From: Streptomyces sp. NBC_01264
GTDB lineage: Bacteria > Actinomycetota > Actinomycetes > Streptomycetales > Streptomycetaceae
Assembly: GCF_026340675.1 (NCBI RefSeq)
Contig: NZ_JAPEOX010000001.1
Span: 3,286,001-3,350,000, forward strand
Length of the DNA: 64,000 nucleotides
Direction of reading: 5' to 3'
The notes under the pieces are model-generated. The model was not told the origin of the DNA. It did no database searches and was given only the letters and a program-made list of their open reading frames with translations. Positions 1-64,000 of the stretch are shown here, piece after piece. The position numbers were made by a program, and so were the translations under genes. Within the stretch, counting starts at the first letter, position 1; each line of letters starts with the position of its first letter.

Positions 1-2
1 GC

Positions 3-1202
3 CAGTCCACCCCCCTCCTCACCCGCCTGACGACACCCCCCCGGTCCGCCACCGGGGCACAGCCTCCGACCGAGGCCGGCCAGGGGTCCGGGGCGGAGCC
101 CCGGGCAGGGTCCGGGGCGCAGCCCCACGCGGGGTCCGGGGCGCAGCCCCAGGCTTCGGCCGGTACGGACCCCCGTAACGGTTCCCGGGCGCAGCACCAG
201 TCCGGCGCCGGGGCACAGCCTCCGGCCGAGGCCGGCCAGGGGTCCGGGGCGGAGCCCCGGGGAACGGGCGAAGGGTGGGTAGGGGACGGCCGCCTGCAGG
301 GCCCCCGCCCCGGCCTGCTCGCCCGGCTGCGCCGCCACCGCCTCCGCACCCCCCGACCCGCCCCGGCCGACCCCAACGGGACCACGGGGGCGACGGGGGC
401 CACCCCGGCCCCGGCGACGGTCAAGGCCGTCTCCCTCCGCCGCGGCCGCGCCGAAGTCCTCCGCGACATCAACCTCACCGTGGAGAAGGGCGAGACCATC
501 GCCCTGATGGGCCGCAACGGCGCCGGAAAGTCCACCCTCCTCGCCACCCTCATCGGCACCCTGGAGCCCACCACCGGCCAGGTCACCGTCAGCGGCCGCA
601 CCCCCCACCGCACGCCGCCCCCCGAGATGGTGACCCGCGTCGGCCTCGTCCCCCAGGAGCCCCGCGACCTCCTCTACGCCGACACCGTCGCAGCCGAGTG
701 CACCGCCGCCGACCACGACGCCGGCCAGGCGCCCGGCACCTGCCGTGCCCTCGTCGCCGCGCTCCTCCCCGACGTCCCCGACGACACCCATCCGCGCGAC
801 CTCTCCGAGGGCCAGCGCCTGGCCCTCGCCCTGGCCCTGGTCCTGACCGGCCGCCCGACCCTGCTGCTCCTCGACGAGCCGACCCGCGGCCTGGACTACG
901 CCGCCAAGGCCCGCCTCGTGGAGATCCTGCGCGGGCTCGCCGCCGACGGCCACGCCATCGTCCTGGCCACCCACGACGTGGAACTCGCCGCCGAACTGGC
1001 CCACCGCGTGGTGATCCTCGCCGGCGGCGAGATCGTCGCGGACGGCCCGACCGCCGAGGTCGTCGTCTCCTCCCCCGCCTTCGCCCCGCAGGTGGCCAAG
1101 ATCCTGGCCCCGGGCCACTGGCTCACGGTCTCCCAGGTCGAAGCGGCCCTCTCCGGCGGGCCCCTCTCCGGCGGGCCCCTCTCCGGCGGAGCCGCCTCAT
1201 GA
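3..1202 (+). CDS. ECF-type ABC transporter ATP-binding protein, 3' part (start lies before the window)
   Basis: The frame is open from base 3 to the stop at 1200, so about 399 C-terminal codons are visible and the real start is upstream. Visible residues ~140-395 form one ABC ATPase domain: Walker A GRNGAGKS (170-177), signature LSEGQ (267-271), Walker B LLLLDE followed by PTRGLD, and an H-loop ATHD. It should power uptake through the membrane protein encoded next, whose ATG overlaps this stop (ATGA). Double-ATPase fusions (CbiO/EcfA type) are common in Streptomyces, so this is probably the second ATPase half, joined by the Gly/Pro/Ala/Gln-rich linker of residues 1-139. A GTG at 480 is a possible start but would remove the strand before Walker A (VKAVSLRRGRAEVLRDINL). 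The C-terminus holds three copies of a 15-bp tandem repeat (LSGGP) near 1148-1195. The substrate is unknown. Confidence 0.8.
   Translation, partial: QSTPLLTRLTTPPRSATGAQPPTEAGQGSGAEPRAGSGAQPHAGSGAQPQASAGTDPRNGSRAQHQSGAGAQPPAEAGQGSGAEPRGTGEGWVGDGRLQGPRPGLLARLRRHRLRTPRPAPADPNGTTGATGATPAPATVKAVSLRRGRAEVLRDINLTVEKGETIALMGRNGAGKSTLLATLIGTLEPTTGQVTVSGRTPHRTPPPEMVTRVGLVPQEPRDLLYADTVAAECTAADHDAGQAPGTCRALVAALLPDVPDDTHPRDLSEGQRLALALALVLTGRPTLLLLDEPTRGLDYAAKARLVEILRGLAADGHAIVLATHDVELAAELAHRVVILAGGEIVADGPTAEVVVSSPAFAPQVAKILAPGHWLTVSQVEAALSGGPLSGGPLSGGAAS
51..260. repeat. Streptomyces short intergenic-type repeats inside the ABC ATPase linker
   Basis: A 54-bp stretch at 51-104 recurs at 207-260 with only two differences. 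The motif GGTCCGGGGCGSAGCCCC occurs four times (about 84-102, 109-126, 132-150 and 240-258). The same motif appears in ordinary intergenic DNA at 6244-6263, followed there too by GGGGAACGGGCG. All four copies here lie in a frame that stays open from base 3, where they are read as GSGAEP / GSGAQP peptides. Confidence 0.8.
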
Positions 1203-2083
1203 GCACCTCCGCCCCGACCCCCCACCCCCGTTCCCGCCCCCTCCGCATCGGCCCCCGCGCCGCCGCCGCCCTGGTCCTCGTCACCCTCATCGGCATCGCC
1301 GCCTTCGGCTGGCCGCTCCTCGCCGACCGCCAGTCCGGCGTCGCCCACTCCCAGGACGCCCCCTGGCTCTTCGCGGCCCTGCTCCCCCTCCTGGTCGGGG
1401 TGGTCGTCGCGACCATCGCCGACGACGGGATGGACGCCAAGGCCGTCGCCATGCTCGGCGTACTGGCCGCGGTCGGGGCCGTGCTGCGCCCCCTCGGTGC
1501 CGGTACGACCGGCCTGGAGCCCATGTTCTTCCTGATGGTGCTGAGCGGCCGGGTCCTCGGCCCGGGCTTCGGTTTCGTCCTGGGCGCGGTCACGATGTTC
1601 GCGTCGGCCCTGCTCACGGGCGGTGTCGGGCCGTGGATGCCGTTCCAGATGCTGGCCCTGGCCTGGTTCTCGCTGGGCGCCGGGCTGCTGCCGGGTCCGG
1701 ACCGGATCCGGGGGCGGGCCGAGCTGGCGATGCTCGCGCTGTACGGCTTCCTCGGCTCGTTCGCGTACGGCACGATCATGAACCTTCAGGGCTGGGTGAT
1801 CCTTCAGGGCATGGACCAGGGCATCGCCTTCCACCCCGGGGACCCGGTCCCGGCGAACCTCGTGCGCTTCCTCGCGTACTGCCTGGCGACCTCGCTGGGC
1901 TGGGACCTGGGCCGGGCCGCGCTGACCGTCGTACTGACCCTCACGCTCGGCGGGACCCTGCTGAAGGCGTTGCGGCGGGCGACGAGGAAAGCGGCGTTCA
2001 ACGCGCCCGTGGCCTTCGATCCGGGGGCCGCGAACGCCCCGAAACCTTCTCCCGAGAGGGGTACGGGTAGCCACGGAGGGTGA
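1199..2083 (+). CDS. ECF transporter S component / membrane subunit
   Basis: A 294-residue integral membrane protein starting at the ATG that overlaps the upstream ATPase stop, so the two are translationally coupled. After a short basic N-terminus there are about six hydrophobic segments, including AALVLVTLIGIAAFGWPLL, a segment around 55-75, the GPGFGFVLGAVTMFASALLTGG region, and YGFLGSFAYGTIMNLQGW. The conserved-looking middle block (FMVLSGRVLGPGFGF) matches the style of ECF substrate-specific proteins of Streptomyces. It would bind a vitamin- or metal-like substrate and pair with the adjacent ATPase and a T component located elsewhere, probably upstream of the window. The substrate cannot be read from the sequence. 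The tail after residue ~255 is polar and low in complexity. Confidence 0.75.
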   Translation: MSTSAPTPHPRSRPLRIGPRAAAALVLVTLIGIAAFGWPLLADRQSGVAHSQDAPWLFAALLPLLVGVVVATIADDGMDAKAVAMLGVLAAVGAVLRPLGAGTTGLEPMFFLMVLSGRVLGPGFGFVLGAVTMFASALLTGGVGPWMPFQMLALAWFSLGAGLLPGPDRIRGRAELAMLALYGFLGSFAYGTIMNLQGWVILQGMDQGIAFHPGDPVPANLVRFLAYCLATSLGWDLGRAALTVVLTLTLGGTLLKALRRATRKAAFNAPVAFDPGAANAPKPSPERGTGSHGG

Positions 2084-2416
2084 GATCCGGGCCCCCCGGC
2101 GGTGACCCGCCCCACAGGACCTAGGTCACATACGAAGCGGGATAGTAGTCCTTAGGCGTCCCGCACCCACCCCCACGCACCACTCCCCACCAGCGGTGAT
2201 GTCGTCCCGCCCCAAAGGGGGTCGTTGCACCCGGGCTGCGAGGACCACTAGTAAGAGGGGGCGTTGCCGGGCGGGCTCTACCCCCGTAGAACTGGATGAG
2301 TCGCAGGGCGGACGGAGGTCCCCCGGATCCCCGCTCCCGCTGACGAACCCCTTTTCTTCACGTGAGTGGCTCATCCATGCCTGCGACTGCCCTTGTCTCC
2401 TTCGGAAGGTCCGTCC
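2084..2416 (+). other. 333-bp leader region of the transglycosylase-like gene, no gene seen
   Basis: No ORF here has coding character. The stretch 2250-2350 is G-run and C-run rich (for example GAGGGGGCG near 2256 and CTACCCCCG near 2279) and could fold. A structured 5' leader is plausible because Streptomyces cell-wall hydrolase genes often carry one, but no specific riboswitch consensus is recognisable by eye. Confidence 0.35.
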
Positions 2417-2821
2417 GTGTCCACCACTGTCATCCGCCGCATCGCCGCTTCGAAGAAGACCCTCGCGGGTACCGTCCTCGCCCTGGGCGTCGCCGGTTCC
2501 ATGCTGGCCGCGGTTCCCGCGCAGGCCGCCCCGCTGAGTGCCAAGGCGATCGCCCAGCAGATGATCAAGGACCCGGCGCAGTTCGCGGCCTTCAACAACA
2601 TCGTGTCCCGTGAGAGTGGCTGGGACCACACCGCCACGAACTCCTCCTCGGGCGCCTACGGCCTGGTCCAGGCCCTGCCGGCCTCGAAGATGTCCTCGGC
2701 GGGCTCGGACTGGAAGACCAACCCGGCCACCCAGATCAAGTGGGGCCTGGACTACATGAACTCCCGCTACGGCAGCCCCGAGGGCGCCTGGACCTTCTGG
2801 CAGAACCACCACTGGTACTAA
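2417..2821 (+). CDS. Secreted transglycosylase/lysozyme-like protein
   Basis: A 134-residue exported protein. The GTG at 2417 is chosen because GGAAGG sits seven bases upstream and the product then begins with a clean signal peptide (RRIAASKK, a hydrophobic stretch, then AVPAQA-A). An upstream in-frame ATG at 2366 would spoil this N-terminus. The mature part has the compact SLT/lysozyme-like pattern: IVSRESGWDHTATNSSSGAYGLVQ (catalytic-type Glu in ESGW followed by the GAYGLVQ block), then WGLDYMNSRYGSPEGAWTFWQ. It probably cleaves peptidoglycan glycan strands outside the membrane, as in resuscitation-promoting and small lytic proteins of actinobacteria. It lacks the usual additional LysM or linker domains, so it is a minimal single-domain form. 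Confidence 0.75.
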   Translation: MSTTVIRRIAASKKTLAGTVLALGVAGSMLAAVPAQAAPLSAKAIAQQMIKDPAQFAAFNNIVSRESGWDHTATNSSSGAYGLVQALPASKMSSAGSDWKTNPATQIKWGLDYMNSRYGSPEGAWTFWQNHHWY

Positions 2822-2858
2822 ACCACCAGCGGCAGCGGCCAAAGCAGCACGCGCACAT

Positions 2859-2909
2859 GCGAAGGCCCCGGCGGCCGACCTCCCCAGGTCCGGCCTCCGG
2901 GGCCTTCGC
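2859..2909. terminator. Bidirectional terminator
   Basis: A 13-bp perfect stem GCGAAGGCCCCGG (2859-2871) pairs with 2897-2909. The loop can itself pair (ACCT/AGGT, GGCC/GGCC). It lies between the convergent transglycosylase and thiolase genes. Confidence 0.85.
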
Positions 2910-2948
2910 GATCCCATCCCACAGGGTCCAAAGGCGGCGCAGCAGGTG

Positions 2949-4163
<1,215 letters not shown>

Positions 4164-4211
4164 CTAGCGCGCCTCAGCTGACGGGCGGGCCGTCCCGGCG
4201 CCCCACCCTAA

Positions 4212-4227
4212 CTAGTACGCGTTCTAG
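4212..4227. promoter_or_regulatory. KstR-like operator candidate 1
   Basis: CTAGTACGCGTTCTAG is palindromic at 14 of 16 positions. Its core matches the KstR/TetR steroid-regulator pattern TnnAACnnGTTnnA with one mismatch. It lies upstream of the thiolase start. Confidence 0.5.
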
Positions 4228-4332
4228 TTCTCCCCGCAGTCTTATGACCAGAACACCCGGTACGCAAGGGTCTTGCACGCGGCTTCCACGGATTCCACAC
4301 GCAACAGTTGGCGCGGGGCCCCTTGTCACTTC

Positions 4333-4347
4333 TAGAACTCGTTACTA
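4333..4347. promoter_or_regulatory. KstR-like operator candidate 2
   Basis: TAGAACTCGTTACTA has both half sites (AAC, GTT) of the steroid-regulator motif, with one extra base in the right flank. It lies 47 bp before the P450 start. Confidence 0.45.
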
Positions 4348-4393
4348 CCTTCAAGCCAACTTCTGATGGGCCGTCAGACTCTGGAGCCGCCCG

Positions 4394-5638
4394 ATGACCT
4401 GCCCCGCACTGCCCGAAGGCTTCGACGCCACCGACCCGGACGTGCTCCAAGACCGGGTCCCCTACCCCGAGTTCGCTCAGCTGCGGCAGACCGCACCCGT
4501 GTGGTGGTGCCCGCAGCCGCGGGGCATCACCGGCTTCGACGACGAGGGGTACTGGGCCGTCACCCGGCACGCGGACGTCAAGTACATCTCCACGCACCCG
4601 GAGCTGTTCTCCTCCACCACGAACACGGCGATCATCCGCTTCAACGAGCACATCCGGCGCGAGACCATAGATGCCCAGCGACTGATCATGTTGAACATGG
4701 ATCCGCCGGAACACACCCGCGTACGCCAGATCGTGCAGCGCGGCTTCACCCCGCGGGCCATCCGCGGGCTGGAGGACGCCCTGCGCGACCGGGCCCGCAA
4801 GATCGTCGCGGAGGCCCTCGAAACCTCGGCCGACGGAAGCTTCGACTTCGTCACCCAGGTCGCGTGCGAACTGCCCCTCCAGGCCATCGCCGAGCTGATC
4901 GGCGTACCGCAGGAGGACCGCTCGCGGATCTTCGACTGGTCGAACAAGATGATCGCGTACGACGACCCGGAGTACGCGATCACCGCCGAGGTCGGCGGCA
5001 ACGCCGCGGCGGAGCTCATCGGTTACGCGATGAACCTGTCCGCCGCCCGCAAGGAGTGTCCGGCCAAGGACATCGTCACGCAGCTGGTGGCCGCGGAGGG
5101 CCAGGGCAACCTGGGCTCCGACGAGTTCGGCTTCTTCGTCCTCCTGCTGGCCGTCGCGGGCAACGAGACCACCCGCAACGCCATCAGCCACGGCATGCAC
5201 GCCTTCCTGACCCACCCCGAGCAGTGGGAGCTGTACAAGGCGACCCGGCCCTCCACCGCCGCCGAGGAGATCGTCCGCTGGGCCACCCCCGTGGTGTCCT
5301 TCCAGCGCACCGCCACCCAGGACACCGAACTGGGCGGGCAGAAGATCAAGGCCGGCGACCGCGTCGGCATGTTCTACTCCTCCGCCAACCACGACCCCGA
5401 GGTCTTCACCGACCCCGACCGCTTCGACATCACCCGCGACCCCAACCCCCACATGGGCTTCGGCGGCGGCGGCCCGCACTTCTGCCTCGGCAAGTCGCTG
5501 GCCATCATGGAGATCGACCTGATGTTCAACGCCCTGGCCGACGCCCTGCCCGACCTCCACCTCGTCGGCGAGGGCCCGCGCCGGCTGCGCGCTGCCTGGC
5601 TGAACGGCATCAAGGAACTCCGGGTCAGCCACGGCTGA
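4394..5638 (+). CDS. cyp125: Cytochrome P450, CYP125-like steroid C26/C27 monooxygenase
   Basis: A 414-residue soluble P450. Landmarks: I-helix AGNETT (residues 255-260), ExxR in the EEIVRW segment, and heme-binding FGGGGPHFCLG with the axial Cys at residue 364. N-terminal and middle blocks (RGITGFDDEGYWAVTRHADV, NMDPPEHTRVRQIVQRGFTP) are characteristic of the CYP125 family, which oxidises the terminal carbon of the cholesterol side chain. It needs ferredoxin and reductase partners encoded elsewhere. It is transcribed divergently from a FadA5-like thiolase, and the 275-bp gap carries two KstR-like dyads. The ATG at 4394 lacks a strong Shine-Dalgarno. An ATG at 4366 is in another frame and not relevant. 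Confidence 0.88.
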   Translation: MTCPALPEGFDATDPDVLQDRVPYPEFAQLRQTAPVWWCPQPRGITGFDDEGYWAVTRHADVKYISTHPELFSSTTNTAIIRFNEHIRRETIDAQRLIMLNMDPPEHTRVRQIVQRGFTPRAIRGLEDALRDRARKIVAEALETSADGSFDFVTQVACELPLQAIAELIGVPQEDRSRIFDWSNKMIAYDDPEYAITAEVGGNAAAELIGYAMNLSAARKECPAKDIVTQLVAAEGQGNLGSDEFGFFVLLLAVAGNETTRNAISHGMHAFLTHPEQWELYKATRPSTAAEEIVRWATPVVSFQRTATQDTELGGQKIKAGDRVGMFYSSANHDPEVFTDPDRFDITRDPNPHMGFGGGGPHFCLGKSLAIMEIDLMFNALADALPDLHLVGEGPRRLRAAWLNGIKELRVSHG

Positions 5639-5649
5639 CCCGTGATCCA

Positions 5650-5691
5650 GGACGGCAGGGGCCCACCTCCCACGCCCAGCCCCTGCCGTCC
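5650..5691 (+). terminator. Terminator after the P450 gene
   Basis: A 13-bp perfect stem GGACGGCAGGGGC (5650-5662) pairs with 5679-5691 around a 16-nt loop, 12 bases after the P450 stop. Confidence 0.8.
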
Positions 5692-5782
5692 CTCGGTTGT
5701 TACCCGCCGGTCACCGGTCGTTATCATCCCGCCACCTTCGGGATCATTGCCTTGGCGGCGGGCCGGACCCCAGACTGCCCGG

Positions 5783-6133
5783 ATGAACCTCGATGACCCC
5801 AGCGCGAGACGTTGGCAGCGGCTGCCCACGACGTGGCAGCGGATGGTCGATCTCGGCGATGGGTCCGAGCCCATGAGCCAGGGGGTCCTGGCCCTCATCG
5901 AGGCCGCCCGCGAAGAGCCGGAACTGCGCCGCCTCTACCCGTACACCAGCCACTTCACCCTGTGGTTCAGCGCCTCCGCGGGCCACCCCTTCGCCGTGAC
6001 CGCCCCGGCAGTGGAACCCCTCCCCAACGGCCGCTTCCGCGTCCGCGGCCCCCGCCAAACCACCGTCCTCGGCGAAGCCGACACGGCCCGGGCGGCGATA
6101 GCCCTGGTGGTGGCGAACCTGCCGGCGGAATAG
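5783..6133 (+). CDS. Small conserved Streptomyces protein of unknown function
   Basis: A 116-residue soluble protein starting at ATG 5783. An earlier in-frame ATG at 5642 would read through the preceding terminator and is rejected. The segment ARRWQRLPTTWQRMV is followed by a region with LYPYTSHFTLWFSA and a C-terminal stretch ARAAIALVVANLPA. The style recalls the short Streptomyces proteins grouped as DUF6193 (linked to natural-product loci), but this is recognition by eye only. There is no signal peptide or membrane segment. It stands alone between terminators. Confidence 0.6.
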   Translation: MNLDDPSARRWQRLPTTWQRMVDLGDGSEPMSQGVLALIEAAREEPELRRLYPYTSHFTLWFSASAGHPFAVTAPAVEPLPNGRFRVRGPRQTTVLGEADTARAAIALVVANLPAE

Positions 6134-6383
6134 CCGAACCCAAGGGCCGACCCACTCCAGCCCCGCCGTGCCAAAACCAGCCCCTCCGGCGTTTGAGGAG
6201 CGGGAGCCCGGGGGTAGCGCCCCCGCAACACTGCCGCACGGGCGGGGTCCGGGGCGCAGCCCCGGGGAACGGGCGCAGCCCGAGCAGGGGACAGCCCCGC
6301 AGGGCCCGCCGCACCCTCCACCCCACGCCCCCGAGTGGCGCGAGCCACCCCACGGGCGGATCCTGACAGAACGCGGCGATCCA
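6134..6383. other. Intergenic region with Streptomyces short repeat
   Basis: No coding signal. The motif GGGGTCCGGGGCGCAGCCCC lies at 6244-6263, followed by GGGGAACGGGCG, matching the copies inside the ABC linker at the left end of the window. Confidence 0.6.
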
Positions 6384-6436
6384 TCGCGAAGGGGTGCCGG
6401 GGCGGGCTGCTACACCGCCCCGGCACCCCTTCGCGA
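6384..6436. terminator. Strong hairpin terminator
   Basis: A 22-bp perfect stem: TCGCGAAGGGGTGCCGGGGC begins at 6384, and the arm 6384-6405 pairs with 6415-6436 around a 9-nt loop. It sits just past the stop of the leftward GT87-PAP2 gene and probably serves both directions. Confidence 0.85.
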
Positions 6437-6450
6437 CCCGACCGCCCCGG

Positions 6451-8496
6451 TCAGGCCCTCGTCCGCTCCGCGGACCCCGCGGACCCCGCGGACCCCACCC
6501 CGACCCGCTCCGGCCGCCGCGGCCTCGGCACGGAAACCCCGGCCGGCACGGCATCGCCCCGAGGGCCCGACAGTACGTACACGAGCCCGAACCCCGCCCC
6601 GACGACCACCGCGCCGCCGACCGCGTCGAGCACCCAGTGGTTGGCGGTCGCGACGATCGCGCACACGGTGATCGTCGGGTGCAGCACGCCGAGCAGCTTC
6701 TGCCACCCCTTCGGCGCGATCGTCACGATCACGATCCCGCACCACAGCGACCAGCCGAAGTGCAGCGAGGGCATCGCCGCGTACTGGTTGGAGATCGCGG
6801 TCATGGCCCCGTAGCTCGGGTTCGCCAGATCCTGCACCCCGTGCACGGTGTCGACGAACCCCAGCCCGGGCATCAGCCGCGGCGGCGCCAGCGGGTACAG
6901 CCAGAAACCTATGAGCGCCAGCACGGTCGCCAGGCCCAGCGAGGCCCGCGCCCAGCGGTAGTCCTTGGGGCGGCGCCAGTAGAGGACGGCGAGTATCCCC
7001 AGCGGAACCACGAAGTGGAACGACGTGTAGTAGAAGTTGAAGAACGCCTCCACCCACGGCACGCTCACCACCGCATGGTTCACGGCGTGCTCGATGTCGA
7101 TGCCGAGCGCCTTCTCGATCCCGTGGATCTGGCTCCCGTTGCCCTCCGCCAGGCTCCGGCTGGTGGGCGCGGCGGCCCGGATGTGCGAGTACAGCGAGTA
7201 CCCGACCCGTATCAGGAGCAGTTCCAGCAGCAGGTTCGGACGCGACAGCACCCGCCGCCAGAACGGCAGCAGCGGCACCCGCGCCCACCGCGCGGGCGCG
7301 GGCCGGCCGTAGGCCGTGGGGACCGGCTCGCGCCAGTACGGGGAGGAGCGCGGCAGGAACGGCACCGCGCAGGCCGCCGCGAGGGCCGCGAGCAGCAGCA
7401 CGTTGTCCCGTACGGGAGCCAGCGCGACCAGATTGGGCAGCAGCACGTCGCTCGGCAGGGTCATGGCGAGGACCACCGCCACCGGCCACACCGGCCGGTC
7501 GGCGGCCCGCTTGCCGACCTTGCCGGCGACCGCGAGCAGCACCCACAGCAGCTGGTGGCGCCAGCCCGTCGGGGACACGGCGACGGCCACGCAGCCGGTG
7601 ATCGCGACGGCGAGCAGCAGCTGGCCGTCCCGCGCGTAGCGGGCCGCACGGCGCAGGCCGATCCAGACGATCGGGGCCGCGAGGGCGGCGTAGAGCAGGA
7701 TCTCGCCGGGGCCGGACAGGCCCAGGCGCAGCAGGGCGCCGTGTACGGACTGGTTGGTGAGGCTGTCGGGTGCGCCGCCGAGGCCGGTGCCGGCCAGGTG
7801 CTGGACCCAGTACGTCCACGAGTCGCCGGGCAGGGCGGCCCAGGACAGCGCGGCGGCGCCGGTGAAGGTCAGGGCCGCTGAGCGCGCGGTGGTCCTGCGT
7901 CCGGACAGCCACATCAGCGGTGCGAAGAGCAGCAGCGCGGGCTGGAGAGCCGCGGCCAGGCCGATCAGGAACCCGGAGGGGCGCTCGCTCGGGACCCGGA
8001 ACACGGCGAGGAGCACCAGCAGCACCGGCAGCACGGCGGTCTGCCCCGGCAGCGCGGCCTCACGGACCGGTAGCGAGACCATCATCAGCCCGACGAGCAC
8101 GGGCGCGGCGAGCAGCGCGGTGCGCCGGGGCACGGGGTCGGGCAGGGCGCGCGCGGCGACCAGCCCGACGGCCGCGACGAGCAGCAGGGTCACGCAGGTC
8201 CAGGCCACCTCCAGGGAGGGCGCGGCGAGGCCCAGGAGGGGTTTGAGGACCAGCCCCGCGAAGGGGGTCCCGGTGAACTGGCCGCTGGTGTAGAGCGAGC
8301 CCGGCAGGCCGCCCGGGAGGTGGAAGCCTCCGAGCCACTCGCCCGGTGGCACGCGCAGCACGACCGAGGCCTGCCTGACGGCCAGCAGCAGGGCCAGCGC
8401 CCACAGCATGAGGCGCGCCGCCCCGAGTCTTCCGCCGCTACCGCCTATGACCCCGGCATGTCCGTTCGCACCACTGTGCTCCGCCGCGTTCGCCAC
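6451..8496 (-). CDS. Bifunctional glycosyltransferase family 87 / PAP2 phosphatase membrane protein
   Basis: A 681-residue polytopic membrane protein. Residues ~30-370 look like a GT87/GT-C polyprenyl-phosphate-sugar transferase: many TM helices, an extracytoplasmic loop after TM1 (PGEWLGGFHLPGG), and a helix with SPTGWRHQLLW. Residues ~420-650 form a PAP2_3 (Aur1-like) phosphatase: the KxxxxxxRP-type part is degenerate, but YPLAPPRLMP, YAAMPSLHFGW (catalytic PSLH) and TANHWVLDAVGG (catalytic His) are all visible. This fusion is a known streptomycete architecture whose substrate is not established. A lipid-linked sugar or phosphoinositol lipid is likely. The C-terminus ends in a 9-bp tandem repeat (GSAGSAGSA). 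Confidence 0.82.
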   Translation of the reverse strand: MANAAEHSGANGHAGVIGGSGGRLGAARLMLWALALLLAVRQASVVLRVPPGEWLGGFHLPGGLPGSLYTSGQFTGTPFAGLVLKPLLGLAAPSLEVAWTCVTLLLVAAVGLVAARALPDPVPRRTALLAAPVLVGLMMVSLPVREAALPGQTAVLPVLLVLLAVFRVPSERPSGFLIGLAAALQPALLLFAPLMWLSGRRTTARSAALTFTGAAALSWAALPGDSWTYWVQHLAGTGLGGAPDSLTNQSVHGALLRLGLSGPGEILLYAALAAPIVWIGLRRAARYARDGQLLLAVAITGCVAVAVSPTGWRHQLLWVLLAVAGKVGKRAADRPVWPVAVVLAMTLPSDVLLPNLVALAPVRDNVLLLAALAAACAVPFLPRSSPYWREPVPTAYGRPAPARWARVPLLPFWRRVLSRPNLLLELLLIRVGYSLYSHIRAAAPTSRSLAEGNGSQIHGIEKALGIDIEHAVNHAVVSVPWVEAFFNFYYTSFHFVVPLGILAVLYWRRPKDYRWARASLGLATVLALIGFWLYPLAPPRLMPGLGFVDTVHGVQDLANPSYGAMTAISNQYAAMPSLHFGWSLWCGIVIVTIAPKGWQKLLGVLHPTITVCAIVATANHWVLDAVGGAVVVGAGFGLVYVLSGPRGDAVPAGVSVPRPRRPERVGVGSAGSAGSAERTRA

Positions 8497-8610
8497 GCCT
8501 CGCCGGCCTCCCGCCCTGTTGACTGCAACCCCGACTTCGCCTGGCTGCCGCGTTTCGTACTGCGTTTCATACCGCGCGCTTCATTTACCCGGACGACGAT
8601 ATCCCCCGCG

Positions 8611-8631
8611 CGATACCTAGGATGGCGTGCA
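8611..8631 (+). promoter_or_regulatory. Possible leaderless promoter
   Basis: TAGGAT near 8617-8622 fits a -10 hexamer about eight bases before ATG 8631. No Shine-Dalgarno precedes that ATG, so transcription may begin at or next to the start codon. Confidence 0.35.
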
Positions 8632-8993
8632 TGAGCATCGTGAAGATCAACGCCCTCACCGTCCCGGACGAACAGCGCGAGGTTCTGGAGCAGCGGTTCG
8701 CCTCCCGCGCCGGCTCCGTGGAGAACTCGGACGGCTTCGAATGGTTCGAGCTGCTGCGGCCCGTCGAGGGGACCGACCAGTATCTCGTGTACACGCGGTG
8801 GCGTTCCGAGGAGGACTTCCAGGCGTGGATGGAGGGGCCCATGAAGGCGGCCCACCAGGGTGGCGGCGCGGGCGGCGCGGCGGGCGGCCCGGCGGGCTCC
8901 GAGGGCGGCGCGGAGCGGCCGAAGCCCGCTGCCACGGGCTCGACGGTGTGGTCGTTCGAGGTCGTGCAGCAGGCGGCGCCGAAGCGGGGCTGA
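8631..8993 (+). CDS. Antibiotic biosynthesis monooxygenase (ABM) domain protein
   Basis: A 120-residue protein with a ferredoxin-like ABM fold: MSIVKINALTVPDEQREVLEQRF, then FEWFELLRPVEGTDQYLVYTRWRSEEDFQAWM, and the closing WSFEVVQQ strand. A Gly/Ala-rich insert (GGGAGGAAGGPAGSEGG) breaks the fold before the last strand. Family members include cofactor-free monooxygenases and heme-degrading IsdG/MhuD proteins. The conserved Trp of the TRWRSEEDFQAW block is present. No operon partner is visible, so its substrate is unknown. The ATG at 8631 is preferred over 8622 because the family begins at MSIVKIN. Confidence 0.75.
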   Translation: MSIVKINALTVPDEQREVLEQRFASRAGSVENSDGFEWFELLRPVEGTDQYLVYTRWRSEEDFQAWMEGPMKAAHQGGGAGGAAGGPAGSEGGAERPKPAATGSTVWSFEVVQQAAPKRG

Positions 8994-9000
8994 CCTACGG

Positions 9001-9034
9001 AGAGGGTCCCGGAGCCGTGGCTCCGGGACCCTCT
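9001..9034 (+). terminator. Terminator after the ABM gene
   Basis: A 16-bp perfect stem AGAGGGTCCCGGAGCC (9001-9016) pairs with 9019-9034 around a 2-nt loop, followed by TTGCTT. Confidence 0.9.
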
Positions 9035-9071
9035 TTGCTTCGCTTCCGACTTTCCTTCGCTTCCGTCCGGC

Positions 9072-9476
9072 TCAGCTCCAGAAGGCGTCCATCTCGTCGA
9101 TGTCCTCGATGCAGACGTCGAGGTCGCTGATCTTCCCGCCGACGATCGTGAAGAAGATGCCCTCGTGGATCTCCATCCCGCGGTCGCCGCGATCGGCGCG
9201 CGTTGTGTGGAAACTCATGACGTGGCCGCGGCCGTCCGCGAGCAGTTTGTCCAAGTGGAGCCGCATGGTGCCGTGCGTCTCCTCTCCCATCCGGCGGTAG
9301 AGGTCGAGCACGGCCTCGCGCCCCTTGTGGTGCCCGGAGATGGGGCTGCTGCCGGGGACGTGCTGGATGACGTCGGCCGTCATCATCGTGCTCAGCTTCT
9401 CCATGTCGCCCTGGCCGAAAGCCTCGTAGCCGCGGCGGATCAGGGCACAGTCAGGATGCTCCGACATGACGGTCAC
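9072..9476 (-). CDS. SnoaL-like / nuclear transport factor 2-fold protein
   Basis: A 134-residue protein of the NTF2-like superfamily: ALIRRGYEAFGQGDMEKLSTMMTADVIQHVPGSSPISGHHKGREAVLDLYRRM, then a strand-rich half ending IFFTIVGGKISDLDVCIED. Such proteins are small-molecule isomerases, hydrolases or binding modules; the active-site residues are too variable to assign one. A second ATG at 9467 is also possible. It is divergent from the GNAT gene. Confidence 0.7.
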   Translation of the reverse strand: MTVMSEHPDCALIRRGYEAFGQGDMEKLSTMMTADVIQHVPGSSPISGHHKGREAVLDLYRRMGEETHGTMRLHLDKLLADGRGHVMSFHTTRADRGDRGMEIHEGIFFTIVGGKISDLDVCIEDIDEMDAFWS

Positions 9477-9572
9477 GCCCTTCGTGCGTACGGTTTGACC
9501 CTTTTCCTATCATCGGCCCGGCCCTGTGGATATTCCAACGCGGACGGTCGGGAACCGCTCCACAATGACGTC

Positions 9573-10193
9573 ATGACCAGCAGAGAGACCCTCCCCACTG
9601 CTACGCCGACACCCACGGCCACGGCCACATCCACGTCCGCGGCCACCCCCGCTCCCACGGCCACTCCCGAGCCCGCCGTCACGGCGTCGCCCGCGTCCGG
9701 CCCACCCCCGGCCGGGGCCTGGCAGGTCGCCGCCGAGCCGTTCACCACCCCGGACGCCACGGTGCTGCGCCGCGCGTACTACGCGGAGGTCGCCGGCCGG
9801 TACTGGCGGCGGTCCGTCACCGAGGCCGAGATCGACCAGGGCCTCCTGGACTTCCCGGACGACGACCTCACGGCGCCGACGGGCCGGTTCCTGGTGGGCA
9901 GACTCGACGGACGGCCCCTCGCCTGCGGCGGGATACGCCTGCTGGACCCCGTCACCGCCGAGCTCACCCGGGTGTACGTGGACCCGCGCGCCCGCGGTAC
10001 GGGTGGCGGGGCGGCCCTGCTCCGGGCCCTGGAGGACGCGGGCCGCGCGCTGGGCGCCGAGCGGGTCCGGCTGGACACCCGGTCCGACCTGGTGGAGGCC
10101 CGCGCGTTGTACGCGCGGCACGGGTACGCGGAGATACCCGCGTACACCTCCGGCCCGTACGCCGAGCACTGGTTCGAGAAGCGCCTGGTCTGA
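9573..10193 (+). CDS. GNAT family N-acetyltransferase with low-complexity N-terminal tail
   Basis: 206 residues from ATG 9573. Residues 8-45 are a Thr/Ala/Pro-rich low-complexity tail (TPTPTATATSTSAATPAPTA). The catalytic domain begins near residue 60 and contains GGIRLLDPVTAELTRVYVDPRARGTGGGAALLRAL: the acetyl-CoA pyrophosphate loop RGTGGGAA and beta-4 LTRVYV. It ends with the usual YARHGYAEIP and WFEKRL. It transfers an acetyl group to an unknown amine. In-frame codons before 9573 exist but enter the divergent gene. Confidence 0.8.
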   Translation: MTSRETLPTATPTPTATATSTSAATPAPTATPEPAVTASPASGPPPAGAWQVAAEPFTTPDATVLRRAYYAEVAGRYWRRSVTEAEIDQGLLDFPDDDLTAPTGRFLVGRLDGRPLACGGIRLLDPVTAELTRVYVDPRARGTGGGAALLRALEDAGRALGAERVRLDTRSDLVEARALYARHGYAEIPAYTSGPYAEHWFEKRLV

Positions 10194-10214
10194 CCGTTCA
10201 CCCGGCGCGGGGGT

Positions 10215-12308
10215 TCACCTGGCGGAGTGGTCCCGGCGGGGCAAGGTCTCGTAGGGCTCCTCGTCGACGGAACCGCAGAGCTCCGAGTTGATCTCGGCGA
10301 CCAGCTCGGAAAGGTCGGCTGGGCGGTCCGCGGTCCACCAGTCACCGAGCAGCTCGGCGAGCGACTCCTCCCGCGCGGCGGACAGCTTCAGCGCGCTCTC
10401 GCGCCCCTTGTCCGTCAGGACCAGCGGCAGCCCGTCGCGGACGGCGAGGCCACGCTCCTCGATCTGGCGGCCCGCGTCCGTGATGGCACGCAGCGGCACC
10501 ATGGTCCTCTCGGCGAGCACGGCCGGGTCGGCGCTGCCGTACCTCTTGATCCGCAGCAGCAGCCAGCTGGCGGCGGGCAGCAGGTCGTAGCCGGCCTTCT
10601 CGGTGATCTTCTCGTAGACGTGCTTGCGGCCCTGGAGGGTCCCGAGCACCGTCAGGGCGCGGGCGACCTCCTCCCGCGATGAGCGCTGGACGGGGTTGGA
10701 GGCGAGGGTCTCGGTGACATCGGGCGCCGTCACCGAGGCGCGCAGCTTGTCCTCCTTGAGGAACCAGGCCACTACGAAGGCCACCAGCACCACAGGGGCC
10801 GCGTAGAGGAAGACGTCGGTGATGGAGGTGGAGTAGGCGTCGAGCACGCGCGGCCGCAGCACCGCGGGGAGGACGCCGATGGCGCGCGGGTCGGCCTCCA
10901 GCTTGCCCGCGTCCAGCCCCGGCGGCAGCGGGACGCCCCTGAGCGCACCGGCCAGCTTGTCGTCGAGCCGGTTGGTGAAGATCGTACCGAAGATGGCGAC
11001 GCCGAAGGAGGCGCCGATGGAGCGGAAGAAGGTGGCACCGGAGGTGGCGACGCCGAGGTCGGCGTAGCTGACGGAGTTCTGCACCACGAGGACGAGCACC
11101 TGCATGACCAGTCCGAGGCCGGCGCCGAAGACGAAGAAGTAGACGCTCATCTCCCAGGTGGAGCTGGTGCGCTCCAGCTGGTGCAGGAGCAGCAGCCCGA
11201 CCGCGGTCAGGGCCGTACCCGCGATCGGGAAGACCTTCCAGCGCCCGGTGCGGCTGACGATCTGGCCGGACACGGTGGAGGTGATCAGCAGTCCGAGCAC
11301 CATCGGCAGCATGTGGACGCCCGACATGGTCGGGGAGACGCCCTGGACCACCTGGAGGAAGGTCGGCAGGTAGACCATGGCGCCGAACATCGCGAAGCCG
11401 ACGATGAAGCTGATCAGCGAGCAGAGGGTGAAGGTCCGGATCCCGAACAGTTTGAGCGGGAGCACCGGCTCCACGGCCCGCCGCTCGACGAGGACGAAGC
11501 AGACCAGCAGCACGAGGCCGAGTACCGCGAGCCCGATGATCTGAGGCGAGCTCCAGCCCCACGTACCCCCGAGCGAGGCCACGAGCACCAGGCAGGTCGC
11601 GACGGAGGCGATGAGGAAGGTGCCGAGGTAGTCGATGGTGTGCTTCTCGGTCCGTACCGGGATCTTTAGGGCCGCGGCGATGACCACGAGGGCGACGAGA
11701 CCGATGGGGAGGTTGATGTAGAAGACCCAGCGCCACGACAGGTGGTCCACGAACAGTCCGCCCAGCAGCGGACCCAGCACGCTGGTGGCTCCGAAGACCG
11801 CACCGAAGAGCCCCTGGTACTTGCCGCGTTCGCGCGGCGGGACGATGTCTCCGACGATCGCCATCGACAGCACCATCAGCCCGCCGCCGCCCAGTCCCTG
11901 AAGCGCGCGGAAGCCGATCAGCTGCGGCATGTTCTGCGCCAGGCCGCACAGGGCGGACCCGATCAGGAAGAGCACGATGGCGGACTGGAAGAGCTTCTTG
12001 CGCCCGTACTGGTCCCCGAGCTTGCCCCACAGCGGCGTGGCGGCGGTCGAGGCGAGCATGTAGGCCGTGACCACCCACGACAGGTGTGACATCCCGCCGA
12101 GATCGCTGACGATCGTCGGCAGGGCCGTCGACACGATCGTCTGGTCGAGCGAAGAGATGAGCAGCCCCAACAGCAGCGCACCGATGGAGACGAGCACCTC
12201 GCGTGAAGCGTGTTCAGCGCTGGGGCCGGGTGCCCGCTTCCGCGGGTCGGGCTCCGTGGTCACGTCCTGCACCATCGGCTCCTCCTCGGGCCTGATCGAC
12301 TCCTCCAT
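10215..12308 (-). CDS. DHA2-type 14-TM MFS drug exporter with C-terminal winged-helix-like extension
   Basis: A 697-residue protein. Residues ~35-530 are a 14-TM proton/drug antiporter: motif C-like [15 protein letters not shown] in TM1, the MFS signature [13 protein letters not shown], and motif [17 protein letters not shown] in TM4. Residues ~545-690 are cytoplasmic and read like a MarR/winged-helix module: [56 protein letters not shown]. The usual family length is about 500, so this tail is an added domain; similar fusions occur in other streptomycetes. It is divergent from the repeat-protein gene. It might sense or bind its own regulator, which is inference. Confidence 0.8.
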
Positions 12309-12403
12309 CCTGAGCGGTGTGTCCGGTTATGGCCTGTCGGGCGGGTTGGGCGGGCTACCGAGGGTCTGCATAATCGCAGGCAGCAGCCAGGGGAGGGATT
12401 CGA

Positions 12404-14323
12404 GTGAGCACTGAGCACTGTCCGGATTGCGGCACAGCGGAAGGAGCCTGCGACTGCGCACCAGGCTTCGAACCCTTGCGCGTCCGCCCCTACGTCACCC
12501 TCCCGAACCCCACCCCACCACCCCCGGCCACCAGGCCCCACCCGCACGCGGCAGGCAACGCAGAGGCCACGGACCCGTCAGGCACCACAGGGCACCCCGG
12601 CCCGCCGACCTCCCCGTCCCGCCCGGGCACGGCAGGCAACCTGGGCGACGCGAGCACGTCAGGCACCCCAACACACCCCGGCCCACCGGCCTCCCCCTCA
12701 CGCCCGGGCCCGGCAGGCACCCCGGGCGACGCGGGCGCGTCAGCCACCACGGGGCACCCCGGCCTGCCGACCTCCCCCTCACGCCCGGGCGTGAGAGGCA
12801 CCCCGTGGGACGCGAGCACGACGGGCACCCCAACACACCCCGGCCCACCGGCCTCCCCCTCACGCCCGGGCCCGGCAGGCTACGCGGGGGACGCTGGCGC
12901 GTCAGGCCTCACGGGGCACCCCGGCCCACCGGCCTCCCCCTCACGCCCGGGCGGGGCACCGGCAGCGGCAGCCACCAATCCCCATCCGAACCGCCCAGCC
13001 ACCCCGCCACACCCAGGCGCGGCAGGCACCACGGCGCCGCACGCGGGCCGGCCGCACACCCCCTCCACCACCCCCGGCCCCGGCCCCGGCCCGGCGAACA
13101 CGGCACCACCGCGCGCAGCCGGGTCCGGCACCGCCCCGCAACCCGACCCGGGGGCCACCGCGCCGCACTCCGACTCGGCGATCACCCCGCCGACGTACGC
13201 CGACCGCGAGGGCACCACGTACCCCGGCCACACGGACGCCTCGGCGGCCCCCGCCAAGCCCCACCCCGACCAACTGGGCACCGCGCCCACCCACCCGGGC
13301 CACGCGGCCACCCCGCCACCCCACACCCACCCGGCGGACGCCACTCCGCACCCGGGCCGCGCAGCCAACGTGCCGCCCCACCCCGGGCCGGCAGGCGCCA
13401 CTGCGTACCCCGACCCGACGGGCAACCCGCCCCACCACCCCGGCGGGGCGGCCGCGTTCCCGGCCTACCCCGGCCCGGCGGATGCCGCATCAGCACACTC
13501 GGGCCCGGCCGACGTCCCGACGCCCCCCACCAGCCAGCCCCGCACCGCGCCGCTGCCATCGGGGGACGAGACTCCCGCGTACGGGACTCCCGTAGCGTCC
13601 CTGCCCGAAGAAACGATGCAGCTGCGCCCCGTCCCGGCGTACGAGCCGTACGCGCCGCCCGGGACCCACGGCCCGTACGGATCACCCGAGGCCAATCCGG
13701 ACCCTTACGGGGCACACGCAATGGACGGCGCGGGCGGGCCGCACCCGCCCATACCCCCGAGACGCCGCATCCGCGCACTCCCCGCCGCCGCGGCGGCCAT
13801 CGTGCTGGTCGGCGCGGCCGTCCTCACGCTGAGGGCGGTCTCGGGCTCCGCCTCCCCAGAGGCCACCCTCGTCGACGCGAAGCCCTCCACACCTCTGACC
13901 AGCCTCACCCAGGTCGCCCCGTCACAGCCCGCCAAGAGCACCAGCCCGTCTCCGTCGCCCTCCCCCACGCCGTCACCCTCCCCCAGCCCCTCCCGGTCGA
14001 CGTCCGCCTCCCCCTCGCCCTCCCCCACCCCGACCCGTTCGTCGACCCCCTCGACCACCCCGTCGCCCACACCGAGCCGTCCCTCCTCGCCGACCTCGCG
14101 GCCCCCGTCGCAAGCGCCGACCCTCCGGTACGGGGATTCGGGCCCCGAGGTGGAAAAGCTCCAGCGCCTGCTGGCGGCACAGGGCATCTACCGCGGGAAG
14201 TACGACGGCAGGTACGGCGCCCGTACGGAATCGGCGGTCTCGACGTTCCAGGCGTACAACGGCATCGACGAGGACCCTTGGGGCGTCTACGGTCCGGCGA
14301 CCCGTCGCGCCTTGGAGGGATAG
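12404..14323 (+). CDS. Pro/Gly-rich repeat membrane protein with peptidoglycan-binding domain
   Basis: A 639-residue protein starting at GTG 12404, with GGGGAGGG about 8-14 bases upstream. The N-terminus has a CPDCG...CDC cysteine cluster (residues 6-18), a possible zinc knuckle. Residues 59 to ~184 are a 27-residue repeat (pattern S/T-G-x-x-x-HPGPPxSPSRPG), followed by a further ~250 residues of disordered Pro/His/Gly sequence. One TM helix (AAAAAIVLVGAAVLTL, near 460) is followed by a Ser/Pro spacer, then a PG_binding_1 domain (LRYGDSGPEVEKLQRLLAAQGIY ... VSTFQAYNGI) at the extreme C-terminus. It is predicted to have its N-terminal part in the cytoplasm and its tail in the cell wall. The function is unknown. 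Confidence 0.75.
   Translation: MSTEHCPDCGTAEGACDCAPGFEPLRVRPYVTLPNPTPPPPATRPHPHAAGNAEATDPSGTTGHPGPPTSPSRPGTAGNLGDASTSGTPTHPGPPASPSRPGPAGTPGDAGASATTGHPGLPTSPSRPGVRGTPWDASTTGTPTHPGPPASPSRPGPAGYAGDAGASGLTGHPGPPASPSRPGGAPAAAATNPHPNRPATPPHPGAAGTTAPHAGRPHTPSTTPGPGPGPANTAPPRAAGSGTAPQPDPGATAPHSDSAITPPTYADREGTTYPGHTDASAAPAKPHPDQLGTAPTHPGHAATPPPHTHPADATPHPGRAANVPPHPGPAGATAYPDPTGNPPHHPGGAAAFPAYPGPADAASAHSGPADVPTPPTSQPRTAPLPSGDETPAYGTPVASLPEETMQLRPVPAYEPYAPPGTHGPYGSPEANPDPYGAHAMDGAGGPHPPIPPRRRIRALPAAAAAIVLVGAAVLTLRAVSGSASPEATLVDAKPSTPLTSLTQVAPSQPAKSTSPSPSPSPTPSPSPSPSRSTSASPSPSPTPTRSSTPSTTPSPTPSRPSSPTSRPPSQAPTLRYGDSGPEVEKLQRLLAAQGIYRGKYDGRYGARTESAVSTFQAYNGIDEDPWGVYGPATRRALEG
12578..12955 (+). repeat. 81-bp tandem repeat encoding a 27-residue Pro/Gly repeat
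   Basis: Four full units and a partial fifth, starting at the Ser59 codon. Alternate units are more alike (PTHPGPPASPSRPGPAG in units 2 and 4, TGHPG in units 1, 3 and 5), suggesting growth by duplication of a two-unit block. Confidence 0.8.
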
Positions 14324-14373
14324 AACACACCGGTTCTGGTGGCGAGCACCCCTCCGAGTTTTGTATTGTTCAG

Positions 14374-14426
14374 GAACAAAGTGGTTCCGTCCTCACTCCC
14401 TGACCGGTGGACGGAACCACTTGTTC
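14374..14426. terminator. Hairpin between the repeat-protein gene and the HAD phosphatase
   Basis: GTGGTTCCGTCC (14381-14392) pairs perfectly with 14409-14420. The stem continues past one bulged A with GAACAA / TTGTTC (14374-14379 with 14421-14426), and the right side runs into TCTTTCC. It is probably the terminator of the upstream gene. It is only 30 bp before the next start, so it could also attenuate that gene. Confidence 0.7.
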
Positions 14427-14455
14427 TCTTTCCCGTCCCGTCTGGAGCCTCTCCG

Positions 14456-15139
14456 ATGCCGGCCAGCACCACCGCCACCGCCCCCGCCGTCCTGACCGCC
14501 AAGGCCCTGCTCCTGGACATGGACGGCACCATCGTCAACTCGGACGCGGTGGTCGAGCGCTGCTGGTACGACTGGGCCGTCGCCCACGGCCTGGATCCGG
14601 AGGAGGCCCTCAAGGTGGTCCACGGCCGCCAGGGCTACGCCACGATGGCGATCCTGCTCCCGGACCGCCCGATGGAGGAGAACCTCGCCGAGAACGCGGT
14701 GATGCTCGCCCGCGAGACCGCCGACACCGAGGGCGTCGTCCCGATCGGTGGCGCTCCGGCCTTCATGGACGCCCTCAGCTCCCTGCCGCACGCCCTGGTC
14801 ACCTCCGCCGACGTGGCCCTGGCCACGGCCCGGATGACGGCCGCCGCCCTGCCGATGCCCGAGGTGCGGGTCACCGCCGAGTCCGTGCAGGCCAGCAAGC
14901 CCGACCCCGAGGGCTTCCTGATGGGCGCCGCCGCCCTCGGCGTGGACCCGGCGGACTGCATCGTCTTCGAGGACTCGGCCGCCGGCATCGCCGCAGGCCA
15001 GGCTGCGGGCATGCGGGTCATCGGCGTGGGCCCCCGCGCCGCCGCCCACGGCCCGACCGCCCACGTCCTCAACCTGACCGCCGTCACCGTCACCACCTCC
15101 CCCGACGGCTCCATCACCCTCACCCTCCAGACGGCCTGA
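14456..15139 (+). CDS. HAD superfamily phosphatase (sugar-phosphatase like)
   Basis: A 227-residue enzyme from ATG 14456 with GGAG upstream; an ATG at 14339 would read through the hairpin. HAD motifs are all present: I LLLDMDGTIVNSDA (nucleophile and acid-base Asp), II VTSADVALA, III with SKPDPEGFLMGA Lys, and IV CIVFEDSAAGIAAGQAAGM. The helical cap after motif I is of the C1 type found in beta-phosphoglucomutase-like and DOG/glycerol-3-phosphate phosphatases. It probably dephosphorylates a small sugar or polyol phosphate in the cytosol. Confidence 0.82.
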   Translation: MPASTTATAPAVLTAKALLLDMDGTIVNSDAVVERCWYDWAVAHGLDPEEALKVVHGRQGYATMAILLPDRPMEENLAENAVMLARETADTEGVVPIGGAPAFMDALSSLPHALVTSADVALATARMTAAALPMPEVRVTAESVQASKPDPEGFLMGAAALGVDPADCIVFEDSAAGIAAGQAAGMRVIGVGPRAAAHGPTAHVLNLTAVTVTTSPDGSITLTLQTA

Positions 15140-15603
15140 CCCGGAAGACCCGCCGGCCGGCTCAACGGCCGGCTCGACGGCGGAACGCTCCCAACCGCCC
15201 GCATCCCGTTCCGCACCCCATGGACCGACTCTCGGCGACCACGCGCCCTAGCGAAGGACAGCCGGAGATCGCCGGAACCGGCGCGCTCCGGGGAACAGGC
15301 TGACGCCACGCCCTTCCCCTCACCCCCGGACCGAGACCGCCCCGAAGGAGACACCCAGCACGCGCCGCCGGCGGCGGGAGGCACTGCGATCGGGGCAGGG
15401 CATCCGAAGCCGGCGGGTGTCACCGGTGAAACCCGTTGGTGGGCTGCACCCGTCGGCGGGCATCAGCGGCGGTCACCACCAGTGGGCAGCACCGGCGGCA
15501 ACCGTCGGCGCAAGTCACGCACGCCCCGACCGGCGCCGGACGTGCACCGGCACAGGCGCCCCGCCCAGATGTGCCAGGTGGCCGAGCCCGCCACATCGCC
15601 GAC
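15140..15603. other. 464-bp intergenic region, no gene seen
   Basis: Very GC-rich. The frames that stay open here are low-complexity Arg/Pro shadows. I see no hairpin or promoter that stands out. Confidence 0.5.
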
Positions 15604-16056
15604 TCAGGCGACGCAGAACTCGTTCCCCTCGGGGTCCTGCATGACCACCCCGTAGTAGGTCTCCAACTCGTCCAGCGCGCGCAGCACGGTCGCCCCCGCA
15701 CCGGTGAGCCGCTCCACCGTGTCGTCCACCCTCCGTATCCGGAGGTCCATCGGAACCCCGCGCCCGCCGCCGACCTTCAGGTCCAAGTGCACCGGGTTCT
15801 TACCGGCCTTGGGCTCCGGAACCTGCTGGAACCACACCCGGGGGCCCCGCCCGGACGGATCCACGATCGACTCCGGCTCCTCACCCACCCCTACGGGCAG
15901 CTCCTCCGCGGGCACCCCCATGCCCTCCCAGTACGCACGCCAGGTCGCATGCCCGTCCGGCGCCGACTCCGGCACATAACCCAGCGCTTGGGTCCAGAAC
16001 GCCACCATCACCCGCGGATCGGCGCAGTCGATGGTCAGTTGCAACGCAGTCTCCAT
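15604..16056 (-). CDS. VOC family (glyoxalase/bleomycin-resistance fold) protein
   Basis: 150 residues from ATG 16056. Two beta-alpha-beta-beta-beta modules: LQLTIDCADPRVMVAFWTQALGYVPE, then VHLDLKVGGGRGVPMDLRIRRVDDTVERLTGAGATVL and the closing MQDPEGNEFCV with the typical metal-ligand Glu of EFCV. This is the Glyoxalase_6-like subgroup common in Streptomyces. The substrate is unknown. A longer frame from 16320 has no coding character upstream of METALQ. Confidence 0.75.
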   Translation of the reverse strand: METALQLTIDCADPRVMVAFWTQALGYVPESAPDGHATWRAYWEGMGVPAEELPVGVGEEPESIVDPSGRGPRVWFQQVPEPKAGKNPVHLDLKVGGGRGVPMDLRIRRVDDTVERLTGAGATVLRALDELETYYGVVMQDPEGNEFCVA

Positions 16057-16701
16057 GACCTCAGCCTCGCAGGCGGGTCCGACAATGCGCGCCGGGGAAG
16101 ACCCTGGACCGAACTGAGCGCTCTCTTCGCCCTGATGGACATCCGGGCCCCGAACGCCATCGTCAAGTGATGCCCCGGGAAGGGCGTCACCGCGGGGAGC
16201 CCGCAGCCGAATCCTGATCGAGCTGGAGCGCACCGAGCAGCTACGCAGGCACAGGACCACCCACAGCTCCCGCACAGTCCACAACACCCCCTTCACCACC
16301 GGGCTCTGATTCCGGATCACGGTGCCGCTCCCGGAACGACCGGGCGCGGCGCCGTCGCCATGCCCACCGCCGGTACCACTGATACCGCCACCGCCGGAAC
16401 AGTCAGGGCCGGGTCAGGACATTGACCCCACTCCCGCCCAACCCGACCCAGATCCCCAACTGCCCCCACCTCAAAGCCCGTCACCCACCTCGCCATGACA
16501 TGCTCATGCCTTCAGACTGTCACCTGGCGCCCACCCCCACGAAACCCGGCGCGGCCAGCATGGCCAGGCCCCACAGCGCACCCACCCACCGCCCAGCCGC
16601 CCCTCCCGCCCCCACCCGCTCCCACCCGCTCCCACCCGCTCCCACCCGCTCCCACACTCACGCCCTCCCGCACCCACCCCTGCCCCCTCCCAGGAGCCCT
16701 C
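16057..16701. other. 645-bp intergenic region with a short tandem repeat
   Basis: No convincing gene. Near 16614-16660 the + strand has a run of CTCCCACCCG units about 10-11 bp apart. The rest is GC-rich with no coding periodicity I would trust. Confidence 0.5.
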
Positions 16702-17355
16702 ATGTTCTCCACTCCCTCCGTCTACGCGCGTCGACTCGGCGCACTCGCCTCCATACTCGCGGCCGCCTCCCTGACCACCCTCCTCACCGCCCCCACCGCC
16801 GCCGCCTCCCCTCCCACCCCCATCAGCGCCGCGGCCGCCCGCTCCTACCTCGCCACCGTCACCCCGAAGACCGAGGGCACCACCAGCGGTTACAGCCGCG
16901 ACCTCTTCCCGCACTGGAGCACCGTCTCCGGCACCTGCAACACCCGCGAGACCGTCCTCAAGCGCGACGGCTCGGGCGTGGTCCAGGACTCCGCCTGCGC
17001 GGCCGTCAGCGGCAGCTGGTACTCCGAGTACGACGGGGCCACCTGGACGGCCGCCTCCGACGTCGACATCGACCACATGGTCCCCCTCGCCGAGGCCTGG
17101 CGTTCCGGCGCCAACTCCTGGACCACGGCCAAGCGCCAGCAGTTCGCCAACGACCTCACCCGCCCGCAGCTCATCGCCGTCACCGACAACGTGAACCAGG
17201 CGAAGGGCGACCTCGACCCCGGCAAGTGGCTGCCGCCGCGCACCGCCTACCGCTGCACGTACGCGCGCATGTGGGTCGAGGTCAAGCAGTACTGGGCCCT
17301 CAGCATGGACTCGACGGAGAAGACGGCCCTGGTCAACATCCTCAACGCCTGCTGA
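16702..17355 (+). CDS. Secreted HNH-type (DUF1524-like) nuclease
   Basis: 217 residues from ATG 16702 with CAGGAG upstream. An upstream in-frame ATG at 16495 would place proline-rich filler before the signal peptide. Residues 1-36 are a signal peptide (ARRLGALASILAAASLTTLL ... TAAA-S). The mature domain has the DUF1524/HNH core SDVDIDHMVPLAEAWRSGANSWT (catalytic His in DHMV) followed by QLIAVTDNVNQAKGDLDPGKWLPP, and two cysteines flank CNTRE and CTYARM. It is probably an extracellular DNase/RNase. Such genes are widespread in streptomycetes. Confidence 0.85.
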   Translation: MFSTPSVYARRLGALASILAAASLTTLLTAPTAAASPPTPISAAAARSYLATVTPKTEGTTSGYSRDLFPHWSTVSGTCNTRETVLKRDGSGVVQDSACAAVSGSWYSEYDGATWTAASDVDIDHMVPLAEAWRSGANSWTTAKRQQFANDLTRPQLIAVTDNVNQAKGDLDPGKWLPPRTAYRCTYARMWVEVKQYWALSMDSTEKTALVNILNAC

Positions 17356-17520
17356 CATCCGCCACCCCCTCACGGACCACCTCCTCACGGACCCACGCCC
17401 CCACGGACCCACGCCCCCACCCCTGGCCAAGGATCTTTCCCCCGCCAGGGGGAGGTGGAGCACCCCCTCCCCGTCGTACCGTGATCCAACGGCAAGGCCG
17501 GATGAAGGAGGGGGAGTTAC

Positions 17521-19173
<1,653 letters not shown>

Positions 19174-19332
19174 CGCGTGGCGGGGCGGACCCGTCACCCA
19201 GGAGCACCGCCCCGGGCGTCCGGTCCGTGGACACCGGGCGTACGCTGTTCCGCTGTCAGCCGCCCATGCCGCTCCCCGCGACGTCGCGGCGCCTCACGCC
19301 GAGGCACGTCAACCGGACTGGGGAGTCCCGTT

Positions 19333-19965
19333 TTGCTTGAGACTCTGGGCTCGCTGACTTCGAGCCCGTGGATCTACGCCCTCGTGGCGCTGTCCATCCT
19401 GCTCGACGTGTTCCTGCCGGTGCTGCCCAGCGGAATCCTGGTCGTCACCGCCGCGGCCGCCGCAGCGGCGGCGGCCGGGGCCGCGGGACCCGCGGCCGTC
19501 CAGTCCCAGGTGCCGGACATCCTGGCGCTGCTGGTGACGGCCGTCACCGCCTCGGTCCTGGGCGACATGGCCGCGTACCGCCTGGCCCGGCGGGGCGGGG
19601 CCCGGCTCGACCGGGCCATCGCCCGTTCGCGCCGGCTCACCCGGGCCCACGAGCGCCTCGGCACCGCCCTCGCACGCGGCGGCGGCGCCCTGGTGGTGGT
19701 CGCCCGCTTCGCCCCGGCCGGCCGCTCGGTGGTCTCCCTCGGCGCGGGCAAGACCCACCGCAAGGTCCGCGAGTTCCTGCCCTGGTCGCTCCTGGCCGCC
19801 ATCGCCTGGGCCGGGTACAGCATCGCCCTCGGCTACTTCGGCACCCAATGGCTGGGCACCACCTGGCTAGGCACCGCGATCTCCCTACTCGCCCTGTTCG
19901 CAGCGGGCTCCCTGGCAGCCTTCGTAGTCCGCCGCCCACCCCCCACCGCCACCCCAACCACCTGA
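19333..19965 (+). CDS. DedA family membrane protein
   Basis: 210 residues starting at TTG 19333 (LLETLGSLTSSPWIYALVAL), with GGGGAG about eight bases upstream. A GTG at 19177 gives an Arg/Pro-rich extension not seen in the family. About five hydrophobic segments: DVFLPVLPSGILVVTAAAAA, a re-entrant region, and FAPAGRSVVSLGAGKTHRKVREFLPWSLLAAIAWAGYSIALGYFG with the conserved R-x-x-P/A-G-R and G motifs of DedA/VTT-fold flippases. It is likely an undecaprenyl-phosphate or phospholipid transporter. Confidence 0.75.
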   Translation: MLETLGSLTSSPWIYALVALSILLDVFLPVLPSGILVVTAAAAAAAAAGAAGPAAVQSQVPDILALLVTAVTASVLGDMAAYRLARRGGARLDRAIARSRRLTRAHERLGTALARGGGALVVVARFAPAGRSVVSLGAGKTHRKVREFLPWSLLAAIAWAGYSIALGYFGTQWLGTTWLGTAISLLALFAAGSLAAFVVRRPPPTATPTT

Positions 19966-21120
19966 CCCACCCCACCCCACCTCCCTTGCACCACCGCTAC
20001 ACCCCCACCCACCCGCACCACTGCTACACCCCCTGACCTACCCCACCCACCCGCACCACCTCAATCCCCACCCCCAGGCCCGACCGCGGCTCGCCGCCCT
20101 CACACCCGACCTCGCTCCCCCGGCGGGCCCCACCCTGCCCCCCTCGCGCTACCTACAACCCTGCGAGCCCACCCCCACCCCGCCCGTCAGACAAGCCCCC
20201 GGCCCGTACGCGCCCACGTCTCCGGCGCGCCCCCGGCCGCCCCACACTCACCCCGCCGTGACGGAGCCCCCGGGCAGCACACGCCACCCGTCACCCCACA
20301 AGCCCCCACTCGCCCCCAGCCCCGGGCAGGCCACCCGCCGCCAGACAAACCCCACGGCTGGCGCGCCCACCCCCAACGGCCGGCCCCTGACCACCCGCAC
20401 CCACCCCCTCCGGCTCGCCCCTCGATCACCCCTCGATCACCCCGCACTCACCCCCTGCAGTCCGGCCCCTGACCACGCGCGCTCACCCCACCCGTTACAC
20501 AGACCGCGCCGCCGGCCGCCCCACAGCCCCCCGCGCGCCCTCCAGCTCAGCCCCAGCGGCCCGGACCAAGACCGCCCCACACTCACCCCACCCGTCACAC
20601 CCCCGGCAGGCCGGCTCAATCCCCCGGCCACCCCACCCTCACCCCTCCGGCTCGCCCTCGATCACCCCACGCTCGCCGCCTGCGGCCCGGCCATCGGCCA
20701 ATCGCGCTCACCCTGCCCGCCAGAGAGCCGCCAGCGGCCTCGCGTCGCCCCGACGACCAGCCCCCTCTCACTTCCTCGCGCCCTGCCCACTCCCCGACAC
20801 GCCGCCTCGAGGCCCCGTACGGGGGGCCGACCCGCGCCCCGCTCCACCCGCCGCCCCGCGCGGAGCGCCGACTCAGCCCTTCGACTTCACTCCGCAGCGA
20901 TCGCCGCCGCCATCCGCCCCGGACCAGCCCTGCGCCGATCCCCCCGGGGGCCGACACACCCCCACCCACGCCCCCCACCCCCGGCTCCCCCAGGCGGAGC
21001 AGTGGCTCACCCGTTCACCCGGCAGCGATCGCCGCGGCCGCGGCGGGCTCCTAGCGTCCAGAGAACGGTGCGCACCCGAATCCGCGCCGCGCTGGTCCCG
21101 GAGCCCGAGGAGTCCTCTCC
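19966..21120. other. 1.15-kb C-skewed region without a recognisable gene
   Basis: The + strand is extremely C-rich and G-poor. Near 19985-20045 it holds imperfect repeats of CACCACTGCTACACCCCC. Long open frames here (for example around 20258-21505) are Pro/Arg/Ser-rich with no domain and run through the next gene's start, so I treat them as artefacts of composition. The promoter of the following secreted-protein gene should lie near 21000-21110. Confidence 0.5.
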
Positions 21121-21654
21121 ATGCCCGCCACCCTCCACAGCCCGCACGCCTCCGGCAGCCACCGCCGGTACCGCCCCCTCCCCCGCCTGCTGGCGGTCGC
21201 CGCCGCGACCCTCGCCTTCGCCGCGGCCGCGCCACCGACCCTCGCCCAGGCCCAGCCCTCCGGCAACGTCTCCCCGATCAACGTCGCCCCCGGGGACCGG
21301 GTCAGTCTCAACGTCACCGGCTGCGGCACCCGCACCGGCAAGGCCAGCTCCAGCGCCTTCGGCGACGTCTGGCTGGCCCCCGGAAACGCCGAGGCCACCA
21401 ACCTCTTCGGCTCCGCCACCACCTCCCGGAACGTCAGCGCCGGCTCGCATCCCGTCACCTTCGAGTGCGGCGGCCCCGGCGGCGAGCGCGTCACGGTGGC
21501 GCTGAACATCACCCCGGGCGGCGCCCGGGGTGGACTCGGCGGCAGCGTCGGTTCCATGAGCCCGGGCCAGATCGCCATCGGTGGCGCCCTCGTGGCCGGC
21601 GCACTGGGCGCCGGTGCCTGGATCCTGCGCCGCCGCACGGGCCACGCCTCATGA
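21121..21654 (+). CDS. Secreted, C-terminally membrane-anchored protein of unknown function
   Basis: 177 residues. Signal peptide at residues 1-46 (RPLPRLLAVAAATLAFAAAA ... LAQAQP). The extracellular part is beta-rich and has two cysteines (VTGCGTRTG and TFECGGPGG). A Gly-rich spacer leads to a C-terminal TM helix (IAIGGALVAGALGAGAWIL) and RRRTGHAS, an anchor without an LPxTG motif. AGGAGTCC precedes the ATG. I recognise no family. The layout matches the many small beta-sandwich cell-surface proteins of Streptomyces. Confidence 0.65.
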   Translation: MPATLHSPHASGSHRRYRPLPRLLAVAAATLAFAAAAPPTLAQAQPSGNVSPINVAPGDRVSLNVTGCGTRTGKASSSAFGDVWLAPGNAEATNLFGSATTSRNVSAGSHPVTFECGGPGGERVTVALNITPGGARGGLGGSVGSMSPGQIAIGGALVAGALGAGAWILRRRTGHAS

Positions 21655-21769
21655 GCCGGGTACGGGAGTGGCCGATGGTCCCGCCCCACTAGGGACTTTC
21701 CCCACTCCCGCCCGGAGCCCCCCTCCCGCAAGGCTGAGTCCACGCACCGCTGCCACCGAGGAGCCCGCC

Positions 21770-22672
21770 ATGGACCAGAGCCCGCACCCCGTGATCGCCG
21801 CCGTCGACGGTTCCGCGAACGGCACCCGGGCCCTGGAATGGGCCGTCTCCCAGGCCCTGATGGCCGGAGCCCCGCTGCGCATCGTGCACGCACGCCTCTA
21901 CATGAACAACATCGGCGCAGCCCTGTCCGGAGGCTTCGCCGAGCCGGGCCTCGACGACGACCCCGTACTGATCCGGGTCCGCGAGGCCCTCGACGGCCGC
22001 GCCGGACTCCCTCCGATCGAGTACGCCTCGTATCCCGGCGCCCCCGACCGCGTACTGCCCCAACTGGGCGAGGACGCCCAGGTGATGGTCCTCGGCTCGC
22101 GCGGCCGCGGCGGCTTCGCCAGCCTGCTCCTCGGCTCGAACGGCATCGCCTGCGCCAGCCAGGCCGCCTGCCCCGTGGTGGTCGTCCCGCGCGCCGAGCC
22201 GCCCCTGCACGACCCGTACGGGCAGGTCGTACTCGGCCTCAACAGCGCGGCCCCCGACGCGAGCACCACCTACTTCGCCTTCCGCGAGGCGGCCCGGCGC
22301 GGGGCCCGGCTCCGGGTCGTCGTCGCACACGCCTGGCCCGGCCGGACCTTCACCGCCGCCGGCGCCATCGGCACGGCCGCGCCCGAGGAGACCGCGAACG
22401 CCCACGAGGTCGCGGCCCTGGCGGCCGTACACCTGCGTCCGTACGCCGAGCGGTTCCCGGAGGTGCGGATCGAGCAGCTGTCGGCGCCCGGCGACGCGGC
22501 CGGCCACCTGGTCGCCGCTTCCCAGGCCGCGGACCTGCTGGTCATCGGCCGCCACCGCAAGCGCCCGCTCTCCCCGCGCCTGTGCTCGGTCACCAACGCG
22601 GTCCTGCTCCACACCGCCTGCCCGGTCGCGGTGGTCCCCCTGGAGGAAACCGCCGTCCCGGCCGCCGCCTGA
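21770..22672 (+). CDS. Universal stress protein, tandem UspA domains
   Basis: 300 residues from ATG 21770 (GAGGAG upstream). There are two UspA domains. The first is VIAAVDGSANGTRALEWAVSQA with the ATP-binding motif VLGSRGRGGFASLLLGSNGIACASQAACPVVVVP. The second is VVLGLNSAAPDAS with VIGRHRKRPLSPRLCSVTNAVLLHTACPVAVVP, whose motif departs from GxxGxxxxGS. The first domain probably binds ATP, the second probably not. Typical of dormancy/redox-stress Usp proteins. Confidence 0.9.
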   Translation: MDQSPHPVIAAVDGSANGTRALEWAVSQALMAGAPLRIVHARLYMNNIGAALSGGFAEPGLDDDPVLIRVREALDGRAGLPPIEYASYPGAPDRVLPQLGEDAQVMVLGSRGRGGFASLLLGSNGIACASQAACPVVVVPRAEPPLHDPYGQVVLGLNSAAPDASTTYFAFREAARRGARLRVVVAHAWPGRTFTAAGAIGTAAPEETANAHEVAALAAVHLRPYAERFPEVRIEQLSAPGDAAGHLVAASQAADLLVIGRHRKRPLSPRLCSVTNAVLLHTACPVAVVPLEETAVPAAA

Positions 22673-22686
22673 CCCCCACCGAGCCC

Positions 22687-22917
22687 TCACCCGGCCACGG
22701 CAGCTCCCGCCCCCCTGACGTGAAGCCCTTCCAGCAGGTCCCTCGTAGCCTCCGCGACCGCGACGACGGCGGCGTCGAAGACCTCCTGGTTGTGCGCGGC
22801 CGGCGCTCTGAAGCCGGACACCTTCCGCACGTACTGCAAGGCGGCGGCCCGGATCTCCTCCTCGGTCGCTTTCTCCGGAATCGCGGGCGGACGCAACGTC
22901 TTAATCGATCGGCACAT
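22687..22917 (-). CDS. DUF2277 family protein
   Basis: 76 residues from ATG 22917. The family starts exactly at MCRSIKTLRPP, then ATEEEIRAAALQYVRKVSGF and a helical C-terminus. The function is unknown. Members are small, widespread in actinobacteria and usually monocistronic. It is convergent with the universal stress gene. Confidence 0.85.
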   Translation of the reverse strand: MCRSIKTLRPPAIPEKATEEEIRAAALQYVRKVSGFRAPAAHNQEVFDAAVVAVAEATRDLLEGLHVRGAGAAVAG

Positions 22918-23073
22918 ACCCCCACTATCCCGCTTCCCGAACACCCCCGGCAGAAAGCCGGAACCAGCAGGGGCACGGCATCCGAAGCCCCGACCGGCGG
23001 TCAGACCCGTGAGCTGGCAGGGAGCCGCGGTCCGTCCCCGGCCCCCGACCACAGGCGTCCGGCGGTGGTCGGG

Positions 23074-23211
23074 CTAGACATCACCCTGAGACCGCTCAAG
23101 GCCCTCGATGAACGCGTTGTGGAAGGCGAGTTCTACGGCCCGGCAGGGGGCCGTGATGAACATCCCCTGAGCCTCACCGAGGCTGCACCCGGCCACCTGC
23201 CTGGTCGCCAT
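23074..23211 (-). CDS. Possible 45-residue protein
   Basis: Open frame ATG 23211 to TAG 23074 encoding MATRQVAGCSLGEAQGMF..., ending IEGLERSQGDV. It has balanced composition and an uninterrupted frame between the terminator at 23241-23276 and the DUF2277 gene, but no family is recognised and no Shine-Dalgarno is obvious. Confidence 0.3.
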   Translation of the reverse strand: MATRQVAGCSLGEAQGMFITAPCRAVELAFHNAFIEGLERSQGDV

Positions 23212-23240
23212 GACCCGACGTTGCCGTCGGGTCCGGGCGC

Positions 23241-23276
23241 AAAAGACCCCCCGCCGTGAACGGCGGGGGGTCTTTT
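23241..23276. terminator. Perfect bidirectional terminator beside the tRNA fragment
   Basis: A 16-bp perfect stem AAAAGACCCCCCGCCG (23241-23256) pairs with 23261-23276 around loop TGAA, with A- and T-runs on both sides. It would end the leftward tRNA-Val transcript in the unoccupied chromosome. Confidence 0.92.
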
Positions 23277-23279
23277 GGC

Positions 23280-23327
23280 TGGTGGGCGCGGACGGTTTCG
23301 AACCGCCGACATCTGCTTTGTAAGAGC
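23280..23327 (-). tRNA. 3' half of tRNA-Val(TAC), prophage attachment site
   Basis: Read on the minus strand: anticodon loop CTTACAA (anticodon TAC, 23318-23324), anticodon stem AGCAG, variable loop, T-arm GGCGG-TTCGAAA-CCGTC, acceptor CGCGCCC, discriminator A and encoded CCA (23280-23282). The sequence leaves the tRNA consensus at about 23327, so the D-arm and 5' acceptor strand are absent. This is the classic fragment left at one end of an element integrated in a tRNA gene. An intact copy would be expected at the other end of the prophage, outside the window. Confidence 0.8.
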
Positions 23328-23375
23328 CGGATTAAACACGGCCTTCTGCGTCCTCACGGATCTTGCGACCTGCAG

Positions 23376-24725
23376 TTACGCTGCTGCCCCCTCCTCCACG
23401 AAGATCGTTTGGGAGGAATTTAGGGGGCGCGCCCGCTGGGTCAGGTTTGGAGCCTCAGGCCAAATGCTCGTCCACTTCAGGTTACCCATAGCCCGCTCGT
23501 AGATAGCCTGCAAACCCTTGAGCCGCTCGACCCGCATCTCTGGCGTCGGGTGCTGGTAGATGCGCTTGATCCCCGGACGTAGATGGCCGGCCTGGTCATG
23601 CGCCAGTGACGCCTTGACGCCAAGCTGGTCCTGGTACGTGTCATGCGTGTGCCTGAGATCCCTCATGGTCAAGCCCGGCATGATGGGCTCCCAGGCGGCC
23701 CTCTCTGCCCTCCCCCGCGTCACTGTCAGCGCCTTCCTGCCGTCGGCGGCAGGCCTGATGTGCGCCCGGGTGAAGTTGCTGCGGCGCCAGAAGACCCCAG
23801 ACGGGGTGCAGAACACGTACTCGTGCGGCCACACCTCCAGGTGCCGCTTAAGTAGCGCGGCGAGGAACGGTGGGATGTCGATGTCCCGAGCGCGGTTACC
23901 GTTCTTCGGCGCTTCCAGCTGAAGGACCAGGCCAGTCTTCTCCCCGTCGGGATCGCGGCCCTCGTATTCGGCGAGCTCCCCGACCTCCGGATCGACGCGG
24001 ATGATCGGGCACTCGAACCATCCGCCGTCGTGCGACTGCCGGCGGGTGCGCAGAACGTTGTCGCGGTGCAGCGCGGCACCCTCCCCCCAGCCGAGGCCCG
24101 TAAAGGCGGTGGCGAGGACATGCAGGCCGACTGCAGGACCGAGTCGACGGGCCATTTGGAGCACCACTTCGGGTGGCGCCCACTTCTCCTCGTCGGTCTT
24201 CTTCGGCTTCGCTGGTGTCGCGGCAGCCCCTGCTGGAAGCGTCCGCCGCCGGCCGTAGAGCGGATTGACCTCCAGGTAGCGGGCATCAACTGCGCCGGTC
24301 ATGATCGACGACATCAGGCTGACCGCGTGCCCGGCGGTCACCGACTCGCAGGACAGCTCATTCAGCTGCCAGTCGTCCACGTCGAACCAGGTGATGTTGA
24401 TGAGCGCCACGTGCTCCCACTTGGGGAAGATGTGCTGCTCCAGCAGGTTCCACCGCTTAGCGACCGTCGCTCCACGCTTGGGCTTCGCCTTCATCCATCG
24501 GCGGGCGAGCACTCCGAACTTCTCCTGCTGCTTCGCTGGGTCGATGTACCGGCCGGCCCGGATGGCCGCCTCTTGCTTCTCGCCGTATTCCTCGGCCAGC
24601 TTCTTGGTCGGGAAGCCGGGCCATGTGCCCGGCTTCCCGTCGGGCTTCGTCCAGCGCGCCCGCCACGTGAACTGCTTCGTCTGCTTGCCGTTCCGTACCT
24701 TGTAGACCTTCTCGGCCCAGGCCAT
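23376..24725 (-). CDS. int: Tyrosine recombinase (integrase) with unusual active-site residues
   Basis: 449 residues from ATG 24725, with GAGAGGAGA upstream. N-terminal arm-binding region KQTKQFTWRARWTKPDGKPGTWPGFPTKKLAEEYGEKQEA, a core-binding helical part around 60-160, then the catalytic domain. In the usual TGLRWGE box the sequence is FTGLGWGEGAALHRDN: Gly212 stands where Arg I belongs. The HxLR box reads MRDLRHTHDTY, so Arg355 replaces His, while Arg II (Arg358) is kept. AGHLRPGIKRIYQH supplies His381 and nucleophile Tyr390. It is adjacent to the tRNA att site, as expected for the enzyme that integrated the element. The substitutions could mean a divergent but active site or an inactivated integrase. 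Confidence 0.85.
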   Translation of the reverse strand: MAWAEKVYKVRNGKQTKQFTWRARWTKPDGKPGTWPGFPTKKLAEEYGEKQEAAIRAGRYIDPAKQQEKFGVLARRWMKAKPKRGATVAKRWNLLEQHIFPKWEHVALINITWFDVDDWQLNELSCESVTAGHAVSLMSSIMTGAVDARYLEVNPLYGRRRTLPAGAAATPAKPKKTDEEKWAPPEVVLQMARRLGPAVGLHVLATAFTGLGWGEGAALHRDNVLRTRRQSHDGGWFECPIIRVDPEVGELAEYEGRDPDGEKTGLVLQLEAPKNGNRARDIDIPPFLAALLKRHLEVWPHEYVFCTPSGVFWRRSNFTRAHIRPAADGRKALTVTRGRAERAAWEPIMPGLTMRDLRHTHDTYQDQLGVKASLAHDQAGHLRPGIKRIYQHPTPEMRVERLKGLQAIYERAMGNLKWTSIWPEAPNLTQRARPLNSSQTIFVEEGAAA

Positions 24726-24786
24726 ACGCCTGTCTCCTCTCGCGCGGTCAGACCCATGCTGGGGCAGCCGTAGCTGCGGAGGCGGT

Positions 24787-24993
24787 CTAGCGGCAGGAGA
24801 CGGCCGCTTCGAGTGACGGAGCGCCCGGCACAAGGCCGAGCGCGGCATTGACCTGGCCTATGCCGGCCTCCGTCAGTGCGCCTTCGAAGGACAGCTGGGG
24901 GGCGACGTAGACGAGGAGATGGTCACCCGTCGGATCGACCCACACGACAGCGTCGTCTGGAAGCGCACAACCGCACAGAACATGAACACACAT
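24787..24993 (-). CDS. Small prophage protein upstream of int
   Basis: 68 residues from ATG 24993 (GTG at 24999 is an alternative). N-terminal MCVHVLCGCALPDDAVVWVDPTG has three cysteines within the first nine residues. The rest is acidic and helical. It is co-directional with int, 61 bp apart, where lysogeny modules often place a directionality or accessory factor, but it has no visible HTH. The function is not assigned. Confidence 0.55.
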   Translation of the reverse strand: MCVHVLCGCALPDDAVVWVDPTGDHLLVYVAPQLSFEGALTEAGIGQVNAALGLVPGAPSLEAAVSCR

Positions 24994-25033
24994 CGGCACC
25001 CCGCCCGTTCAATGTGGGGCCCCACCATCAGCG

Positions 25034-25088
25034 TTCTGTCATGCAACCACACATGTGAGTGACATGTGGAGGGTTCGGAGTGACAGAA
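25034..25088. promoter_or_regulatory. Nested inverted repeats upstream of the integrase operon
   Basis: CCACATGT-GAGTG-ACATGTGG (25049-25069) is an 8-bp perfect dyad. It sits inside a second perfect 8-bp dyad, TTCTGTCA (25034-25041) with TGACAGAA (25081-25088). The two centres are within 2 bp. This is an operator or recombination-control candidate in the gap between the repressor and the int operon. Confidence 0.5.
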
Positions 25089-25102
25089 GCGATCAAATGC
25101 TG

Positions 25103-25606
25103 TTACGCGCTGTCGCGGTCGGTCGGGTAGCTGAGTTCGTGCAGCATCGGCTGCATGCGGCGCCACGCCCTGAGGTGCCGCTGGCGCTCTTCTGGCGTCG
25201 GATTCTTGGAGGCGCCCTTCACGACGACGGTCACCGAGGTTCCGTCCGGGAGCTGGATGACCGCGGTCTCGACGACCGCTCCGTCCCGTTCGAGCTCGTC
25301 CTGAACCGTCATTGGGAGCCCCTCCACGCTGGATCGCCGAGAGTTCTCGGCGTCCACAGGATTTCCACGGATGGGATCGCCGCCGGCAAGGATCCGCTCC
25401 GGCGAGTCCGGCGTCCAGCCGACCAGTTCAGCGAAGGCGCGGATGGTCGGCGAGACCCTCTTGAACGGCTTCCCCTGCTCGATGTTCTGCACGGTGGCGC
25501 GGCTTACGCCGAGGGCTACCGCGACTTCCTCTTGGGTCAGCTTGGGGCGGAGCGCCAGGCGTGCGGCCTTGAGTGCCTCACCGAGTCGTGCGCAGTCCGT
25601 GTCCAT
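25103..25606 (-). CDS. XRE-family prophage repressor
   Basis: 167 residues. HTH at residues ~8-65: LGEALKAARLALRPKLTQEEVAVALGVSRATVQNIEQGK. The C-terminal part (VIQLPDGTSVTVVVKGASKNPTPEERQRHLRAWRRMQPML) is not an S24 peptidase domain, so SOS-type autocleavage is not expected from the sequence. It is divergent from the first rightward early gene across a 216-bp region with dyads. By position it is the immunity repressor. Confidence 0.8.
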   Translation of the reverse strand: MDTDCARLGEALKAARLALRPKLTQEEVAVALGVSRATVQNIEQGKPFKRVSPTIRAFAELVGWTPDSPERILAGGDPIRGNPVDAENSRRSSVEGLPMTVQDELERDGAVVETAVIQLPDGTSVTVVVKGASKNPTPEERQRHLRAWRRMQPMLHELSYPTDRDSA

Positions 25607-25750
25607 GGCTCCTCATCATGCACTAGGTCTCTGCAACCAAGAAGCATACTTCTCAGCCTTTGACCAGCGCATTGGTAGTCATTCCGAGCCAAGAAGGTTG
25701 CATGGGGCGCACACCCCACACCCTCCCGCGCCTCCTGGCACGCAGTGACG

Positions 25751-25823
25751 CAACCAAAATTTAGTCGACTGAGGTAGGCGAACTGCTTGCGTTCGTAGTC
25801 AAACTGCGACTACATTTTAGTTG
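25751..25823 (+). promoter_or_regulatory. Early operator/promoter region between the divergent regulators
   Basis: CAACCAAAATTTAGTCG (25751-25767) recurs inverted at 25807-25823 with 15 of 17 matches. GTAGTC-AAACTGC-GACTAC (25795-25813) is a perfect 6-bp dyad overlapping it. TTGCGT (25787-25792), an 18-bp spacer and TACATT (25811-25816) form a promoter whose start would fall at or next to the GTG at 25823. Repressor bound to the dyads would cover this promoter. Confidence 0.65.
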
Positions 25824-26032
25824 TGAGGCCGAACGGACAAGCAATCAGAGCCATACGCCGAGCCCAGCACATGGGGCTCCGTGCGCTGCAAGAACTGACC
25901 GGCTTGAACAGGGGCTACCTCTCCCGGCTGGAGAGGGGGCACATCCACGAGCCGGACGACGAGCAAGTCCGGAAGGTCGCCGAAGCCCTGCACGTGGCAC
26001 TTGACGCCATAACTCACAAGGAGAAGACGTGA
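25823..26032 (+). CDS. Small XRE-type HTH protein (Cro-like), first early gene
   Basis: 69 residues from GTG 25823, with no Shine-Dalgarno, so it is probably translated from a leaderless mRNA. Almost the whole protein is one HTH: IRAIRRAQHMGLRALQELTGLNRGYLSRLERGHIHEPDDEQVRKVAEALHV. It is divergent from the XRE repressor and so plays the Cro position. It overlaps the next gene by GTGA. Confidence 0.75.
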   Translation: MRPNGQAIRAIRRAQHMGLRALQELTGLNRGYLSRLERGHIHEPDDEQVRKVAEALHVALDAITHKEKT

Positions 26033-26334
26033 CCGCCGACGCCACGAAGGCGCGCCCGACCAAGAACCCGAAGGCCCGCGCCCTCGCCGCGGCCGCCGCC
26101 GCCAACAGGCGAGTCCAGCGACTCAAGGCCGAAGAGGAGATGGACCTCGTCCGCTGGACGCCGGAGGAGGTCGTCGAAAAGGAGCTGCTCGCCTTCAGGA
26201 GCGTCCGACTCCTCAAGGAGGCCTGCTACAAGCGCAAGGTCTACCACCACAAGGACAACGGTCGGATCACGTTCACGCCGGAAGACATCCGGATGGAGAA
26301 CGCCCGCACCCAGGTCGTCCCGATCGCCGCTTAG
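26029..26334 (+). CDS. Excisionase-like / HTH early protein
   Basis: 101 residues from GTG 26029, overlapping the Cro-like stop. The N-terminus is basic and Ala-rich (KARPTKNPKARALAAAAAA). The C-terminal half (WTPEEVVEKELLAFRSVRLLKEACYKRKVYHHKDNGRITFTPEDIR) has the helix-turn-wing outline of HTH_17/excisionase proteins. Such a protein could be the recombination directionality factor or an early regulator. This is a by-eye assignment. Confidence 0.6.
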   Translation: MTADATKARPTKNPKARALAAAAAANRRVQRLKAEEEMDLVRWTPEEVVEKELLAFRSVRLLKEACYKRKVYHHKDNGRITFTPEDIRMENARTQVVPIAA

Positions 26335-26441
26335 CGGCTATGCGGCCCCGACCGCCGGTTTCTTCCCGGTCCCCGGCCAGTCAGGGCCTCCCGAAGTACC
26401 GCCCCTCACTGCACGTACATGCAGGAAGAAGAGGAACCCCG

Positions 26442-26714
26442 ATGTCCCACATCATCGCCGGTGATCCGGCTCCCACCAACCCCAGCGGCAAGCTGCGCGT
26501 CGAGGTACTCGCCGGTCTGGGTTGTGCCTTCGATGGCATTGAGGACCCTGCGGCACGCGCCGAAGAAATCCTCGCCCGGTACGACGCCCTGAAGCGCGCC
26601 GAGGTGCTGGCCGAGGCGGCCGACCGTCTCCGCGCGGCAATGCTGCTGGCCGACGACTGCGCCTGCGAGACCTTCATCCGGAACCAGGCTCGCGGCGGTG
26701 AGTCCCGTGGCTGA
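26442..26714 (+). CDS. Small hypothetical prophage protein
   Basis: 90 residues from ATG 26442 (GGAAGAAGAGGAA upstream). Helical and acidic, with EEILARYDALKRAEVLAEAADRLRAAMLLADDCACETF suggesting a helical hairpin. First gene of a run of tightly packed small genes. No family recognised. Confidence 0.6.
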   Translation: MSHIIAGDPAPTNPSGKLRVEVLAGLGCAFDGIEDPAARAEEILARYDALKRAEVLAEAADRLRAAMLLADDCACETFIRNQARGGESRG

Positions 26715-26934
26715 TCTCCTCCCCGCCTCTGACATCGCCCGCCTGGACGTGCCGCTGGCCGAGCTGACCGCGGACCTGCAGATGATCCGCCTGAAGCGCA
26801 CGGCCGCCGAGCGGATGCGGCGGCTGATGGTCGCCGATCAGCAGTACGAAGTCGATCACCTGGACGCCGACTCCAAGTGCCCGCTGCCCGGCTCCTACCC
26901 CGTCAGCCACCTGCGCCCCGGAGGTCAGTCGTGA
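26707..26934 (+). CDS. Small hypothetical prophage protein
   Basis: 75 residues from GTG 26707, overlapping the preceding stop by 8 bp; GTG 26698 is an alternative. The first half (ELTADLQMIRLKRTAAERMRRLMVADQQYEVDHL) is a charged helix. The C-terminal part has one Cys in DADSKCPLPGSYP. No family recognised. Confidence 0.55.
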   Translation: MADLLPASDIARLDVPLAELTADLQMIRLKRTAAERMRRLMVADQQYEVDHLDADSKCPLPGSYPVSHLRPGGQS

Positions 26935-27116
26935 GCGCCCCGACGGAGCCGCGTCCGCTGGCCGATGTCGCACAGGGCGCGCTGATCGCCCTCGACCTCG
27001 GCTTCCAGGAGTCGTTCGGGCCGCGTGACGGCTGGTCGGCCATGGTCTGGGCTGCCTACCGCATCGATCAGCACATCGCCCGGCAGCGGGCCACGAACTG
27101 GGGGGAAGCAGCGTGA
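26931..27116 (+). CDS. Small hypothetical prophage protein
   Basis: 61 residues, GTG start in a GTGA overlap with the previous gene. Mostly one amphipathic region (ADVAQGALIALDLGFQESFG, WAAYRIDQHIARQRATNWGE). No family recognised. Confidence 0.55.
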   Translation: MSAPTEPRPLADVAQGALIALDLGFQESFGPRDGWSAMVWAAYRIDQHIARQRATNWGEAA

Positions 27117-27319
27117 ACTGGGATGCACATGACGCTCGGGCAACCGGGCTGACGCCGAAGGCGGAGGCCGCCCTGATCCAGGGGATGGCGAAGCTGCGGG
27201 CGCAGGAGGCCCGGGACCACAAGGCTGGTTGCCGTTGCGTGGCCTGCCAGGTCCGTCGGATCGACGCGAACATGCGGGCCCTGCGGAAGCAGGCCGCTGA
27301 CGCGAAGGCGGTGGCGTGA
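27113..27319 (+). CDS. Small CxC...C basic protein
   Basis: 68 residues, GTGA overlap at the start. Helix-rich with HKAGCRCVACQVRRIDANMRALRKQ, a CxCxxC cluster in a basic context that may bind zinc and nucleic acid. Function unknown. Confidence 0.55.
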   Translation: MNWDAHDARATGLTPKAEAALIQGMAKLRAQEARDHKAGCRCVACQVRRIDANMRALRKQAADAKAVA

Positions 27320-27789
27320 TGTCCGAGCCGCAACCCCTGCCGCTGCCACAGAGCCGCATCGCGGAGATCCACGCCGCCCTGAAAGCAGTGCCCGCCCCGC
27401 CGTGGTGCTGGATCGGTACCCGCAACGGTGGCGGCCCCCAGCTGGTCACCGACCACTCCGGCCGTCAGTACATCCTCGCGGCCACCAAGCCGGCCGACGT
27501 CCGCGGCGACGAGCTGATCGACCCGTACACCGACGCACCGATCTATGGCGACCTGAAGTTCCGGGACTGCCAGCCCCAGGAGAGGTGGTCGTCGATGCGG
27601 ACCGGCGCTGAACTGGCCGTCGGTCGGACCGACTACGACCCGGACAGCATCGTTGACGTCGACAACCCCGTCGCCCGCTGGCTGAGGGACTCGGCCGGAT
27701 TCGTTACTGAGCTGCTGGCCGAAGTCGCCCTGCTCCGCCAGGAGAACAGTGCCCTTGAGAAGGCCCTCGGCCTGAACGAGGCCGCCTGA
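27319..27789 (+). CDS. Hypothetical prophage protein
   Basis: 156 residues from ATG 27319 (TGATG overlap; GTG 27316 gives one residue more). The N-terminal half, with WCWIGTRNGGGPQLVTDHSGRQYILAATKP, looks like a small beta domain. The C-terminal 40 residues are a coiled coil (ELLAEVALLRQENSALEKAL). Similar proteins occur in Streptomyces phages, with no known function. Confidence 0.6.
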   Translation: MSEPQPLPLPQSRIAEIHAALKAVPAPPWCWIGTRNGGGPQLVTDHSGRQYILAATKPADVRGDELIDPYTDAPIYGDLKFRDCQPQERWSSMRTGAELAVGRTDYDPDSIVDVDNPVARWLRDSAGFVTELLAEVALLRQENSALEKALGLNEAA

Positions 27790-28166
27790 TGAGCTTCCTC
27801 GGCATAGTCCACCCGACGGGCAAGCACCGTGCGGTCGACGAGGTGGACCGGCTGCGGGCTCAGATGCGCCTGCTGCTGTTCCTGCTCTGGTGGATGGCCG
27901 TCCAGCTTACTCAGGCCGCCGCGAAGGCCAGCCGCTGCTCCGTAGCTGAGGAGCAGGCGGCCGAGGCCACGCAACGTGCCGATGCCCTCGAGCGGGAGGT
28001 GACCGCGCTCCGGTCGCAGCTCGCCAACCACCGCAAGACCGGCAACCTGACCGCGCACCCCGCGGTCGCCGAGACGCAGCCCATCCCGATCGTCTCCACC
28101 AGCACCAACCCGCCGGTGTACGTGCCGATGCGGCTCTCCGCCGCAGCCGAAGCCGGCCTCCTCTGA
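27789..28166 (+). CDS. Hypothetical membrane/coiled-coil prophage protein
   Basis: 125 residues, ATGA overlap at the start. A hydrophobic helix (LRLLLFLLWWMAVQLTQAAA, residues ~25-48) precedes a coiled coil (AEEQAAEATQRADALEREVTALRSQLA). The tail is polar. It is probably membrane associated. Function unknown. Confidence 0.55.
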   Translation: MSFLGIVHPTGKHRAVDEVDRLRAQMRLLLFLLWWMAVQLTQAAAKASRCSVAEEQAAEATQRADALEREVTALRSQLANHRKTGNLTAHPAVAETQPIPIVSTSTNPPVYVPMRLSAAAEAGLL

Positions 28167-28273
28167 ACCGCCGGGCCCGCGCATCCAACGGACCGCGGCC
28201 CCGGCCACCAACCACCGCCACGGACGGGCACCACCGCCCGCCCGCGGCCCGCCACACCCTTCACGAGGACACA

Positions 28274-29083
28274 GTGAGCGCACTCACCGATCCACAGCTC
28301 AAGATCCTGCTGGCGCCCGTCAACCCCAAGCGCGTCGGCCAGACCCGCGGTCTCGCCCACATGGAAGCCTGGGACATCCGCCGCCAGCTCATCCGTCTCT
28401 TCGGCTTTGGCGGCTATAGCACGGAGACCCTCGCCCTCGACCTCGTTGCCGAGCGCGAGACCAAGCAGGGCGATCGCTCCCGCTGGACCGTCGTCTACCG
28501 GGCCCAAGTCCGGCTCACCATCTACGACACCGACGGCAAGCAGCTCGGCTTCTGGGACGACGGCGCCGCCGGCGACTCCGTCAACCAGCCCTCCCTCGGC
28601 GACGCCCACGACATGGCCATGAAGACCGCCCTGTCCCAGGCCCTGAAGCGCTGCGCCACCAACCTCGGCGACCAGTTCGGCCTGTCGCTGTACAACGACG
28701 GATCCCCGGAACCGGTCGTGCACTGGTCGGCAGCGCACCCGCCGAAGCCCGTCACGGACGAGCCGGCCCAGCCGATGCCCGCCCTTGACGCCGACCCGCC
28801 CGTCAAGCCCGAGCCGCAGGCGGAACCCCAGCGCGACGAGACCCCGCAGCCGGCGCCCGTCGCCGAGGAGCGTCCCCGGCCCCGCGCCGTACCCCAGCCC
28901 GCACCCGACCCCGACGAACGCGAAGCCGCCCTCGCCGCCATGTGGGACGCAGCCAAGCAAGCCAACTTCACGGACGGCCTGCCCGCCCAGTTCGCCTCAG
29001 CCTTCGGACACCCCATAGAGGACGGGACCGCCGACGAGTTCATGCAGGCCCGCCAACTGATCGTCGGGAGCGCAGCTGCATGA
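28274..29083 (+). CDS. Rad52/Rad22-family single-strand annealing protein
   Basis: 269 residues from GTG 28274. Residues ~1-150 match the Rad52 annealing core: RGLAHMEAWDIRRQLIRLFGFGGYS, WTVVYRAQVRLTIYDTDGKQLGFWDDGAAGDS, and AHDMAMKTALSQALKRCATNLGDQFG, the typical RCA-x-LG ending. The next ~90 residues are a Pro-rich linker, and a short C-terminal helical domain follows. It should promote strand annealing during phage recombination and replication. No exonuclease partner is recognised nearby. It overlaps the next gene (ATGA). Confidence 0.85.
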   Translation: MSALTDPQLKILLAPVNPKRVGQTRGLAHMEAWDIRRQLIRLFGFGGYSTETLALDLVAERETKQGDRSRWTVVYRAQVRLTIYDTDGKQLGFWDDGAAGDSVNQPSLGDAHDMAMKTALSQALKRCATNLGDQFGLSLYNDGSPEPVVHWSAAHPPKPVTDEPAQPMPALDADPPVKPEPQAEPQRDETPQPAPVAEERPRPRAVPQPAPDPDEREAALAAMWDAAKQANFTDGLPAQFASAFGHPIEDGTADEFMQARQLIVGSAAA

Positions 29084-29613
29084 GCCTCAAGGACGCAGCA
29101 GCACAAGAGGCCTACCTCAAAACCCTCCTCGACGTCATCGACGCCAGCTACAAGCGGCAGCGGCTCGAGGTGCAAAAGCTCCTCGACGAGGCCGCGAGGG
29201 AGAGCGGCACGCAGCAGATCGCGGCCAGCCTGCCGGACGGAACGAAGATCGCCACGATCAGCTTGACCAAGGGCAGGGCTGAAGCGAAGGTCACCGACGA
29301 GGCCGCCTTCAAGGCTTGGGTGATGGCGAACTACGACACCGAGATCGAGCGTCGCTTCGTCGCCGAAGTCCGCGGCAGCTTCCGCAGCAAGCTCCTCTCC
29401 CAGATGACTGCCGCCAACAAGAACGAGTGGGCGGATCCGGAGACCGGTGTCATCCACACAGTTCCGGGGGTGGCCATCTCGCCAGCTCGGGCCCGAGGTC
29501 ACTCGGTACGGATGACAGAGACCGGGCCCGCAGAAGTCTGGGCGGCCTGGCGCACCGGACAGCTCGCCAACATCGCCCTGCCGGAGCTGATCGCGGGTGA
29601 CGCCGATGGCTAG
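29080..29613 (+). CDS. Partner protein of the Rad52-like gene, unknown function
   Basis: 177 residues, ATGA coupled to the annealing protein. N-terminal helix (KTLLDVIDASYKRQRLEVQKLLDEAARESG), then a strand pair (QIAASLPDGTKIATISLTKGRAEAKV) and a C-terminal segment ending VWAAWRTGQLANIALPELI. The coupling suggests a role with the annealase, such as single-strand DNA handling. No nuclease motif is seen. Confidence 0.6.
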   Translation: MSLKDAAAQEAYLKTLLDVIDASYKRQRLEVQKLLDEAARESGTQQIAASLPDGTKIATISLTKGRAEAKVTDEAAFKAWVMANYDTEIERRFVAEVRGSFRSKLLSQMTAANKNEWADPETGVIHTVPGVAISPARARGHSVRMTETGPAEVWAAWRTGQLANIALPELIAGDADG

Positions 29614-29713
29614 GGAACCCCGCTGCACCGAATGCGGCGACGAGAACGGCCCCTTCACCAACCGGGGCCTCTGCGAGGACTGCCACGACCGCAGGCAACC
29701 CCCGAAGCAGTAG
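29606..29713 (+). CDS. 35-residue zinc-ribbon microprotein
   Basis: ATG 29606 to TAG 29711, overlapping the previous gene by 8 bp. MAREPRCTECGDENGPFTNR continues with GLCEDCHDRRQPPKQ: two CxxC pairs 17 residues apart form a minimal zinc ribbon with a basic tail. Part of this prophage's many small zinc-binding proteins. Confidence 0.6.
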   Translation: MAREPRCTECGDENGPFTNRGLCEDCHDRRQPPKQ

Positions 29714-29787
29714 CTGAACCCGGGGCGCCGCGGCCCGAACCTGCGGCGCCCCACCCAGCCAGGGAACCACACCGGAGGGACCACGTG

Positions 29788-30201
29788 ATGACAGCCCAGC
29801 CCACACCCGGAACGTTCGGCGTCTATTGCGCCGGCGAACAGATCGACGGCACCGACATCGGCTTCACCTACGTCTACATCAGCACGCCGCTCGGCAAGGT
29901 GCGCATGACGTCCGAGGAAGCCCGGCAGGTCGGACAGAGCCTGATCGCCGCCGCCGACTACAACCACGCCCTCGACGACGAGGACGTTGCCCCCGCCTTC
30001 CTGGGGAAGCGATACGTCCTCACCTACGCCCACCTCGAGGCAGTCGCGGCCGTATACCGGAATGCCGTGAGCGCCGGGGAAGGGCCAACCAAGGCGGTTG
30101 CACGTTACTTCGGCGTGGCCCATTCAACCGCGGCGAAGTGGGCGGCCAGGGCCCGTAAGCAGGGATCCCTCCAGGCGACCAGCAAGGGGGTCGCGTCATG
30201 A
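29788..30201 (+). CDS. Prophage protein with C-terminal HTH
   Basis: 137 residues from ATG 29788 (GGAGGGA upstream; GTG 29785 also possible). The N-terminal half is beta-rich (GVYCAGEQIDGTDIGFTYVYISTPLGKVRM). The C-terminal part is a clear HTH: LEAVAAVYRNAVSAGEGPTKAVARYFGVAHSTAAKWAARARKQG, like the terminase-small-subunit/transposase type. Probably DNA binding. Confidence 0.65.
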   Translation: MTAQPTPGTFGVYCAGEQIDGTDIGFTYVYISTPLGKVRMTSEEARQVGQSLIAAADYNHALDDEDVAPAFLGKRYVLTYAHLEAVAAVYRNAVSAGEGPTKAVARYFGVAHSTAAKWAARARKQGSLQATSKGVAS

Positions 30202-30506
30202 ACCCCATCCAGCCCCACCTCGACGGCACCGAGCCGGAACCGCAGACCGACTACGAGACCTGGCTCGACCAGATACGCCCCGCGTTCGCCGACGCCGCCC
30301 GCTCCGGCCGCGAGTTCGCCTGCTGGCACATCAAGGTCGACAAGAAGCTCCCGAACCCGCCGAAGCCCAAGACGCAGTGGGGGACGGCCATGCACCACTT
30401 CGCGACCGAAGGCCTCCTCGAGCCGGCCAGCTTCACCACCACCCGGGATGGATCCGCGGTCCGGACCTGGAGGGGCACCCGTGCCGCACGACGGGAGGCC
30501 GCGTGA
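30198..30506 (+). CDS. Hypothetical prophage protein
   Basis: 102 residues, ATGA overlap. Segments YETWLDQIRPAFADAARSGREFACWHI and WGTAMHHFATEGLLEPASF suggest a small winged-helix fold like others in replication regions of actinophages. No firm family. Confidence 0.55.
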   Translation: MNPIQPHLDGTEPEPQTDYETWLDQIRPAFADAARSGREFACWHIKVDKKLPNPPKPKTQWGTAMHHFATEGLLEPASFTTTRDGSAVRTWRGTRAARREAA

Positions 30507-30754
30507 TGGAGACCCTCATCGACCTGGCCATCGTCGTCTTCGTCTTCACCGCCGCCTGGGTCATCCGCCGCCTCACCCGCGACGACGACACCCAGCGCTG
30601 GCGGGAGTCCACCAGCGTCGAGGACGGAGGCGACGACGTCGCCGAGCGCCGGCGCAAACGCGAGATCGCACAGCTCGAGGCATGGCTGCACCACCCGTAC
30701 CGCCCCCGCAACACCATCCCTCACCAGACCCGCCGGACGGAGGAAGACCAGTGA
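30506..30754 (+). CDS. Small single-TM prophage protein
   Basis: 82 residues from ATG 30506. The N-terminal helix ETLIDLAIVVFVFTAAWVI spans the membrane. The rest is charged and probably cytoplasmic (RRLTRDDDTQRW, AERRRKREIAQLEAWL). Function unknown. Confidence 0.6.
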   Translation: METLIDLAIVVFVFTAAWVIRRLTRDDDTQRWRESTSVEDGGDDVAERRRKREIAQLEAWLHHPYRPRNTIPHQTRRTEEDQ

Positions 30755-31569
30755 CCACCAAGCCGCTCCCGCCCCACGGAACCCTCTCCCGCAGCAAGAA
30801 CTACGGCTGCAAGTGCTGGGACTGCTGCGAAGTCCTCCGCGCCTACAACCGCGACCGATACGCGGCCATGACCGCAGGCACCTGGCATCCCTTCGTCGAC
30901 GCCGAACCTATCCGGCAGCACCTCCTCGAGCTGGCAGCCGTCGGCATCACGAGCACCCGAATCACGGAACTGACCGGACTGCCGCACCGTACCGTCGCCG
31001 GGTTCCTGCGGCACCAGGGGACGAAGCCCCGCAAGCGCAGCGCGACCCCCGAAACCGCGGCCAAGATCCTCGCTGTCAAAGCCGTGCAAGACAACGCGGC
31101 CAAGATCGCGAGCACCGGCACACAGCGCCGCATCCAGGCGCTCGTGGCCATCGGCTGGCCCATGCAAGTCCTGGCCCCTCACCTGGGTCTCAAGCCCAAG
31201 TACGTCGCAGACGTGTTCAACAGGGACTTCGTTATGAGCCGCACCGCCGAAGCCACCCGCTACGCATACGAGTCGCTTGGCGGACTGCGGCCGGAGCGAC
31301 AGGGCGTGCGGCCCGCCTCCGCCAAGCACGCCCGAGCACTGGCCGCCGAACGCCGTTGGGCGCCGCCCCGCTACTGGAACCAGCGGCCCGGCGCCATCGA
31401 CGACCCGCACTTCACCCCCGAGTACGGCATGAAGAAGGCGGACCTGCTCGCCGAGGAAGCCACCTTCCTCGTCACCGTCGCCGGCCTCACCCGCACCCAG
31501 GCAGCCGAACGCCTCGGCAAGGACCGCTCCTACGTCGACCGCGTCCTCAGCCAGCAGCTCGCGGCCTAG
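30751..31569 (+). CDS. HTH prophage DNA-binding protein
   Basis: 272 residues from GTG 30751. N-terminal YGCKCWDCCEVLRAYNRDRY has a CxCxxCC cluster. It is followed by two HTH-like segments (LAAVGITSTRITELTGLPHRTVAGFLRH and, at the C-terminus, LTRTQAAERLGKDRSYVDRVLSQQL) and a middle helical region. The architecture is frequent in Streptomyces phages and suggests a DNA-binding regulator or replication accessory protein. Confidence 0.65.
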   Translation: MTTKPLPPHGTLSRSKNYGCKCWDCCEVLRAYNRDRYAAMTAGTWHPFVDAEPIRQHLLELAAVGITSTRITELTGLPHRTVAGFLRHQGTKPRKRSATPETAAKILAVKAVQDNAAKIASTGTQRRIQALVAIGWPMQVLAPHLGLKPKYVADVFNRDFVMSRTAEATRYAYESLGGLRPERQGVRPASAKHARALAAERRWAPPRYWNQRPGAIDDPHFTPEYGMKKADLLAEEATFLVTVAGLTRTQAAERLGKDRSYVDRVLSQQLAA

Positions 31570-31576
31570 CCGTCCC

Positions 31577-31596
31577 CACCCGCACCAGCCAGAGAG
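31577..31596 (+). repeat. Repeated 20-bp gene leader, copy 1
   Basis: CACCCGCACCAGCCAGAGAG lies just before the GTG at 31603 and recurs exactly at 33390-33409 before the ATG at 33419. It contains the AGAGAG translation-initiation signal. Confidence 0.7.
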
Positions 31597-31602
31597 GCCG
31601 CC

Positions 31603-31767
31603 GTGCGCCATCTGCGGATAGTCCCCGAACCGCCGCCAACCGCCTACGAGATCGCGGCCACACCCGGCTGGCCGCCCATCGCCATCCCCGGCAGGCCTGG
31701 CTGGTGGAGGCACTGCATCAACGGCCAGCAAGTCGACCAACCCACCCGAGAAGGGAGCAGCAAGTGA
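31603..31767 (+). CDS. 54-residue hypothetical protein
   Basis: GTG 31603 to TGA 31765. MRHLRIVPEPPPTAYEIAAT, then GWPPIAIPGRPGWWRHCINGQQVDQ: rich in Pro and Trp, with one Cys. It overlaps the next gene by GTGA, which supports its being translated. Confidence 0.5.
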   Translation: MRHLRIVPEPPPTAYEIAATPGWPPIAIPGRPGWWRHCINGQQVDQPTREGSSK

Positions 31768-32516
31768 ACGACGTGACGCTGCCGAGCACCGAGCAGGCGC
31801 GAACTCTCACTGACCGTATCAAGATCGCAGTCGAGGGAACCTGGCAGCTCATCCGCGAGGCCTACACCAGCCGTACCTGGGCCGTCCTCGGCTACGACAC
31901 CTGGGACGCCTACTGCACCGCCGAGTTCGGCGAGAGCCGACTCCGACTGCCTCGGGAGGAGCGGCAAGAGGTCGTTGCGTCACTGCGGGAAAGCGGGATG
32001 AGCTACCCGGCTATTGCGGCTGCCACAGGGTCGTCTGTGGGCACAGTCTTCGCGGCCGCCCAGGCTTTCAATTCTGAAAGCCTCCCTGCCCGCACTCAAG
32101 GTGCCGATGGCAAGAGCTACGCGGCAACGCGGAGCGCGGCCGAGCCAGACCTCCTCGCCGGCGATGACTGGCAGCAGCCTGCGGGCCCGGGCTTCGAAGC
32201 CGCCGTAACCCCTCCGCGGGTCAAACGGCGGCCTCTCCCGGAGGCGTTCACCGACGCTGGCCGCGACCTCACCCGGGCCGCCGAAAAGCTCGCCCGGCTC
32301 GCCGAAGACGACCGGTTCGCCAAGAACCGGGAGACCACCCACCACCAGGTACCCGAACTCCTCGGCGCCCTAGAGCACACCGTCCGCCTCGTCGCCGCCA
32401 TGAACCTTCCGGCCGCCGACGCAAGCGCAGAGGCCCGCCGCTGGTGGGCGGCGAGCCTCCACAACCTCAGCGACGCCCTCGCCAGCATCGCCAACTCCCT
32501 CGAGAAGGAGATCTAA
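31764..32516 (+). CDS. HTH prophage protein (possible replication/partition accessory)
   Basis: 250 residues from GTG 31764. Residues ~20-70 (IKIAVEGTWQLIREAYTSRTWAVLGYDTWDAYCTAEFG) and the HTH LRESGMSYPAIAAATGSSVGTVFAAAQA resemble actinophage proteins with a Streptomyces partition-type HTH. The C-terminus is helical (LTRAAEKLARLAEDDRFAKNRE ... LSDALASIANSLEKEI). It is directly followed by a ParB-like gene with no gap. Confidence 0.65.
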   Translation: MNDVTLPSTEQARTLTDRIKIAVEGTWQLIREAYTSRTWAVLGYDTWDAYCTAEFGESRLRLPREERQEVVASLRESGMSYPAIAAATGSSVGTVFAAAQAFNSESLPARTQGADGKSYAATRSAAEPDLLAGDDWQQPAGPGFEAAVTPPRVKRRPLPEAFTDAGRDLTRAAEKLARLAEDDRFAKNRETTHHQVPELLGALEHTVRLVAAMNLPAADASAEARRWWAASLHNLSDALASIANSLEKEI

Positions 32517-33347
32517 ATGCGCAAGAACAACGTACCCCCGCAGCGCGGACCCCAGTACAAGGTCGTGGACGTCACTCCCGCGCTCGCCGAGAAGTGGCTG
32601 GCGCAGAACACCCACAACCGGAAGATCCGCGAGAACGCCGTGCTCGGCTACGCCCGAGACATGGAAGCCGGGAACTGGGCCGAGAACGGCGAGGCCATCA
32701 AGTTCGCCACAGACGGCACCCTCCTCGACGGACAGCACCGCCTGAACGCCATCGTCCTCTCCGGGATCACGCTCCGGCTCCTGGTCGTCACCGGCCTCAC
32801 CGCGGGCAGTCAGGAAACGATGGACGACGGCCGCAAGCGCACGGTCGCCGACGCACTCACTCTCCGCAAGGAGCCGAACGCCGTACAGCTGGCCGCGATC
32901 AGCCGCCGCGCCTTGATGTGGACGCAGGGCATCCACAAGAACGCCGGCAACCGGCCGCCGACGAACACGGAGTGCCTCCAGTTCTTCGAGAGCCACCCCG
33001 AACTGCGCACATCCACCAGCATTGCGGTCTCCCTGCGCAAGGCCGTGGCTCTTCCCTCCTCGATCGTGGGCCTCACCCACTGGGTGTTCACCGGCATCGA
33101 CGAGACCGACGCCACCTGGTTCTTCGAGCGCCTCGGCACCGGCGCCAATCTGCAGCAGTACCACCCCATCCTCACCCTCCGTAAGCGGGCATCGGAGGCT
33201 GCGGATGCACCCGGGCGCGTCCCGGAGGACGCCCTCCTCGCCTTCGTCATCAAGGCCTGGAACGCCTACCGCGACGGCGACGAGATGAAGCTCCTGCGCT
33301 TCAAGCCCGGCGGCGCGCTCCCGGAGAAGTTCCCGCTCCCCAGGTAG
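32517..33347 (+). CDS. ParB-like nuclease/partition domain protein
   Basis: 276 residues, ATG immediately after the upstream stop. N-terminal ParB/Srx fold: VVDVTPALAEKWLAQNTHNRKIRENAVLGYARDMEAGNWAENGEAIKFATDGTLLDGQHRLNAIVLSG, with the GQHR motif. The C-terminal ~170 residues are helical. Phage proteins of this type may act as DNA-binding or CTP/ADP-switch proteins; none is assigned here. It lies immediately before the replication gene. Confidence 0.75.
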   Translation: MRKNNVPPQRGPQYKVVDVTPALAEKWLAQNTHNRKIRENAVLGYARDMEAGNWAENGEAIKFATDGTLLDGQHRLNAIVLSGITLRLLVVTGLTAGSQETMDDGRKRTVADALTLRKEPNAVQLAAISRRALMWTQGIHKNAGNRPPTNTECLQFFESHPELRTSTSIAVSLRKAVALPSSIVGLTHWVFTGIDETDATWFFERLGTGANLQQYHPILTLRKRASEAADAPGRVPEDALLAFVIKAWNAYRDGDEMKLLRFKPGGALPEKFPLPR

Positions 33348-33355
33348 CTGCCCGC

Positions 33356-33382
33356 GGCGGGGCCGGTCACGCCGGCCCCGCC
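33356..33382 (+). terminator. Hairpin after the ParB-like gene
   Basis: An 11-bp perfect stem GGCGGGGCCGG (33356-33366) pairs with 33372-33382 around a 5-nt loop. It may terminate or slow the early transcript before the replication gene. Confidence 0.7.
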
Positions 33383-33389
33383 CCTCCTT

Positions 33390-33409
33390 CACCCGCACCA
33401 GCCAGAGAG
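33390..33409 (+). repeat. Repeated 20-bp gene leader, copy 2
   Basis: Exact second copy of CACCCGCACCAGCCAGAGAG, ending 9 bp before the replication gene start. Confidence 0.7.
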
Positions 33410-33418
33410 AAGCATCCG

Positions 33419-34468
33419 ATGCCCTGGGTCCGACTGGACGACCGCTTCCCCTCGCACCGCAAGGTCGCGCTGCTGTCCGATCGCGCCTTCCGGCTGCACG
33501 TCACCGCCCTCTGCTGGAGCTCCGAGAACCTCACCGAAGGCCTCATCCGGGACAAGGAGCTTCCGGTCGTCGCCCGCATCCGCGGCCTGAAGACGGTCGC
33601 GAAGGAACTCGAGGACGCCAAGCTCTGGGACCGAACCGAGGACGGCTGGGTCATTCACGACTACCTCGTCTACCAGTTCAGCCGCGAGCAGGTTCTGGCC
33701 GAGCGAGAAGGCAACGCCGCCCGGCAGAAGGCTTGGCGGGAGCGGAAGAAGGCGGAGAAGGAAGCCAAGGCCGCGGCCGAGAAGGCAGCCGCAGACGCCG
33801 ACCATAACGGCGTTACGCAGCAGGGCGAAACGCACGACGGCGACACGAACGAAGCACGACAGCGACACGACAGCGACACGAACTCGCTTCGAAGTGGTGC
33901 TGAAAATCATCGATCGTCGCAGGTCAGCGAGATTCGTAACGGTGTTAGTAACGGCGCCCCATACCCATACCCGTCCCGTCCTTCTGTTCCTTCTCCTACG
34001 GAGAAGGAACAGAAGAGAGAAGGACAGACGGATCAGCCGGCCCGCATCGGCGACCGTCCCCGGATCCCCACCAACTGCGAACCCCTCGTCGCTGCGCTCC
34101 AACAAGCGCAGCTGTACGTCGGCTGGGATCTCGACTCCACCGAGTGGTTCCTCATCGAGGCACTGATCAAGCGGTGCGGAATCGCGGCCCTCGTCGTCTC
34201 CGCCAGGGGCAGCTGGCAAGGAGCCCGTACCCAGCCCCGCAAGGGCAACTACTTCATCCCCGCCTGGCGGAAGCTCGCCAGCACTGAGCAGGAGGCCGAC
34301 TACACGGCCCTGCCTGCCGCTGTAGGCGCCGAAGTCGTCCAGTACGGACCCCGCGCCCACCAGGCCGCTCCCAAGCCCTCAACGACCGATCAGCGGGTGC
34401 AGCAAGCCCTCGAGGTTGGCCGCCGCCTCCAAGCCCTCCACGACGCCAAGACCCAGGAGAACCAGTGA
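33419..34468 (+). CDS. Phage replication initiation protein (lambda O/DnaT-like)
   Basis: 349 residues from ATG 33419. An N-terminal winged-helix domain (WVRLDDRFPSHRKVALLSDRAFRLHVTALCWSSENLTEGLIRDKELPVV ... WVIHDYLVYQF) is typical of phage replisome organisers. A charged coiled region follows (RQKAWRERKKAEKEAKAAAEKAA), then a disordered, less GC-rich stretch (residues ~125-205), and a C-terminal domain (LVAALQQAQLYVGWDLDSTEWFLIEALIKRCGIAALV) that may contact the host helicase. The disordered part is encoded by 11-bp DNA iterons and an AT-rich block, as in lambda O where the origin lies inside the gene. Confidence 0.75.
   Translation: MPWVRLDDRFPSHRKVALLSDRAFRLHVTALCWSSENLTEGLIRDKELPVVARIRGLKTVAKELEDAKLWDRTEDGWVIHDYLVYQFSREQVLAEREGNAARQKAWRERKKAEKEAKAAAEKAAADADHNGVTQQGETHDGDTNEARQRHDSDTNSLRSGAENHRSSQVSEIRNGVSNGAPYPYPSRPSVPSPTEKEQKREGQTDQPARIGDRPRIPTNCEPLVAALQQAQLYVGWDLDSTEWFLIEALIKRCGIAALVVSARGSWQGARTQPRKGNYFIPAWRKLASTEQEADYTALPAAVGAEVVQYGPRAHQAAPKPSTTDQRVQQALEVGRRLQALHDAKTQENQ
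33833..34015 (+). other. Putative replication origin inside the replication gene
   Basis: Five tandem 11-bp units run from 33833 to 33887: CACGACGGCGA, CACGAACGAAG, CACGACAGCGA, CACGACAGCGA, CACGAACTCGC. Eleven is not a multiple of three, so the periodicity is at DNA level and not from protein repeats. They are followed by a relatively AT-rich block (about 33898-33955) and by a 16-bp perfect inverted repeat CTTCTGTTCCTTCTCC (33981-33996) pairing with 34000-34015 across TAC. Confidence 0.65.
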
Positions 34469-35169
34469 TCGACTATGAAGGCATCGGGATGCTCCTCGGT
34501 CTCGCCGCTGCCCGCGACCAACGCACCGTCGGAGACGCCGACAACCTCGCCTGGCACGCCGACCTCAACACCGCCGGCATCACCTACGCCGGAGCCGAAG
34601 AAGCCATCACCCGCTTCTACGTCGACCAAGCCACCCTGCCCGTCGACGAGCGCCGCCGCATCACCACGCCGGACGTCATCAGCCTGGCCCGCAAGATCCG
34701 CACCGAACGCCTTAAGAACTTCACCTACGAGCCTCCGCCCGGCGACCACGACCCGCACTACCTCGCCCGCCGCCGCGATCAGATCCTCTCGATCGCCGAC
34801 GGCCGAGTACCAGCTCCCCTGGACCAGCCCGCCCTCACCGGTGACCCCGGCCCCCAGTTCGCCGCACTCCTTGCCGGTGTCGGCCGCGACGTCCCCGACG
34901 AGGAAGCAGCCCCCAACCCGGTCAAGCGCCGCGGCCCCCTCGGCGTTGCCTGCCCCAGCTGCGGCTCCGCCATAGGCCGACCGTGCCGGGCGCCGTCCCG
35001 CAACGGCAACAAGGGCCGCGAACGCGCACCCCACTCAGCCCGCGAAACGGTCTCTGCCGGCGGCCAACTCTCCGACCCCGCCGCCATGCAGGCCGAAGCA
35101 GACCGGCGCCGCGCAGCCTCCGCACTCCGGCTCCAGCAGCTCGCCGACCTTGAAGGAGAAGCCTCGTGA
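34465..35169 (+). CDS. Prophage replication-region protein with zinc finger
   Basis: 234 residues from GTG 34465, GTGA coupled to the replication gene. The N-terminal 110 residues are helical (VGDADNLAWHADLNTAGITYAGAEEAITRFYVDQATLP, then ITTPDVISLARKIRTERL), similar to small proteins that follow replisome organisers in actinophages. A single zinc finger CPSCGSAIGRPCRAPSRNGN ... HSAR follows, then a helical tail. It may be a helicase-loader-type partner; inference. Confidence 0.6.
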   Translation: MIDYEGIGMLLGLAAARDQRTVGDADNLAWHADLNTAGITYAGAEEAITRFYVDQATLPVDERRRITTPDVISLARKIRTERLKNFTYEPPPGDHDPHYLARRRDQILSIADGRVPAPLDQPALTGDPGPQFAALLAGVGRDVPDEEAAPNPVKRRGPLGVACPSCGSAIGRPCRAPSRNGNKGRERAPHSARETVSAGGQLSDPAAMQAEADRRRAASALRLQQLADLEGEAS

Positions 35170-35381
35170 CCACCGAACCGATCTTCAGCGTCGCCGCCTG
35201 GAAGGCGATGGCCGCGACGCTCGGCATCCCCGTCACCACGACCACCGACGCTTTCGGCCGCACCGACGTCCTGATCAACCGGGCCGGGATGGAGCGCTTC
35301 CGGGACGCCGCGCTCGCCGTGGGTCACACCGACATAGCCGCGATCTTCACCCGCTGCCTCGAGCAGGGCGGCCAGCGATGA
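35166..35381 (+). CDS. Small hypothetical prophage protein
   Basis: 71 residues, GTGA overlap. One helical module: FSVAAWKAMAATLGIPVTTT ... NRAGMERFRDAALAVGHTDIAAIFTRCLEQGG. No family recognised. Confidence 0.5.
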   Translation: MTTEPIFSVAAWKAMAATLGIPVTTTTDAFGRTDVLINRAGMERFRDAALAVGHTDIAAIFTRCLEQGGQR

Positions 35382-35683
35382 CCCAGCCCCGTTCCGCTCC
35401 GATGCCCGCCAGCCTCCGTAGTGCCGTCCGGCATCCCGCCTACGACGTCCGCTGCCCCCACTGCAACGCCGCCGAGAAGGCCCGCTGCACCACCATCTCC
35501 GGCCGCCACACCAAGACCACCCCCTGCCCCGCACGGCTGGCCGCCCACGCCACCGCCACCGCCGTCTGCACCACCTGCCAAGTCGTACCCGGCACCCCCT
35601 GCCACGACGACGGGGTGCAGCGGCCCGACACGTCGCCAGTCCACGCCGCTCGCTACACCGAAGCCCTTGGAGCAGTTGCATGA
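35378..35683 (+). CDS. Double zinc-finger prophage protein
   Basis: 101 residues, ATGA overlap. Two tandem fingers of the same design as in the 34465-35169 gene: CPHCNAAEKARCTT ... HTKTTPCPARLAAH and CTTCQVVPGTPCHDDG ... VHAARYTEA. This CxxC-x7-C-xn-H type is frequent in Streptomyces phages and may bind DNA or the replisome. Confidence 0.6.
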   Translation: MTQPRSAPMPASLRSAVRHPAYDVRCPHCNAAEKARCTTISGRHTKTTPCPARLAAHATATAVCTTCQVVPGTPCHDDGVQRPDTSPVHAARYTEALGAVA

Positions 35684-36147
35684 GCCCGATCCGCATCCAC
35701 CGCCCCGCCGTCCGAGGCTGGAAGCCCCCGGAGAACACGATCTACGTCGGCCGCGGCAGCATCTGGGAAACCCCCTACCGGTGGCGCACCCGCAACGCAC
35801 TCGCCCGCGTCCCCGCCCTCGACGGCAGCGCCTGGGAGTACGAGACCCGCATCAGCGCCAACGGGCACCACCACCCGTACATGCACTCCGACGGCAGGGT
35901 CACCGGCCACACCAGCCGCTACATGACCCGCCGCGAATGCGTCGACCTGTACCGGCAGGCCCTCACCGCACCCACCGACCGCGTGATGATCTGGCGCTAC
36001 AACCCGAACGGCCCGGGCCGGATCACCGTCGACACCGTTCGCGCTGCACTCGCCGGCTACAACCTCGCCTGCCGGTGCGCCCTCAACCAGCTCTGCCACG
36101 CCGACGTGCTCCTCGAGGTCGCCAACAGCGTCGAGGCCGAGCGGTGA
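35680..36147 (+). CDS. DUF4326 family protein, copy 1
   Basis: 155 residues, ATGA overlap. The family outline is clear: IRIHRPAVRGWKPPENTIYVGRGSIWETPYRW at the N-terminus and AGYNLACRCALNQLCHADVLLEVANS at the C-terminus. Function unknown. A diverged second copy lies at 36742-37164. Confidence 0.75.
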   Translation: MSPIRIHRPAVRGWKPPENTIYVGRGSIWETPYRWRTRNALARVPALDGSAWEYETRISANGHHHPYMHSDGRVTGHTSRYMTRRECVDLYRQALTAPTDRVMIWRYNPNGPGRITVDTVRAALAGYNLACRCALNQLCHADVLLEVANSVEAER

Positions 36148-36224
36148 CCGCCGCCGCCCAGCACTACGCCGACCTCGCCGCCGCCGTCTACCACACCCAC
36201 CGAACCCGAAAGGCCACGACATGA
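36144..36224 (+). CDS. 26-residue microprotein in a GTGA/ATGA chain
   Basis: MTAAAQHYADLAAAVYHTHR, then TRKATT. It is too short to judge alone, but its start overlaps the upstream stop (GTGA) and its stop overlaps the next start (ATGA), so it is part of a coupled chain. Confidence 0.35.
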   Translation: MTAAAQHYADLAAAVYHTHRTRKATT

Positions 36225-36394
36225 CCGCCTGGACGCCCAGCAACCCCGACGCCGAGCCCGACCACGACAAGCCCGCCCGCACCATCTGCCGTCCCTGCGG
36301 CGGCGGCATCACCTGGATCGACTGCCCGACCGGCGGCTGGTGGGCCCACGACATCCACCCCGCCGACGGACACGACGCCACACCCGCCGCCTGA
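36221..36394 (+). CDS. 57-residue zinc-binding microprotein
   Basis: ATG 36221 to TGA 36392. ARTICRPCGGGITWIDCPTGGWWAHDIHPADGHD: CxxC with a later Cys and His residues gives a likely small zinc ribbon. Function unknown. Confidence 0.5.
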   Translation: MTAWTPSNPDAEPDHDKPARTICRPCGGGITWIDCPTGGWWAHDIHPADGHDATPAA

Positions 36395-36440
36395 CCTGCC
36401 CGTCCTGACCACTCGCGCCCGTGACCACCGGAGGACCACC

Positions 36441-36668
36441 GTGACCGAGACCCGCCTCACCTGCATCAGCCCCGACGCCGCAGCCGCTGTCGTCGACGAA
36501 GCCACTCGCCCCGGCGACACCTTTCACACCGTCCGGCAGGACGGCGCCACCGTCGTCATCGGCTACTTCGACCTGCGCTGGCCGATGGACGTCGCCGACT
36601 GGGCGTTCACCAACGGTCACGCCCACGACGCCGACGCAGCCCGCGTCATCGGCAGCCTCGGCTGCTGA
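36441..36668 (+). CDS. Small hypothetical prophage protein
   Basis: 75 residues from GTG 36441 (CGGAGG upstream). TCISPDAAAAVVDEATRPGDTFHTVRQDGATVVIGYFDLRW suggests a small alpha/beta fold. It is followed by a terminator. No family recognised. Confidence 0.55.
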   Translation: MTETRLTCISPDAAAAVVDEATRPGDTFHTVRQDGATVVIGYFDLRWPMDVADWAFTNGHAHDADAARVIGSLGC

Positions 36669-36676
36669 ACGCAGAC

Positions 36677-36707
36677 GGCCCGCCCCCGAAGCAAGCGGGG
36701 GCGGGCC
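36677..36707 (+). terminator. Terminator within the early region
   Basis: A 12-bp perfect stem GGCCCGCCCCCG (36677-36688) pairs with 36696-36707 around a 7-nt loop, starting nine bases after a stop codon. Confidence 0.8.
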
Positions 36708-36741
36708 ACCCACCGATCATCCACCACGCAAGGAGACCGTG

Positions 36742-37164
36742 ATGCCGAACCGAATCCAGCGCCGCCGTACCCGCGGGTGGCGCAAGCCAGAGAACGCCGT
36801 GATCGTCAGCCGACCGTCCCGCTACGGGAATCCGTTCACCATCCAGGACGCCATCGACGCCGGCGTCACCGACCCTCGCCGCGCAGCGGCCATCAACTTC
36901 GCCGAGTGGCTGCGCGTCGGAACGGCGGGCAGTTGGTACAGCCCGACCTACCGGATCGGCCGCCAGATCTTCGACCGTCGGCGGATCCTAAACGGCCTGG
37001 CCGATCTCCGCGGCAGGGACCTTGCTTGCACCTGCCCCCTGCCCAAGCCGGGCCAGCCCGACCTCTGCCACGGGGCGGTGCTGCTGGCCCTCGCGAACTC
37101 GGACGGCGACCCGGACGACGTGCTCCGTGCGGCGGGCTCCGCGCTGTACCTGGCAGCGTCGTGA
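36742..37164 (+). CDS. DUF4326 family protein, copy 2
   Basis: 140 residues from ATG 36742 (AAGGAGA six bases upstream; GTG 36739 is possible). NRIQRRRTRGWRKPENAVIVSRPSRYGNPF and LACTCPLPKPGQPDLCHGAVLLALANS place it in DUF4326. The usual metal-like Cys/His pattern (CTCP ... CHG) is better kept here than in copy 1. Function unknown. Confidence 0.78.
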   Translation: MPNRIQRRRTRGWRKPENAVIVSRPSRYGNPFTIQDAIDAGVTDPRRAAAINFAEWLRVGTAGSWYSPTYRIGRQIFDRRRILNGLADLRGRDLACTCPLPKPGQPDLCHGAVLLALANSDGDPDDVLRAAGSALYLAAS

Positions 37165-37406
37165 CCGCGCCCGCCCGGCCGATGCGCCATCTGCTGCCCG
37201 CGCAGGAGCAGATGCTCCAGCTCGCTGCTGACGGTGCCACCGACCGTGAGATCGCCCACCAGCTCCGGGTACCCCTCGCCACGATCCGCTCGCAGTGGCG
37301 CTACCACCTCCGCCCAGCCCTCGGCGGCATCGACCGAACCCACACCATCGCGCTCGCCGTCGCCGCAGGCATAGCCCACCCCGTCCCGAAGGAGTCCGCA
37401 GCATGA
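37161..37406 (+). CDS. LuxR-type HTH prophage regulator
   Basis: 81 residues from GTG 37161, GTGA overlap. HTH like GerE/LuxR: LLPAQEQMLQLAADGATDREIAHQLRVPLATIRSQWRYHLRPALG. It has no receiver or ligand domain, so it is a bare DNA-binding module, probably a phage regulator. Confidence 0.65.
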   Translation: MTAPARPMRHLLPAQEQMLQLAADGATDREIAHQLRVPLATIRSQWRYHLRPALGGIDRTHTIALAVAAGIAHPVPKESAA

Positions 37407-37582
37407 CGACCAAGTACCTCGCAGCCCTGCTCGCCCTCGTCGACCTGGCGGAGGAACGTCCGCTGACTGCTGCGGAGGCGGGCAGGCTGCGGACCCAGCT
37501 GCACGCGCTGGACGCGAACCGGCGCCGGGTGGGCGGGATGACCGCGGCCGCGAACCGGGCGCGGAGCGGCGGCCAGCCGTGA
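37403..37582 (+). CDS. Small helical prophage protein
   Basis: 59 residues, ATGA overlap. KYLAALLALVDLAEERPLTAAEAGRLRTQLHALDANRRRVGG: two helices. Function unknown. Confidence 0.5.
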   Translation: MTTKYLAALLALVDLAEERPLTAAEAGRLRTQLHALDANRRRVGGMTAAANRARSGGQP

Positions 37583-37791
37583 CGGACTGGCCGACCTCGA
37601 AGCGCAGCCACAAGGGCCGCCCATCCCTGACCGCCGAGCAGCAGGACTTGGCCGACGAGCTCCACATGCGGGCCCTCGCCCTACGGACCGCATCCGACGG
37701 CGACCTGTCCATCACGGAGGCCGTGCACCTCGCGGCCGTGCAGCTCGGGTTGGAGGCGCCAGCGGCCCGGCCGGACGAGACGCCAGATTGA
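37579..37791 (+). CDS. Small prophage protein, possible ribbon-helix-helix/HTH
   Basis: 70 residues, GTGA overlap. KGRPSLTAEQQDLADELHMRALALRTASDGDLSITEAVHLAAVQLGL: charged helices with an HTH-like spacing. Function unknown. Confidence 0.5.
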   Translation: MTDWPTSKRSHKGRPSLTAEQQDLADELHMRALALRTASDGDLSITEAVHLAAVQLGLEAPAARPDETPD

Positions 37792-37956
37792 CCGACAGGG
37801 AATCTCTCCGCTCCGAACTGCCGCCATGCGGGGGCCTGTGTGCCCGCCTGGCGGCCTCGGGGGTGAAATCGATACCACGACTCATCTGGGGTCGCCCCAG
37901 AGCCTCACAGAGGCGCACAGCCGATCCGCACCCAACCCGACAGCCCGGAGGACCAG

Positions 37957-38301
37957 ATGAAGCTCGAGACCGCCGAAGAAGTCCGCAAGTTCCTTGTGCT
38001 CTGCCTTAAGACCCGGACCATCACCAAGCTCGCCAAGGTCATGCCCGGCTGGCTCGGCGACCAGCTTGACCCTCATGCCCCTCACCTGGCCGAACTCAAG
38101 GAAACCGCCGCCCGCCTCGACCGTGAAGCAGAGCGGGCTCACCGCGCCTACGCGAAAGCCCTCGGCGCCTGGATCGCCGCCGACGCGGAGCAGCCCCGCC
38201 CTTCGGCCCGCCCCTGCACGTGCGGCTACCCGGACGACGAGGGCGTGCACCACCCCACCGACGGCGCGCCCTGCTACATGGCCGAGGGGGCCAGCCGATG
38301 A
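37957..38301 (+). CDS. Hypothetical prophage protein with C-terminal Cys motif
   Basis: 114 residues from ATG 37957. The N-terminal part is helical (EEVRKFLVLCLKTRTITKLAKVM ... LKETAARLDREAERAHRAYAKALGAW). The C-terminal part has PCTCGYPDDEGVHHP ... PCYM, a likely zinc site. The 165 bp before it hold no gene I can support. Confidence 0.55.
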   Translation: MKLETAEEVRKFLVLCLKTRTITKLAKVMPGWLGDQLDPHAPHLAELKETAARLDREAERAHRAYAKALGAWIAADAEQPRPSARPCTCGYPDDEGVHHPTDGAPCYMAEGASR

Positions 38302-38579
38302 CCGCCCGCCCCCTCGCCATCGGCGACGTCATCCACGGCTTCGCTTACGGGGCGTTCGGCCGCGACCACTACGACTGCGTCCGCATCGAAGCCGTCGGAC
38401 CCGACTGGATCGTCGCCCGCGACCACAGCCACCCCTGGAACGAGCCGTCGTTCACGTCCGGCCGCGACAGCCTCGAACTCTGCCAGCGGGCACGCGACGA
38501 ACCCTGCCCCGTCGACAACCCGTGCCCGCTCGCCGGCGCCACCCCTCTGCCGCTGACCACGTACAGGAGCCAGCCGTGA
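38298..38579 (+). CDS. Small hypothetical prophage protein
   Basis: 93 residues, ATGA overlap. Beta-rich start (PLAIGDVIHGFAYGAFGRDHYDCVRIEAVGPDWIVARD) suggests an SH3-like barrel. The tail has CPVDNPCPLAG. Function unknown. Confidence 0.5.
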   Translation: MTARPLAIGDVIHGFAYGAFGRDHYDCVRIEAVGPDWIVARDHSHPWNEPSFTSGRDSLELCQRARDEPCPVDNPCPLAGATPLPLTTYRSQP

Positions 38580-38767
38580 CCGGCCTCGCGCTGGAGGTCG
38601 ACGGCTGGCCACCCGAGCCCTGCGACACCGCCACCCCGGTACCACCCACCCGCGCTGGTCACGGCAGCCCCTACGGCAACGTCCCCGACGGCGAGCCGCG
38701 GGCCTACCGACGGACCGTCACCGTCGGCTCCATCGACAACTATCAGCCGCAAGGAGACCCGACATGA
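38576..38767 (+). CDS. Small hypothetical prophage protein
   Basis: 63 residues, GTGA overlap at the start and ATGA at the end. Pro/Gly-rich without clear secondary structure (WPPEPCDTATPVPPTRAGHG). The coupling is the main evidence. Confidence 0.4.
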   Translation: MTGLALEVDGWPPEPCDTATPVPPTRAGHGSPYGNVPDGEPRAYRRTVTVGSIDNYQPQGDPT

Positions 38768-39687
38768 CCGCCGCCGAACCGACCGTCTGCCCCGACTGCC
38801 AGCACGAGCAGCACGCCGCCAACACGGAATGTGTCGGCTCGATCCAGCACGGCACGTCGCGCTGGCACCGCTGTCTCTGCCTCGCCCGCCCCAACGCCAA
38901 CCGGACATGCCCGCCCCTCATGAACTGCCAGGGCGGCACGCTCGGCTACGCAGACCTCTGGTACCTCCAGCAGGGCCGCAACCTGACCGGGACCGACGGC
39001 GAGACGATCACGCCCGACGTGCTCATCGACCAGCCCGAGGGGCCAGTCGTACCCACCCTCCGCGACCGGGCCATCGACGCCGTCGGTCAAGCCCTCAACG
39101 ACGCCAACTACTGGCTCCCCGTCGAAGGCCGTCCGGTTGTGGTCGACGCCGTCCTCGCCCTCGTCGGTGCCTGCAGCTGCCTCGACAACCCGCAGGTCAT
39201 GGTCGAGATCGGCTACCCGATCCGCTGCCCGCATTGCCCCACGACCGTCCCGCCCGCCAACTGGACCACGCACATCCAGCAGCACCACCCCGAGCAGCCC
39301 GAGCCACTCCGCCCCCGCGCCGAGCGCTGCCCCGAGTCCGACTGCACCGACGAGCAGCAGTGCTGGCGCTGCGACTACGAGGAATCCCAGCACGCATCAG
39401 CCACATTCGCCGCCGGCTACTGCCCGCACTGTGGCCGCGGTGACTGCGCGCCCACCGCCGACGAGTACGTGGCCAGTCAGCGGCGGGCGGTTCGCATCCA
39501 GCAGCTCCTCGACGACACCCGCGACCGGGTCCGGAAGATCCACCAGCCCGCCCTCGATTCGACTTGGACCGTCTTCGGATGCAACCACGACGGCGGACAC
39601 TCCAGCCCCTGCGCGCACTGCCGGAGTTGCTACCCCTGCCCGACGATCACTGCGCTCCAGCCGCCGAAGGAGACCCCCGATGCCTGA
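38764..39687 (+). CDS. Cys/His-rich multi-zinc-ribbon prophage protein
   Basis: 307 residues with about 30 Cys. N-terminal CPDCQHEQHAANTECVGS ... HRCLCLARPNANRTCPP, a middle helical part (LRDRAIDAVGQALNDANYWLP), then CPHCPTTVPPANWTTHIQQHH (C2H2-like), CWRCDYEESQHA, YCPHCGRGDCAPT and CNHDGGHSSPCAHCRSCYPCP. It probably holds several zinc ions as a scaffold or nucleic-acid binder. No enzyme motif is seen. Confidence 0.6.
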   Translation: MTAAEPTVCPDCQHEQHAANTECVGSIQHGTSRWHRCLCLARPNANRTCPPLMNCQGGTLGYADLWYLQQGRNLTGTDGETITPDVLIDQPEGPVVPTLRDRAIDAVGQALNDANYWLPVEGRPVVVDAVLALVGACSCLDNPQVMVEIGYPIRCPHCPTTVPPANWTTHIQQHHPEQPEPLRPRAERCPESDCTDEQQCWRCDYEESQHASATFAAGYCPHCGRGDCAPTADEYVASQRRAVRIQQLLDDTRDRVRKIHQPALDSTWTVFGCNHDGGHSSPCAHCRSCYPCPTITALQPPKETPDA

Positions 39688-40288
39688 CCTCCACGGCTGG
39701 ATCAGCGACAAGGTCGACGAGGCGGAGGCCCGAGCTCGTGCAGCCTCGGCGTGGGGCACCGTCTGGTACCACGACGACTTCGTCCACGAGATCAGGGACG
39801 AAGGCAACGGCAACACCATTGCCGCCGTCTACCAGCCCGACTACGCCGCGTACATCGTCGGCCAGGCGCCGGACGCGGTCCTCCGCCGGTGCGCCGCCGA
39901 CCGGAAGATCCTCGCCCGCCACAACGTCGACCCGGACAAGGCGGGCTGGTCCGAAGCCACGATGTGCAAGGGCTGCGGCGTCTACGGCGACTGCGACTGG
40001 CCCGAGACCGACAACCTCAACGACTGCCCCGAACTCCTCGACCTCGCCGCCGGCTACGGCATCACCGAGGAGGAGCTCACCCAGCTCGAGCGGCCCGCAC
40101 CCCCGGCCCGCTTTCCCTCTACCAGTGACGTGATCGCAGAGTCCATCCGCAACCTTTATGCCGCCGTCGCCGAGGCAGGCCTTGCGGTCACGACGCCGCC
40201 CCCGCCGACACCCCTCGGGCGGGCGCTCGACATCCTCGGCCCGCACCTGCGAGACCAGCCGCTCTACCGCGAGGAGACCCAGCCGTGA
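39680..40288 (+). CDS. DUF6221-like prophage protein, copy 1
   Basis: 202 residues from ATG 39680. The pattern APDAVLRRCAADRKILARHN followed by CKGCGVYGDCDWPETDNLNDCPELLDLAAGYG resembles the DUF6221 layout (xPARVLAEVxAKRxIL ... C-x2-C ... CPxLRxLALPYADHP) but is diverged. The C-terminal extension is helical. Function unknown; a closer member lies at 47888-48427. Confidence 0.55.
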   Translation: MPDLHGWISDKVDEAEARARAASAWGTVWYHDDFVHEIRDEGNGNTIAAVYQPDYAAYIVGQAPDAVLRRCAADRKILARHNVDPDKAGWSEATMCKGCGVYGDCDWPETDNLNDCPELLDLAAGYGITEEELTQLERPAPPARFPSTSDVIAESIRNLYAAVAEAGLAVTTPPPPTPLGRALDILGPHLRDQPLYREETQP

Positions 40289-40428
40289 ACGAGCCCATCG
40301 GTCCGATCACCGCCTTCGCAGCCGCAGCTGTCCAGCTCCACGAGATGTACGTGGCCTTCGTCGAGGCCGGCTTCACCGAAGAGCAGGCCCTCGAGCTGAC
40401 GAAGACAGCCCTCCTCATCGGCCGGTGA
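40285..40428 (+). CDS. 47-residue helical microprotein
   Basis: GTG 40285 to TGA 40426, GTGA overlap. GPITAFAAAAVQLHEMYVAF continues VEAGFTEEQALELTKTALLIGR: two amphipathic helices. It is the last gene before a terminator. Confidence 0.5.
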   Translation: MNEPIGPITAFAAAAVQLHEMYVAFVEAGFTEEQALELTKTALLIGR

Positions 40429-40429
40429 A

Positions 40430-40462
40430 CAGGGGGCGCGCACCATCCGGTACGCGCCCCTG
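40430..40462 (+). terminator. Terminator ending the early operon
   Basis: CAGGGGGCGCG pairs with CGCGCCCCTG (40453-40462) with one bulged G, two bases after the last early-gene stop. Confidence 0.7.
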
Positions 40463-40567
40463 TACCGGAATGGTCTGGCCCCACCCGTCACGAATCGGCA
40501 ACATGCGGGACGGCCGGTGGTGGTAGCCGGTCGGATGGCCCCTTCGCCACCAGCCCCCGGGGGGACC

Positions 40568-40918
40568 ATGAACACCCGCACCACCGCCGTCGCCGGCACC
40601 ACAGTCGTCGCACTCATAGCCCTGCTTGTCGGATGCGTTCGAGGCGCAGATCCTGCGCCCGCTTCGGTGACGACCGCACCGCCGAGCCCATCCGTCAGTC
40701 CGACAGCGACGCTCAGCCTTACTGCACGTAAGTCCTTGTGCACGGAAGCGCTTATTGCGGGGCATGCCGGGCGGACTGGCTCGATGGAATCCGACCCGCG
40801 GCCAGCCGAGTGCATGAGCCTTGAGTACGGCGACTTCTTCGACGCCTACTTCTACGCTCAGCAGGAAGTGAATCGAAAGGCGCGTGAAGCGCTGTTGAGC
40901 CCGCACCCTACCGATTGA
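40568..40918 (+). CDS. Prophage-encoded lipoprotein
   Basis: 116 residues from ATG 40568. N-terminal hydrophobic stretch AVAGTTVVALIALLVGCVRG with the lipobox LVGC gives a lipid-modified Cys at about residue 23, followed by a Ser/Thr/Pro spacer and a small helical domain (SLTARKSLCTEALIAGHAGR ... FYAQQEVNRKAREALL) with two further Cys. It has its own terminator and is less coupled than its neighbours. A lysogeny-expressed surface protein (for example superinfection exclusion) is a possibility, not shown. Confidence 0.6.
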   Translation: MNTRTTAVAGTTVVALIALLVGCVRGADPAPASVTTAPPSPSVSPTATLSLTARKSLCTEALIAGHAGRTGSMESDPRPAECMSLEYGDFFDAYFYAQQEVNRKAREALLSPHPTD

Positions 40919-40924
40919 ACTGCG

Positions 40925-40952
40925 GAAGCCCCCTCCTCAAGGAGGGGGCTTC
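40925..40952. terminator. Bidirectional terminator
   Basis: A 12-bp perfect stem GAAGCCCCCTCC (40925-40936), loop TCAA, pairs with 40941-40952, between the lipoprotein gene and the convergent HTH gene. Confidence 0.88.
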
Positions 40953-40961
40953 GTGCTGTCG

Positions 40962-41234
40962 CTAGGTGCCAGTCGGCGGCTTGGCGGCACCCCGACCGCG
41001 GCGCGTGCGGTTCCGAAAGAACTCTTCGATGGGCGCCCAGGGCATAGCCCACGCGTTGCCGATCTTCAGCCAATGGTCCGGCTGGACGGGCCAGTCGGGA
41101 TCGGTATCTGCGATGTGGCGAACGCCCTGGCGTGTGATCGTCCGGGGCATGAAGTCGCTAGCGTTGAGACGCTTGGCGATCTCAGTAAAGGTCACGAGTT
41201 CGGGGATTCCGCCCCCTCCATTTTCAGCCGACAT
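40962..41234 (-). CDS. AlpA/excisionase-like HTH protein
   Basis: 90 residues from ATG 41234. VTFTEIAKRLNASDFMPRTITRQGVRHIADTDPDWPVQPDHWLKIGNAWAMPWAPIEEFFRNR: HTH followed by a wing, as in phage AlpA/excisionase regulators. The C-terminus is basic. It is leftward and divergent from the hairpin-repeat region at 41307-41407, so it may control that region or itself. Confidence 0.65.
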   Translation of the reverse strand: MSAENGGGGIPELVTFTEIAKRLNASDFMPRTITRQGVRHIADTDPDWPVQPDHWLKIGNAWAMPWAPIEEFFRNRTRRGRGAAKPPTGT

Positions 41235-41255
41235 GGCCCCACTTTCTCAGAGTAC

Positions 41256-41284
41256 TTGTCAAAGCGCCAGCTCTGGCGTAGCGT
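41256..41284 (+). promoter_or_regulatory. Promoter upstream of the hairpin repeats
   Basis: TTGTCA (41256-41261), a 17-bp spacer and TAGCGT (41279-41284). The spacer carries GCCAG/CTGGC, a small dyad that could be an operator. Transcription from about 41291 would include all three hairpins as a 5' leader. Confidence 0.55.
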
Positions 41285-41306
41285 CTTTCTCGTAACCAAC
41301 CCGGCA

Positions 41307-41407
41307 CCGCTGGTGACACAGCGGCAAGGTGAGGAAACAACGACGGGGCCTGGTGGTGACACACCAGACCCCGCCTCCACGGGCTTGGCGGTGACACGCC
41401 GAGACCG
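41307..41407 (+). repeat. Three hairpins with identical 8-nt loop GGTGACAC and differing stems
   Basis: Loops lie at 41312-41319, 41355-41362 and 41390-41397. Their stems are CCGCT/AGCGG, CTGGT/ACCAG and CTTGGC/GCCGAG. Hairpins 2 and 3 extend past a single mismatch with CGGGG/CCCCG and CGG/CCG. Pairing is kept while stem sequence changes and the loop is invariant, which argues for a selected structure or a bound 8-mer and not for chance repeats. Confidence 0.75.
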
Positions 41408-41444
41408 CAACGCCCGGACCACTGACATCACCAGGGGACCAGAC

Positions 41445-41624
41445 ATGACGAATCGTACTTGCGCTATGCGCAGTAATGACAGCACCCCGGACCGACGTCT
41501 CGTCGCCGCGGGGATCAAGCGCACCGGTCAGCCGTGGCTCATCGAGCAGCCGCAGCAGTCCGCCGCCGACCAGGCTGCGCACGCTGCCGCCTCCCACGTC
41601 CGCCGCCCGGCGATGACGTCATGA
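41445..41624 (+). CDS. Small prophage protein downstream of the hairpin leader
   Basis: 59 residues from ATG 41445 (CAGGGGACC upstream). Polar, with RRLVAAGIKRTGQPWLIEQP and an Ala/Gln/His-rich end. First gene of the block leading to the FtsK-like gene. Function unknown. Confidence 0.5.
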   Translation: MTNRTCAMRSNDSTPDRRLVAAGIKRTGQPWLIEQPQQSAADQAAHAAASHVRRPAMTS

Positions 41625-41803
41625 ACGTGAGCCGGATCAACCGCGAGGCCACCACGAAGACGGCGCGCGAGGCCTTGGAGGCTTCTCGGGCCATGACCGG
41701 CGCGGCCAGCGACAGCGAAATCTGGCGGACGCTCGGTGCCCTCGAGTGCACGGTCGAGGCCCTGCTGCGGGTCATCGACGAGCTGACCGCAGCGGCGAAG
41801 TGA
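41621..41803 (+). CDS. Small helical prophage protein
   Basis: 60 residues, ATGA overlap. REATTKTAREALEASRAMTGAASDSEIWRTLGALECTVEALLRVIDEL: a helical bundle outline. Function unknown. Confidence 0.5.
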   Translation: MNVSRINREATTKTAREALEASRAMTGAASDSEIWRTLGALECTVEALLRVIDELTAAAK

Positions 41804-41970
41804 TGGCCGCCTCCGCCCAGTCGGGCCACAGCGTCATCGATCAGCCGGCCACCGCCCAGGACTGCCGCGCCGAGTACGCCGCCGCCGAGTCCCAGCGTGC
41901 CGAGTCCGCTGGCGCCCAGCGTGACCAGCTCGGCTCCGCGACCAGCGCGCAGCTCCTGACCAACCGCTAG
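41803..41970 (+). CDS. Small Ala/Gln-rich prophage protein
   Basis: 55 residues from ATG 41803 (TGATG overlap). QDCRAEYAAAESQRAESAGAQRDQ: probably a helix. Function unknown. Confidence 0.45.
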   Translation: MAASAQSGHSVIDQPATAQDCRAEYAAAESQRAESAGAQRDQLGSATSAQLLTNR

Positions 41971-42009
41971 ACCCCACCCTCCCGGCACGACCAACCGAGG
42001 AGCACCGTC

Positions 42010-42174
42010 ATGTCGAATCCCACCGCTGCCGAGATCGCCGCCGAGGCCGCCCGGTACGCCATCGAGAACCCGAGCATGCAGAACCTGCAGACCGCGCACG
42101 CCATGCTCCAGGGCGCCCAGGCCGAGGGCGCCACGAACGACGAGTTCCGCGCCGCTGCCGACAAGCTCCGCTAA
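42010..42174 (+). CDS. 54-residue helical prophage protein
   Basis: ATG 42010 to TAA 42172 (GAGGAG upstream). AAEIAAEAARYAIENPSMQN and MLQGAQAEGATNDEFRAAADKLR: two to three helices. Function unknown. Confidence 0.5.
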   Translation: MSNPTAAEIAAEAARYAIENPSMQNLQTAHAMLQGAQAEGATNDEFRAAADKLR

Positions 42175-42209
42175 CCCCACCCCGCCTGACCACCGGAAGG
42201 ACCACCGTC

Positions 42210-42365
42210 ATGCCCAGCTCCCCCCTGATCGAGACGCCCGACGAGTACACCCTCGCCCTCGCCGAGCGTGAGACGCAGACCGACACCATCGACCCGGTGA
42301 CCGCGCTCATCGAGGCCCGTATCCAGGTCGCCGAGTTCCGGCACAGCTACCTCGAGGCCGCGTGA
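42210..42365 (+). CDS. 51-residue acidic prophage protein
   Basis: ATG 42210 to TGA 42363 (GGAAGGA upstream). DEYTLALAERETQTDTIDPV, then TALIEARIQVAEFRHSYLEAA: acidic helices. Function unknown. Confidence 0.5.
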   Translation: MPSSPLIETPDEYTLALAERETQTDTIDPVTALIEARIQVAEFRHSYLEAA

Positions 42366-42547
42366 TGCGCAGCGAGCGCACCCGGAAGCCGTCTGTGGCC
42401 GACCGGGCGAGCCGGGCCCTGATCAAGGCCGGAGACCAGGCCGGCGGCAACCTCGGCTTCAAGGTCGCCAACCTCGCGAGCATCGTCCTGTTCAACCGGG
42501 ACTGGAAGCCGTGTGACGAACACTGCGGCTGCCCCGGCGAGCACTGA
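42365..42547 (+). CDS. Small basic prophage protein with C-terminal Cys/His
   Basis: 60 residues from ATG 42365 (GTG 42362 possible). SVADRASRALIKAGDQAGGNLGFKVANLASIVLF, then KPCDEHCGCPGEH: CxxxCxC with His may bind metal. Function unknown. Confidence 0.5.
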   Translation: MRSERTRKPSVADRASRALIKAGDQAGGNLGFKVANLASIVLFNRDWKPCDEHCGCPGEH

Positions 42548-42559
42548 CCGGAGGCCACC

Positions 42560-42871
42560 GTGCACGCCTACCTGATCACCGCGCAGCCGTCGCGCTGGCG
42601 TCGAGCCGGCCGATGGGTCCGGGTGTGCACGACCCGTCTCCTCATCGGCGCCGTCCTCCTCCTCCTGGGGCTGTTGGTCCTCGTGATCCGCAGCCTCCGC
42701 CCCATCGTCAACGTCCTCGCCACATGGGCAGTCCGCACCGAGCTGGAGATCAGCATCCGGACCGGACTGCCCTCCATCGGCGCCAGCCTCGGCGCCCACC
42801 TGACCGAAGAGTTCGTCCGCGAGTTCCACAAGGGCTGGGACCGCACCACCAAGGAAGGACAGCCGTCATGA
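42560..42871 (+). CDS. Small membrane protein
   Basis: 103 residues from GTG 42560 (CGGAGG upstream). A basic start (RWRRAGRWVRVCTTR) leads to one long TM helix (LLIGAVLLLLGLLVLVI) and an amphipathic tail (IRTGLPSIGASLGAHLTEEFVREFHKGWD). ATGA-coupled to the DUF2637-like gene. It is similar in size and topology to Spd (spread) proteins of Streptomyces plasmids. Confidence 0.55.
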   Translation: MHAYLITAQPSRWRRAGRWVRVCTTRLLIGAVLLLLGLLVLVIRSLRPIVNVLATWAVRTELEISIRTGLPSIGASLGAHLTEEFVREFHKGWDRTTKEGQPS

Positions 42872-44139
42872 CCGCCTCCCTCGACCACGTCAACGGCCGG
42901 ACCGCCGACCCCTTCGAGCCGCGGTTCGACCCGATCGCGCTGGCCGAGGCCGAAGCGATCCGCACGAAGGCCGAAGCCGCAGCAGAGGCGGCGCGGATCG
43001 AAGCCGAAGCCGCCGCGCAGGTCGAGATCATCAGGGCCACGGAGGAAGCCGAGAAGCAGCGTCTCGCCAACGTGCGTGCCGCCCGCCGCGATGAAGCCGA
43101 CGAGGCCGCGCACCGGGTCCGCATGGCGGAGCTGGAGCGGAAGCGCGCCGAGACCCAGCGCGCGGCCGAAGCCGAGGCGAAGGCCGCGGAAGAGGCCGAC
43201 ATCACGGCAGAGGTGGAGCAGGAAGCCCGGGACAGCTCGGCCCAATCCTGGAAGCGGGCCGCTATCGGGTTCGCCATCATCTGCGGCCTGGTCGCCCTGC
43301 CGGTGCAGATGTCCGCGTTCTACACCGACGAGCGCCCGTACCTCGGCGGCGTCCCGATCGTTCTCGAAGCGGGAGCGTGGGTCGTCCTCAAGGGTGCGGC
43401 AGCTGCGGTGACCGACCACCGACCTCACTGGCACTACCGGCTGATCGCCTGGCTCATTGCAGCCGGCGCCGCAGCGGTGAACCTCGGCCACGGCCTCACC
43501 GCCTTCGACACCGTCACGGCCTTCGCCACGGCGGTCGCCTCTATCGCGGGCCCTGGCGTCTGGGATCTCCACGAGCACGGCCGGATCCGGCAGCGCGACG
43601 GCAAGCGGACGTTGCGGGAGCGCTGGGCGCAGCGCAGGGCAGAGACCAAGCAGGCCAAGCGCGAGGCGGACCGTGCGGCCGCTCAGGCAGCCGAAGCCGA
43701 AGCCGTAGCGGAGGCAGCCGCCGCAGCGGCCGAGCAGATCGCGAAGGACCGTGAGGACAACTTCCCCGAGGTCTGGACCCACGCCCTCAAGCTGGCCGCG
43801 GCACTTGGCGAGACGACCGTCACCGACACCATCTGGAACCGCGCACACAACGACATCGAAGGCACCGACCCGGGCGACAGCGTGGAGATCATCAGGGCCC
43901 GGCATGTGGCTGAGAAGCGCGTGCTTTCGGCCCGCTCCGAGGCCCCAGGCGAGAAGCCCGTCAAGGTCACAAAAGGCCAGCGTGCGATCCAAGTGAAGGC
44001 ACCCCGCGGGCCCTCCTCATACAGGCCCGTCCCCCCGCGCCGCACACGCAACGACACCCCGAAGTTCCACCCCGTCGCGCGGGCACTCGCAGCCGACGCC
44101 AAGCGCCAGTCCAACTCCGCCGCCGAGGAGCAGTCGTGA
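42868..44139 (+). CDS. DUF2637-like membrane protein with coiled coil (Spd-like)
   Basis: 423 residues from ATG 42868. Residues ~25-125 are an unbroken Ala/Glu/Arg coiled coil. About four TM segments follow (SWKRAAIGFAIICGLVALPVQM; VPIVLEAGAWVVLKGAA; YRLIAWLIAAGAAAVNLGHGLT; VTAFATAVASIAGPGVWDL), then a second coiled coil and a basic tail. The membrane part matches the DUF2637 type found next to TraB/FtsK genes in actinomycete integrative conjugative elements. It overlaps the FtsK-like gene (GTGA) and is therefore its likely membrane partner. Confidence 0.65.
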   Translation: MTASLDHVNGRTADPFEPRFDPIALAEAEAIRTKAEAAAEAARIEAEAAAQVEIIRATEEAEKQRLANVRAARRDEADEAAHRVRMAELERKRAETQRAAEAEAKAAEEADITAEVEQEARDSSAQSWKRAAIGFAIICGLVALPVQMSAFYTDERPYLGGVPIVLEAGAWVVLKGAAAAVTDHRPHWHYRLIAWLIAAGAAAVNLGHGLTAFDTVTAFATAVASIAGPGVWDLHEHGRIRQRDGKRTLRERWAQRRAETKQAKREADRAAAQAAEAEAVAEAAAAAAEQIAKDREDNFPEVWTHALKLAAALGETTVTDTIWNRAHNDIEGTDPGDSVEIIRARHVAEKRVLSARSEAPGEKPVKVTKGQRAIQVKAPRGPSSYRPVPPRRTRNDTPKFHPVARALAADAKRQSNSAAEEQS

Positions 44140-46211
44140 GCATCGACACCACCCCCATCGACTGGGACATGTCGAAGGTCATCCCCGGCCAGGTCGTTAC
44201 CCCGCAGCCGGCCGACGACGAGGACGACATTGCGCCCGGCGTCCTCGAAGTCCGCCCCTCCTACCCGCCCGTCCTTCGCAAGGCTGGCGGCGCCGCGATG
44301 GTCGCCGCAGCCGTCACCGGCAAGGCCATCGGGATCACCGCCCGCGCCACCTGGGTCGGGTCGGTCTGGTTCGGCGCCGGCTTCAAGGCGGGCTGCGTCC
44401 TCGGCTGGCGATACCTGCGGGCTCACGATCACCAAGAAGTCCTGGGCGGCATGAAGTCGGGGACCGACTGGACCAAGGTCAAGCAGACCCGACTCTCCCG
44501 CTGGAAGTTCCTCGGCTGGACCGCGCTGGCCACCCCGATCATCGACCTCCTCGGCTGGTGGGCCATCACCGCCTGGGCCGACATCCCCGCTGCCTCGTCC
44601 TGGCCCATCCTCCCCGGCCTCGAAGCGGCCGCTGCGGTCACCGCCATAGCCGCCTACGGGCGCTACCGACTCACAGCCCCGGACATCGCCCCCGGAAAGG
44701 TCATTGCCGACATGGACAACCCTGAGAACGAGGACCCGTACCCGATCGCCTGGGTGACCTCTGGCGGCCAGGCGGCCGACTGCCTGGCGCGCGCTCTGTA
44801 CGCCGAGGGCGCCGACTACCGCGACGTGAAGACGATCGCCCGCCACCCCTGGGGCTGGGAGATCGAGGTCGTCCTCAAGGGCAGCACGCCCGGCAAGGTG
44901 CAGGCAGCCGCCGACCAGATGGAATCCCACATGGGCCTCCCCGACGGCGGGTTCATGATCGAGCCCGACACCAGGGACAAGTCCCGCATCGTCGTCCGCC
45001 TCGTCCAGCAGAACCCGTTCGCCGACATGCCTAACCCGGCCATCCACGCACCGCGGTCCCTGTCCGTCCATGACGTCATCACCATGGGACGGGCCATGGA
45101 CGGCGGCCTGTTCGAGCTCACCCTCGACGGGTTCTGCGCCCTCGTCATCGGCGCCATGGGAGCAGGCAAGACCCTCGGCGCGCTCTACACGGTCAACGAG
45201 GCACTGACCGCCTGCCGTGATGCGGTCGTCTGGGACCTGGACCCGATCAAGGGTGGGCTGGACATCTTCGGCGACCTGATGGCCCGCCGCGCCCGGACCC
45301 CGGAAGAGTGCGAGGAAGCCCTGCAGGAGGCGCTGTCCTACGTCTCCGCCCGCCGCCACCTCATGGCCACGCTTCGCATGGGCGACCGCTGGCACGCCAG
45401 CGAGAAGCACCCCAACCTGTACATCAACATCGACGAGTTCATCCAGCTCAGCCCCCGCGGCAAGGACCTGGCCATCAAGATCCTGCGGACCGGACGCCAG
45501 TACGGCATCTACCTGATCATGGCCGGTCAGGAAGCGACCGCCGATGCCCTCGGCGACGCTGTCGCCCTGATCATCGCCTACCGGATCCTGATGGCCTGCC
45601 GCTTCGAAGACATCAAGATCGCCTTCGGTCCGGGAGCCGGAGCCCAGGGCTGGCGCCCCGACCGCATGAAGCCCGCCGTCGGCCCCGTCGCCAACGACGC
45701 AGGCCAAGCCATGATCATGGGCGGGCCCTTCAACCGAGCCATCCGATACCAGTTCAACAAGTACAGCCGCGACCAGGTCACCACCGCCGTCGCCGACCGT
45801 CTGACCGCCGGCATGCCCGCCATGGACACCGACACCCTCCTCAAGGCCGGCGCCAAGCTCTCCCGCACCGGACAGCGAGGAAGCCTCACCGGCCGGCTGG
45901 CCCAGTCCGGCCACCCCGACGCCGCGCTGATCCTTACCCTCCTGCAGGCATTCGACTCGGCGGGGCGCGACTACCTCGCCACCAACGAGACGCTCCTGCC
46001 CGCCCTGATCGCTGCCGGCATCGACGACGTGGACGCCACCGCCCTCGGCAACCGGCTCCGCAAGCACGCACCGGAAGCGAAGGCCGGCCGGGAGGACTGC
46101 GTCGAAGGCAAGCACCTCCGCGGCTGGCACCGAGCCCCCGTCGAGAAGGCCGCCGCGGGCCTCCTGGACCCGGCGAAGACCCGGCAGGACCCCGGCAGCA
46201 CCCCGGCGTAG
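44136..46211 (+). CDS. FtsK/SpoIIIE/TraB-like DNA translocase
   Basis: 691 residues from GTG 44136. Hydrophobic segments near residues 50-92 and 125-175 anchor it in the membrane. The motor domain has Walker A GAMGAGKT (339-346) and Walker B LYINIDEF (~427-434), followed by RTGRQYGIYLIMAGQEATADA, the typical FtsK sensor region. The C-terminal ~110 residues (GSLTGRLAQSGHPDAALILTLLQAFDS ... ALGNRLRKHAPEAK ... LRGWHRAPVEKAAAGLL) are of winged-helix type, the position where TraB/FtsK read 8-bp recognition repeats. The last codons and the stop lie inside an array of 11-bp repeats. It is predicted to pump double-stranded DNA through a membrane or septum. Confidence 0.78.
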   Translation: MSIDTTPIDWDMSKVIPGQVVTPQPADDEDDIAPGVLEVRPSYPPVLRKAGGAAMVAAAVTGKAIGITARATWVGSVWFGAGFKAGCVLGWRYLRAHDHQEVLGGMKSGTDWTKVKQTRLSRWKFLGWTALATPIIDLLGWWAITAWADIPAASSWPILPGLEAAAAVTAIAAYGRYRLTAPDIAPGKVIADMDNPENEDPYPIAWVTSGGQAADCLARALYAEGADYRDVKTIARHPWGWEIEVVLKGSTPGKVQAAADQMESHMGLPDGGFMIEPDTRDKSRIVVRLVQQNPFADMPNPAIHAPRSLSVHDVITMGRAMDGGLFELTLDGFCALVIGAMGAGKTLGALYTVNEALTACRDAVVWDLDPIKGGLDIFGDLMARRARTPEECEEALQEALSYVSARRHLMATLRMGDRWHASEKHPNLYINIDEFIQLSPRGKDLAIKILRTGRQYGIYLIMAGQEATADALGDAVALIIAYRILMACRFEDIKIAFGPGAGAQGWRPDRMKPAVGPVANDAGQAMIMGGPFNRAIRYQFNKYSRDQVTTAVADRLTAGMPAMDTDTLLKAGAKLSRTGQRGSLTGRLAQSGHPDAALILTLLQAFDSAGRDYLATNETLLPALIAAGIDDVDATALGNRLRKHAPEAKAGREDCVEGKHLRGWHRAPVEKAAAGLLDPAKTRQDPGSTPA

Positions 46212-46299
46212 ACCCGGCAGACACCCGGCGGGAGTTCAAGGCATCGGCGCAGGTCGCCGGGTGTCTGCCGGGCTCCCGCCGGGGTCACGCCGGGCCTGC
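46167..46299. repeat. Head-to-head array of 11-bp repeats (TraB-recognition-like)
   Basis: Six direct units, each exactly 11 bp, run 46167-46232: GACCCGGCGAA, GACCCGGCAGG, ACCCCGGCAGC, ACCCCGGCGTA, GACCCGGCAGA, CACCCGGCGGG. After a 23-bp spacer, four inverted units, also 11 bp, run 46256-46299: GCCGGGTGTCT, GCCGGGCTCCC, GCCGGGGTCAC, GCCGGGCCTGC. The direct array spans the translocase stop codon (46209-46211). Arms 46213-46230 and 46255-46272 form an 18-bp perfect hairpin, which could also terminate transcription. GACCCGGC matches 7 of 8 bases of the pSVH1 TraB repeat GACCCGGA. Confidence 0.75.
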
Positions 46300-46348
46300 G
46301 CCACCCCATTGATCCGCATTCGTACCGTTCCGACGAGGGGGAGCGATC

Positions 46349-46957
46349 ATGCCCACCAAGACCACCCCGAAGAAGCCCACCAACCGCAAGCGGACCACCG
46401 CACGCCGCAAGAAGCTCGGCGCCCGCAAGCCCATCGCCCGCACCCCCAAGGGCGGCAGCCTCGTCGACCGAGCGGGCGTCTGGATGGCCATTCGGCTCGC
46501 GACCCACGCCCAGGAGTACATGGCCACCACCGTGTCCCGGAAGGACGCCGCGATCCTCCGCATCACCCACGAAGGCTGCCCCACCTGCAACGGCAACGGG
46601 CAGATCTTCACCAAGGGCAAGGACGGATCCTTCACCGGATCCAAGCCCTGCCCCGCCAAGCCCAAGACGCAGAAGGTGTCCCGCCTCAAGGTCGCCATAG
46701 CCTCCCGGTTCGGCACCGACCGATCCACCGGACTCATCGGCTGGACCTGCCCCTGCGGCAGCAAAGAGAAGCCCCGCTACCGCGACGCCAAGCTCGCCAC
46801 GAAGGCGCTCCGCAACCACGAGACCAAGAAGCACGGCGGACAGTCCGTCGGCGGAGCCTGGTACGCGCAGGTGACCGAAGAGGCGGCGCTGCAGCCGTCG
46901 CAGCCGCTGCCCGCCGCACCCTCGCCGGTGCCGCAGATCGCGGAACAGGTCGTCTGA
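46349..46957 (+). CDS. Basic prophage protein with zinc-knuckle
   Basis: 202 residues from ATG 46349 (GAGGGGGAG upstream). The N-terminal 35 residues are strongly basic (KKPTNRKRTTARRKKLGARK), like a DNA-condensing tail. CPTCNGNGQIF (a DnaJ-type CxxCxGxG) and later CPCGSKEK ... HETKKH suggest zinc binding. It directly follows the repeat array, so it could bind it; inference. Confidence 0.55.
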   Translation: MPTKTTPKKPTNRKRTTARRKKLGARKPIARTPKGGSLVDRAGVWMAIRLATHAQEYMATTVSRKDAAILRITHEGCPTCNGNGQIFTKGKDGSFTGSKPCPAKPKTQKVSRLKVAIASRFGTDRSTGLIGWTCPCGSKEKPRYRDAKLATKALRNHETKKHGGQSVGGAWYAQVTEEAALQPSQPLPAAPSPVPQIAEQVV

Positions 46958-47433
46958 TGGACGCGCCCGCTGTCGAGGCGCTGGTCCTCGACGCACCGGC
47001 GGCGGGCCCCGCCCTCACCCTCGACGGGCGCCTCGCCCTGTCTCAGCTGGCCATGGACCACCGCCTCGACGGCGCCAGCGTCCAGTACGTCATCCGTACC
47101 GCCCACATCGAGATCCCCGAGATCCTCGTCGACCCGCTCCCGGTCACAGCCCCCGCAGTCCAGCCGACCACCGTCGCCGACGTCCTGGCCGCGGCCCGCC
47201 ACCTGATCTCCGCCTACGGCTGGATCCGCCAGTACGTCGGCCGCGCCGAGACCGGGTACTGCCTCATCGGCGCCATCCGGGCAGCAGCCGGCGGGAACCG
47301 GCGCCTCGAGGACTCTGCCGAGGGGCTGATACTCGACCGGATCCGCGCCCAGGTCCCCGACGTCCTCTCGGTCGGCCAGTGGAACGACAACCAGCACGGT
47401 CCGGCGCCCGTGCTGCGGATACTCGGCGGCTGA
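46957..47433 (+). CDS. DUF6197-like prophage protein
   Basis: 158 residues from ATG 46957 (TGATG overlap). The C-terminal half VADVLAAARHLISAYGWIRQYVGRAETGYCLIGAIRAAAGG matches the DUF6197 pattern (LxxAAxxIxxxGW ... CxxGAIRxA), ending with an SVGQWND segment. DUF6197 is common in actinophages and has no known function. Confidence 0.65.
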   Translation: MDAPAVEALVLDAPAAGPALTLDGRLALSQLAMDHRLDGASVQYVIRTAHIEIPEILVDPLPVTAPAVQPTTVADVLAAARHLISAYGWIRQYVGRAETGYCLIGAIRAAAGGNRRLEDSAEGLILDRIRAQVPDVLSVGQWNDNQHGPAPVLRILGG

Positions 47434-47475
47434 CAGACCCCACTGCCACACTCAACCCAACCCAAGGAGACGCGC

Positions 47476-47649
47476 ATGACCGAGCAGAACGTCATCGAGG
47501 AGACCGCCGAGCCGTCGACCGGTGAAGACGACCGGTGCGGCGAGAACATGTGCCATTGCAGCTGTTTGGAGCTGCACCCGTGTGGATGTGACTGCCCCCG
47601 TTGCCCCGACTGCCAGCAGCTTGACGACAACTGCGACTGCGAAGACTAG
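47476..47649 (+). CDS. 57-residue Cys-rich, metallothionein-like protein
   Basis: ATG 47476 to TAG 47647, with AAGGAGACG upstream. After an acidic start there are 11 Cys in the last 37 residues, in CHCSC, CGCDCPRCPDC and CDC clusters, which is typical of a metal-binding cluster. It is acidic overall with no hydrophobic core. It should bind zinc or copper. Role in the phage unknown. Confidence 0.65.
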   Translation: MTEQNVIEETAEPSTGEDDRCGENMCHCSCLELHPCGCDCPRCPDCQQLDDNCDCED

Positions 47650-47847
47650 CTACCGCTCGGCCAGGCCCTCGCCACCCGCGGGGGCCTTCGGCGTTGGTAC
47701 GGCGCGCGCGATCCAGCCGGCGCCATGCCGGTCGGTGGGCAGGATCGTCGGCACCGCGCCGAGGAGTTCACAGATGCGGTCCAGCTCGAGGCGGCACGCC
47801 TGCTCGGAACCGGCGCGGATCATGTACGAAACGTCAGAGACCCCCAT
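47650..47847 (-). CDS. Small hypothetical prophage protein
   Basis: 65 residues from ATG 47847. MGVSDVSYMIRAGSEQACRLELDRICELLGAVPTILPTDRHGAGWIARAVP looks like a real small alpha/beta protein. Its 3' end overlaps a GC hairpin (AGGCCC/GGGCCT near 47656-47680) that may terminate this leftward transcript. Confidence 0.5.
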   Translation of the reverse strand: MGVSDVSYMIRAGSEQACRLELDRICELLGAVPTILPTDRHGAGWIARAVPTPKAPAGGEGLAER

Positions 47848-47887
47848 GCGGGCATCATGCCGGGCTTGGGGGTCTCGGCGTTACGGA

Positions 47888-48427
47888 TCAGGAGGGGTTC
47901 GCCGGATCGGGCGTCCACTCCGGCCGGTAGTCCGGATGGTCAGCGTAGGGAAGTGCTAGCGCGCGGAGGATCGGGCACTGGCTGACGTCCGGAACGATCG
48001 GTTCGTCGTCGCTGTAAAGGCCGCACCCGGCGCACCGGCGGTCATCTTCCGGCGCTTCCCCCTTGCGGAGGCCGAAGGCGGCCATCTTGGGGGAGACGAC
48101 TGCGGGGATGTTGTGTAGGAGGAGGATCCGCCGCTTGGCGTCGACCTCGGCGAGGACGCGCGCCGGATCATGGCGGACGATGTGCTGAGCAGCGAACAGG
48201 CCGTCATATGACCCGTTCCAACGCCGGGCCAGGCGCCGCCGCTTCCCAAACAGGATGGGGTGCGGATCGCCCACAGTGATGATCCGCCCGTCTTCCTCTT
48301 CGTCGCCATCCCGGAACTCCCAAGACGGAGCGGCCGGATGACAGCCGCACAGCGCGGCAGCCTTCTGCGCTGCTTCCTCGTCCTCGTCGAGGCGGGCGCG
48401 GAGGAACTGCACGAGGTCGGCGATCAT
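47888..48427 (-). CDS. DUF6221 family protein
   Basis: 179 residues from ATG 48427. The family pattern is clear: IADLVQFLRARLDEDEEAAQKAA, HIVRHDPARVLAEVDAKRRIL, RCAGCGLYSDDEPIVPDVSQCPILRALALPYADHPDYRPEW. The function is unknown. It is leftward, in a small operon with the gene at 48424-48672 (ATGA overlap). Confidence 0.8.
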   Translation of the reverse strand: MIADLVQFLRARLDEDEEAAQKAAALCGCHPAAPSWEFRDGDEEEDGRIITVGDPHPILFGKRRRLARRWNGSYDGLFAAQHIVRHDPARVLAEVDAKRRILLLHNIPAVVSPKMAAFGLRKGEAPEDDRRCAGCGLYSDDEPIVPDVSQCPILRALALPYADHPDYRPEWTPDPANPS

Positions 48428-48672
48428 GACCCCTCCTTGCTGGGGCGGCCACCCTTGCGTGAGCGACGTTCGGTCAGCTCCCGCTCGGCGGCTTCGAGTT
48501 CAGCGATCTCCTGTGCAGTGCCGTGCTTGCGGATGGAGGCGCGGACGTGGTCGACGAGGTCGCTGCTCCGATCCGTCCCGAGGCGTTCGGTGACGGTGCC
48601 GTATGCGTCCCACATGCGGCGGGGGATGCGGAATCGGGTGATGAAGGTGTGGTCGGCTTGAGGCTCGGTCAT
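48424..48672 (-). CDS. Ribbon-helix-helix-like small regulator
   Basis: 82 residues from ATG 48672. HTFITRFRIPRRMWDAYGTVTERLGTDRSSDLVDHVRASIRKHG has the strand-helix-helix order of RHH proteins. The basic C-terminus (RRSRKGGRPSKEG) would help DNA binding. It is divergent from the rightward gene at 48773 and may control that promoter. Confidence 0.6.
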   Translation of the reverse strand: MTEPQADHTFITRFRIPRRMWDAYGTVTERLGTDRSSDLVDHVRASIRKHGTAQEIAELEAAERELTERRSRKGGRPSKEGS

Positions 48673-48710
48673 GAAGTCATGTTCCCACAGGGATAATTCC
48701 CCGCAACCCC

Positions 48711-48739
48711 TTGCGTGGCTACACGGTTACCAATACTGT
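48711..48739 (+). promoter_or_regulatory. Promoter before the packaging/structural genes
   Basis: TTGCGT (48711-48716), a 17-bp spacer and TACTGT (48734-48739). GTGGCTACA occurs twice across it (starting near 48715 and 48739), a possible regulator site. This may be the late promoter, since all structural genes follow in one direction. Confidence 0.5.
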
Positions 48740-48772
48740 GTGGCTACAAGGAATCGCAACGAGGGGACCCCG

Positions 48773-49117
48773 ATGAACGCCAAGGCCCGTACCGCCCGCC
48801 AGACCCTCCGCCAGCGCACCCGCGCCAACCGAGACGCCCGCCGCCCCCACACCCTCGCCAGCCACCTCCTCACCCGCGGCGCCAACCCCTCCGACGCCAA
48901 CTGCGTCGCCGGCGCCCTCCGCGGCAAAGCCAAGGCCCTCGGCGTAACCGGACAGCGTTCCCTCACCTGCAAGACCTCCACCGGAAAGCTCCCCAAGCGA
49001 GCCCCCAAGCGGCCCTGCACCCGCTACACCGACCGCCAGTTCCTCACCCTCATCACCGCCTACAACCCCCGCGCCGCCCGCTTCGTCGCCATCCGCGCCA
49101 ACATCCTCGCCGCCTGA
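48773..49117 (+). CDS. Basic prophage protein before the terminase
   Basis: 114 residues from ATG 48773 (GAGGGG upstream). Very basic throughout (RQTLRQRTRANRDARRPHTL, KLPKRAPKRPCTRYTDRQF), helical, with GANPSDANCVAGALRGKAKAL. It may bind DNA near the packaging site. Function unknown. Confidence 0.55.
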   Translation: MNAKARTARQTLRQRTRANRDARRPHTLASHLLTRGANPSDANCVAGALRGKAKALGVTGQRSLTCKTSTGKLPKRAPKRPCTRYTDRQFLTLITAYNPRAARFVAIRANILAA

Positions 49118-49207
49118 TTGGCCCACCACTGGCCCGCCATTCCCCACCCAGAGGCGGGCCAATTGCCTGCCCTCCATGCCACCATGGCGTCAGGAAGGGG
49201 GCCAATC

Positions 49208-49693
49208 ATGGGAAGCGATCAGCCTCGAGACGGCAACCACAAGTTCGAGTACACGCTCAGCGCAGCCGAACGCGACGCCAAAGCCGCCGAGCTGCGGGCC
49301 CAAGGCTGGTCCTACCCAGCCATCGCCGAAGAGCTCGGCTACTACGACCGTAGCCACGTCTGGCGCCAACTCCAGCTCGCGAAGAAACGCGTCCTCAAGG
49401 AACCGGTCGAGAACCTGATCTCCGTCGAGATGCAGCAGCTCGACGCCCTATACGTCGCCGCCCTCGAGATCCTCGAGAAGGAACACGTCGCCATCTCCCA
49501 GGGCAAGGTCATGAAGGACGACGCCGGCAACCCCATCCTCGACGACGGCCCCCGCCTCGCCGCCATCCGCGAGATGCGCATGCTCCGCGAATCCTTCCGC
49601 AAGCTCTACGGCCTCGACGCCGAGAAGAAGGTCAACATCTCCGGCGGCGTCCGCTACGAGATCGTCGGCATCGACAGCACGGACCTCGCCTGA
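49208..49693 (+). CDS. terS: Terminase small subunit-like protein
   Basis: 161 residues from ATG 49208. HTH near the N-terminus (AELRAQGWSYPAIAEELGYYDRSHVWRQLQLAKKRV), a central helical/coiled part (VEMQQLDALYVAALEILEKEHVAI ... AAIREMRMLRESFRKLYGL), and a short C-terminal strand segment (VRYEIVGID). This is the expected layout for the packaging-site recognition subunit, ATGA coupled to the large subunit. Confidence 0.75.
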   Translation: MGSDQPRDGNHKFEYTLSAAERDAKAAELRAQGWSYPAIAEELGYYDRSHVWRQLQLAKKRVLKEPVENLISVEMQQLDALYVAALEILEKEHVAISQGKVMKDDAGNPILDDGPRLAAIREMRMLRESFRKLYGLDAEKKVNISGGVRYEIVGIDSTDLA

Positions 49694-51027
49694 TGACCGA
49701 AGCGGCGGTCGACACGGTCGTCCGGTACGAGCCGCGCGGTGCCGCCCGCACCCTGTTCCAGACCCGCAAGTCCGAGGTCGCCATGGCTGGCCCGGCAGGC
49801 ACCGGCAAATCGTTGGCCTGCCTCTTCCGCGTCCACCTTGCCGCGTTGAACAACCCTGGTATCCGCTGCCTGATCGTCCGCAAGACCGCCGTCAGCCTCG
49901 GCGCCACCACACTCGTGACGTTCGAGAAGAAGGTCGCCAAGCATGCCCTCGAGGCCGGCCTGCTCCGCTGGTTCGGCGGCTCGCCCCGCGAGGCGGCCTG
50001 CTACCGGTACGAGAACGGCAGCGTCATCGTCGTCGGCGGCATGGACAAGCCCGAGAAGGTGCTCTCCTCCGAGTACGACCTGGTGTTCGCCGATGAGGCG
50101 ACCGAGCTGACCGAGACGGACTGGGAGACGCTCGGCACCCGCCTCCGTAACGGCGTCCTTGCCTGGCAGCAGCAGATTGCCGCTTGCAACCCCGACCGGC
50201 CGACGCACTGGATCAAGCAGCGATCCGACCGCGGCAGCATGCTCATGCTCCACTCCCGCCACGTCGACAACCCTGCCTACATCAGCGCCGACGGAAGCCT
50301 CACCACCAAGGGTGCCGACTACATGGCCAAGCTCGACGCCCTCACCGGCGTCCGCCGGCTCCGATACCGAGACGGCATCTGGGCAGCAGCCGAAGGCCTC
50401 ATCTACGAAGGCTGGGACGACGCTCTCCACCTCATCGCCCCGTTCGAAATCCCCAAGGCTTGGATGCGCTGGCTCGTCATCGACTTCGGCTTCACCAACC
50501 CGTTCTGTGCCCAGTGGTGGGCTGAGGACCCAGACGGCCGGCTGTACCTGTACCGCGAGATCTACCGCACGAAGCGCCTCGTCGAAGACCACGCCCGCCA
50601 GATCCTGCGGCTGGTCACTGACGACGAAGGCAACTGGACTGAGCCCCACCCGCGGGCCGTGATCTGCGACCACGACGCCGAAGACCGGGCCACCCTCGAG
50701 AAGCATCTCGGCATGGGTACGTGGGCTGCGAAGAAGGGTGTCTCGGACGGGATCCAGGCGGCCCAGTCACGGTTCAAGGTCCAAGAGGACGGCAAGCCAC
50801 GCCTGTTCCTGGTGCAAGGTGCGCTGGTCGAGCGAGACCCGGACCTAGAGGCCGCCAAGAAGCCCACCTGCACCGAAGAGGAGATCACCGGCTACGTGTG
50901 GGGCGTGAAGCCCGGCGGCTCCCTGAAGGAAGAGCCGCTGAAAGAGAACGACCACGGCATGGATGCACTGCGGTACATGGTGGCCCAGCGAGACCTCGTT
51001 GGCCGGACTCGGGTGAGGTGGCTGTGA
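49693..51027 (+). CDS. terL: Terminase large subunit
   Basis: 444 residues. ATPase: Walker A GPAGTGKS (33-40), Walker B LVFADEATE, coupling segment ACNPDRPTHW. The nuclease domain has WLVIDFGFTNP, VICDHDAEDR and the closing HGMDALRYMV, the three acidic positions of the RNase-H-like fold. It packages DNA into the prohead and makes the terminal cut. Length and motifs are normal. Confidence 0.9.
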   Translation: MTEAAVDTVVRYEPRGAARTLFQTRKSEVAMAGPAGTGKSLACLFRVHLAALNNPGIRCLIVRKTAVSLGATTLVTFEKKVAKHALEAGLLRWFGGSPREAACYRYENGSVIVVGGMDKPEKVLSSEYDLVFADEATELTETDWETLGTRLRNGVLAWQQQIAACNPDRPTHWIKQRSDRGSMLMLHSRHVDNPAYISADGSLTTKGADYMAKLDALTGVRRLRYRDGIWAAAEGLIYEGWDDALHLIAPFEIPKAWMRWLVIDFGFTNPFCAQWWAEDPDGRLYLYREIYRTKRLVEDHARQILRLVTDDEGNWTEPHPRAVICDHDAEDRATLEKHLGMGTWAAKKGVSDGIQAAQSRFKVQEDGKPRLFLVQGALVERDPDLEAAKKPTCTEEEITGYVWGVKPGGSLKEEPLKENDHGMDALRYMVAQRDLVGRTRVRWL

Positions 51028-51203
51028 AGCGCATGACGGTCCTGGGGCTTCTGAATAAAGTCCTACCTTCCGCTTTGTCATTGACTGGAACTATGCTTGT
51101 GGCAATTGGCATAGGCATGGCCTATGAACCAGCGGGCTGGGTTGCCGCTGGGCTGGGGGCTTGGCTCCTCGAGTGGCGTCACTACGGCGGCCCCGAGGCG
51201 TAG
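51024..51203 (+). CDS. Small membrane protein between terminase and portal
   Basis: 59 residues from GTG 51024 (GTGA overlap). Two hydrophobic stretches (TVLGLLNKVLPSALSLTGTMLVAIGIG and PAGWVAAGLGAWLL) form a hairpin. The local base composition is slightly lower in GC than the neighbours. Function unknown. Confidence 0.55.
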   Translation: MKRMTVLGLLNKVLPSALSLTGTMLVAIGIGMAYEPAGWVAAGLGAWLLEWRHYGGPEA

Positions 51204-51218
51204 CGCTAGGAGGTGGCC

Positions 51219-52826
51219 ATGGGCAGGACAATGCTCGGCGCCATCCTCAACCGCGCCACCAGCCCTGCCGCCCCGCCCGTCCCCTTCTCGAGCCGCGCCC
51301 AGTCCTTCGCGTTCGGCCTCGGCGGCCGGCGTGACGCGCAGGCCCAGATGGCCGCGATGGGCTCCGTTGGGACGTTGTTCTCCATCGTCAACCGGACGTC
51401 CAACGCCACCTCCCAGGTGCGGTGGAAGCTCTGGCGCAAGGCGAAGTCCGGCCGAGACGAGGACCGCACTGAGGTCACCTCCCATGCGGCCCTCGACCTG
51501 TGGAACAAGCCCAACCCCTTCATGCCGCGGCAGGAGTTCGTCGAGGTCGTCCAGCAGCATGTGGACCTGACCGGCGAAGGCTGGTGGGTGATCGGCCGGC
51601 ACAAGGCCTCCCCGATACCGCTCGAGCTGTGGCCCGTCCGTCCCGACCGGATCACCCCGGTCCCGGACCCGGACACCTACCTCAGCGGGTACATGTACAC
51701 CGGCCCAGACGGGCAGCAGATAGCCCTCGAGCTGGACCAAGTCATCCAGCTCCGCATGCCCAACCCCCTCGACCCGTACCGCGGCATGGGCCCGGTCCAG
51801 TCGATCCTCACGGACCTCGACGCCACGAAGTACTCGGCCGAGTGGAACAAGAACTTCTTCCTCAACTCGGCCGAGCCCGGCGGGATCATTGAGGTGCCGC
51901 AGGCCCTGTCTGACCCGGACTTCGATCAGCTGCGTGACCGCTGGAACGAGCAGCATCGCGGCGTCGCCAACGCGCACAGGGTCGCCATCCTCGAGCACGG
52001 CAAGTGGATCGATCGGAAGTACACGCAGCGGGACATGCAGTTCGCCGAGCTGCGGTCCGTCTCCCGCGACGTGATCCGCGAGGCATTCGGCATCCCCGCC
52101 TTCGCGCTCGGCGAGGTCGCCGACGTCAACCGCGCCACCGCCGAAGCCTCGAGCACCTGGTTCGCAGAGATGCTGACCGTACCCCGCCTCGAACGCATCA
52201 AGGCCGCACTCAACCACGACCTGCTGCCGCTCTTCGGCACCACCGGCCAGGGCCTCGAGTTCGACTACGAGAGCCCCGTCGCCGAGGACCGCGAGCTAGC
52301 CGCCCGTGAGCTGACCGCGAAGGCTGCCGCCGCCCGCGAGCTCATCGAGGCTGGCGCCTACGGGCCCGAAGTCCTGGCAGCCCTCGACCTCCCGGAGATT
52401 GCCTTCGGCCAGCCGGGCGCCGACCAGGACCGTGAGCTGCTCATCAAGCTGGTCATCGGGGCGCCGCTGCTGTCGCCGCTCATCCTGCCGATGCTCGGCT
52501 TCGACCTGCCGGACACGCCGGCCACCGATCCGAAGGCGCCTGCCGGTCCAGCGAATGGTCTACCGCTGGGCCCTGAGATGGCCGCGCTGCTCAGCATCCC
52601 GGACGTGCAGGCCGCACAGAAGTGGGTGGCCGTCTCCGAGGACGACGACAACACCTGCGAACCCTGCCGTGACAACAACGGCCAGACGTACCGCAACCGG
52701 GCCGCAGCCTACCGGGACTACCCGGGCGGCGCCGGCTACATCCACTGCGAGGGCACGAAGTTCGGCAATGACTGCCGGTGCAAGGTCGTCAAGCGCGGCA
52801 AGGCCGACAAGGGGGACGACGAATGA
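51219..52826 (+). CDS. HK97-family portal protein with MuF-like C-terminal segment
   Basis: 535 residues from ATG 51219 with AGGAGG five bases upstream. The portal core includes GSVGTLFSIVNRTSNATSQVRWKLWRKA, LWNKPNPFMPRQEFVEVVQQHVDLTGEGWWVIGR, MPNPLDPYRGMGPVQSI and FGIPAFALGEVADVNRA. The last ~65 residues (VAVSEDDDNTCEPCRDNNGQTY ... YPGGAGYIHCEGTKFGNDCRCKVV) are the Cys-containing tail usually found in separate head-morphogenesis (MuF/gp7-like) proteins. The portal forms the dodecameric DNA channel. The extra tail appears to be fused in this phage. Confidence 0.85.
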   Translation: MGRTMLGAILNRATSPAAPPVPFSSRAQSFAFGLGGRRDAQAQMAAMGSVGTLFSIVNRTSNATSQVRWKLWRKAKSGRDEDRTEVTSHAALDLWNKPNPFMPRQEFVEVVQQHVDLTGEGWWVIGRHKASPIPLELWPVRPDRITPVPDPDTYLSGYMYTGPDGQQIALELDQVIQLRMPNPLDPYRGMGPVQSILTDLDATKYSAEWNKNFFLNSAEPGGIIEVPQALSDPDFDQLRDRWNEQHRGVANAHRVAILEHGKWIDRKYTQRDMQFAELRSVSRDVIREAFGIPAFALGEVADVNRATAEASSTWFAEMLTVPRLERIKAALNHDLLPLFGTTGQGLEFDYESPVAEDRELAARELTAKAAAARELIEAGAYGPEVLAALDLPEIAFGQPGADQDRELLIKLVIGAPLLSPLILPMLGFDLPDTPATDPKAPAGPANGLPLGPEMAALLSIPDVQAAQKWVAVSEDDDNTCEPCRDNNGQTYRNRAAAYRDYPGGAGYIHCEGTKFGNDCRCKVVKRGKADKGDDE

Positions 52827-53101
52827 GCAAGGACGGGCGCGGGTCAAGCTCGCTGCGCATCAGCGGGAGCGGCCTGCCAGGTGGCACCGAAGTGCAGCTC
52901 GATGGCCAGAACATCGAGCGGGCACTGAAGGGGGTGACCCTTCGGGTTGCGCACGACGTGGTTCCGACCGCTGTCCTCGACGTGATCCTTCACGACCTCT
53001 CGACCGAGGTCGAGAACCCGCGGCTTGTCGTTCCGGGCGAGACCCACAAGCTCCTCGTTTTGATGGGCTGGACGCCTCCTGAGGGGGATGGTGCATCATG
53101 A
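52823..53101 (+). CDS. Small hypothetical structural-module protein
   Basis: 92 residues, ATGA overlap at both ends. TEVQLDGQNIERALKGVTLRVAHDVVPTAVLDVILHDLSTEVENPRLVV looks like a small beta-sandwich. Proteins of this kind between portal and protease in actinophages have no assigned role. Confidence 0.55.
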   Translation: MSKDGRGSSSLRISGSGLPGGTEVQLDGQNIERALKGVTLRVAHDVVPTAVLDVILHDLSTEVENPRLVVPGETHKLLVLMGWTPPEGDGAS

Positions 53102-54129
53102 GTCGTAGCTCGTGGGGAGTTGCGGAGTCCGTCGTGCGCAGGCTGGGGCCTCTCCCGCGCCGTCTGTTCAACATGTCGACCCTGTCGCAGGGCGCCACTC
53201 GGGAGCTCCTTGCTGGCGCACTCCGTGGATCGGCAGAGGCTGACAACGTTGTCAGGCCTGGCGTGGACCTGAAGGCGTCGATCGCGGAGCGCCGAGACTG
53301 GTACCGCATCACCAACAACGCGGGCGCCGTGACCGTCGACATTTTCGACGAGATCGGCTTCTGGGGCGTCAACGCCGCCAACTTCCAGCGCGAGCTCGCC
53401 CAGGTCAACGCCAGCGAAATCACGGTGAACCTCAGCTCTCCCGGCGGGGAGATCTTCGAGGGCATCGCGATCTACAACGCGCTCCGCTCCCACCCCGCGA
53501 ACGTCACCATCCGGGTGTCCGCCCTCGCCGCATCCATCGCCTCCGTCATCGCGCAGGCAGGCGACCGGATCGTCATGCTGTCCGGCTCGCAGATGATGGT
53601 GCACGAAGGCGCCGGACTTTGTATGGGCAACGCAGCCGAGATGCAGCAGATGGCCGAGCTCCTCGACCGGCAGTCGGCCAACATTGCCGCGATCTATGCG
53701 GAGCGCGCCGGCGGCACGCCCGAGCAGTGGCGCGAACGCATGCTCGCCGAGACCTGGTTCAACGCCGACGAGGCTGTCGCCTCTGGACTAGCCGACGAGG
53801 TCGAGACGCTGCCCCGCAAGGGCGAGCAGGCCGATGAGCAGGTCACCGCCCAGTGGGACCTCAGCGTCTTCAACTACGCCGGCCGCGCCGCAGCGCCCGC
53901 CCCCCTCATCAACGCGACCCCCGCGGCTGAGCCGGTCACGGAGCCCAAGGTCGAGGCGCCACTCACCAACGAGGCCCCGGTCATCGAGGAGCCCACACCC
54001 GACCCTGAGCCCGAACCGGACTGCTGGGACTCCCTGACCGCACACCTCACCCAGCCTGCCCCCGATCCGTGGGCTGGCCTCGTCGCACACCTGACGTCGT
54101 CCAGCGCGGCGACGAGTACCCCCGCCTGA
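53098..54129 (+). CDS. ClpP-type head maturation protease
   Basis: 343 residues. After an N-terminal extension of ~50 residues the ClpP/crotonase fold follows: ITVNLSSPGGEIFEGIAIYNAL (oxyanion loop), IRVSALAASIASVIAQAGDRI (catalytic Ser in AASIAS), MMVHEGAGLCMGNAAEM (catalytic His), and WFNADEAVASGLADEV. The C-terminal ~90 residues are Pro/Glu-rich and may be a scaffold-like tail. It cuts capsid or scaffold during head assembly. Confidence 0.85.
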   Translation: MSRSSWGVAESVVRRLGPLPRRLFNMSTLSQGATRELLAGALRGSAEADNVVRPGVDLKASIAERRDWYRITNNAGAVTVDIFDEIGFWGVNAANFQRELAQVNASEITVNLSSPGGEIFEGIAIYNALRSHPANVTIRVSALAASIASVIAQAGDRIVMLSGSQMMVHEGAGLCMGNAAEMQQMAELLDRQSANIAAIYAERAGGTPEQWRERMLAETWFNADEAVASGLADEVETLPRKGEQADEQVTAQWDLSVFNYAGRAAAPAPLINATPAAEPVTEPKVEAPLTNEAPVIEEPTPDPEPEPDCWDSLTAHLTQPAPDPWAGLVAHLTSSSAATSTPA

Positions 54130-54139
54130 AGGAGGCACC

Positions 54140-55480
54140 ATGACCACCGTCGCGCGCACCGCGGACGAACTGACCGAGGCCCTCGGCGACACTGCCAGCC
54201 TCCGGGAGATCGTTAAGTCTCCCGAGACGCTTCAGAACTACATCCTCGAGTACGCGAAGAACCAGGCCCGCTCGGACGACTCGATCGCCCAGCAGGTCCG
54301 CGAGGAGACGCAGAAGGCGTTCGCCGAGCACCTCCGCACGGACCAGATCGAGAACATCAACCGGCTCAACCTGACCCCCGACGGTCAGCCCGCCGCCCGG
54401 TCCAAGCACTACAACGCGAAGGCCCCCGGGGCAAAGCTCGACAAGTCGTTCTCCGACTGGACCTCGTACATGACCGCGGTCTGGGATGGTGCGAAGACCC
54501 AGGAAGCGTTCACGGCGCGGGCCGAACTCGCGAAGATCCAGAACTCGTTCGGGTCGACCGTCCCCTCCGACGGCGGCTTCCTGATCCCGGAGACGCTCCG
54601 CTCCGAGCTTCTGCAGGTCTCCCTCGAGCAGTCGCTCGTCCGGTCCCGCGCCCGCGTCGTCCCGATGGAGACGCTGATGGTGCCGTACCCGATGGTCGAC
54701 ACCACATCGAACGCGTCGACGGTCCACGGCGGCATCCTCGGCTACTGGACCGAGGAGGGTGGCACCCTCACCGACTCCAGCCCCACGTTCGGCCGGATCG
54801 AGCTGCAGGCGAAGAAGCTGACGCTCTACTCGGAGATCCCGAACGAGCTGTTCCAGGACTCCCTCGCCACGCTTCAGCAGTTCATGTCGCAGTCGTACCC
54901 CGAGGCCCTGGCCTGGTTCGAGGACATCGCGTTCATAGAGGGCAACGGCGTCGGTCAGCCGACCGGCTTCCTCAACGCCGCTGCTGCGGTGTCTGTCGCG
55001 AAGGAGTCCGGGCAGAGCGCGGCCACCATCCTCTGGGAGAACATCGTCAAGGCGTACTCCCGGATGCTGCCCGCGTCGATCGGCCGGGCAGTGTGGGTCG
55101 CCCACATCGACACGTTCCCCGAGCTCGCCACGATGGCGCTCTCCGTGGGCACCGGCGGGTCCGCCGTCTGGGTCGGCAACGGTGACGGCGCCGGCGCCCC
55201 GCCGATGACGATCCTCGGCCGCCCAGTGATCTTCACCGAGAAGGTCAGCACCGTGGGCACGGTCGGCGACATCAACTTCGTCGACTTCGGCTACTACCTC
55301 ATCGGTGACCGCCAGGCCATGCAGATGAGCACGTCGACCGAGTACAAGTTCGGCAACGACAAGACCGCCATGCGCGTCATCGAGCGCGTCGACGGCACCC
55401 CCTGGATCAAGTCCGCGATCACCCCGCGCAAGGGCTCCAACACCCTGTCCCCGTTCGTCAAGGTCGCAACCCGCGCATGA
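54140..55480 (+). CDS. HK97-fold major capsid protein
   Basis: 446 residues from ATG 54140 (AAGGAGG upstream). Residues ~1-120 are helical and charged (a delta/scaffolding domain cut by the protease). The coat domain includes TVPSDGGFLIPETLRSELLQ, VVPMETLMVPYPMVDTTSN, GYWTEEGGTLTDSSPTFGRIELQAKKLTLYSEIPNELFQDS, and at the end GDINFVDFGYYLIGDRQAMQM and FGNDKTAMRVIERVDGTPWI. This is the HK97-type outline with A and P domains. Confidence 0.9.
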   Translation: MTTVARTADELTEALGDTASLREIVKSPETLQNYILEYAKNQARSDDSIAQQVREETQKAFAEHLRTDQIENINRLNLTPDGQPAARSKHYNAKAPGAKLDKSFSDWTSYMTAVWDGAKTQEAFTARAELAKIQNSFGSTVPSDGGFLIPETLRSELLQVSLEQSLVRSRARVVPMETLMVPYPMVDTTSNASTVHGGILGYWTEEGGTLTDSSPTFGRIELQAKKLTLYSEIPNELFQDSLATLQQFMSQSYPEALAWFEDIAFIEGNGVGQPTGFLNAAAAVSVAKESGQSAATILWENIVKAYSRMLPASIGRAVWVAHIDTFPELATMALSVGTGGSAVWVGNGDGAGAPPMTILGRPVIFTEKVSTVGTVGDINFVDFGYYLIGDRQAMQMSTSTEYKFGNDKTAMRVIERVDGTPWIKSAITPRKGSNTLSPFVKVATRA

Positions 55481-55484
55481 CGTA

Positions 55485-55520
55485 GCCGGTTGGGGCGGGC
55501 ACTGACACCCCCGCCCCGGC
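55485..55520 (+). terminator. Attenuator/terminator after the capsid gene
   Basis: GGGGCGGG (about 55492-55499) pairs with CCCGCCCC (55510-55517), with outer GCC/GGC. It is probably a partial stop that sets capsid excess over downstream products. Confidence 0.6.
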
Positions 55521-55562
55521 TCGCTCCGAAGTGGCAATCAACCCCCACCAGGAAGGCACACC

Positions 55563-55973
55563 ATGGACGCCCTCGGCCGGCTGTTCAACGCAGCCACCAG
55601 CGCCACCACCGCGGCCACCCCGTTCGGACTCAAGGACGCGGGCGGCGCCACGATTTTCCTGATCGGCGCCACCTCCGGCGCCGCCACCCTCCAGGAAGCG
55701 CAAGACTCGGCCGGTACCGGCGCGCAGAACCTGGCCTGCGTCACGAAGTACTACCGGCAGGCCTCCGGCGTCTGGACCAAGGTGACCCAGGCCGCCGCAG
55801 CCACTGTCACGGCGGGCACTGGCGGTCTCCTCGCCTTTGAGGTCGAGGGCTCCCAGCTGTCCGACACGTACACCCACATCACGGTCTCGCACGCCTCCGG
55901 GTCGTTCCTGGTCCTGCCCCGCGACCTGACCGTCCAGCGCAAGCCGGAGAACCTGCGGTCGGTGACCTCATGA
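55563..55973 (+). CDS. Hypothetical head protein (possible capsid decoration)
   Basis: 136 residues from ATG 55563 (GGAAGG upstream). Ala/Thr/Gly-rich and beta-like (DAGGATIFLIGATSGAATLQEAQDSAG ... THITVSHASGSFLVLPRDLTVQRKP). Its position just after the capsid gene suggests a decoration or minor head protein. No firm family. Confidence 0.55.
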   Translation: MDALGRLFNAATSATTAATPFGLKDAGGATIFLIGATSGAATLQEAQDSAGTGAQNLACVTKYYRQASGVWTKVTQAAAATVTAGTGGLLAFEVEGSQLSDTYTHITVSHASGSFLVLPRDLTVQRKPENLRSVTS

Positions 55974-56431
55974 GCGTTCTGATCCAGGGCTCGCAGCTGC
56001 GGATGATCGGCCTCGGCACGAAGGTCGACCGGGCCACCGCCGCCCTCCCGCAGACCACGACCGGCAACCTGTTCGCGGTGACCGGCGGCCGGATCCTGCT
56101 GACGTCGATCGTCGGCGAGGTCACCACGGTCATCCAGACCCAGGCCAACAACACCAAGCTGGTCAGCACTCCGACCACGGGCACGGCCGTCGACATCTGC
56201 GCGGTCCTCGATATCTCCGCAGACGAGGCCGGCTGCCTCTACGGCATCACGGGCGTCTTCTCCGATGCGCTCGTCGGCGCCAACGCGGGTGCCACGACCG
56301 CGCAGCAGCGAGCCACGGTCATCCCGGTCGGGAACATCAAGCTGTCCTGCGCGGCGTCGAACACCGGCTCGGTGAAGTGGTCGATGACTTACATCCCGCT
56401 CGATGACGGCGCGTCTGTAGCGGCGGCCTAA
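55970..56431 (+). CDS. Hypothetical beta-rich head protein
   Basis: 153 residues, ATGA overlap. GRILLTSIVGEVTTVIQTQANNTKLVSTPTTGTAVDICAVLDISADEAG ... GNIKLSCAASNTGSVKWSMTYIPLDD: an antiparallel beta domain seen in minor capsid proteins of actinophages. Function not assigned. Confidence 0.55.
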   Translation: MSVLIQGSQLRMIGLGTKVDRATAALPQTTTGNLFAVTGGRILLTSIVGEVTTVIQTQANNTKLVSTPTTGTAVDICAVLDISADEAGCLYGITGVFSDALVGANAGATTAQQRATVIPVGNIKLSCAASNTGSVKWSMTYIPLDDGASVAAA

Positions 56432-56434
56432 CCG

Positions 56435-56857
56435 ATGGCCGGCTGGGTGTGCGCGGACTGCACCACCGTCTACTCGGTGGGCGCTCCGCGCTGCCCGCAG
56501 TGCACGTCTACGAGCTACACGGAGGAAGGCGCAATGCCGAAGATCACCCGCCATGGCGGGGTAACCGGCCCCCACGGCATCAGCGCTACCTGGGGCGACG
56601 AGCCCCCCGAGACAGCCGGTGCCGTTGAGCCCCCCGCGAGCACGGCACCGGCCCCCGACGACGAAGGAGGCACGCCATTTCCTGGGAACAGCTCTCCAGC
56701 ATCCTTCGAGACGGAGCCGCCGAGTACCGAGCCGAGCGAGACCGCCCCCCGGTCGCCTGTCCGCAAGACGGCGAGCCGCTCGAAGAAGGCCCAGACGGAG
56801 TCCTCTTCTGCCGATGGGACGGATGGAGAGCCGACGGACGACACGTCTAAGGCCTGA
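56435..56857 (+). CDS. Zinc-ribbon protein with disordered tail in the head module
   Basis: 140 residues from ATG 56435. N-terminal zinc ribbon WVCADCTTVYSVGAPRCPQCTS, then ~100 residues of Pro/Ser/Glu/Thr-rich disorder. Such proteins recur in Streptomyces phage head modules. Role unknown. Confidence 0.55.
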   Translation: MAGWVCADCTTVYSVGAPRCPQCTSTSYTEEGAMPKITRHGGVTGPHGISATWGDEPPETAGAVEPPASTAPAPDDEGGTPFPGNSSPASFETEPPSTEPSETAPRSPVRKTASRSKKAQTESSSADGTDGEPTDDTSKA

Positions 56858-56889
56858 CCCCGCACGACCGCATCGGAAGGAGGTGACTG

Positions 56890-58608
56890 ATGAGCACGAA
56901 GAACACGGCCGCGCCTGGCCGCTCCAACCTGGAACTCGGTGACGCCGCGACCATGAACGTCGGCACCACAGCCGGCACGGTTGCGGCGGGCGATGACGCC
57001 CGCTTCTCCTCTGCGGCGCCGTGGGTGTTCGATGTCGCCTCCTACGGTGCCGTCGGCGACGTCAAGACAGCGACCGACGGCGCCATATCCTCCGGCACCG
57101 CCATCCTGACCTGCGCTTCCGGGCCGTTCACTGCTGCTTCGCAGCCGGTCGGCAAGTACGTGATCGTCAAGGGTGCGGCAGCTAACGGCGTGACCAGCCT
57201 CGTGACCACGATCATCAGCAGGCAGAGCAACACCCAGGTCACCCTCGCCGCCAACGCTGCAACGACCGTCACTGGCGCCCTGGTCATCTGGGGGACCGAC
57301 AACACGGACGCCATTCAAGACGCCGTAGATGCTGCGGAGGCCTACCTCGCCGCTGGCGCGACCTACGCGCAGGTCTACACCCCGCCGCAGCCGCACCTCA
57401 TCGCCGGGCCGCTCAACAACAGCAAGTCCGGCAACGGTCAGATTGTGTTCGGCGTGTACTCCACCGCCGCCAACAAGCCGATCTTGGAGTTCCGCGGCGA
57501 GACCGACGGGGCCGCGGCGGTCCGGCACTGGGAGCAGACCGTCCCGCAGATCTCCGGTAGCGCCTGGATCTCTGCAGGCGTGTTCGCCTCCACGGGTGCG
57601 CAGACGACCAACATCAACGCCGACGGTAACCCGGCCGTGCTGTCCGGCCCCAACGAGGGCTTTGGCTACGGCGTCTCCGCGCTGTACAGCAACATCATGC
57701 CCGTCATCCGCAACATGACGATCATGACCACGCACTCCAGCTTTGGGCTGACCTACGGGGCCGCGAACCTCTACGGCTGCGCGAACGCCCACGTGGAGAA
57801 CCTGGGCATCGGCACGCTCGGCACGGTGGCCAGCCCGTCCACGGACTACAGCTCCCCGGGAACTTTCGGGACCGGTCTGTCCGTCGGCCTGCTCCTGCCC
57901 GCGCCGGGGAACAACGCCAACGTCATCGCCAAGAACATCAGCATCGGCGGCGGCTACACCTACGCCATGTTCATCACCGAACACGCGGTCGTCGACCGCT
58001 ACATGGCCCTCTACTGCTGGGCCGGCTTGGTCGCGGTCGGAACCTACGCGGGGTCGGTGGGCTCCGTCCACGCCATGCTCGTGCTCTCCGCCAGCATCGA
58101 GGCGTGCACCAACGAGCTGTACATCATGGGCGCCGGCTCAAGTGGCGTCGGCCCGATCATCGACATCAATCAGTTGAGCACCGAATCCGGCACTCCCAAC
58201 ATTGCCGGGAGCAGTGCAGCGGCCATGCTGGCGGCGCGCGGAGTCGTCCGCCTGACTGGTCTGTTTACCGAGTCAGGCGTGAGCGTGGGTAACCCCTGCG
58301 GCATCAAGCTGATCAACGGCCAGGCGCCGTACCCCGTCCGGGCTGTGACCGCGAGCACGACGGTTCGCGTCATCGACGAGGTTCTGCTCGTGGACGCTAC
58401 GGCCGACAACGTGACCATCACGCTGATCTCCGCCGCCAGCACGCCGAACCAGTACACGATCAAGAAGGTCGACGCGTCGGTCAACACCGTCACCATCGAC
58501 GGAGCCGGCACCGAGACCATCGACGGCGCCACCACCAAAGTCCTCACCGCCCAGTGGGAGACCGTCACGCTCGTCCCCAGCGGCGGCAACTGGTACGTGG
58601 TGAGCTGA
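56890..58608 (+). CDS. Pectate-lyase-like beta-helix protein (tailspike or head fibre)
   Basis: 572 residues from ATG 56890, with a near-perfect Shine-Dalgarno AAGGAGGTGA. The N-terminus GDAATMNVGTTAGTVAAGDDAR is the usual phage-fibre cap. WVFDVASYGAVGDVKTATDGA opens a Pectate_lyase_3 right-handed beta-helix (to about residue 500), followed by VRAVTASTTVRVIDEVLLVDATADNVTITLISAAST, a C-terminal trimer-type beta domain. It could bind or cleave cell-surface glycan. It lies between head and connector genes, away from the usual tail-fibre position. Catalytic residues are not assigned. Confidence 0.75.
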   Translation: MSTKNTAAPGRSNLELGDAATMNVGTTAGTVAAGDDARFSSAAPWVFDVASYGAVGDVKTATDGAISSGTAILTCASGPFTAASQPVGKYVIVKGAAANGVTSLVTTIISRQSNTQVTLAANAATTVTGALVIWGTDNTDAIQDAVDAAEAYLAAGATYAQVYTPPQPHLIAGPLNNSKSGNGQIVFGVYSTAANKPILEFRGETDGAAAVRHWEQTVPQISGSAWISAGVFASTGAQTTNINADGNPAVLSGPNEGFGYGVSALYSNIMPVIRNMTIMTTHSSFGLTYGAANLYGCANAHVENLGIGTLGTVASPSTDYSSPGTFGTGLSVGLLLPAPGNNANVIAKNISIGGGYTYAMFITEHAVVDRYMALYCWAGLVAVGTYAGSVGSVHAMLVLSASIEACTNELYIMGAGSSGVGPIIDINQLSTESGTPNIAGSSAAAMLAARGVVRLTGLFTESGVSVGNPCGIKLINGQAPYPVRAVTASTTVRVIDEVLLVDATADNVTITLISAASTPNQYTIKKVDASVNTVTIDGAGTETIDGATTKVLTAQWETVTLVPSGGNWYVVS

Positions 58609-58609
58609 C

Positions 58610-59656
58610 ATGGGCATCGTGTACGCCACCCGCGAGGACGTCATGCGGGCCGCCGACAGCAAGGAGACCGCCCGCAACGCCGCGCAGATCGACCGCGGCC
58701 TCGAGGCAGCCAGCCGGAACATCGACGCACTGTGCCACCGCACCTTCTACCCGCACGTTGCGACGAAGTCCTTCGACTGGCCGAACTCGCAAGGCGCGGC
58801 GCCGTGGCGGCTGTGGCTGGACGCGAACGAGCTGATCTCCGTCAGCGCCGTCAGCTCCGGCGGGAGCACGATCTCCCTGGCCGACGTCCTCCTCGAGCCC
58901 AATGCCTACGGCCCGCCGTACAACCGTCTCGAGCTGGACCTCAGCAGCAGTGCAGCCTTCGGTGGCGGCGACACGCACCAGCGGGACATCACCATCACCG
59001 GCCTGTACGGCTACCGCGACGACGAGCAGCTGGTCGGCGACCTCGACGGCAGCATCACCAGCAGCGCCACCACGCTGGACGTCACCGCTGCTCCACTGAT
59101 CGGCGTCGGCTCTCTTCTTCGGATCGGCACCGAACGCCTCACCGTCACTGCCAAGGCGATGCGCAGCACATTCGTGACCACCACCGCAGCGCTCATCGCC
59201 AAAGCCTCCGACGACGTCCTCACTGGCGTCAGCGCCGGCTTCGCCGTAGGCGAGACCATCCTCGTCGACGGGGAACGGATGCTCATCGTCGACCAGTCAC
59301 CCACCTCGCTGATCGTCAAGCGGGGCTGGGACGGGTCCACGCTCGCCGAGCACAGCCTTGGCGCCACCATCTATGCCCCCCGCACTCTTGCCGTCACCCG
59401 CGGCGCCCTCGGGACCACAGCGGCCAGCCACACCAATGGCGACGACGTCTTCCAGTGGGAGCCGCCGGGACCCGTCCGAACGCTGGCCATTGCCGAGGTG
59501 CTGAACACGCTAGGTCTGGAGCAGGCCAGCTACTCCGTCGCGCTCCGAGCCGGCGAGGCAGGCAGCGAACGCACGCGCGATGTCCGGGGGCTTGCTGCCC
59601 TCCGCGCCGCGGTCTACGACGGCTTCGGCCGCAAAGCCCGACTGAGGGGGATCTGA
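58610..59656 (+). CDS. Head-tail connector (gp6-like adaptor) with a beta insertion
   Basis: 348 residues from ATG 58610. N-terminal helical adaptor (VYATREDVMRAADSKETARNAAQIDRGLEAASRNIDALCHRTFYPH). Residues ~160-300 form an insertion with two related beta units (SLLRIGTERLTVTAKA and TILVDGERMLIVDQSPTSLIVKRGWDGS) plus TLAVTRGALGTTAASHTNGD. The adaptor's C-terminal helix (VRTLAIAEVLNTLGLEQ) closes it. Typical adaptors are 100-200 residues, so this one is enlarged. Confidence 0.65.
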   Translation: MGIVYATREDVMRAADSKETARNAAQIDRGLEAASRNIDALCHRTFYPHVATKSFDWPNSQGAAPWRLWLDANELISVSAVSSGGSTISLADVLLEPNAYGPPYNRLELDLSSSAAFGGGDTHQRDITITGLYGYRDDEQLVGDLDGSITSSATTLDVTAAPLIGVGSLLRIGTERLTVTAKAMRSTFVTTTAALIAKASDDVLTGVSAGFAVGETILVDGERMLIVDQSPTSLIVKRGWDGSTLAEHSLGATIYAPRTLAVTRGALGTTAASHTNGDDVFQWEPPGPVRTLAIAEVLNTLGLEQASYSVALRAGEAGSERTRDVRGLAALRAAVYDGFGRKARLRGI

Positions 59657-60042
59657 TGGCCGACGTCGACATCACCATCAGCGGGCCCCTGTTCGACGGG
59701 CGGGCGGCCCGCGAGTTCGCAGCCTACGCCGACGATGCGCGCGAGCAGATCTCTGAGTTTGCTGAGGAGCACGTCCTCAACCTGAACGGACAGGACTTCC
59801 GACACCCCAGCGGCTACTACGAGTCGAATGTCATGACCGAGCGAGCCAGCGCCGACGTGTCTCGCGTCCACGACTCGGGAGTCGTCTATGGCCCTTGGCT
59901 CGAGGGCGTCGGCACCCGCAACCGGGCGCGCCCCGGTTTCCCTGGCTACTTTCACTGGCGCCGGACCAAGGCCCTCGTCGCCCTCCGCGCGCCCGAGATG
60001 GCCCAGCGTCTCCTGCAGCAGTACCTGCCGAGGGTGAGGTGA
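59656..60042 (+). CDS. Neck protein (HK97 gp10-like)
   Basis: 128 residues, TGATG overlap. VDITISGPLFDGRAAREFAAYADDAREQISEFAEEHVL ... YESNVMTERASADVSRVHDSGVVYGPWLEGVGTRN: the VVYGPWLE and Gly pattern is typical of head-tail connector/gp10 neck proteins. Confidence 0.65.
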   Translation: MADVDITISGPLFDGRAAREFAAYADDAREQISEFAEEHVLNLNGQDFRHPSGYYESNVMTERASADVSRVHDSGVVYGPWLEGVGTRNRARPGFPGYFHWRRTKALVALRAPEMAQRLLQQYLPRVR

Positions 60043-60046
60043 CCTG

Positions 60047-60505
60047 ATGACCCTCAACATCAGCGGGATCCTCGACGGAGTCGTCTCCCACGCCATGGCC
60101 TCCGGTCACTTCGAGCAGGTCAATGGCCACGAACCGGCAAACGCACCGGGCCTCGGACTGACTGCCGCCGTGTGGACGGAAACGGTTCAGGCGATTGGGA
60201 GGGTCTCCGGTCTGTCCTCGACCAGCGCGCTCCTGGCCTTCAACGTGCGCCTCTACACGCCCGTCCAGGCCGAGCCGGCAGATGCCATCGATCCCAACCT
60301 GATCACGGCCGTAGATGACCTGTGCGCGGCCTACATCGGTGACTTCACGCTCGACGGCCTCATTCGGCAGGTCGACATCTTCGGCGCCCACAGTCCGGGG
60401 CTCCTCGTCCGCGCCGGCTACATCCAGCAGTCCGGTGCGATCTTCCGGGTGATGACGATCACCCTGCCCGTCATCGTCAACGACCTTTGGGAGCAGGTGG
60501 CATGA
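60047..60505 (+). CDS. Tail terminator-like protein
   Basis: 152 residues from ATG 60047. An alpha/beta protein (ISGILDGVVSHAMASGHFEQVN ... FNVRLYTPVQAEPADAIDPNLITAVDDLCAAYIGDFTLDGLIRQVDIFG ... FRVMTITLPVIVNDLWEQ). Size and position between the neck and tail-tube genes fit tail-terminator proteins of lambda-like phages. Confidence 0.65.
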   Translation: MTLNISGILDGVVSHAMASGHFEQVNGHEPANAPGLGLTAAVWTETVQAIGRVSGLSSTSALLAFNVRLYTPVQAEPADAIDPNLITAVDDLCAAYIGDFTLDGLIRQVDIFGAHSPGLLVRAGYIQQSGAIFRVMTITLPVIVNDLWEQVA

Positions 60506-61248
60506 GCAAGCAAAGCGGCCTGGGTGACAACCTGTACATCGCGGGCTACGACGTGTCCGGCGACATCGGCGCCATCAACAGCATCGGAGGCGGGCCCACC
60601 CTCCTCGACGTGACCGGCATCGACAAGCTGGCATTCGAGCGGATCGGTGGCGTCCGAGACGGCCGTATCGACTACACCGCCTTCTTCAACCCGGCGGTCG
60701 GCCGGGCCCACGCGCGACTGTCAACGCTTCCCACGGCCGATGTGATCCTCAGCGTCTACCGCGGTACCGCCCTTGGTGGAGCCTCCGCGAACCTGGTAGC
60801 CAAGCAGCTCAACTACGACGGCACTCGCGCCGACGACGGAGCATTCAACTTCGCCGGCCAGAACCAGGGCAACGGCTACGGCCTCGAGTGGGGCACGAAC
60901 CTCACTGCTGGGAAGCGGACCGACACCACCGCCACGAACGGCAGCAGCGTCGACTTCGGCACCGGCTCGACGGCCTTCGGCCTTCAGGCCTACCTGCACG
61001 TCTTCAGCTTCACCGGCACCAGCGTCACGGTAAAGCTCCAGGAGTCCAGCGACGACGGGGTGGGTGACGCCTTCGCCGACGTGACCGGCGGCGCCTTCAC
61101 CGCGGCCAGCGGGATCACCAGCCAGCGGATCGCCACCTCGTCCAGCCAGACCGTCGAGCGCTACCTCCGTGTCGTGACCACCGGCACCTTCACCAACGCG
61201 ATCTTCGCCGTATCCGTCAACCGCAACGAAGTCGCCACGAGCTTCTAG
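60502..61248 (+). CDS. Major tail tube protein, copy 1 (long)
   Basis: 248 residues from ATG 60502 (ATGA overlap). GDNLYIAGYDVSGDIGAINSIGGGPTLLDVTGIDKLAFERIGGVRDGRIDYTAFFN is the N-terminal part shared with the gene at 62085. The rest is beta-rich (YLHVFSFTGTSVTVKLQESSDDG ... VERYLRVVTTGTFTNAIFAVSVNRN), including an Ig-like add-on. It forms the tail tube. Confidence 0.75.
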   Translation: MSKQSGLGDNLYIAGYDVSGDIGAINSIGGGPTLLDVTGIDKLAFERIGGVRDGRIDYTAFFNPAVGRAHARLSTLPTADVILSVYRGTALGGASANLVAKQLNYDGTRADDGAFNFAGQNQGNGYGLEWGTNLTAGKRTDTTATNGSSVDFGTGSTAFGLQAYLHVFSFTGTSVTVKLQESSDDGVGDAFADVTGGAFTAASGITSQRIATSSSQTVERYLRVVTTGTFTNAIFAVSVNRNEVATSF

Positions 61249-61256
61249 GAGGTGCC

Positions 61257-61691
61257 ATGCAAGCCATCAACCGGATCCCGCCGCTGCACGCCGTACAGGC
61301 CTACCAGACGTACAGCATCGTGCAGATCTCCGACGTCCTCGTCCGCGCTGCCTGCCGGCAGGTCGGCTGCACTGCGTGGCTGTCCGGCTGGGAGTCGACC
61401 GTCGACGAGGGCACGCCGCTCGGCCGCCAGCAGGCCGCGTACATCCGCACCCAGTCGGGCCGGACGTTCCGTGAGCTGCGGAACGCCGGCGGCCTGACGG
61501 TCTTCCGGTTCGACTCCGGGCAGCGCTGCTTCGCCGAGCACAAGACCAACCCGGAGGCCTACGCCGTCCGGGATGGCGACTGGCGAGGCAACCCCACCGG
61601 GCGAGTCCGTCAGCACCAGCGGCCCGCCGACTGGGTCGAGGACATGTCGGAGACCCTCGCCACCGTTGCCCAGGATCGGAAGCGCGGATGA
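61257..61691 (+). CDS. Hypothetical tail-module protein
   Basis: 144 residues from ATG 61257 (AGGAGGTGCC upstream). ACRQVGCTAWLSGWESTVDEGTPLGRQQAAYIRTQSGRTFRELRNAGGLTVFRFDSGQRCFAEHKTNPEAY: compact alpha/beta with two or three Cys. This type occurs between tail-tube genes in Streptomyces phages. No function assigned. Confidence 0.55.
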   Translation: MQAINRIPPLHAVQAYQTYSIVQISDVLVRAACRQVGCTAWLSGWESTVDEGTPLGRQQAAYIRTQSGRTFRELRNAGGLTVFRFDSGQRCFAEHKTNPEAYAVRDGDWRGNPTGRVRQHQRPADWVEDMSETLATVAQDRKRG

Positions 61692-62056
61692 AGCACTGGC
61701 AGCTGTGGATCGATGGGCTGGATTACACGGACGACTGCGACGTGCTCGATGTGAGCACTCCGCGGCTGGTGTACGAGGTGCCGCACGACCGACGCTGGAC
61801 AACGAGGGTGCTGGGCCCTCAGGGCTTCACCATCGTGCTGACCAACCCGAGCGAGCGGTTGCGCAAGTTGGTGGACGACGGCGTGATCGTGCACGACGTC
61901 AAGGTCACTGTGTCGGGCCACTCGCTGTCGAACCCCACTCAGTTCCACATGGAGTGGGTCGAGCGCAGCCAAGTCCGCAAGATGTTCGGCTGCCTCGCCT
62001 CCAACGCGGACAGCGAGGCCAAGTGGGCCGACGAGTCGCAGCTCACGGACGCGTAA
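61688..62056 (+). CDS. Hypothetical tail-module protein
   Basis: 122 residues, ATGA overlap. MKHWQLWIDGLDYTDDCDVLDVSTPRLVYEVPHDRRWTTRVLGPQGFTIVLTNPSERLRKLVDDGV ... LSNPTQFHMEWVERS: a beta-sandwich outline that may be a tail-tube-associated protein. No firm family. Confidence 0.5.
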   Translation: MKHWQLWIDGLDYTDDCDVLDVSTPRLVYEVPHDRRWTTRVLGPQGFTIVLTNPSERLRKLVDDGVIVHDVKVTVSGHSLSNPTQFHMEWVERSQVRKMFGCLASNADSEAKWADESQLTDA

Positions 62057-62084
62057 TAGAAATTCGGACAGAAAGGCGTAAATC

Positions 62085-62492
62085 ATGGCGAAAGAGTCAG
62101 GCATCGGGTGGTCGACTTGCTCGGTAGACGATGCATCGGGCACCCCGCAGGCGATCAAGAACGACATCACCAACCTGCAGTTCGCGACCCCGCGAGCTGT
62201 TCAGGACATCACGGGCATCGACAAGAGCGCGATGGAGCGGCTGCTCCTCCTCGCCGACTTCTCAATCACCCTCAACGGCGTCTTCAACGACGCCGCGAAC
62301 ATGAGCCACGCCGTCTTCAAGACGGTGCCGTCCACCAGCGTCGCCCGCACCGTGAGCCTCGCCGTGTCCGGTCAGACGCTCGCTAACGAGTGCCTTTTCA
62401 CGGACTACCCGCTGTCCCGCTCGGACTCCGGCGAGTTGACCTTTGCCGTGCCTGGCGTGCTCTCAGACGGCGCCGTCCCGACCTGGAGCTAA
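62085..62492 (+). CDS. Major tail tube protein, copy 2 (short)
   Basis: 135 residues from ATG 62085. FATPRAVQDITGIDKSAMERLLLLADFSITLNGVFNDAANMSH parallels LLDVTGIDKLAFERIGGVRDGRIDYTAFFNPAVGRAH of the first tube gene. The ending PLSRSDSGELTFAVPGVLSDGAVPTWS is typical of tube proteins. The phage therefore carries two related tube-type proteins. Confidence 0.7.
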   Translation: MAKESGIGWSTCSVDDASGTPQAIKNDITNLQFATPRAVQDITGIDKSAMERLLLLADFSITLNGVFNDAANMSHAVFKTVPSTSVARTVSLAVSGQTLANECLFTDYPLSRSDSGELTFAVPGVLSDGAVPTWS

Positions 62493-62523
62493 GGCCGCTT
62501 CCACTACTGCAAGGGGGCTCACC

Positions 62524-62925
62524 ATGGGCTACAAGCCGAAGCGCAAGATCTACAACCTCGACTTCGCAGGGACCGACCACGAGGGCCTGCAGGTGTCTAT
62601 CCGAGGGCTCAACACGGGCCAGTACATGGACCTGTTCGAAGCGAAGGCCGAGGCGGAGGCCGGAGGCGAGACCAACAACCTGCTCACCATCATGGCAAGC
62701 CGACTGGTGTCCTGGAACGTTGAGGATGACGACGACCAGCTCGTTCCGCCCACCCTCGACGGCATCAAGACGCAGGATTTGGATCTCAACCTGGCGATCG
62801 TCAACGCCTGGACGACTGCGATGGCTGGGGTTCCGGCCCCTTTGGAGCAGCCCTCGACCTCTGGCGGGTCATCCCTGGAGGCGTCGATTCCGATGGAAGT
62901 CCTGTCGCAGAGCCTGGCCAGCTGA
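62524..62925 (+). CDS. Tail assembly chaperone, short form (G-like)
   Basis: 133 residues from ATG 62524 (GCAAGGGGG upstream). YKPKRKIYNLDFAGTDHEGLQVSIRGLNTGQYMDLFEAKAEAEAG and the following helices match the first tail chaperone of siphoviruses. It contains the slippery heptamer at 62838-62844 from which the longer form is made. It acts on the tape measure during tail assembly. Confidence 0.8.
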   Translation: MGYKPKRKIYNLDFAGTDHEGLQVSIRGLNTGQYMDLFEAKAEAEAGGETNNLLTIMASRLVSWNVEDDDDQLVPPTLDGIKTQDLDLNLAIVNAWTTAMAGVPAPLEQPSTSGGSSLEASIPMEVLSQSLAS

Positions 62926-63065
62926 CTCGGGCCCGTCTGGTCCTGAGCCTGTGTTCGCGCTTCGGCTGCCTGCCGAGCGTGCTGTACGAGGAGCCTGTCG
63001 AGCTCCTCCAACTCCTGATGATCGAAAAGCGTGGGACGCCGGAAGGAGGCGACGATGGGCAATGA
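62524..63065 (+). CDS. Tail assembly chaperone, -1 frameshift long form (GT-like)
   Basis: Same start as the short form. At CCCTTTG (62838-62844) a -1 slip moves reading so that the next codon begins at 62844 (that base is read twice). Translation then continues to TGA 63063, giving about 180 residues. The T-like part reads GAALDLWRVIPGGVDSDG ... LTRARLVLSLCSRFGCLPSVLYEEPVELLQLLMIEKRG. The -1 frame is open throughout and overlaps the tape-measure start by 11 bp, which fits the lambda G/GT scheme. Confidence 0.8.
62838..62844 (+). promoter_or_regulatory. Programmed -1 frameshift site CCCTTTG
   Basis: In the zero frame the codons are GCC CCT TTG, so the heptamer has the X XXY YYZ form. After slipping, CCT re-pairs on CCC and TTG on TTT. 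It lies about 80 bp before the short-form stop. Confidence 0.8.
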
Positions 63066-64000
63066 CATCGAGATCAATGTCCGTGTCTCCAACCAGACGG
63101 CCGGCGGCCTCGCAGGTGTCAACGCTTCCATGGCACAGTTGAAGTCTCGGGCTCGCGAGGCGAGTACGGCTGTCACTGCGTTGAGAGCATCCCTGGCCGG
63201 GGTTGCCAGTCTGGATGTGGATCTCCACGACAACACGGCTTCTGGTGTGGCTGCGATCGAGAGCGCGATTTCGGCGCTTCGGGCTGAGAGCCCAGTCCGT
63301 ATTGAGGCCGAGTTCACGGGCGACGCGGCGGAGATCGCCTCGACTGCTCAGGCTGTCCGGAACCTGCGAACCAACGCGGGCAGCGCGAGCACGGCGTTGA
63401 CGAACTTGTCGGCGAGAGCGTCGGCAGCCGCTGCCGCCCTAACCGTCCTCAAGTCGGCAGCGCAGGAAGCGTCGAACGCACTGCGAACCCTCCGCGGCCG
63501 GGCGGCGGCCACCGCGACCGCCATGCAAGACCTCCGGAACCATTCGTTCGCCGCCGGCAACTCACTCCGGACGATGTCGACCCGGGCGAACAGCGCTAAC
63601 GGACGTATGGAGACGCTTGGGACCCGCACTGTCGCGCTGGCCACCAGCATGGACGGCTTGAACGGGAGCCTGCGCCGCGTAGGCGGCAGCATGACAGGCC
63701 TCCGCGGCGGGATGGGTTCGTTGAGCTCGGCGTCTGGTAGCGCCGCCGACGGGTCGAGGAACCTGATGATGGCGGCAATCGCTCTCGCTCCCGCCCTGGT
63801 CCCCGTTGCTGCGGCTGTGGCCCCTCTGGTGCCGGCCTTTGCCGCAGTTGGTGTTGCCGCTGCAGCCTTTGGTGCCGTGCTGATTCCACAAATCATGTCT
63901 CTCGGCGATCTGAGCAAGGCGCATGAGAAGTACAAGGAGGCGGTGGAGGACAGCGGGCGCGCGTCAGTTCAGGCCGGTGAGGCGGAGAAGGCGTGGCTGA
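63055..64000 (+). CDS. Tape measure protein, 5' part (continues past the window)
   Basis: ATG 63055 with GGAAGGAGG upstream. The frame stays open to the window end (315 codons visible). IEINVRVSNQTAGGLAGVNASMAQLKSRAREASTAV, long Ala/Ser/Thr helical stretches and a hydrophobic block (MMAAIALAPALVPVAAAVAPLVPAFAAVGVAAAAFGAVLIPQIM) are typical of siphovirus tape measures. It sets tail length and passes into the host membrane on ejection. Confidence 0.88.
   Translation, partial: MGNDIEINVRVSNQTAGGLAGVNASMAQLKSRAREASTAVTALRASLAGVASLDVDLHDNTASGVAAIESAISALRAESPVRIEAEFTGDAAEIASTAQAVRNLRTNAGSASTALTNLSARASAAAAALTVLKSAAQEASNALRTLRGRAAATATAMQDLRNHSFAAGNSLRTMSTRANSANGRMETLGTRTVALATSMDGLNGSLRRVGGSMTGLRGGMGSLSSASGSAADGSRNLMMAAIALAPALVPVAAAVAPLVPAFAAVGVAAAAFGAVLIPQIMSLGDLSKAHEKYKEAVEDSGRASVQAGEAEKAWL

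Follow-up and report, generated by a model that had tools for sequence, protein, structure and literature searches.

Genes and repeats at the locus

The window, a stretch of 64,000 bp from the chromosome of Streptomyces sp. NBC_01264, contains an element that we identify as a prophage because the genes for a terminase large subunit, a portal, a head protease and a major head protein are all present (Table 1). The element also encodes an FtsK/TraB-like DNA translocase, with an array of short repeats at the end of its gene. The protein has an FtsK/SpoIIIE-like motor domain, as expected of a TraB-type double-stranded DNA translocase of Streptomyces, and near its N-terminus, where that type has membrane helices, two long helices (residues 65-103 and 109-148) are predicted with low confidence. 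Against NCBIfam NF041214, the equivalog of plasmid TraB, it scores 32.5 bits, the curated cut-off being 800, and it is a relative of that equivalog rather than a member. The C-terminal domain adopts a winged-helix topology in two structure models, with weak fold matches; FtsK gamma is absent among the fold matches listed, an absence that proves nothing. The gene following the array yielded no match to Pfam, PHROG or NCBIfam. A weak match to tyrosine integrases (E 2.7e-4, below the cut-off) at C1:3359763-3360290, 9.8 kb to the right of the window, could belong to the same prophage.

Table 1. Features of the prophage locus, in positions of the window
Feature	Position	Strand	Remarks
Replication initiation protein-like gene of the prophage	33419..34468	+	PHROG 2447, E 1.6e-33
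Upstream gene (longest ORF from 42613), overlapping the translocase start	42868..44139	+	relatives upstream of related translocases
FtsK/TraB-like DNA translocase gene, 691 aa	44136..46211	+	
C-terminal winged-helix-like domain, residues about 596-677, putative reader of the array	45921..46166	+	
Direct CCCGGC units, n=6	46167..46229	+	11-bp period; starts 46169, 46180, 46191, 46202, 46213, 46224
Stop codon TAG, within the array	46209..46211	+	
Perfect 18-bp inverted repeat	46213..46272	.	arms 46213-46230 / 46255-46272
Central GCAGGTC	46249..46255	+	common to arrays with different core words
Inverted units (GCCGGG on the + strand), n=4	46256..46294	-	11-bp period; starts 46256, 46267, 46278, 46289
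Downstream gene, function unassigned	46349..46957	+	relatives beside close translocases
Packaging and head genes: terminase large subunit, portal, head protease, major head protein	49693..55480	+	

The initial annotation had described six direct and four inverted 11-bp units, arranged head-to-head across the stop codon, together with an 18-bp inverted repeat, and all ten unit positions and the perfect inverted repeat were recovered here. Every step between neighbouring units in either arm is exactly 11 bp, and the period runs through the stop codon unchanged, from coding into non-coding DNA, direct units 1-3 lying in the coding part and unit 4 ending just 5' of the stop codon. The spaced pair CCCGGC-N5-CCCGGC occurs 10 times in the window, eight of them in the array, against a mean of 0.26 and a maximum of 2 in 100 dinucleotide shuffles. 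When further copies were sought with a caller of head-to-head arrays, this array was the sole call in the 64 kb. Given 26 sources (554 kb), each shuffled once with dinucleotides kept, the same caller made no call; in the unshuffled sources it made 31, of which a single one is in plain chromosome (L071:997-1073) and is taken as chance. The claim of six direct units holds for the window copy and not for its kin: unit 4, beside the stop codon, is GGCGGC in the eight compared relatives of the CCCGGC group, so that six perfect direct units are peculiar to the window copy.

Two simple explanations of the repeats were discarded. Coding constraint is disfavoured: although the first three units are translated, three does not divide the 11-bp period, and arrays of a similar kind occur in compound clusters away from translocase genes (see below). 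Scattered polar sites were ruled out by the distribution of the three-unit CCCGGC pattern in the whole genome (10.67 Mb), where 10 of its 15 matches fall in two arrays (six in the window array and four at C1:5488507-5488621) and five in GC-rich runs.

The recognition octamer of the pSVH1 TraB protein is reportedly GACCCGGA. The likeness to it that had been noticed earlier is partial: GACCCGGC, one base away, is found in three of the ten units (at 46167, 46178 and 46211), the exact octamer is absent from the array, and none of the ten units ends in GGA. In this respect, and in scoring far below the NF041214 cut-off, the window system is unlike that of pSVH1.

Just 3' of the array, at 46303-46335, inspection by eye showed a stretch of the form CCCNATTGATCC-N-ATATGTGAAG that is conserved in close relatives and is perhaps the promoter of the next gene.

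Arrays beside related translocases

With two candidates scored in each of 392 Streptomyces genomes, at least 38 of the genomes have a relative of the window translocase, and IMG/VR gave 11 loci. We compared 42 translocase 3' ends, including the window copy (L001) and the near-identical L031 and L032, with a chain caller that did not enforce the order of the arms, and 29 of them carried a direct and inverted array matched by none of 200 shuffles (5-mers). In three others (L023, L040 and L041) the array was reached by one or two of the 200 shuffles, and in the remaining ten, L003, L020, L022, L024-L027, L029, L030 and L059, none stood out. Most relatives thus have an array at the same place as the window copy, whose direct and inverted units lie around the end of the translocase gene as those of a clt locus do. 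By eye, some of the ten non-significant 3' ends look degenerate rather than empty.

The core word of the units varies by clade (CCCGGC, CCGTCT, CCGTCC, TGCTC, TGCTA and GTGAC, among others; a CCGGA-type array was found at L188). The CCCGGC-type pattern has eight loci in IMG/VR, all adjoining the window translocase family, which argues that the array is not tied to unrelated genes. A clt-like site inside a prophage, a surprising element of the initial annotation, was borne out by the phage nature of the element and by the recurrence of such sites in other viral contigs; the lytic-phage relative in Mildred21 has no array. At 30 loci of the NF041214 type, fetched from 199 genomes, three or more TGACAC words lie between -60 and +240 bp of the stop codon in 17 cases, and in 21 if TAACAC is counted too, the control being 7 of 2000 random 300-bp pieces of the window. 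The sequence GCAGGT stands at the same central place in the regions of 31 of the 42 relatives, compared with 6.5% of shuffles, and ACCTGC in 23.

The GCAGGTC centre is kept across differing core words and is often mirrored by GACCTGC further on. At the 3' end of the FtsK-like gene of plasmid pFP1 (L199), CTCTAC/GTAGAG repeats, a further core word that the array caller missed, were seen by eye together with GCAGGTC and GACCTGC.

Exchange of the C-terminal domain together with the array

In their C-termini the CCCGGC and CCGTCT groups have different putative recognition helices and wings, and two kinds of natural exchange connect such differences with the core word. The first involves the viral contigs L038 and L039, whose motors are nearly the same (bit ratio 0.98), yet the C-terminus of L039 is nearest to that of L005 and its array is of the CCGTCT type, like that of L005, and not of the CCCGGC type, like that of L038. 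Between 5940 and about 7740 the two contigs are 77-97% identical in blocks of 60 columns; identity then drops to 50-68% over about 420 bp that cover the C-terminal domain and the array, and is back at 80-100% over the next 600 bp. The second exchange is more distant: the motors of L007 and L008 are nearest (0.77-0.80) to that of L002, which has a CCGTCT array, and their C-termini resemble those of a distant TGCTC clade (mean bit ratio 0.36, versus 0.06 to the prophage family), their arrays being TGCTC as in that clade. Judged from these comparisons, the array and the C-terminal domain act as a single specificity module that can be exchanged; the core word differs from module to module, and arrays of this kind are tied to translocase genes. 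The match between repeat specificity and C-terminal domain comes from co-exchange only, with linkage as a caveat, since domain and array are adjacent and one recombination event can move both, interacting or not.

Compound clusters of arrays

A survey with the exact TGCTC-array pattern returned 45 loci, 19 in GTDB genomes and 26 in IMG/VR, at which translocases were searched for with 72 queries (E 1e-5). At 36 loci a translocase 3' end lies 65-142 bp from the array, and none of these has two arrays. Seven of the other nine have three to eight arrays of several core words in a row, some words occurring twice within one row, and no translocase was found in the fetched stretch of 2.3-8 kb; the last two (L116 and L121) have no array. 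The 45 loci represent 36 distinct 40-mers, the repeats all being among the translocase-adjacent loci, which leaves 27 versus 9. The hypergeometric value, 8e-7, was obtained from the raw survey counts of loci that are not independent.

One such compound cluster is in the genome of the window prophage itself, where about five arrays, of the TGACAC (read from direct repeats only), CCGTCT, TGCTC, CCGGA and CCCGGC types, follow one another within 1.1 kb (C1:5487540-5488640, equal to L070:9540-10640). Each of these five types is also found beside some translocase gene. The row is part of an element between 47-bp repeats at C1:5477263-5477309 (tRNA-Thr) and 5492050-5492096, 14.8 kb apart, with genes for an integrase, an HTH protein, a primase/helicase-like protein and a head protease; we read a 983-aa gene, which has no PHROG match, as that of a tape measure protein. 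BLAST with this row gave similar rows in four more genomes (G037, G055, G249 and G310). In G037, G249 and G310 the carrier lies between repeats of 43-45 bp at tRNA genes, the two copies standing 14.7-16.3 kb from each other, whereas in G055 it is a prophage, tentatively 36.6 kb long, that has genes for terminase, portal, protease and capsid. Flanking repeats at tRNA genes mark four of the carriers as integrated elements, and no transfer gene was found: 42 translocase proteins gave no tblastn match (E 1e-3) to L070-L072 and L104-L107. Three of the multi-array loci of the survey are these same rows (L114 is that of G037, L120 that of G249 and L148, by identical array spacing, that of G055), and the others are L109 (S. 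coffeae), L112 (S. coeruleorubidus, NZ_CP023694.1), L115 (a Streptosporangiaceae MAG) and L124 (a MAG labelled Inquilinus).

Virion genes are near several rows, encoding a tape measure protein in L105, L112 and L124 and a major head protein in L106, and L107 has none among the three proteins and one neighbour scanned. In those four loci it is a single such gene that stands beside the cluster, its 3' end facing it, as if these elements altered the virion of a helper phage.

The words GGCGA and CCCTGC of the compound clusters were predicted to occur beside some translocase too. Their exact patterns matched 31 and 1 viral loci, with a translocase at none of the 32 (tblastn), and in the 392 genomes GGCGA gave 44 matches in 40 genomes and CCCTGC one, with a translocase at none of the 31 inspected (30 of the 44 and the single CCCTGC). 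Most of the GGCGA matches are chance, because a reversed-pattern control also matches in many genomes.

A probable clt-like loading site in a prophage

Taking the arrays beside relatives together with a core word that follows the C-terminus, the initial proposal of a loading site for the adjacent translocase appears right in substance. We consider it probable (roughly 0.84) that the window array serves the TraB-like double-stranded DNA translocase, whose gene directly precedes it, as a clt-like site of recognition and loading. The C-terminal winged-helix-like domain would bind the CCCGGC units, which, being about one helical turn apart, would gather subunits on one face of the DNA and nucleate the hexamer, and the head-to-head layout would let motors load from either side of the GCAGGTC centre. 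Once the element is excised and replicating, the motor may then carry it across hyphal membranes in the way that TraB carries Streptomyces plasmids. Conjugative transfer of the phage is what we infer from this arrangement, a role in segregation or in spread inside the mycelium being equally open. With a putative conjugation-type loading site and its motor on board, such phages may spread from hypha to hypha without release as virions. The link between core word and C-terminal domain further suggests a readable code that would predict which translocase reads which site.

The gamma domain of FtsK reads polar KOPS sites. The window protein is built likewise, an FtsK motor followed by a winged-helix-like domain that is the expected reader of polar sites, but its sites are packed in one head-to-head array instead of being scattered. 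In pSVH1, according to PMC3583192 and PMC4170104, the clt/TRS consists of 8-bp repeats read by helix alpha3 of the TraB C-terminal winged-helix domain, and the C-terminal domain of the window translocase is similarly a putative reader of short repeats. The clt of pWTY27, as described in PMC3583192, comprises 16 bp within traA and 159 bp downstream and contains four TGACACC and further direct and inverted repeats with CCCGCCC among them; transfer depends on it, and TraA protects two of its regions. Like it, the window array straddles the 3' end of an FtsK-like gene and combines direct with inverted repeats; unlike it, the array has CCCGGC in place of TGACACC and CCCGCCC, keeps a strict 11-bp period, belongs to a prophage and not a plasmid, and has a predicted function whereas that of the plasmid site was tested (PMC3583192). 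PMC9513070 notes that no clt had been described for the AICE pSAM2. Our literature search, made mostly among openly accessible papers, returned no description of clt sites in prophages, of clt mimics or of clustered clt sites.

Three other readings of the array were weighed. It is improbable that a different protein binds it, whether a replication initiator at iterons, a ParB-type centromere protein or a repressor. The layout is indeed iteron-like, a replication initiator-like gene is present in the prophage, and GCAGGT, being common to arrays with different core words, must have a common reader; against such a protein, the core word goes with the translocase C-terminus in both kinds of natural exchange, and 36 of 45 pattern loci are within 142 bp of a translocase 3' end.

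We regard it as very improbable that the translocase gene ends in a transcription terminator or an mRNA hairpin, with the repeats as a by-product of its long stem. Nine CCCGGC-type arrays show pairing at 91% of cores and 43% of spacers, non-cognate spacers giving 34%; cores are kept and spacers are nearly free. A stem requires neither the 11-bp period nor a core word that follows the C-terminal domain, and would not explain several such arrays in a row in the compound clusters. The perfect 18-bp inverted repeat suits a hairpin, and the 180-base region folds better than its shuffles in all 11 arrays tested (z -1.8 to -5.4), but in none of the 11 do five T stand in succession within 180 bases of the stop codon, and between 46000 and 46500 there are no terminator-like sites against 0.4 expected in shuffles. 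The suggestion that the array doubles as a terminator is accordingly disfavoured, no stem-loop with a T-run being present in that interval even though the region folds well. Nor do these arrays look like a common terminator family, since those of the survey that lie away from a translocase all belong to compound clusters with more than one core word.

It is hardly credible that the array is a phage packaging site (pac or cos) which satellites mimic, for although the terminase gene lies 3.5 kb downstream of the array and several carriers of compound clusters are satellite-like, such repeats are also found beside plasmid translocase genes (pFP1, by eye; pWTY27, PMC3583192) and the core word follows the translocase C-terminus.

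Mimics or decoys

For the compound clusters we lean towards the view that satellite-like elements, and a prophage without a translocase, carry libraries of clt mimics in which each array is read by a different TraB family, so that the element may ride on any resident motor. Depending on what else the cell harbours, the helper would then, somewhat plausibly, be a conjugative plasmid, an integrative element or a prophage with traB, and the window array would, on balance, be the self-owned original of one such cassette; the 14.8-kb element of the same genome has a CCCGGC cassette of this type. A resident translocase with a like array was found in two of the five genomes that bear compound clusters, namely the window prophage (G000) and, in G249, the locus L010 with a GTGACA-type array similar to a cassette of L105; in G037, G055 and G310 no relative of the window translocase was among the two candidates scored per genome.

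The nearest known parallel to these rows appears to be the staphylococcal plasmids of the pWBG749 family, which carry mimics of the oriT of their helpers, some having two or three of different subtypes, as reported in PMC8136818. Like these mimics, the compound clusters occur in elements without transfer genes, with three to eight arrays each; they differ in being putative sites of double-strand TraB-type motors and not of a relaxase and T4SS, and in their carriers, which are satellite-like elements and a prophage instead of staphylococcal plasmids (PMC8136818).

The same clusters might instead be decoys that titrate incoming TraB motors and so block rivals, a possibility that we hold to be rather unlikely. 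Many sites for many motors with no translocase found would suit a sponge equally well, as would the two core words, GGCGA and CCCTGC, that have no known partner translocase. Mimicry is favoured by at least four of the carriers being compact elements with 43-47-bp repeats at tRNA genes, which would gain from being carried, and the oriT mimics are a precedent for mobilisation (PMC8136818). PMC9513070 asks whether elements use their own TraB pore or hijack that of another, and the compound clusters make this question directly testable, as the loci are known and the pairs of helper and site are predicted.

Two further observations concern the make-up of these elements. Positions 32051-32211 of the window and L070:10327-10487 share 161 bp at 99% identity, which suggests that the prophage and the satellite-like element exchanged DNA recently, and the shared stretch ends inside the CCCGGC cassette region of the latter. 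By eye, linkers such as ATACCGGGGCA recur between neighbouring arrays in L104, L105, L106 and L107 and are perhaps the borders of cassettes.
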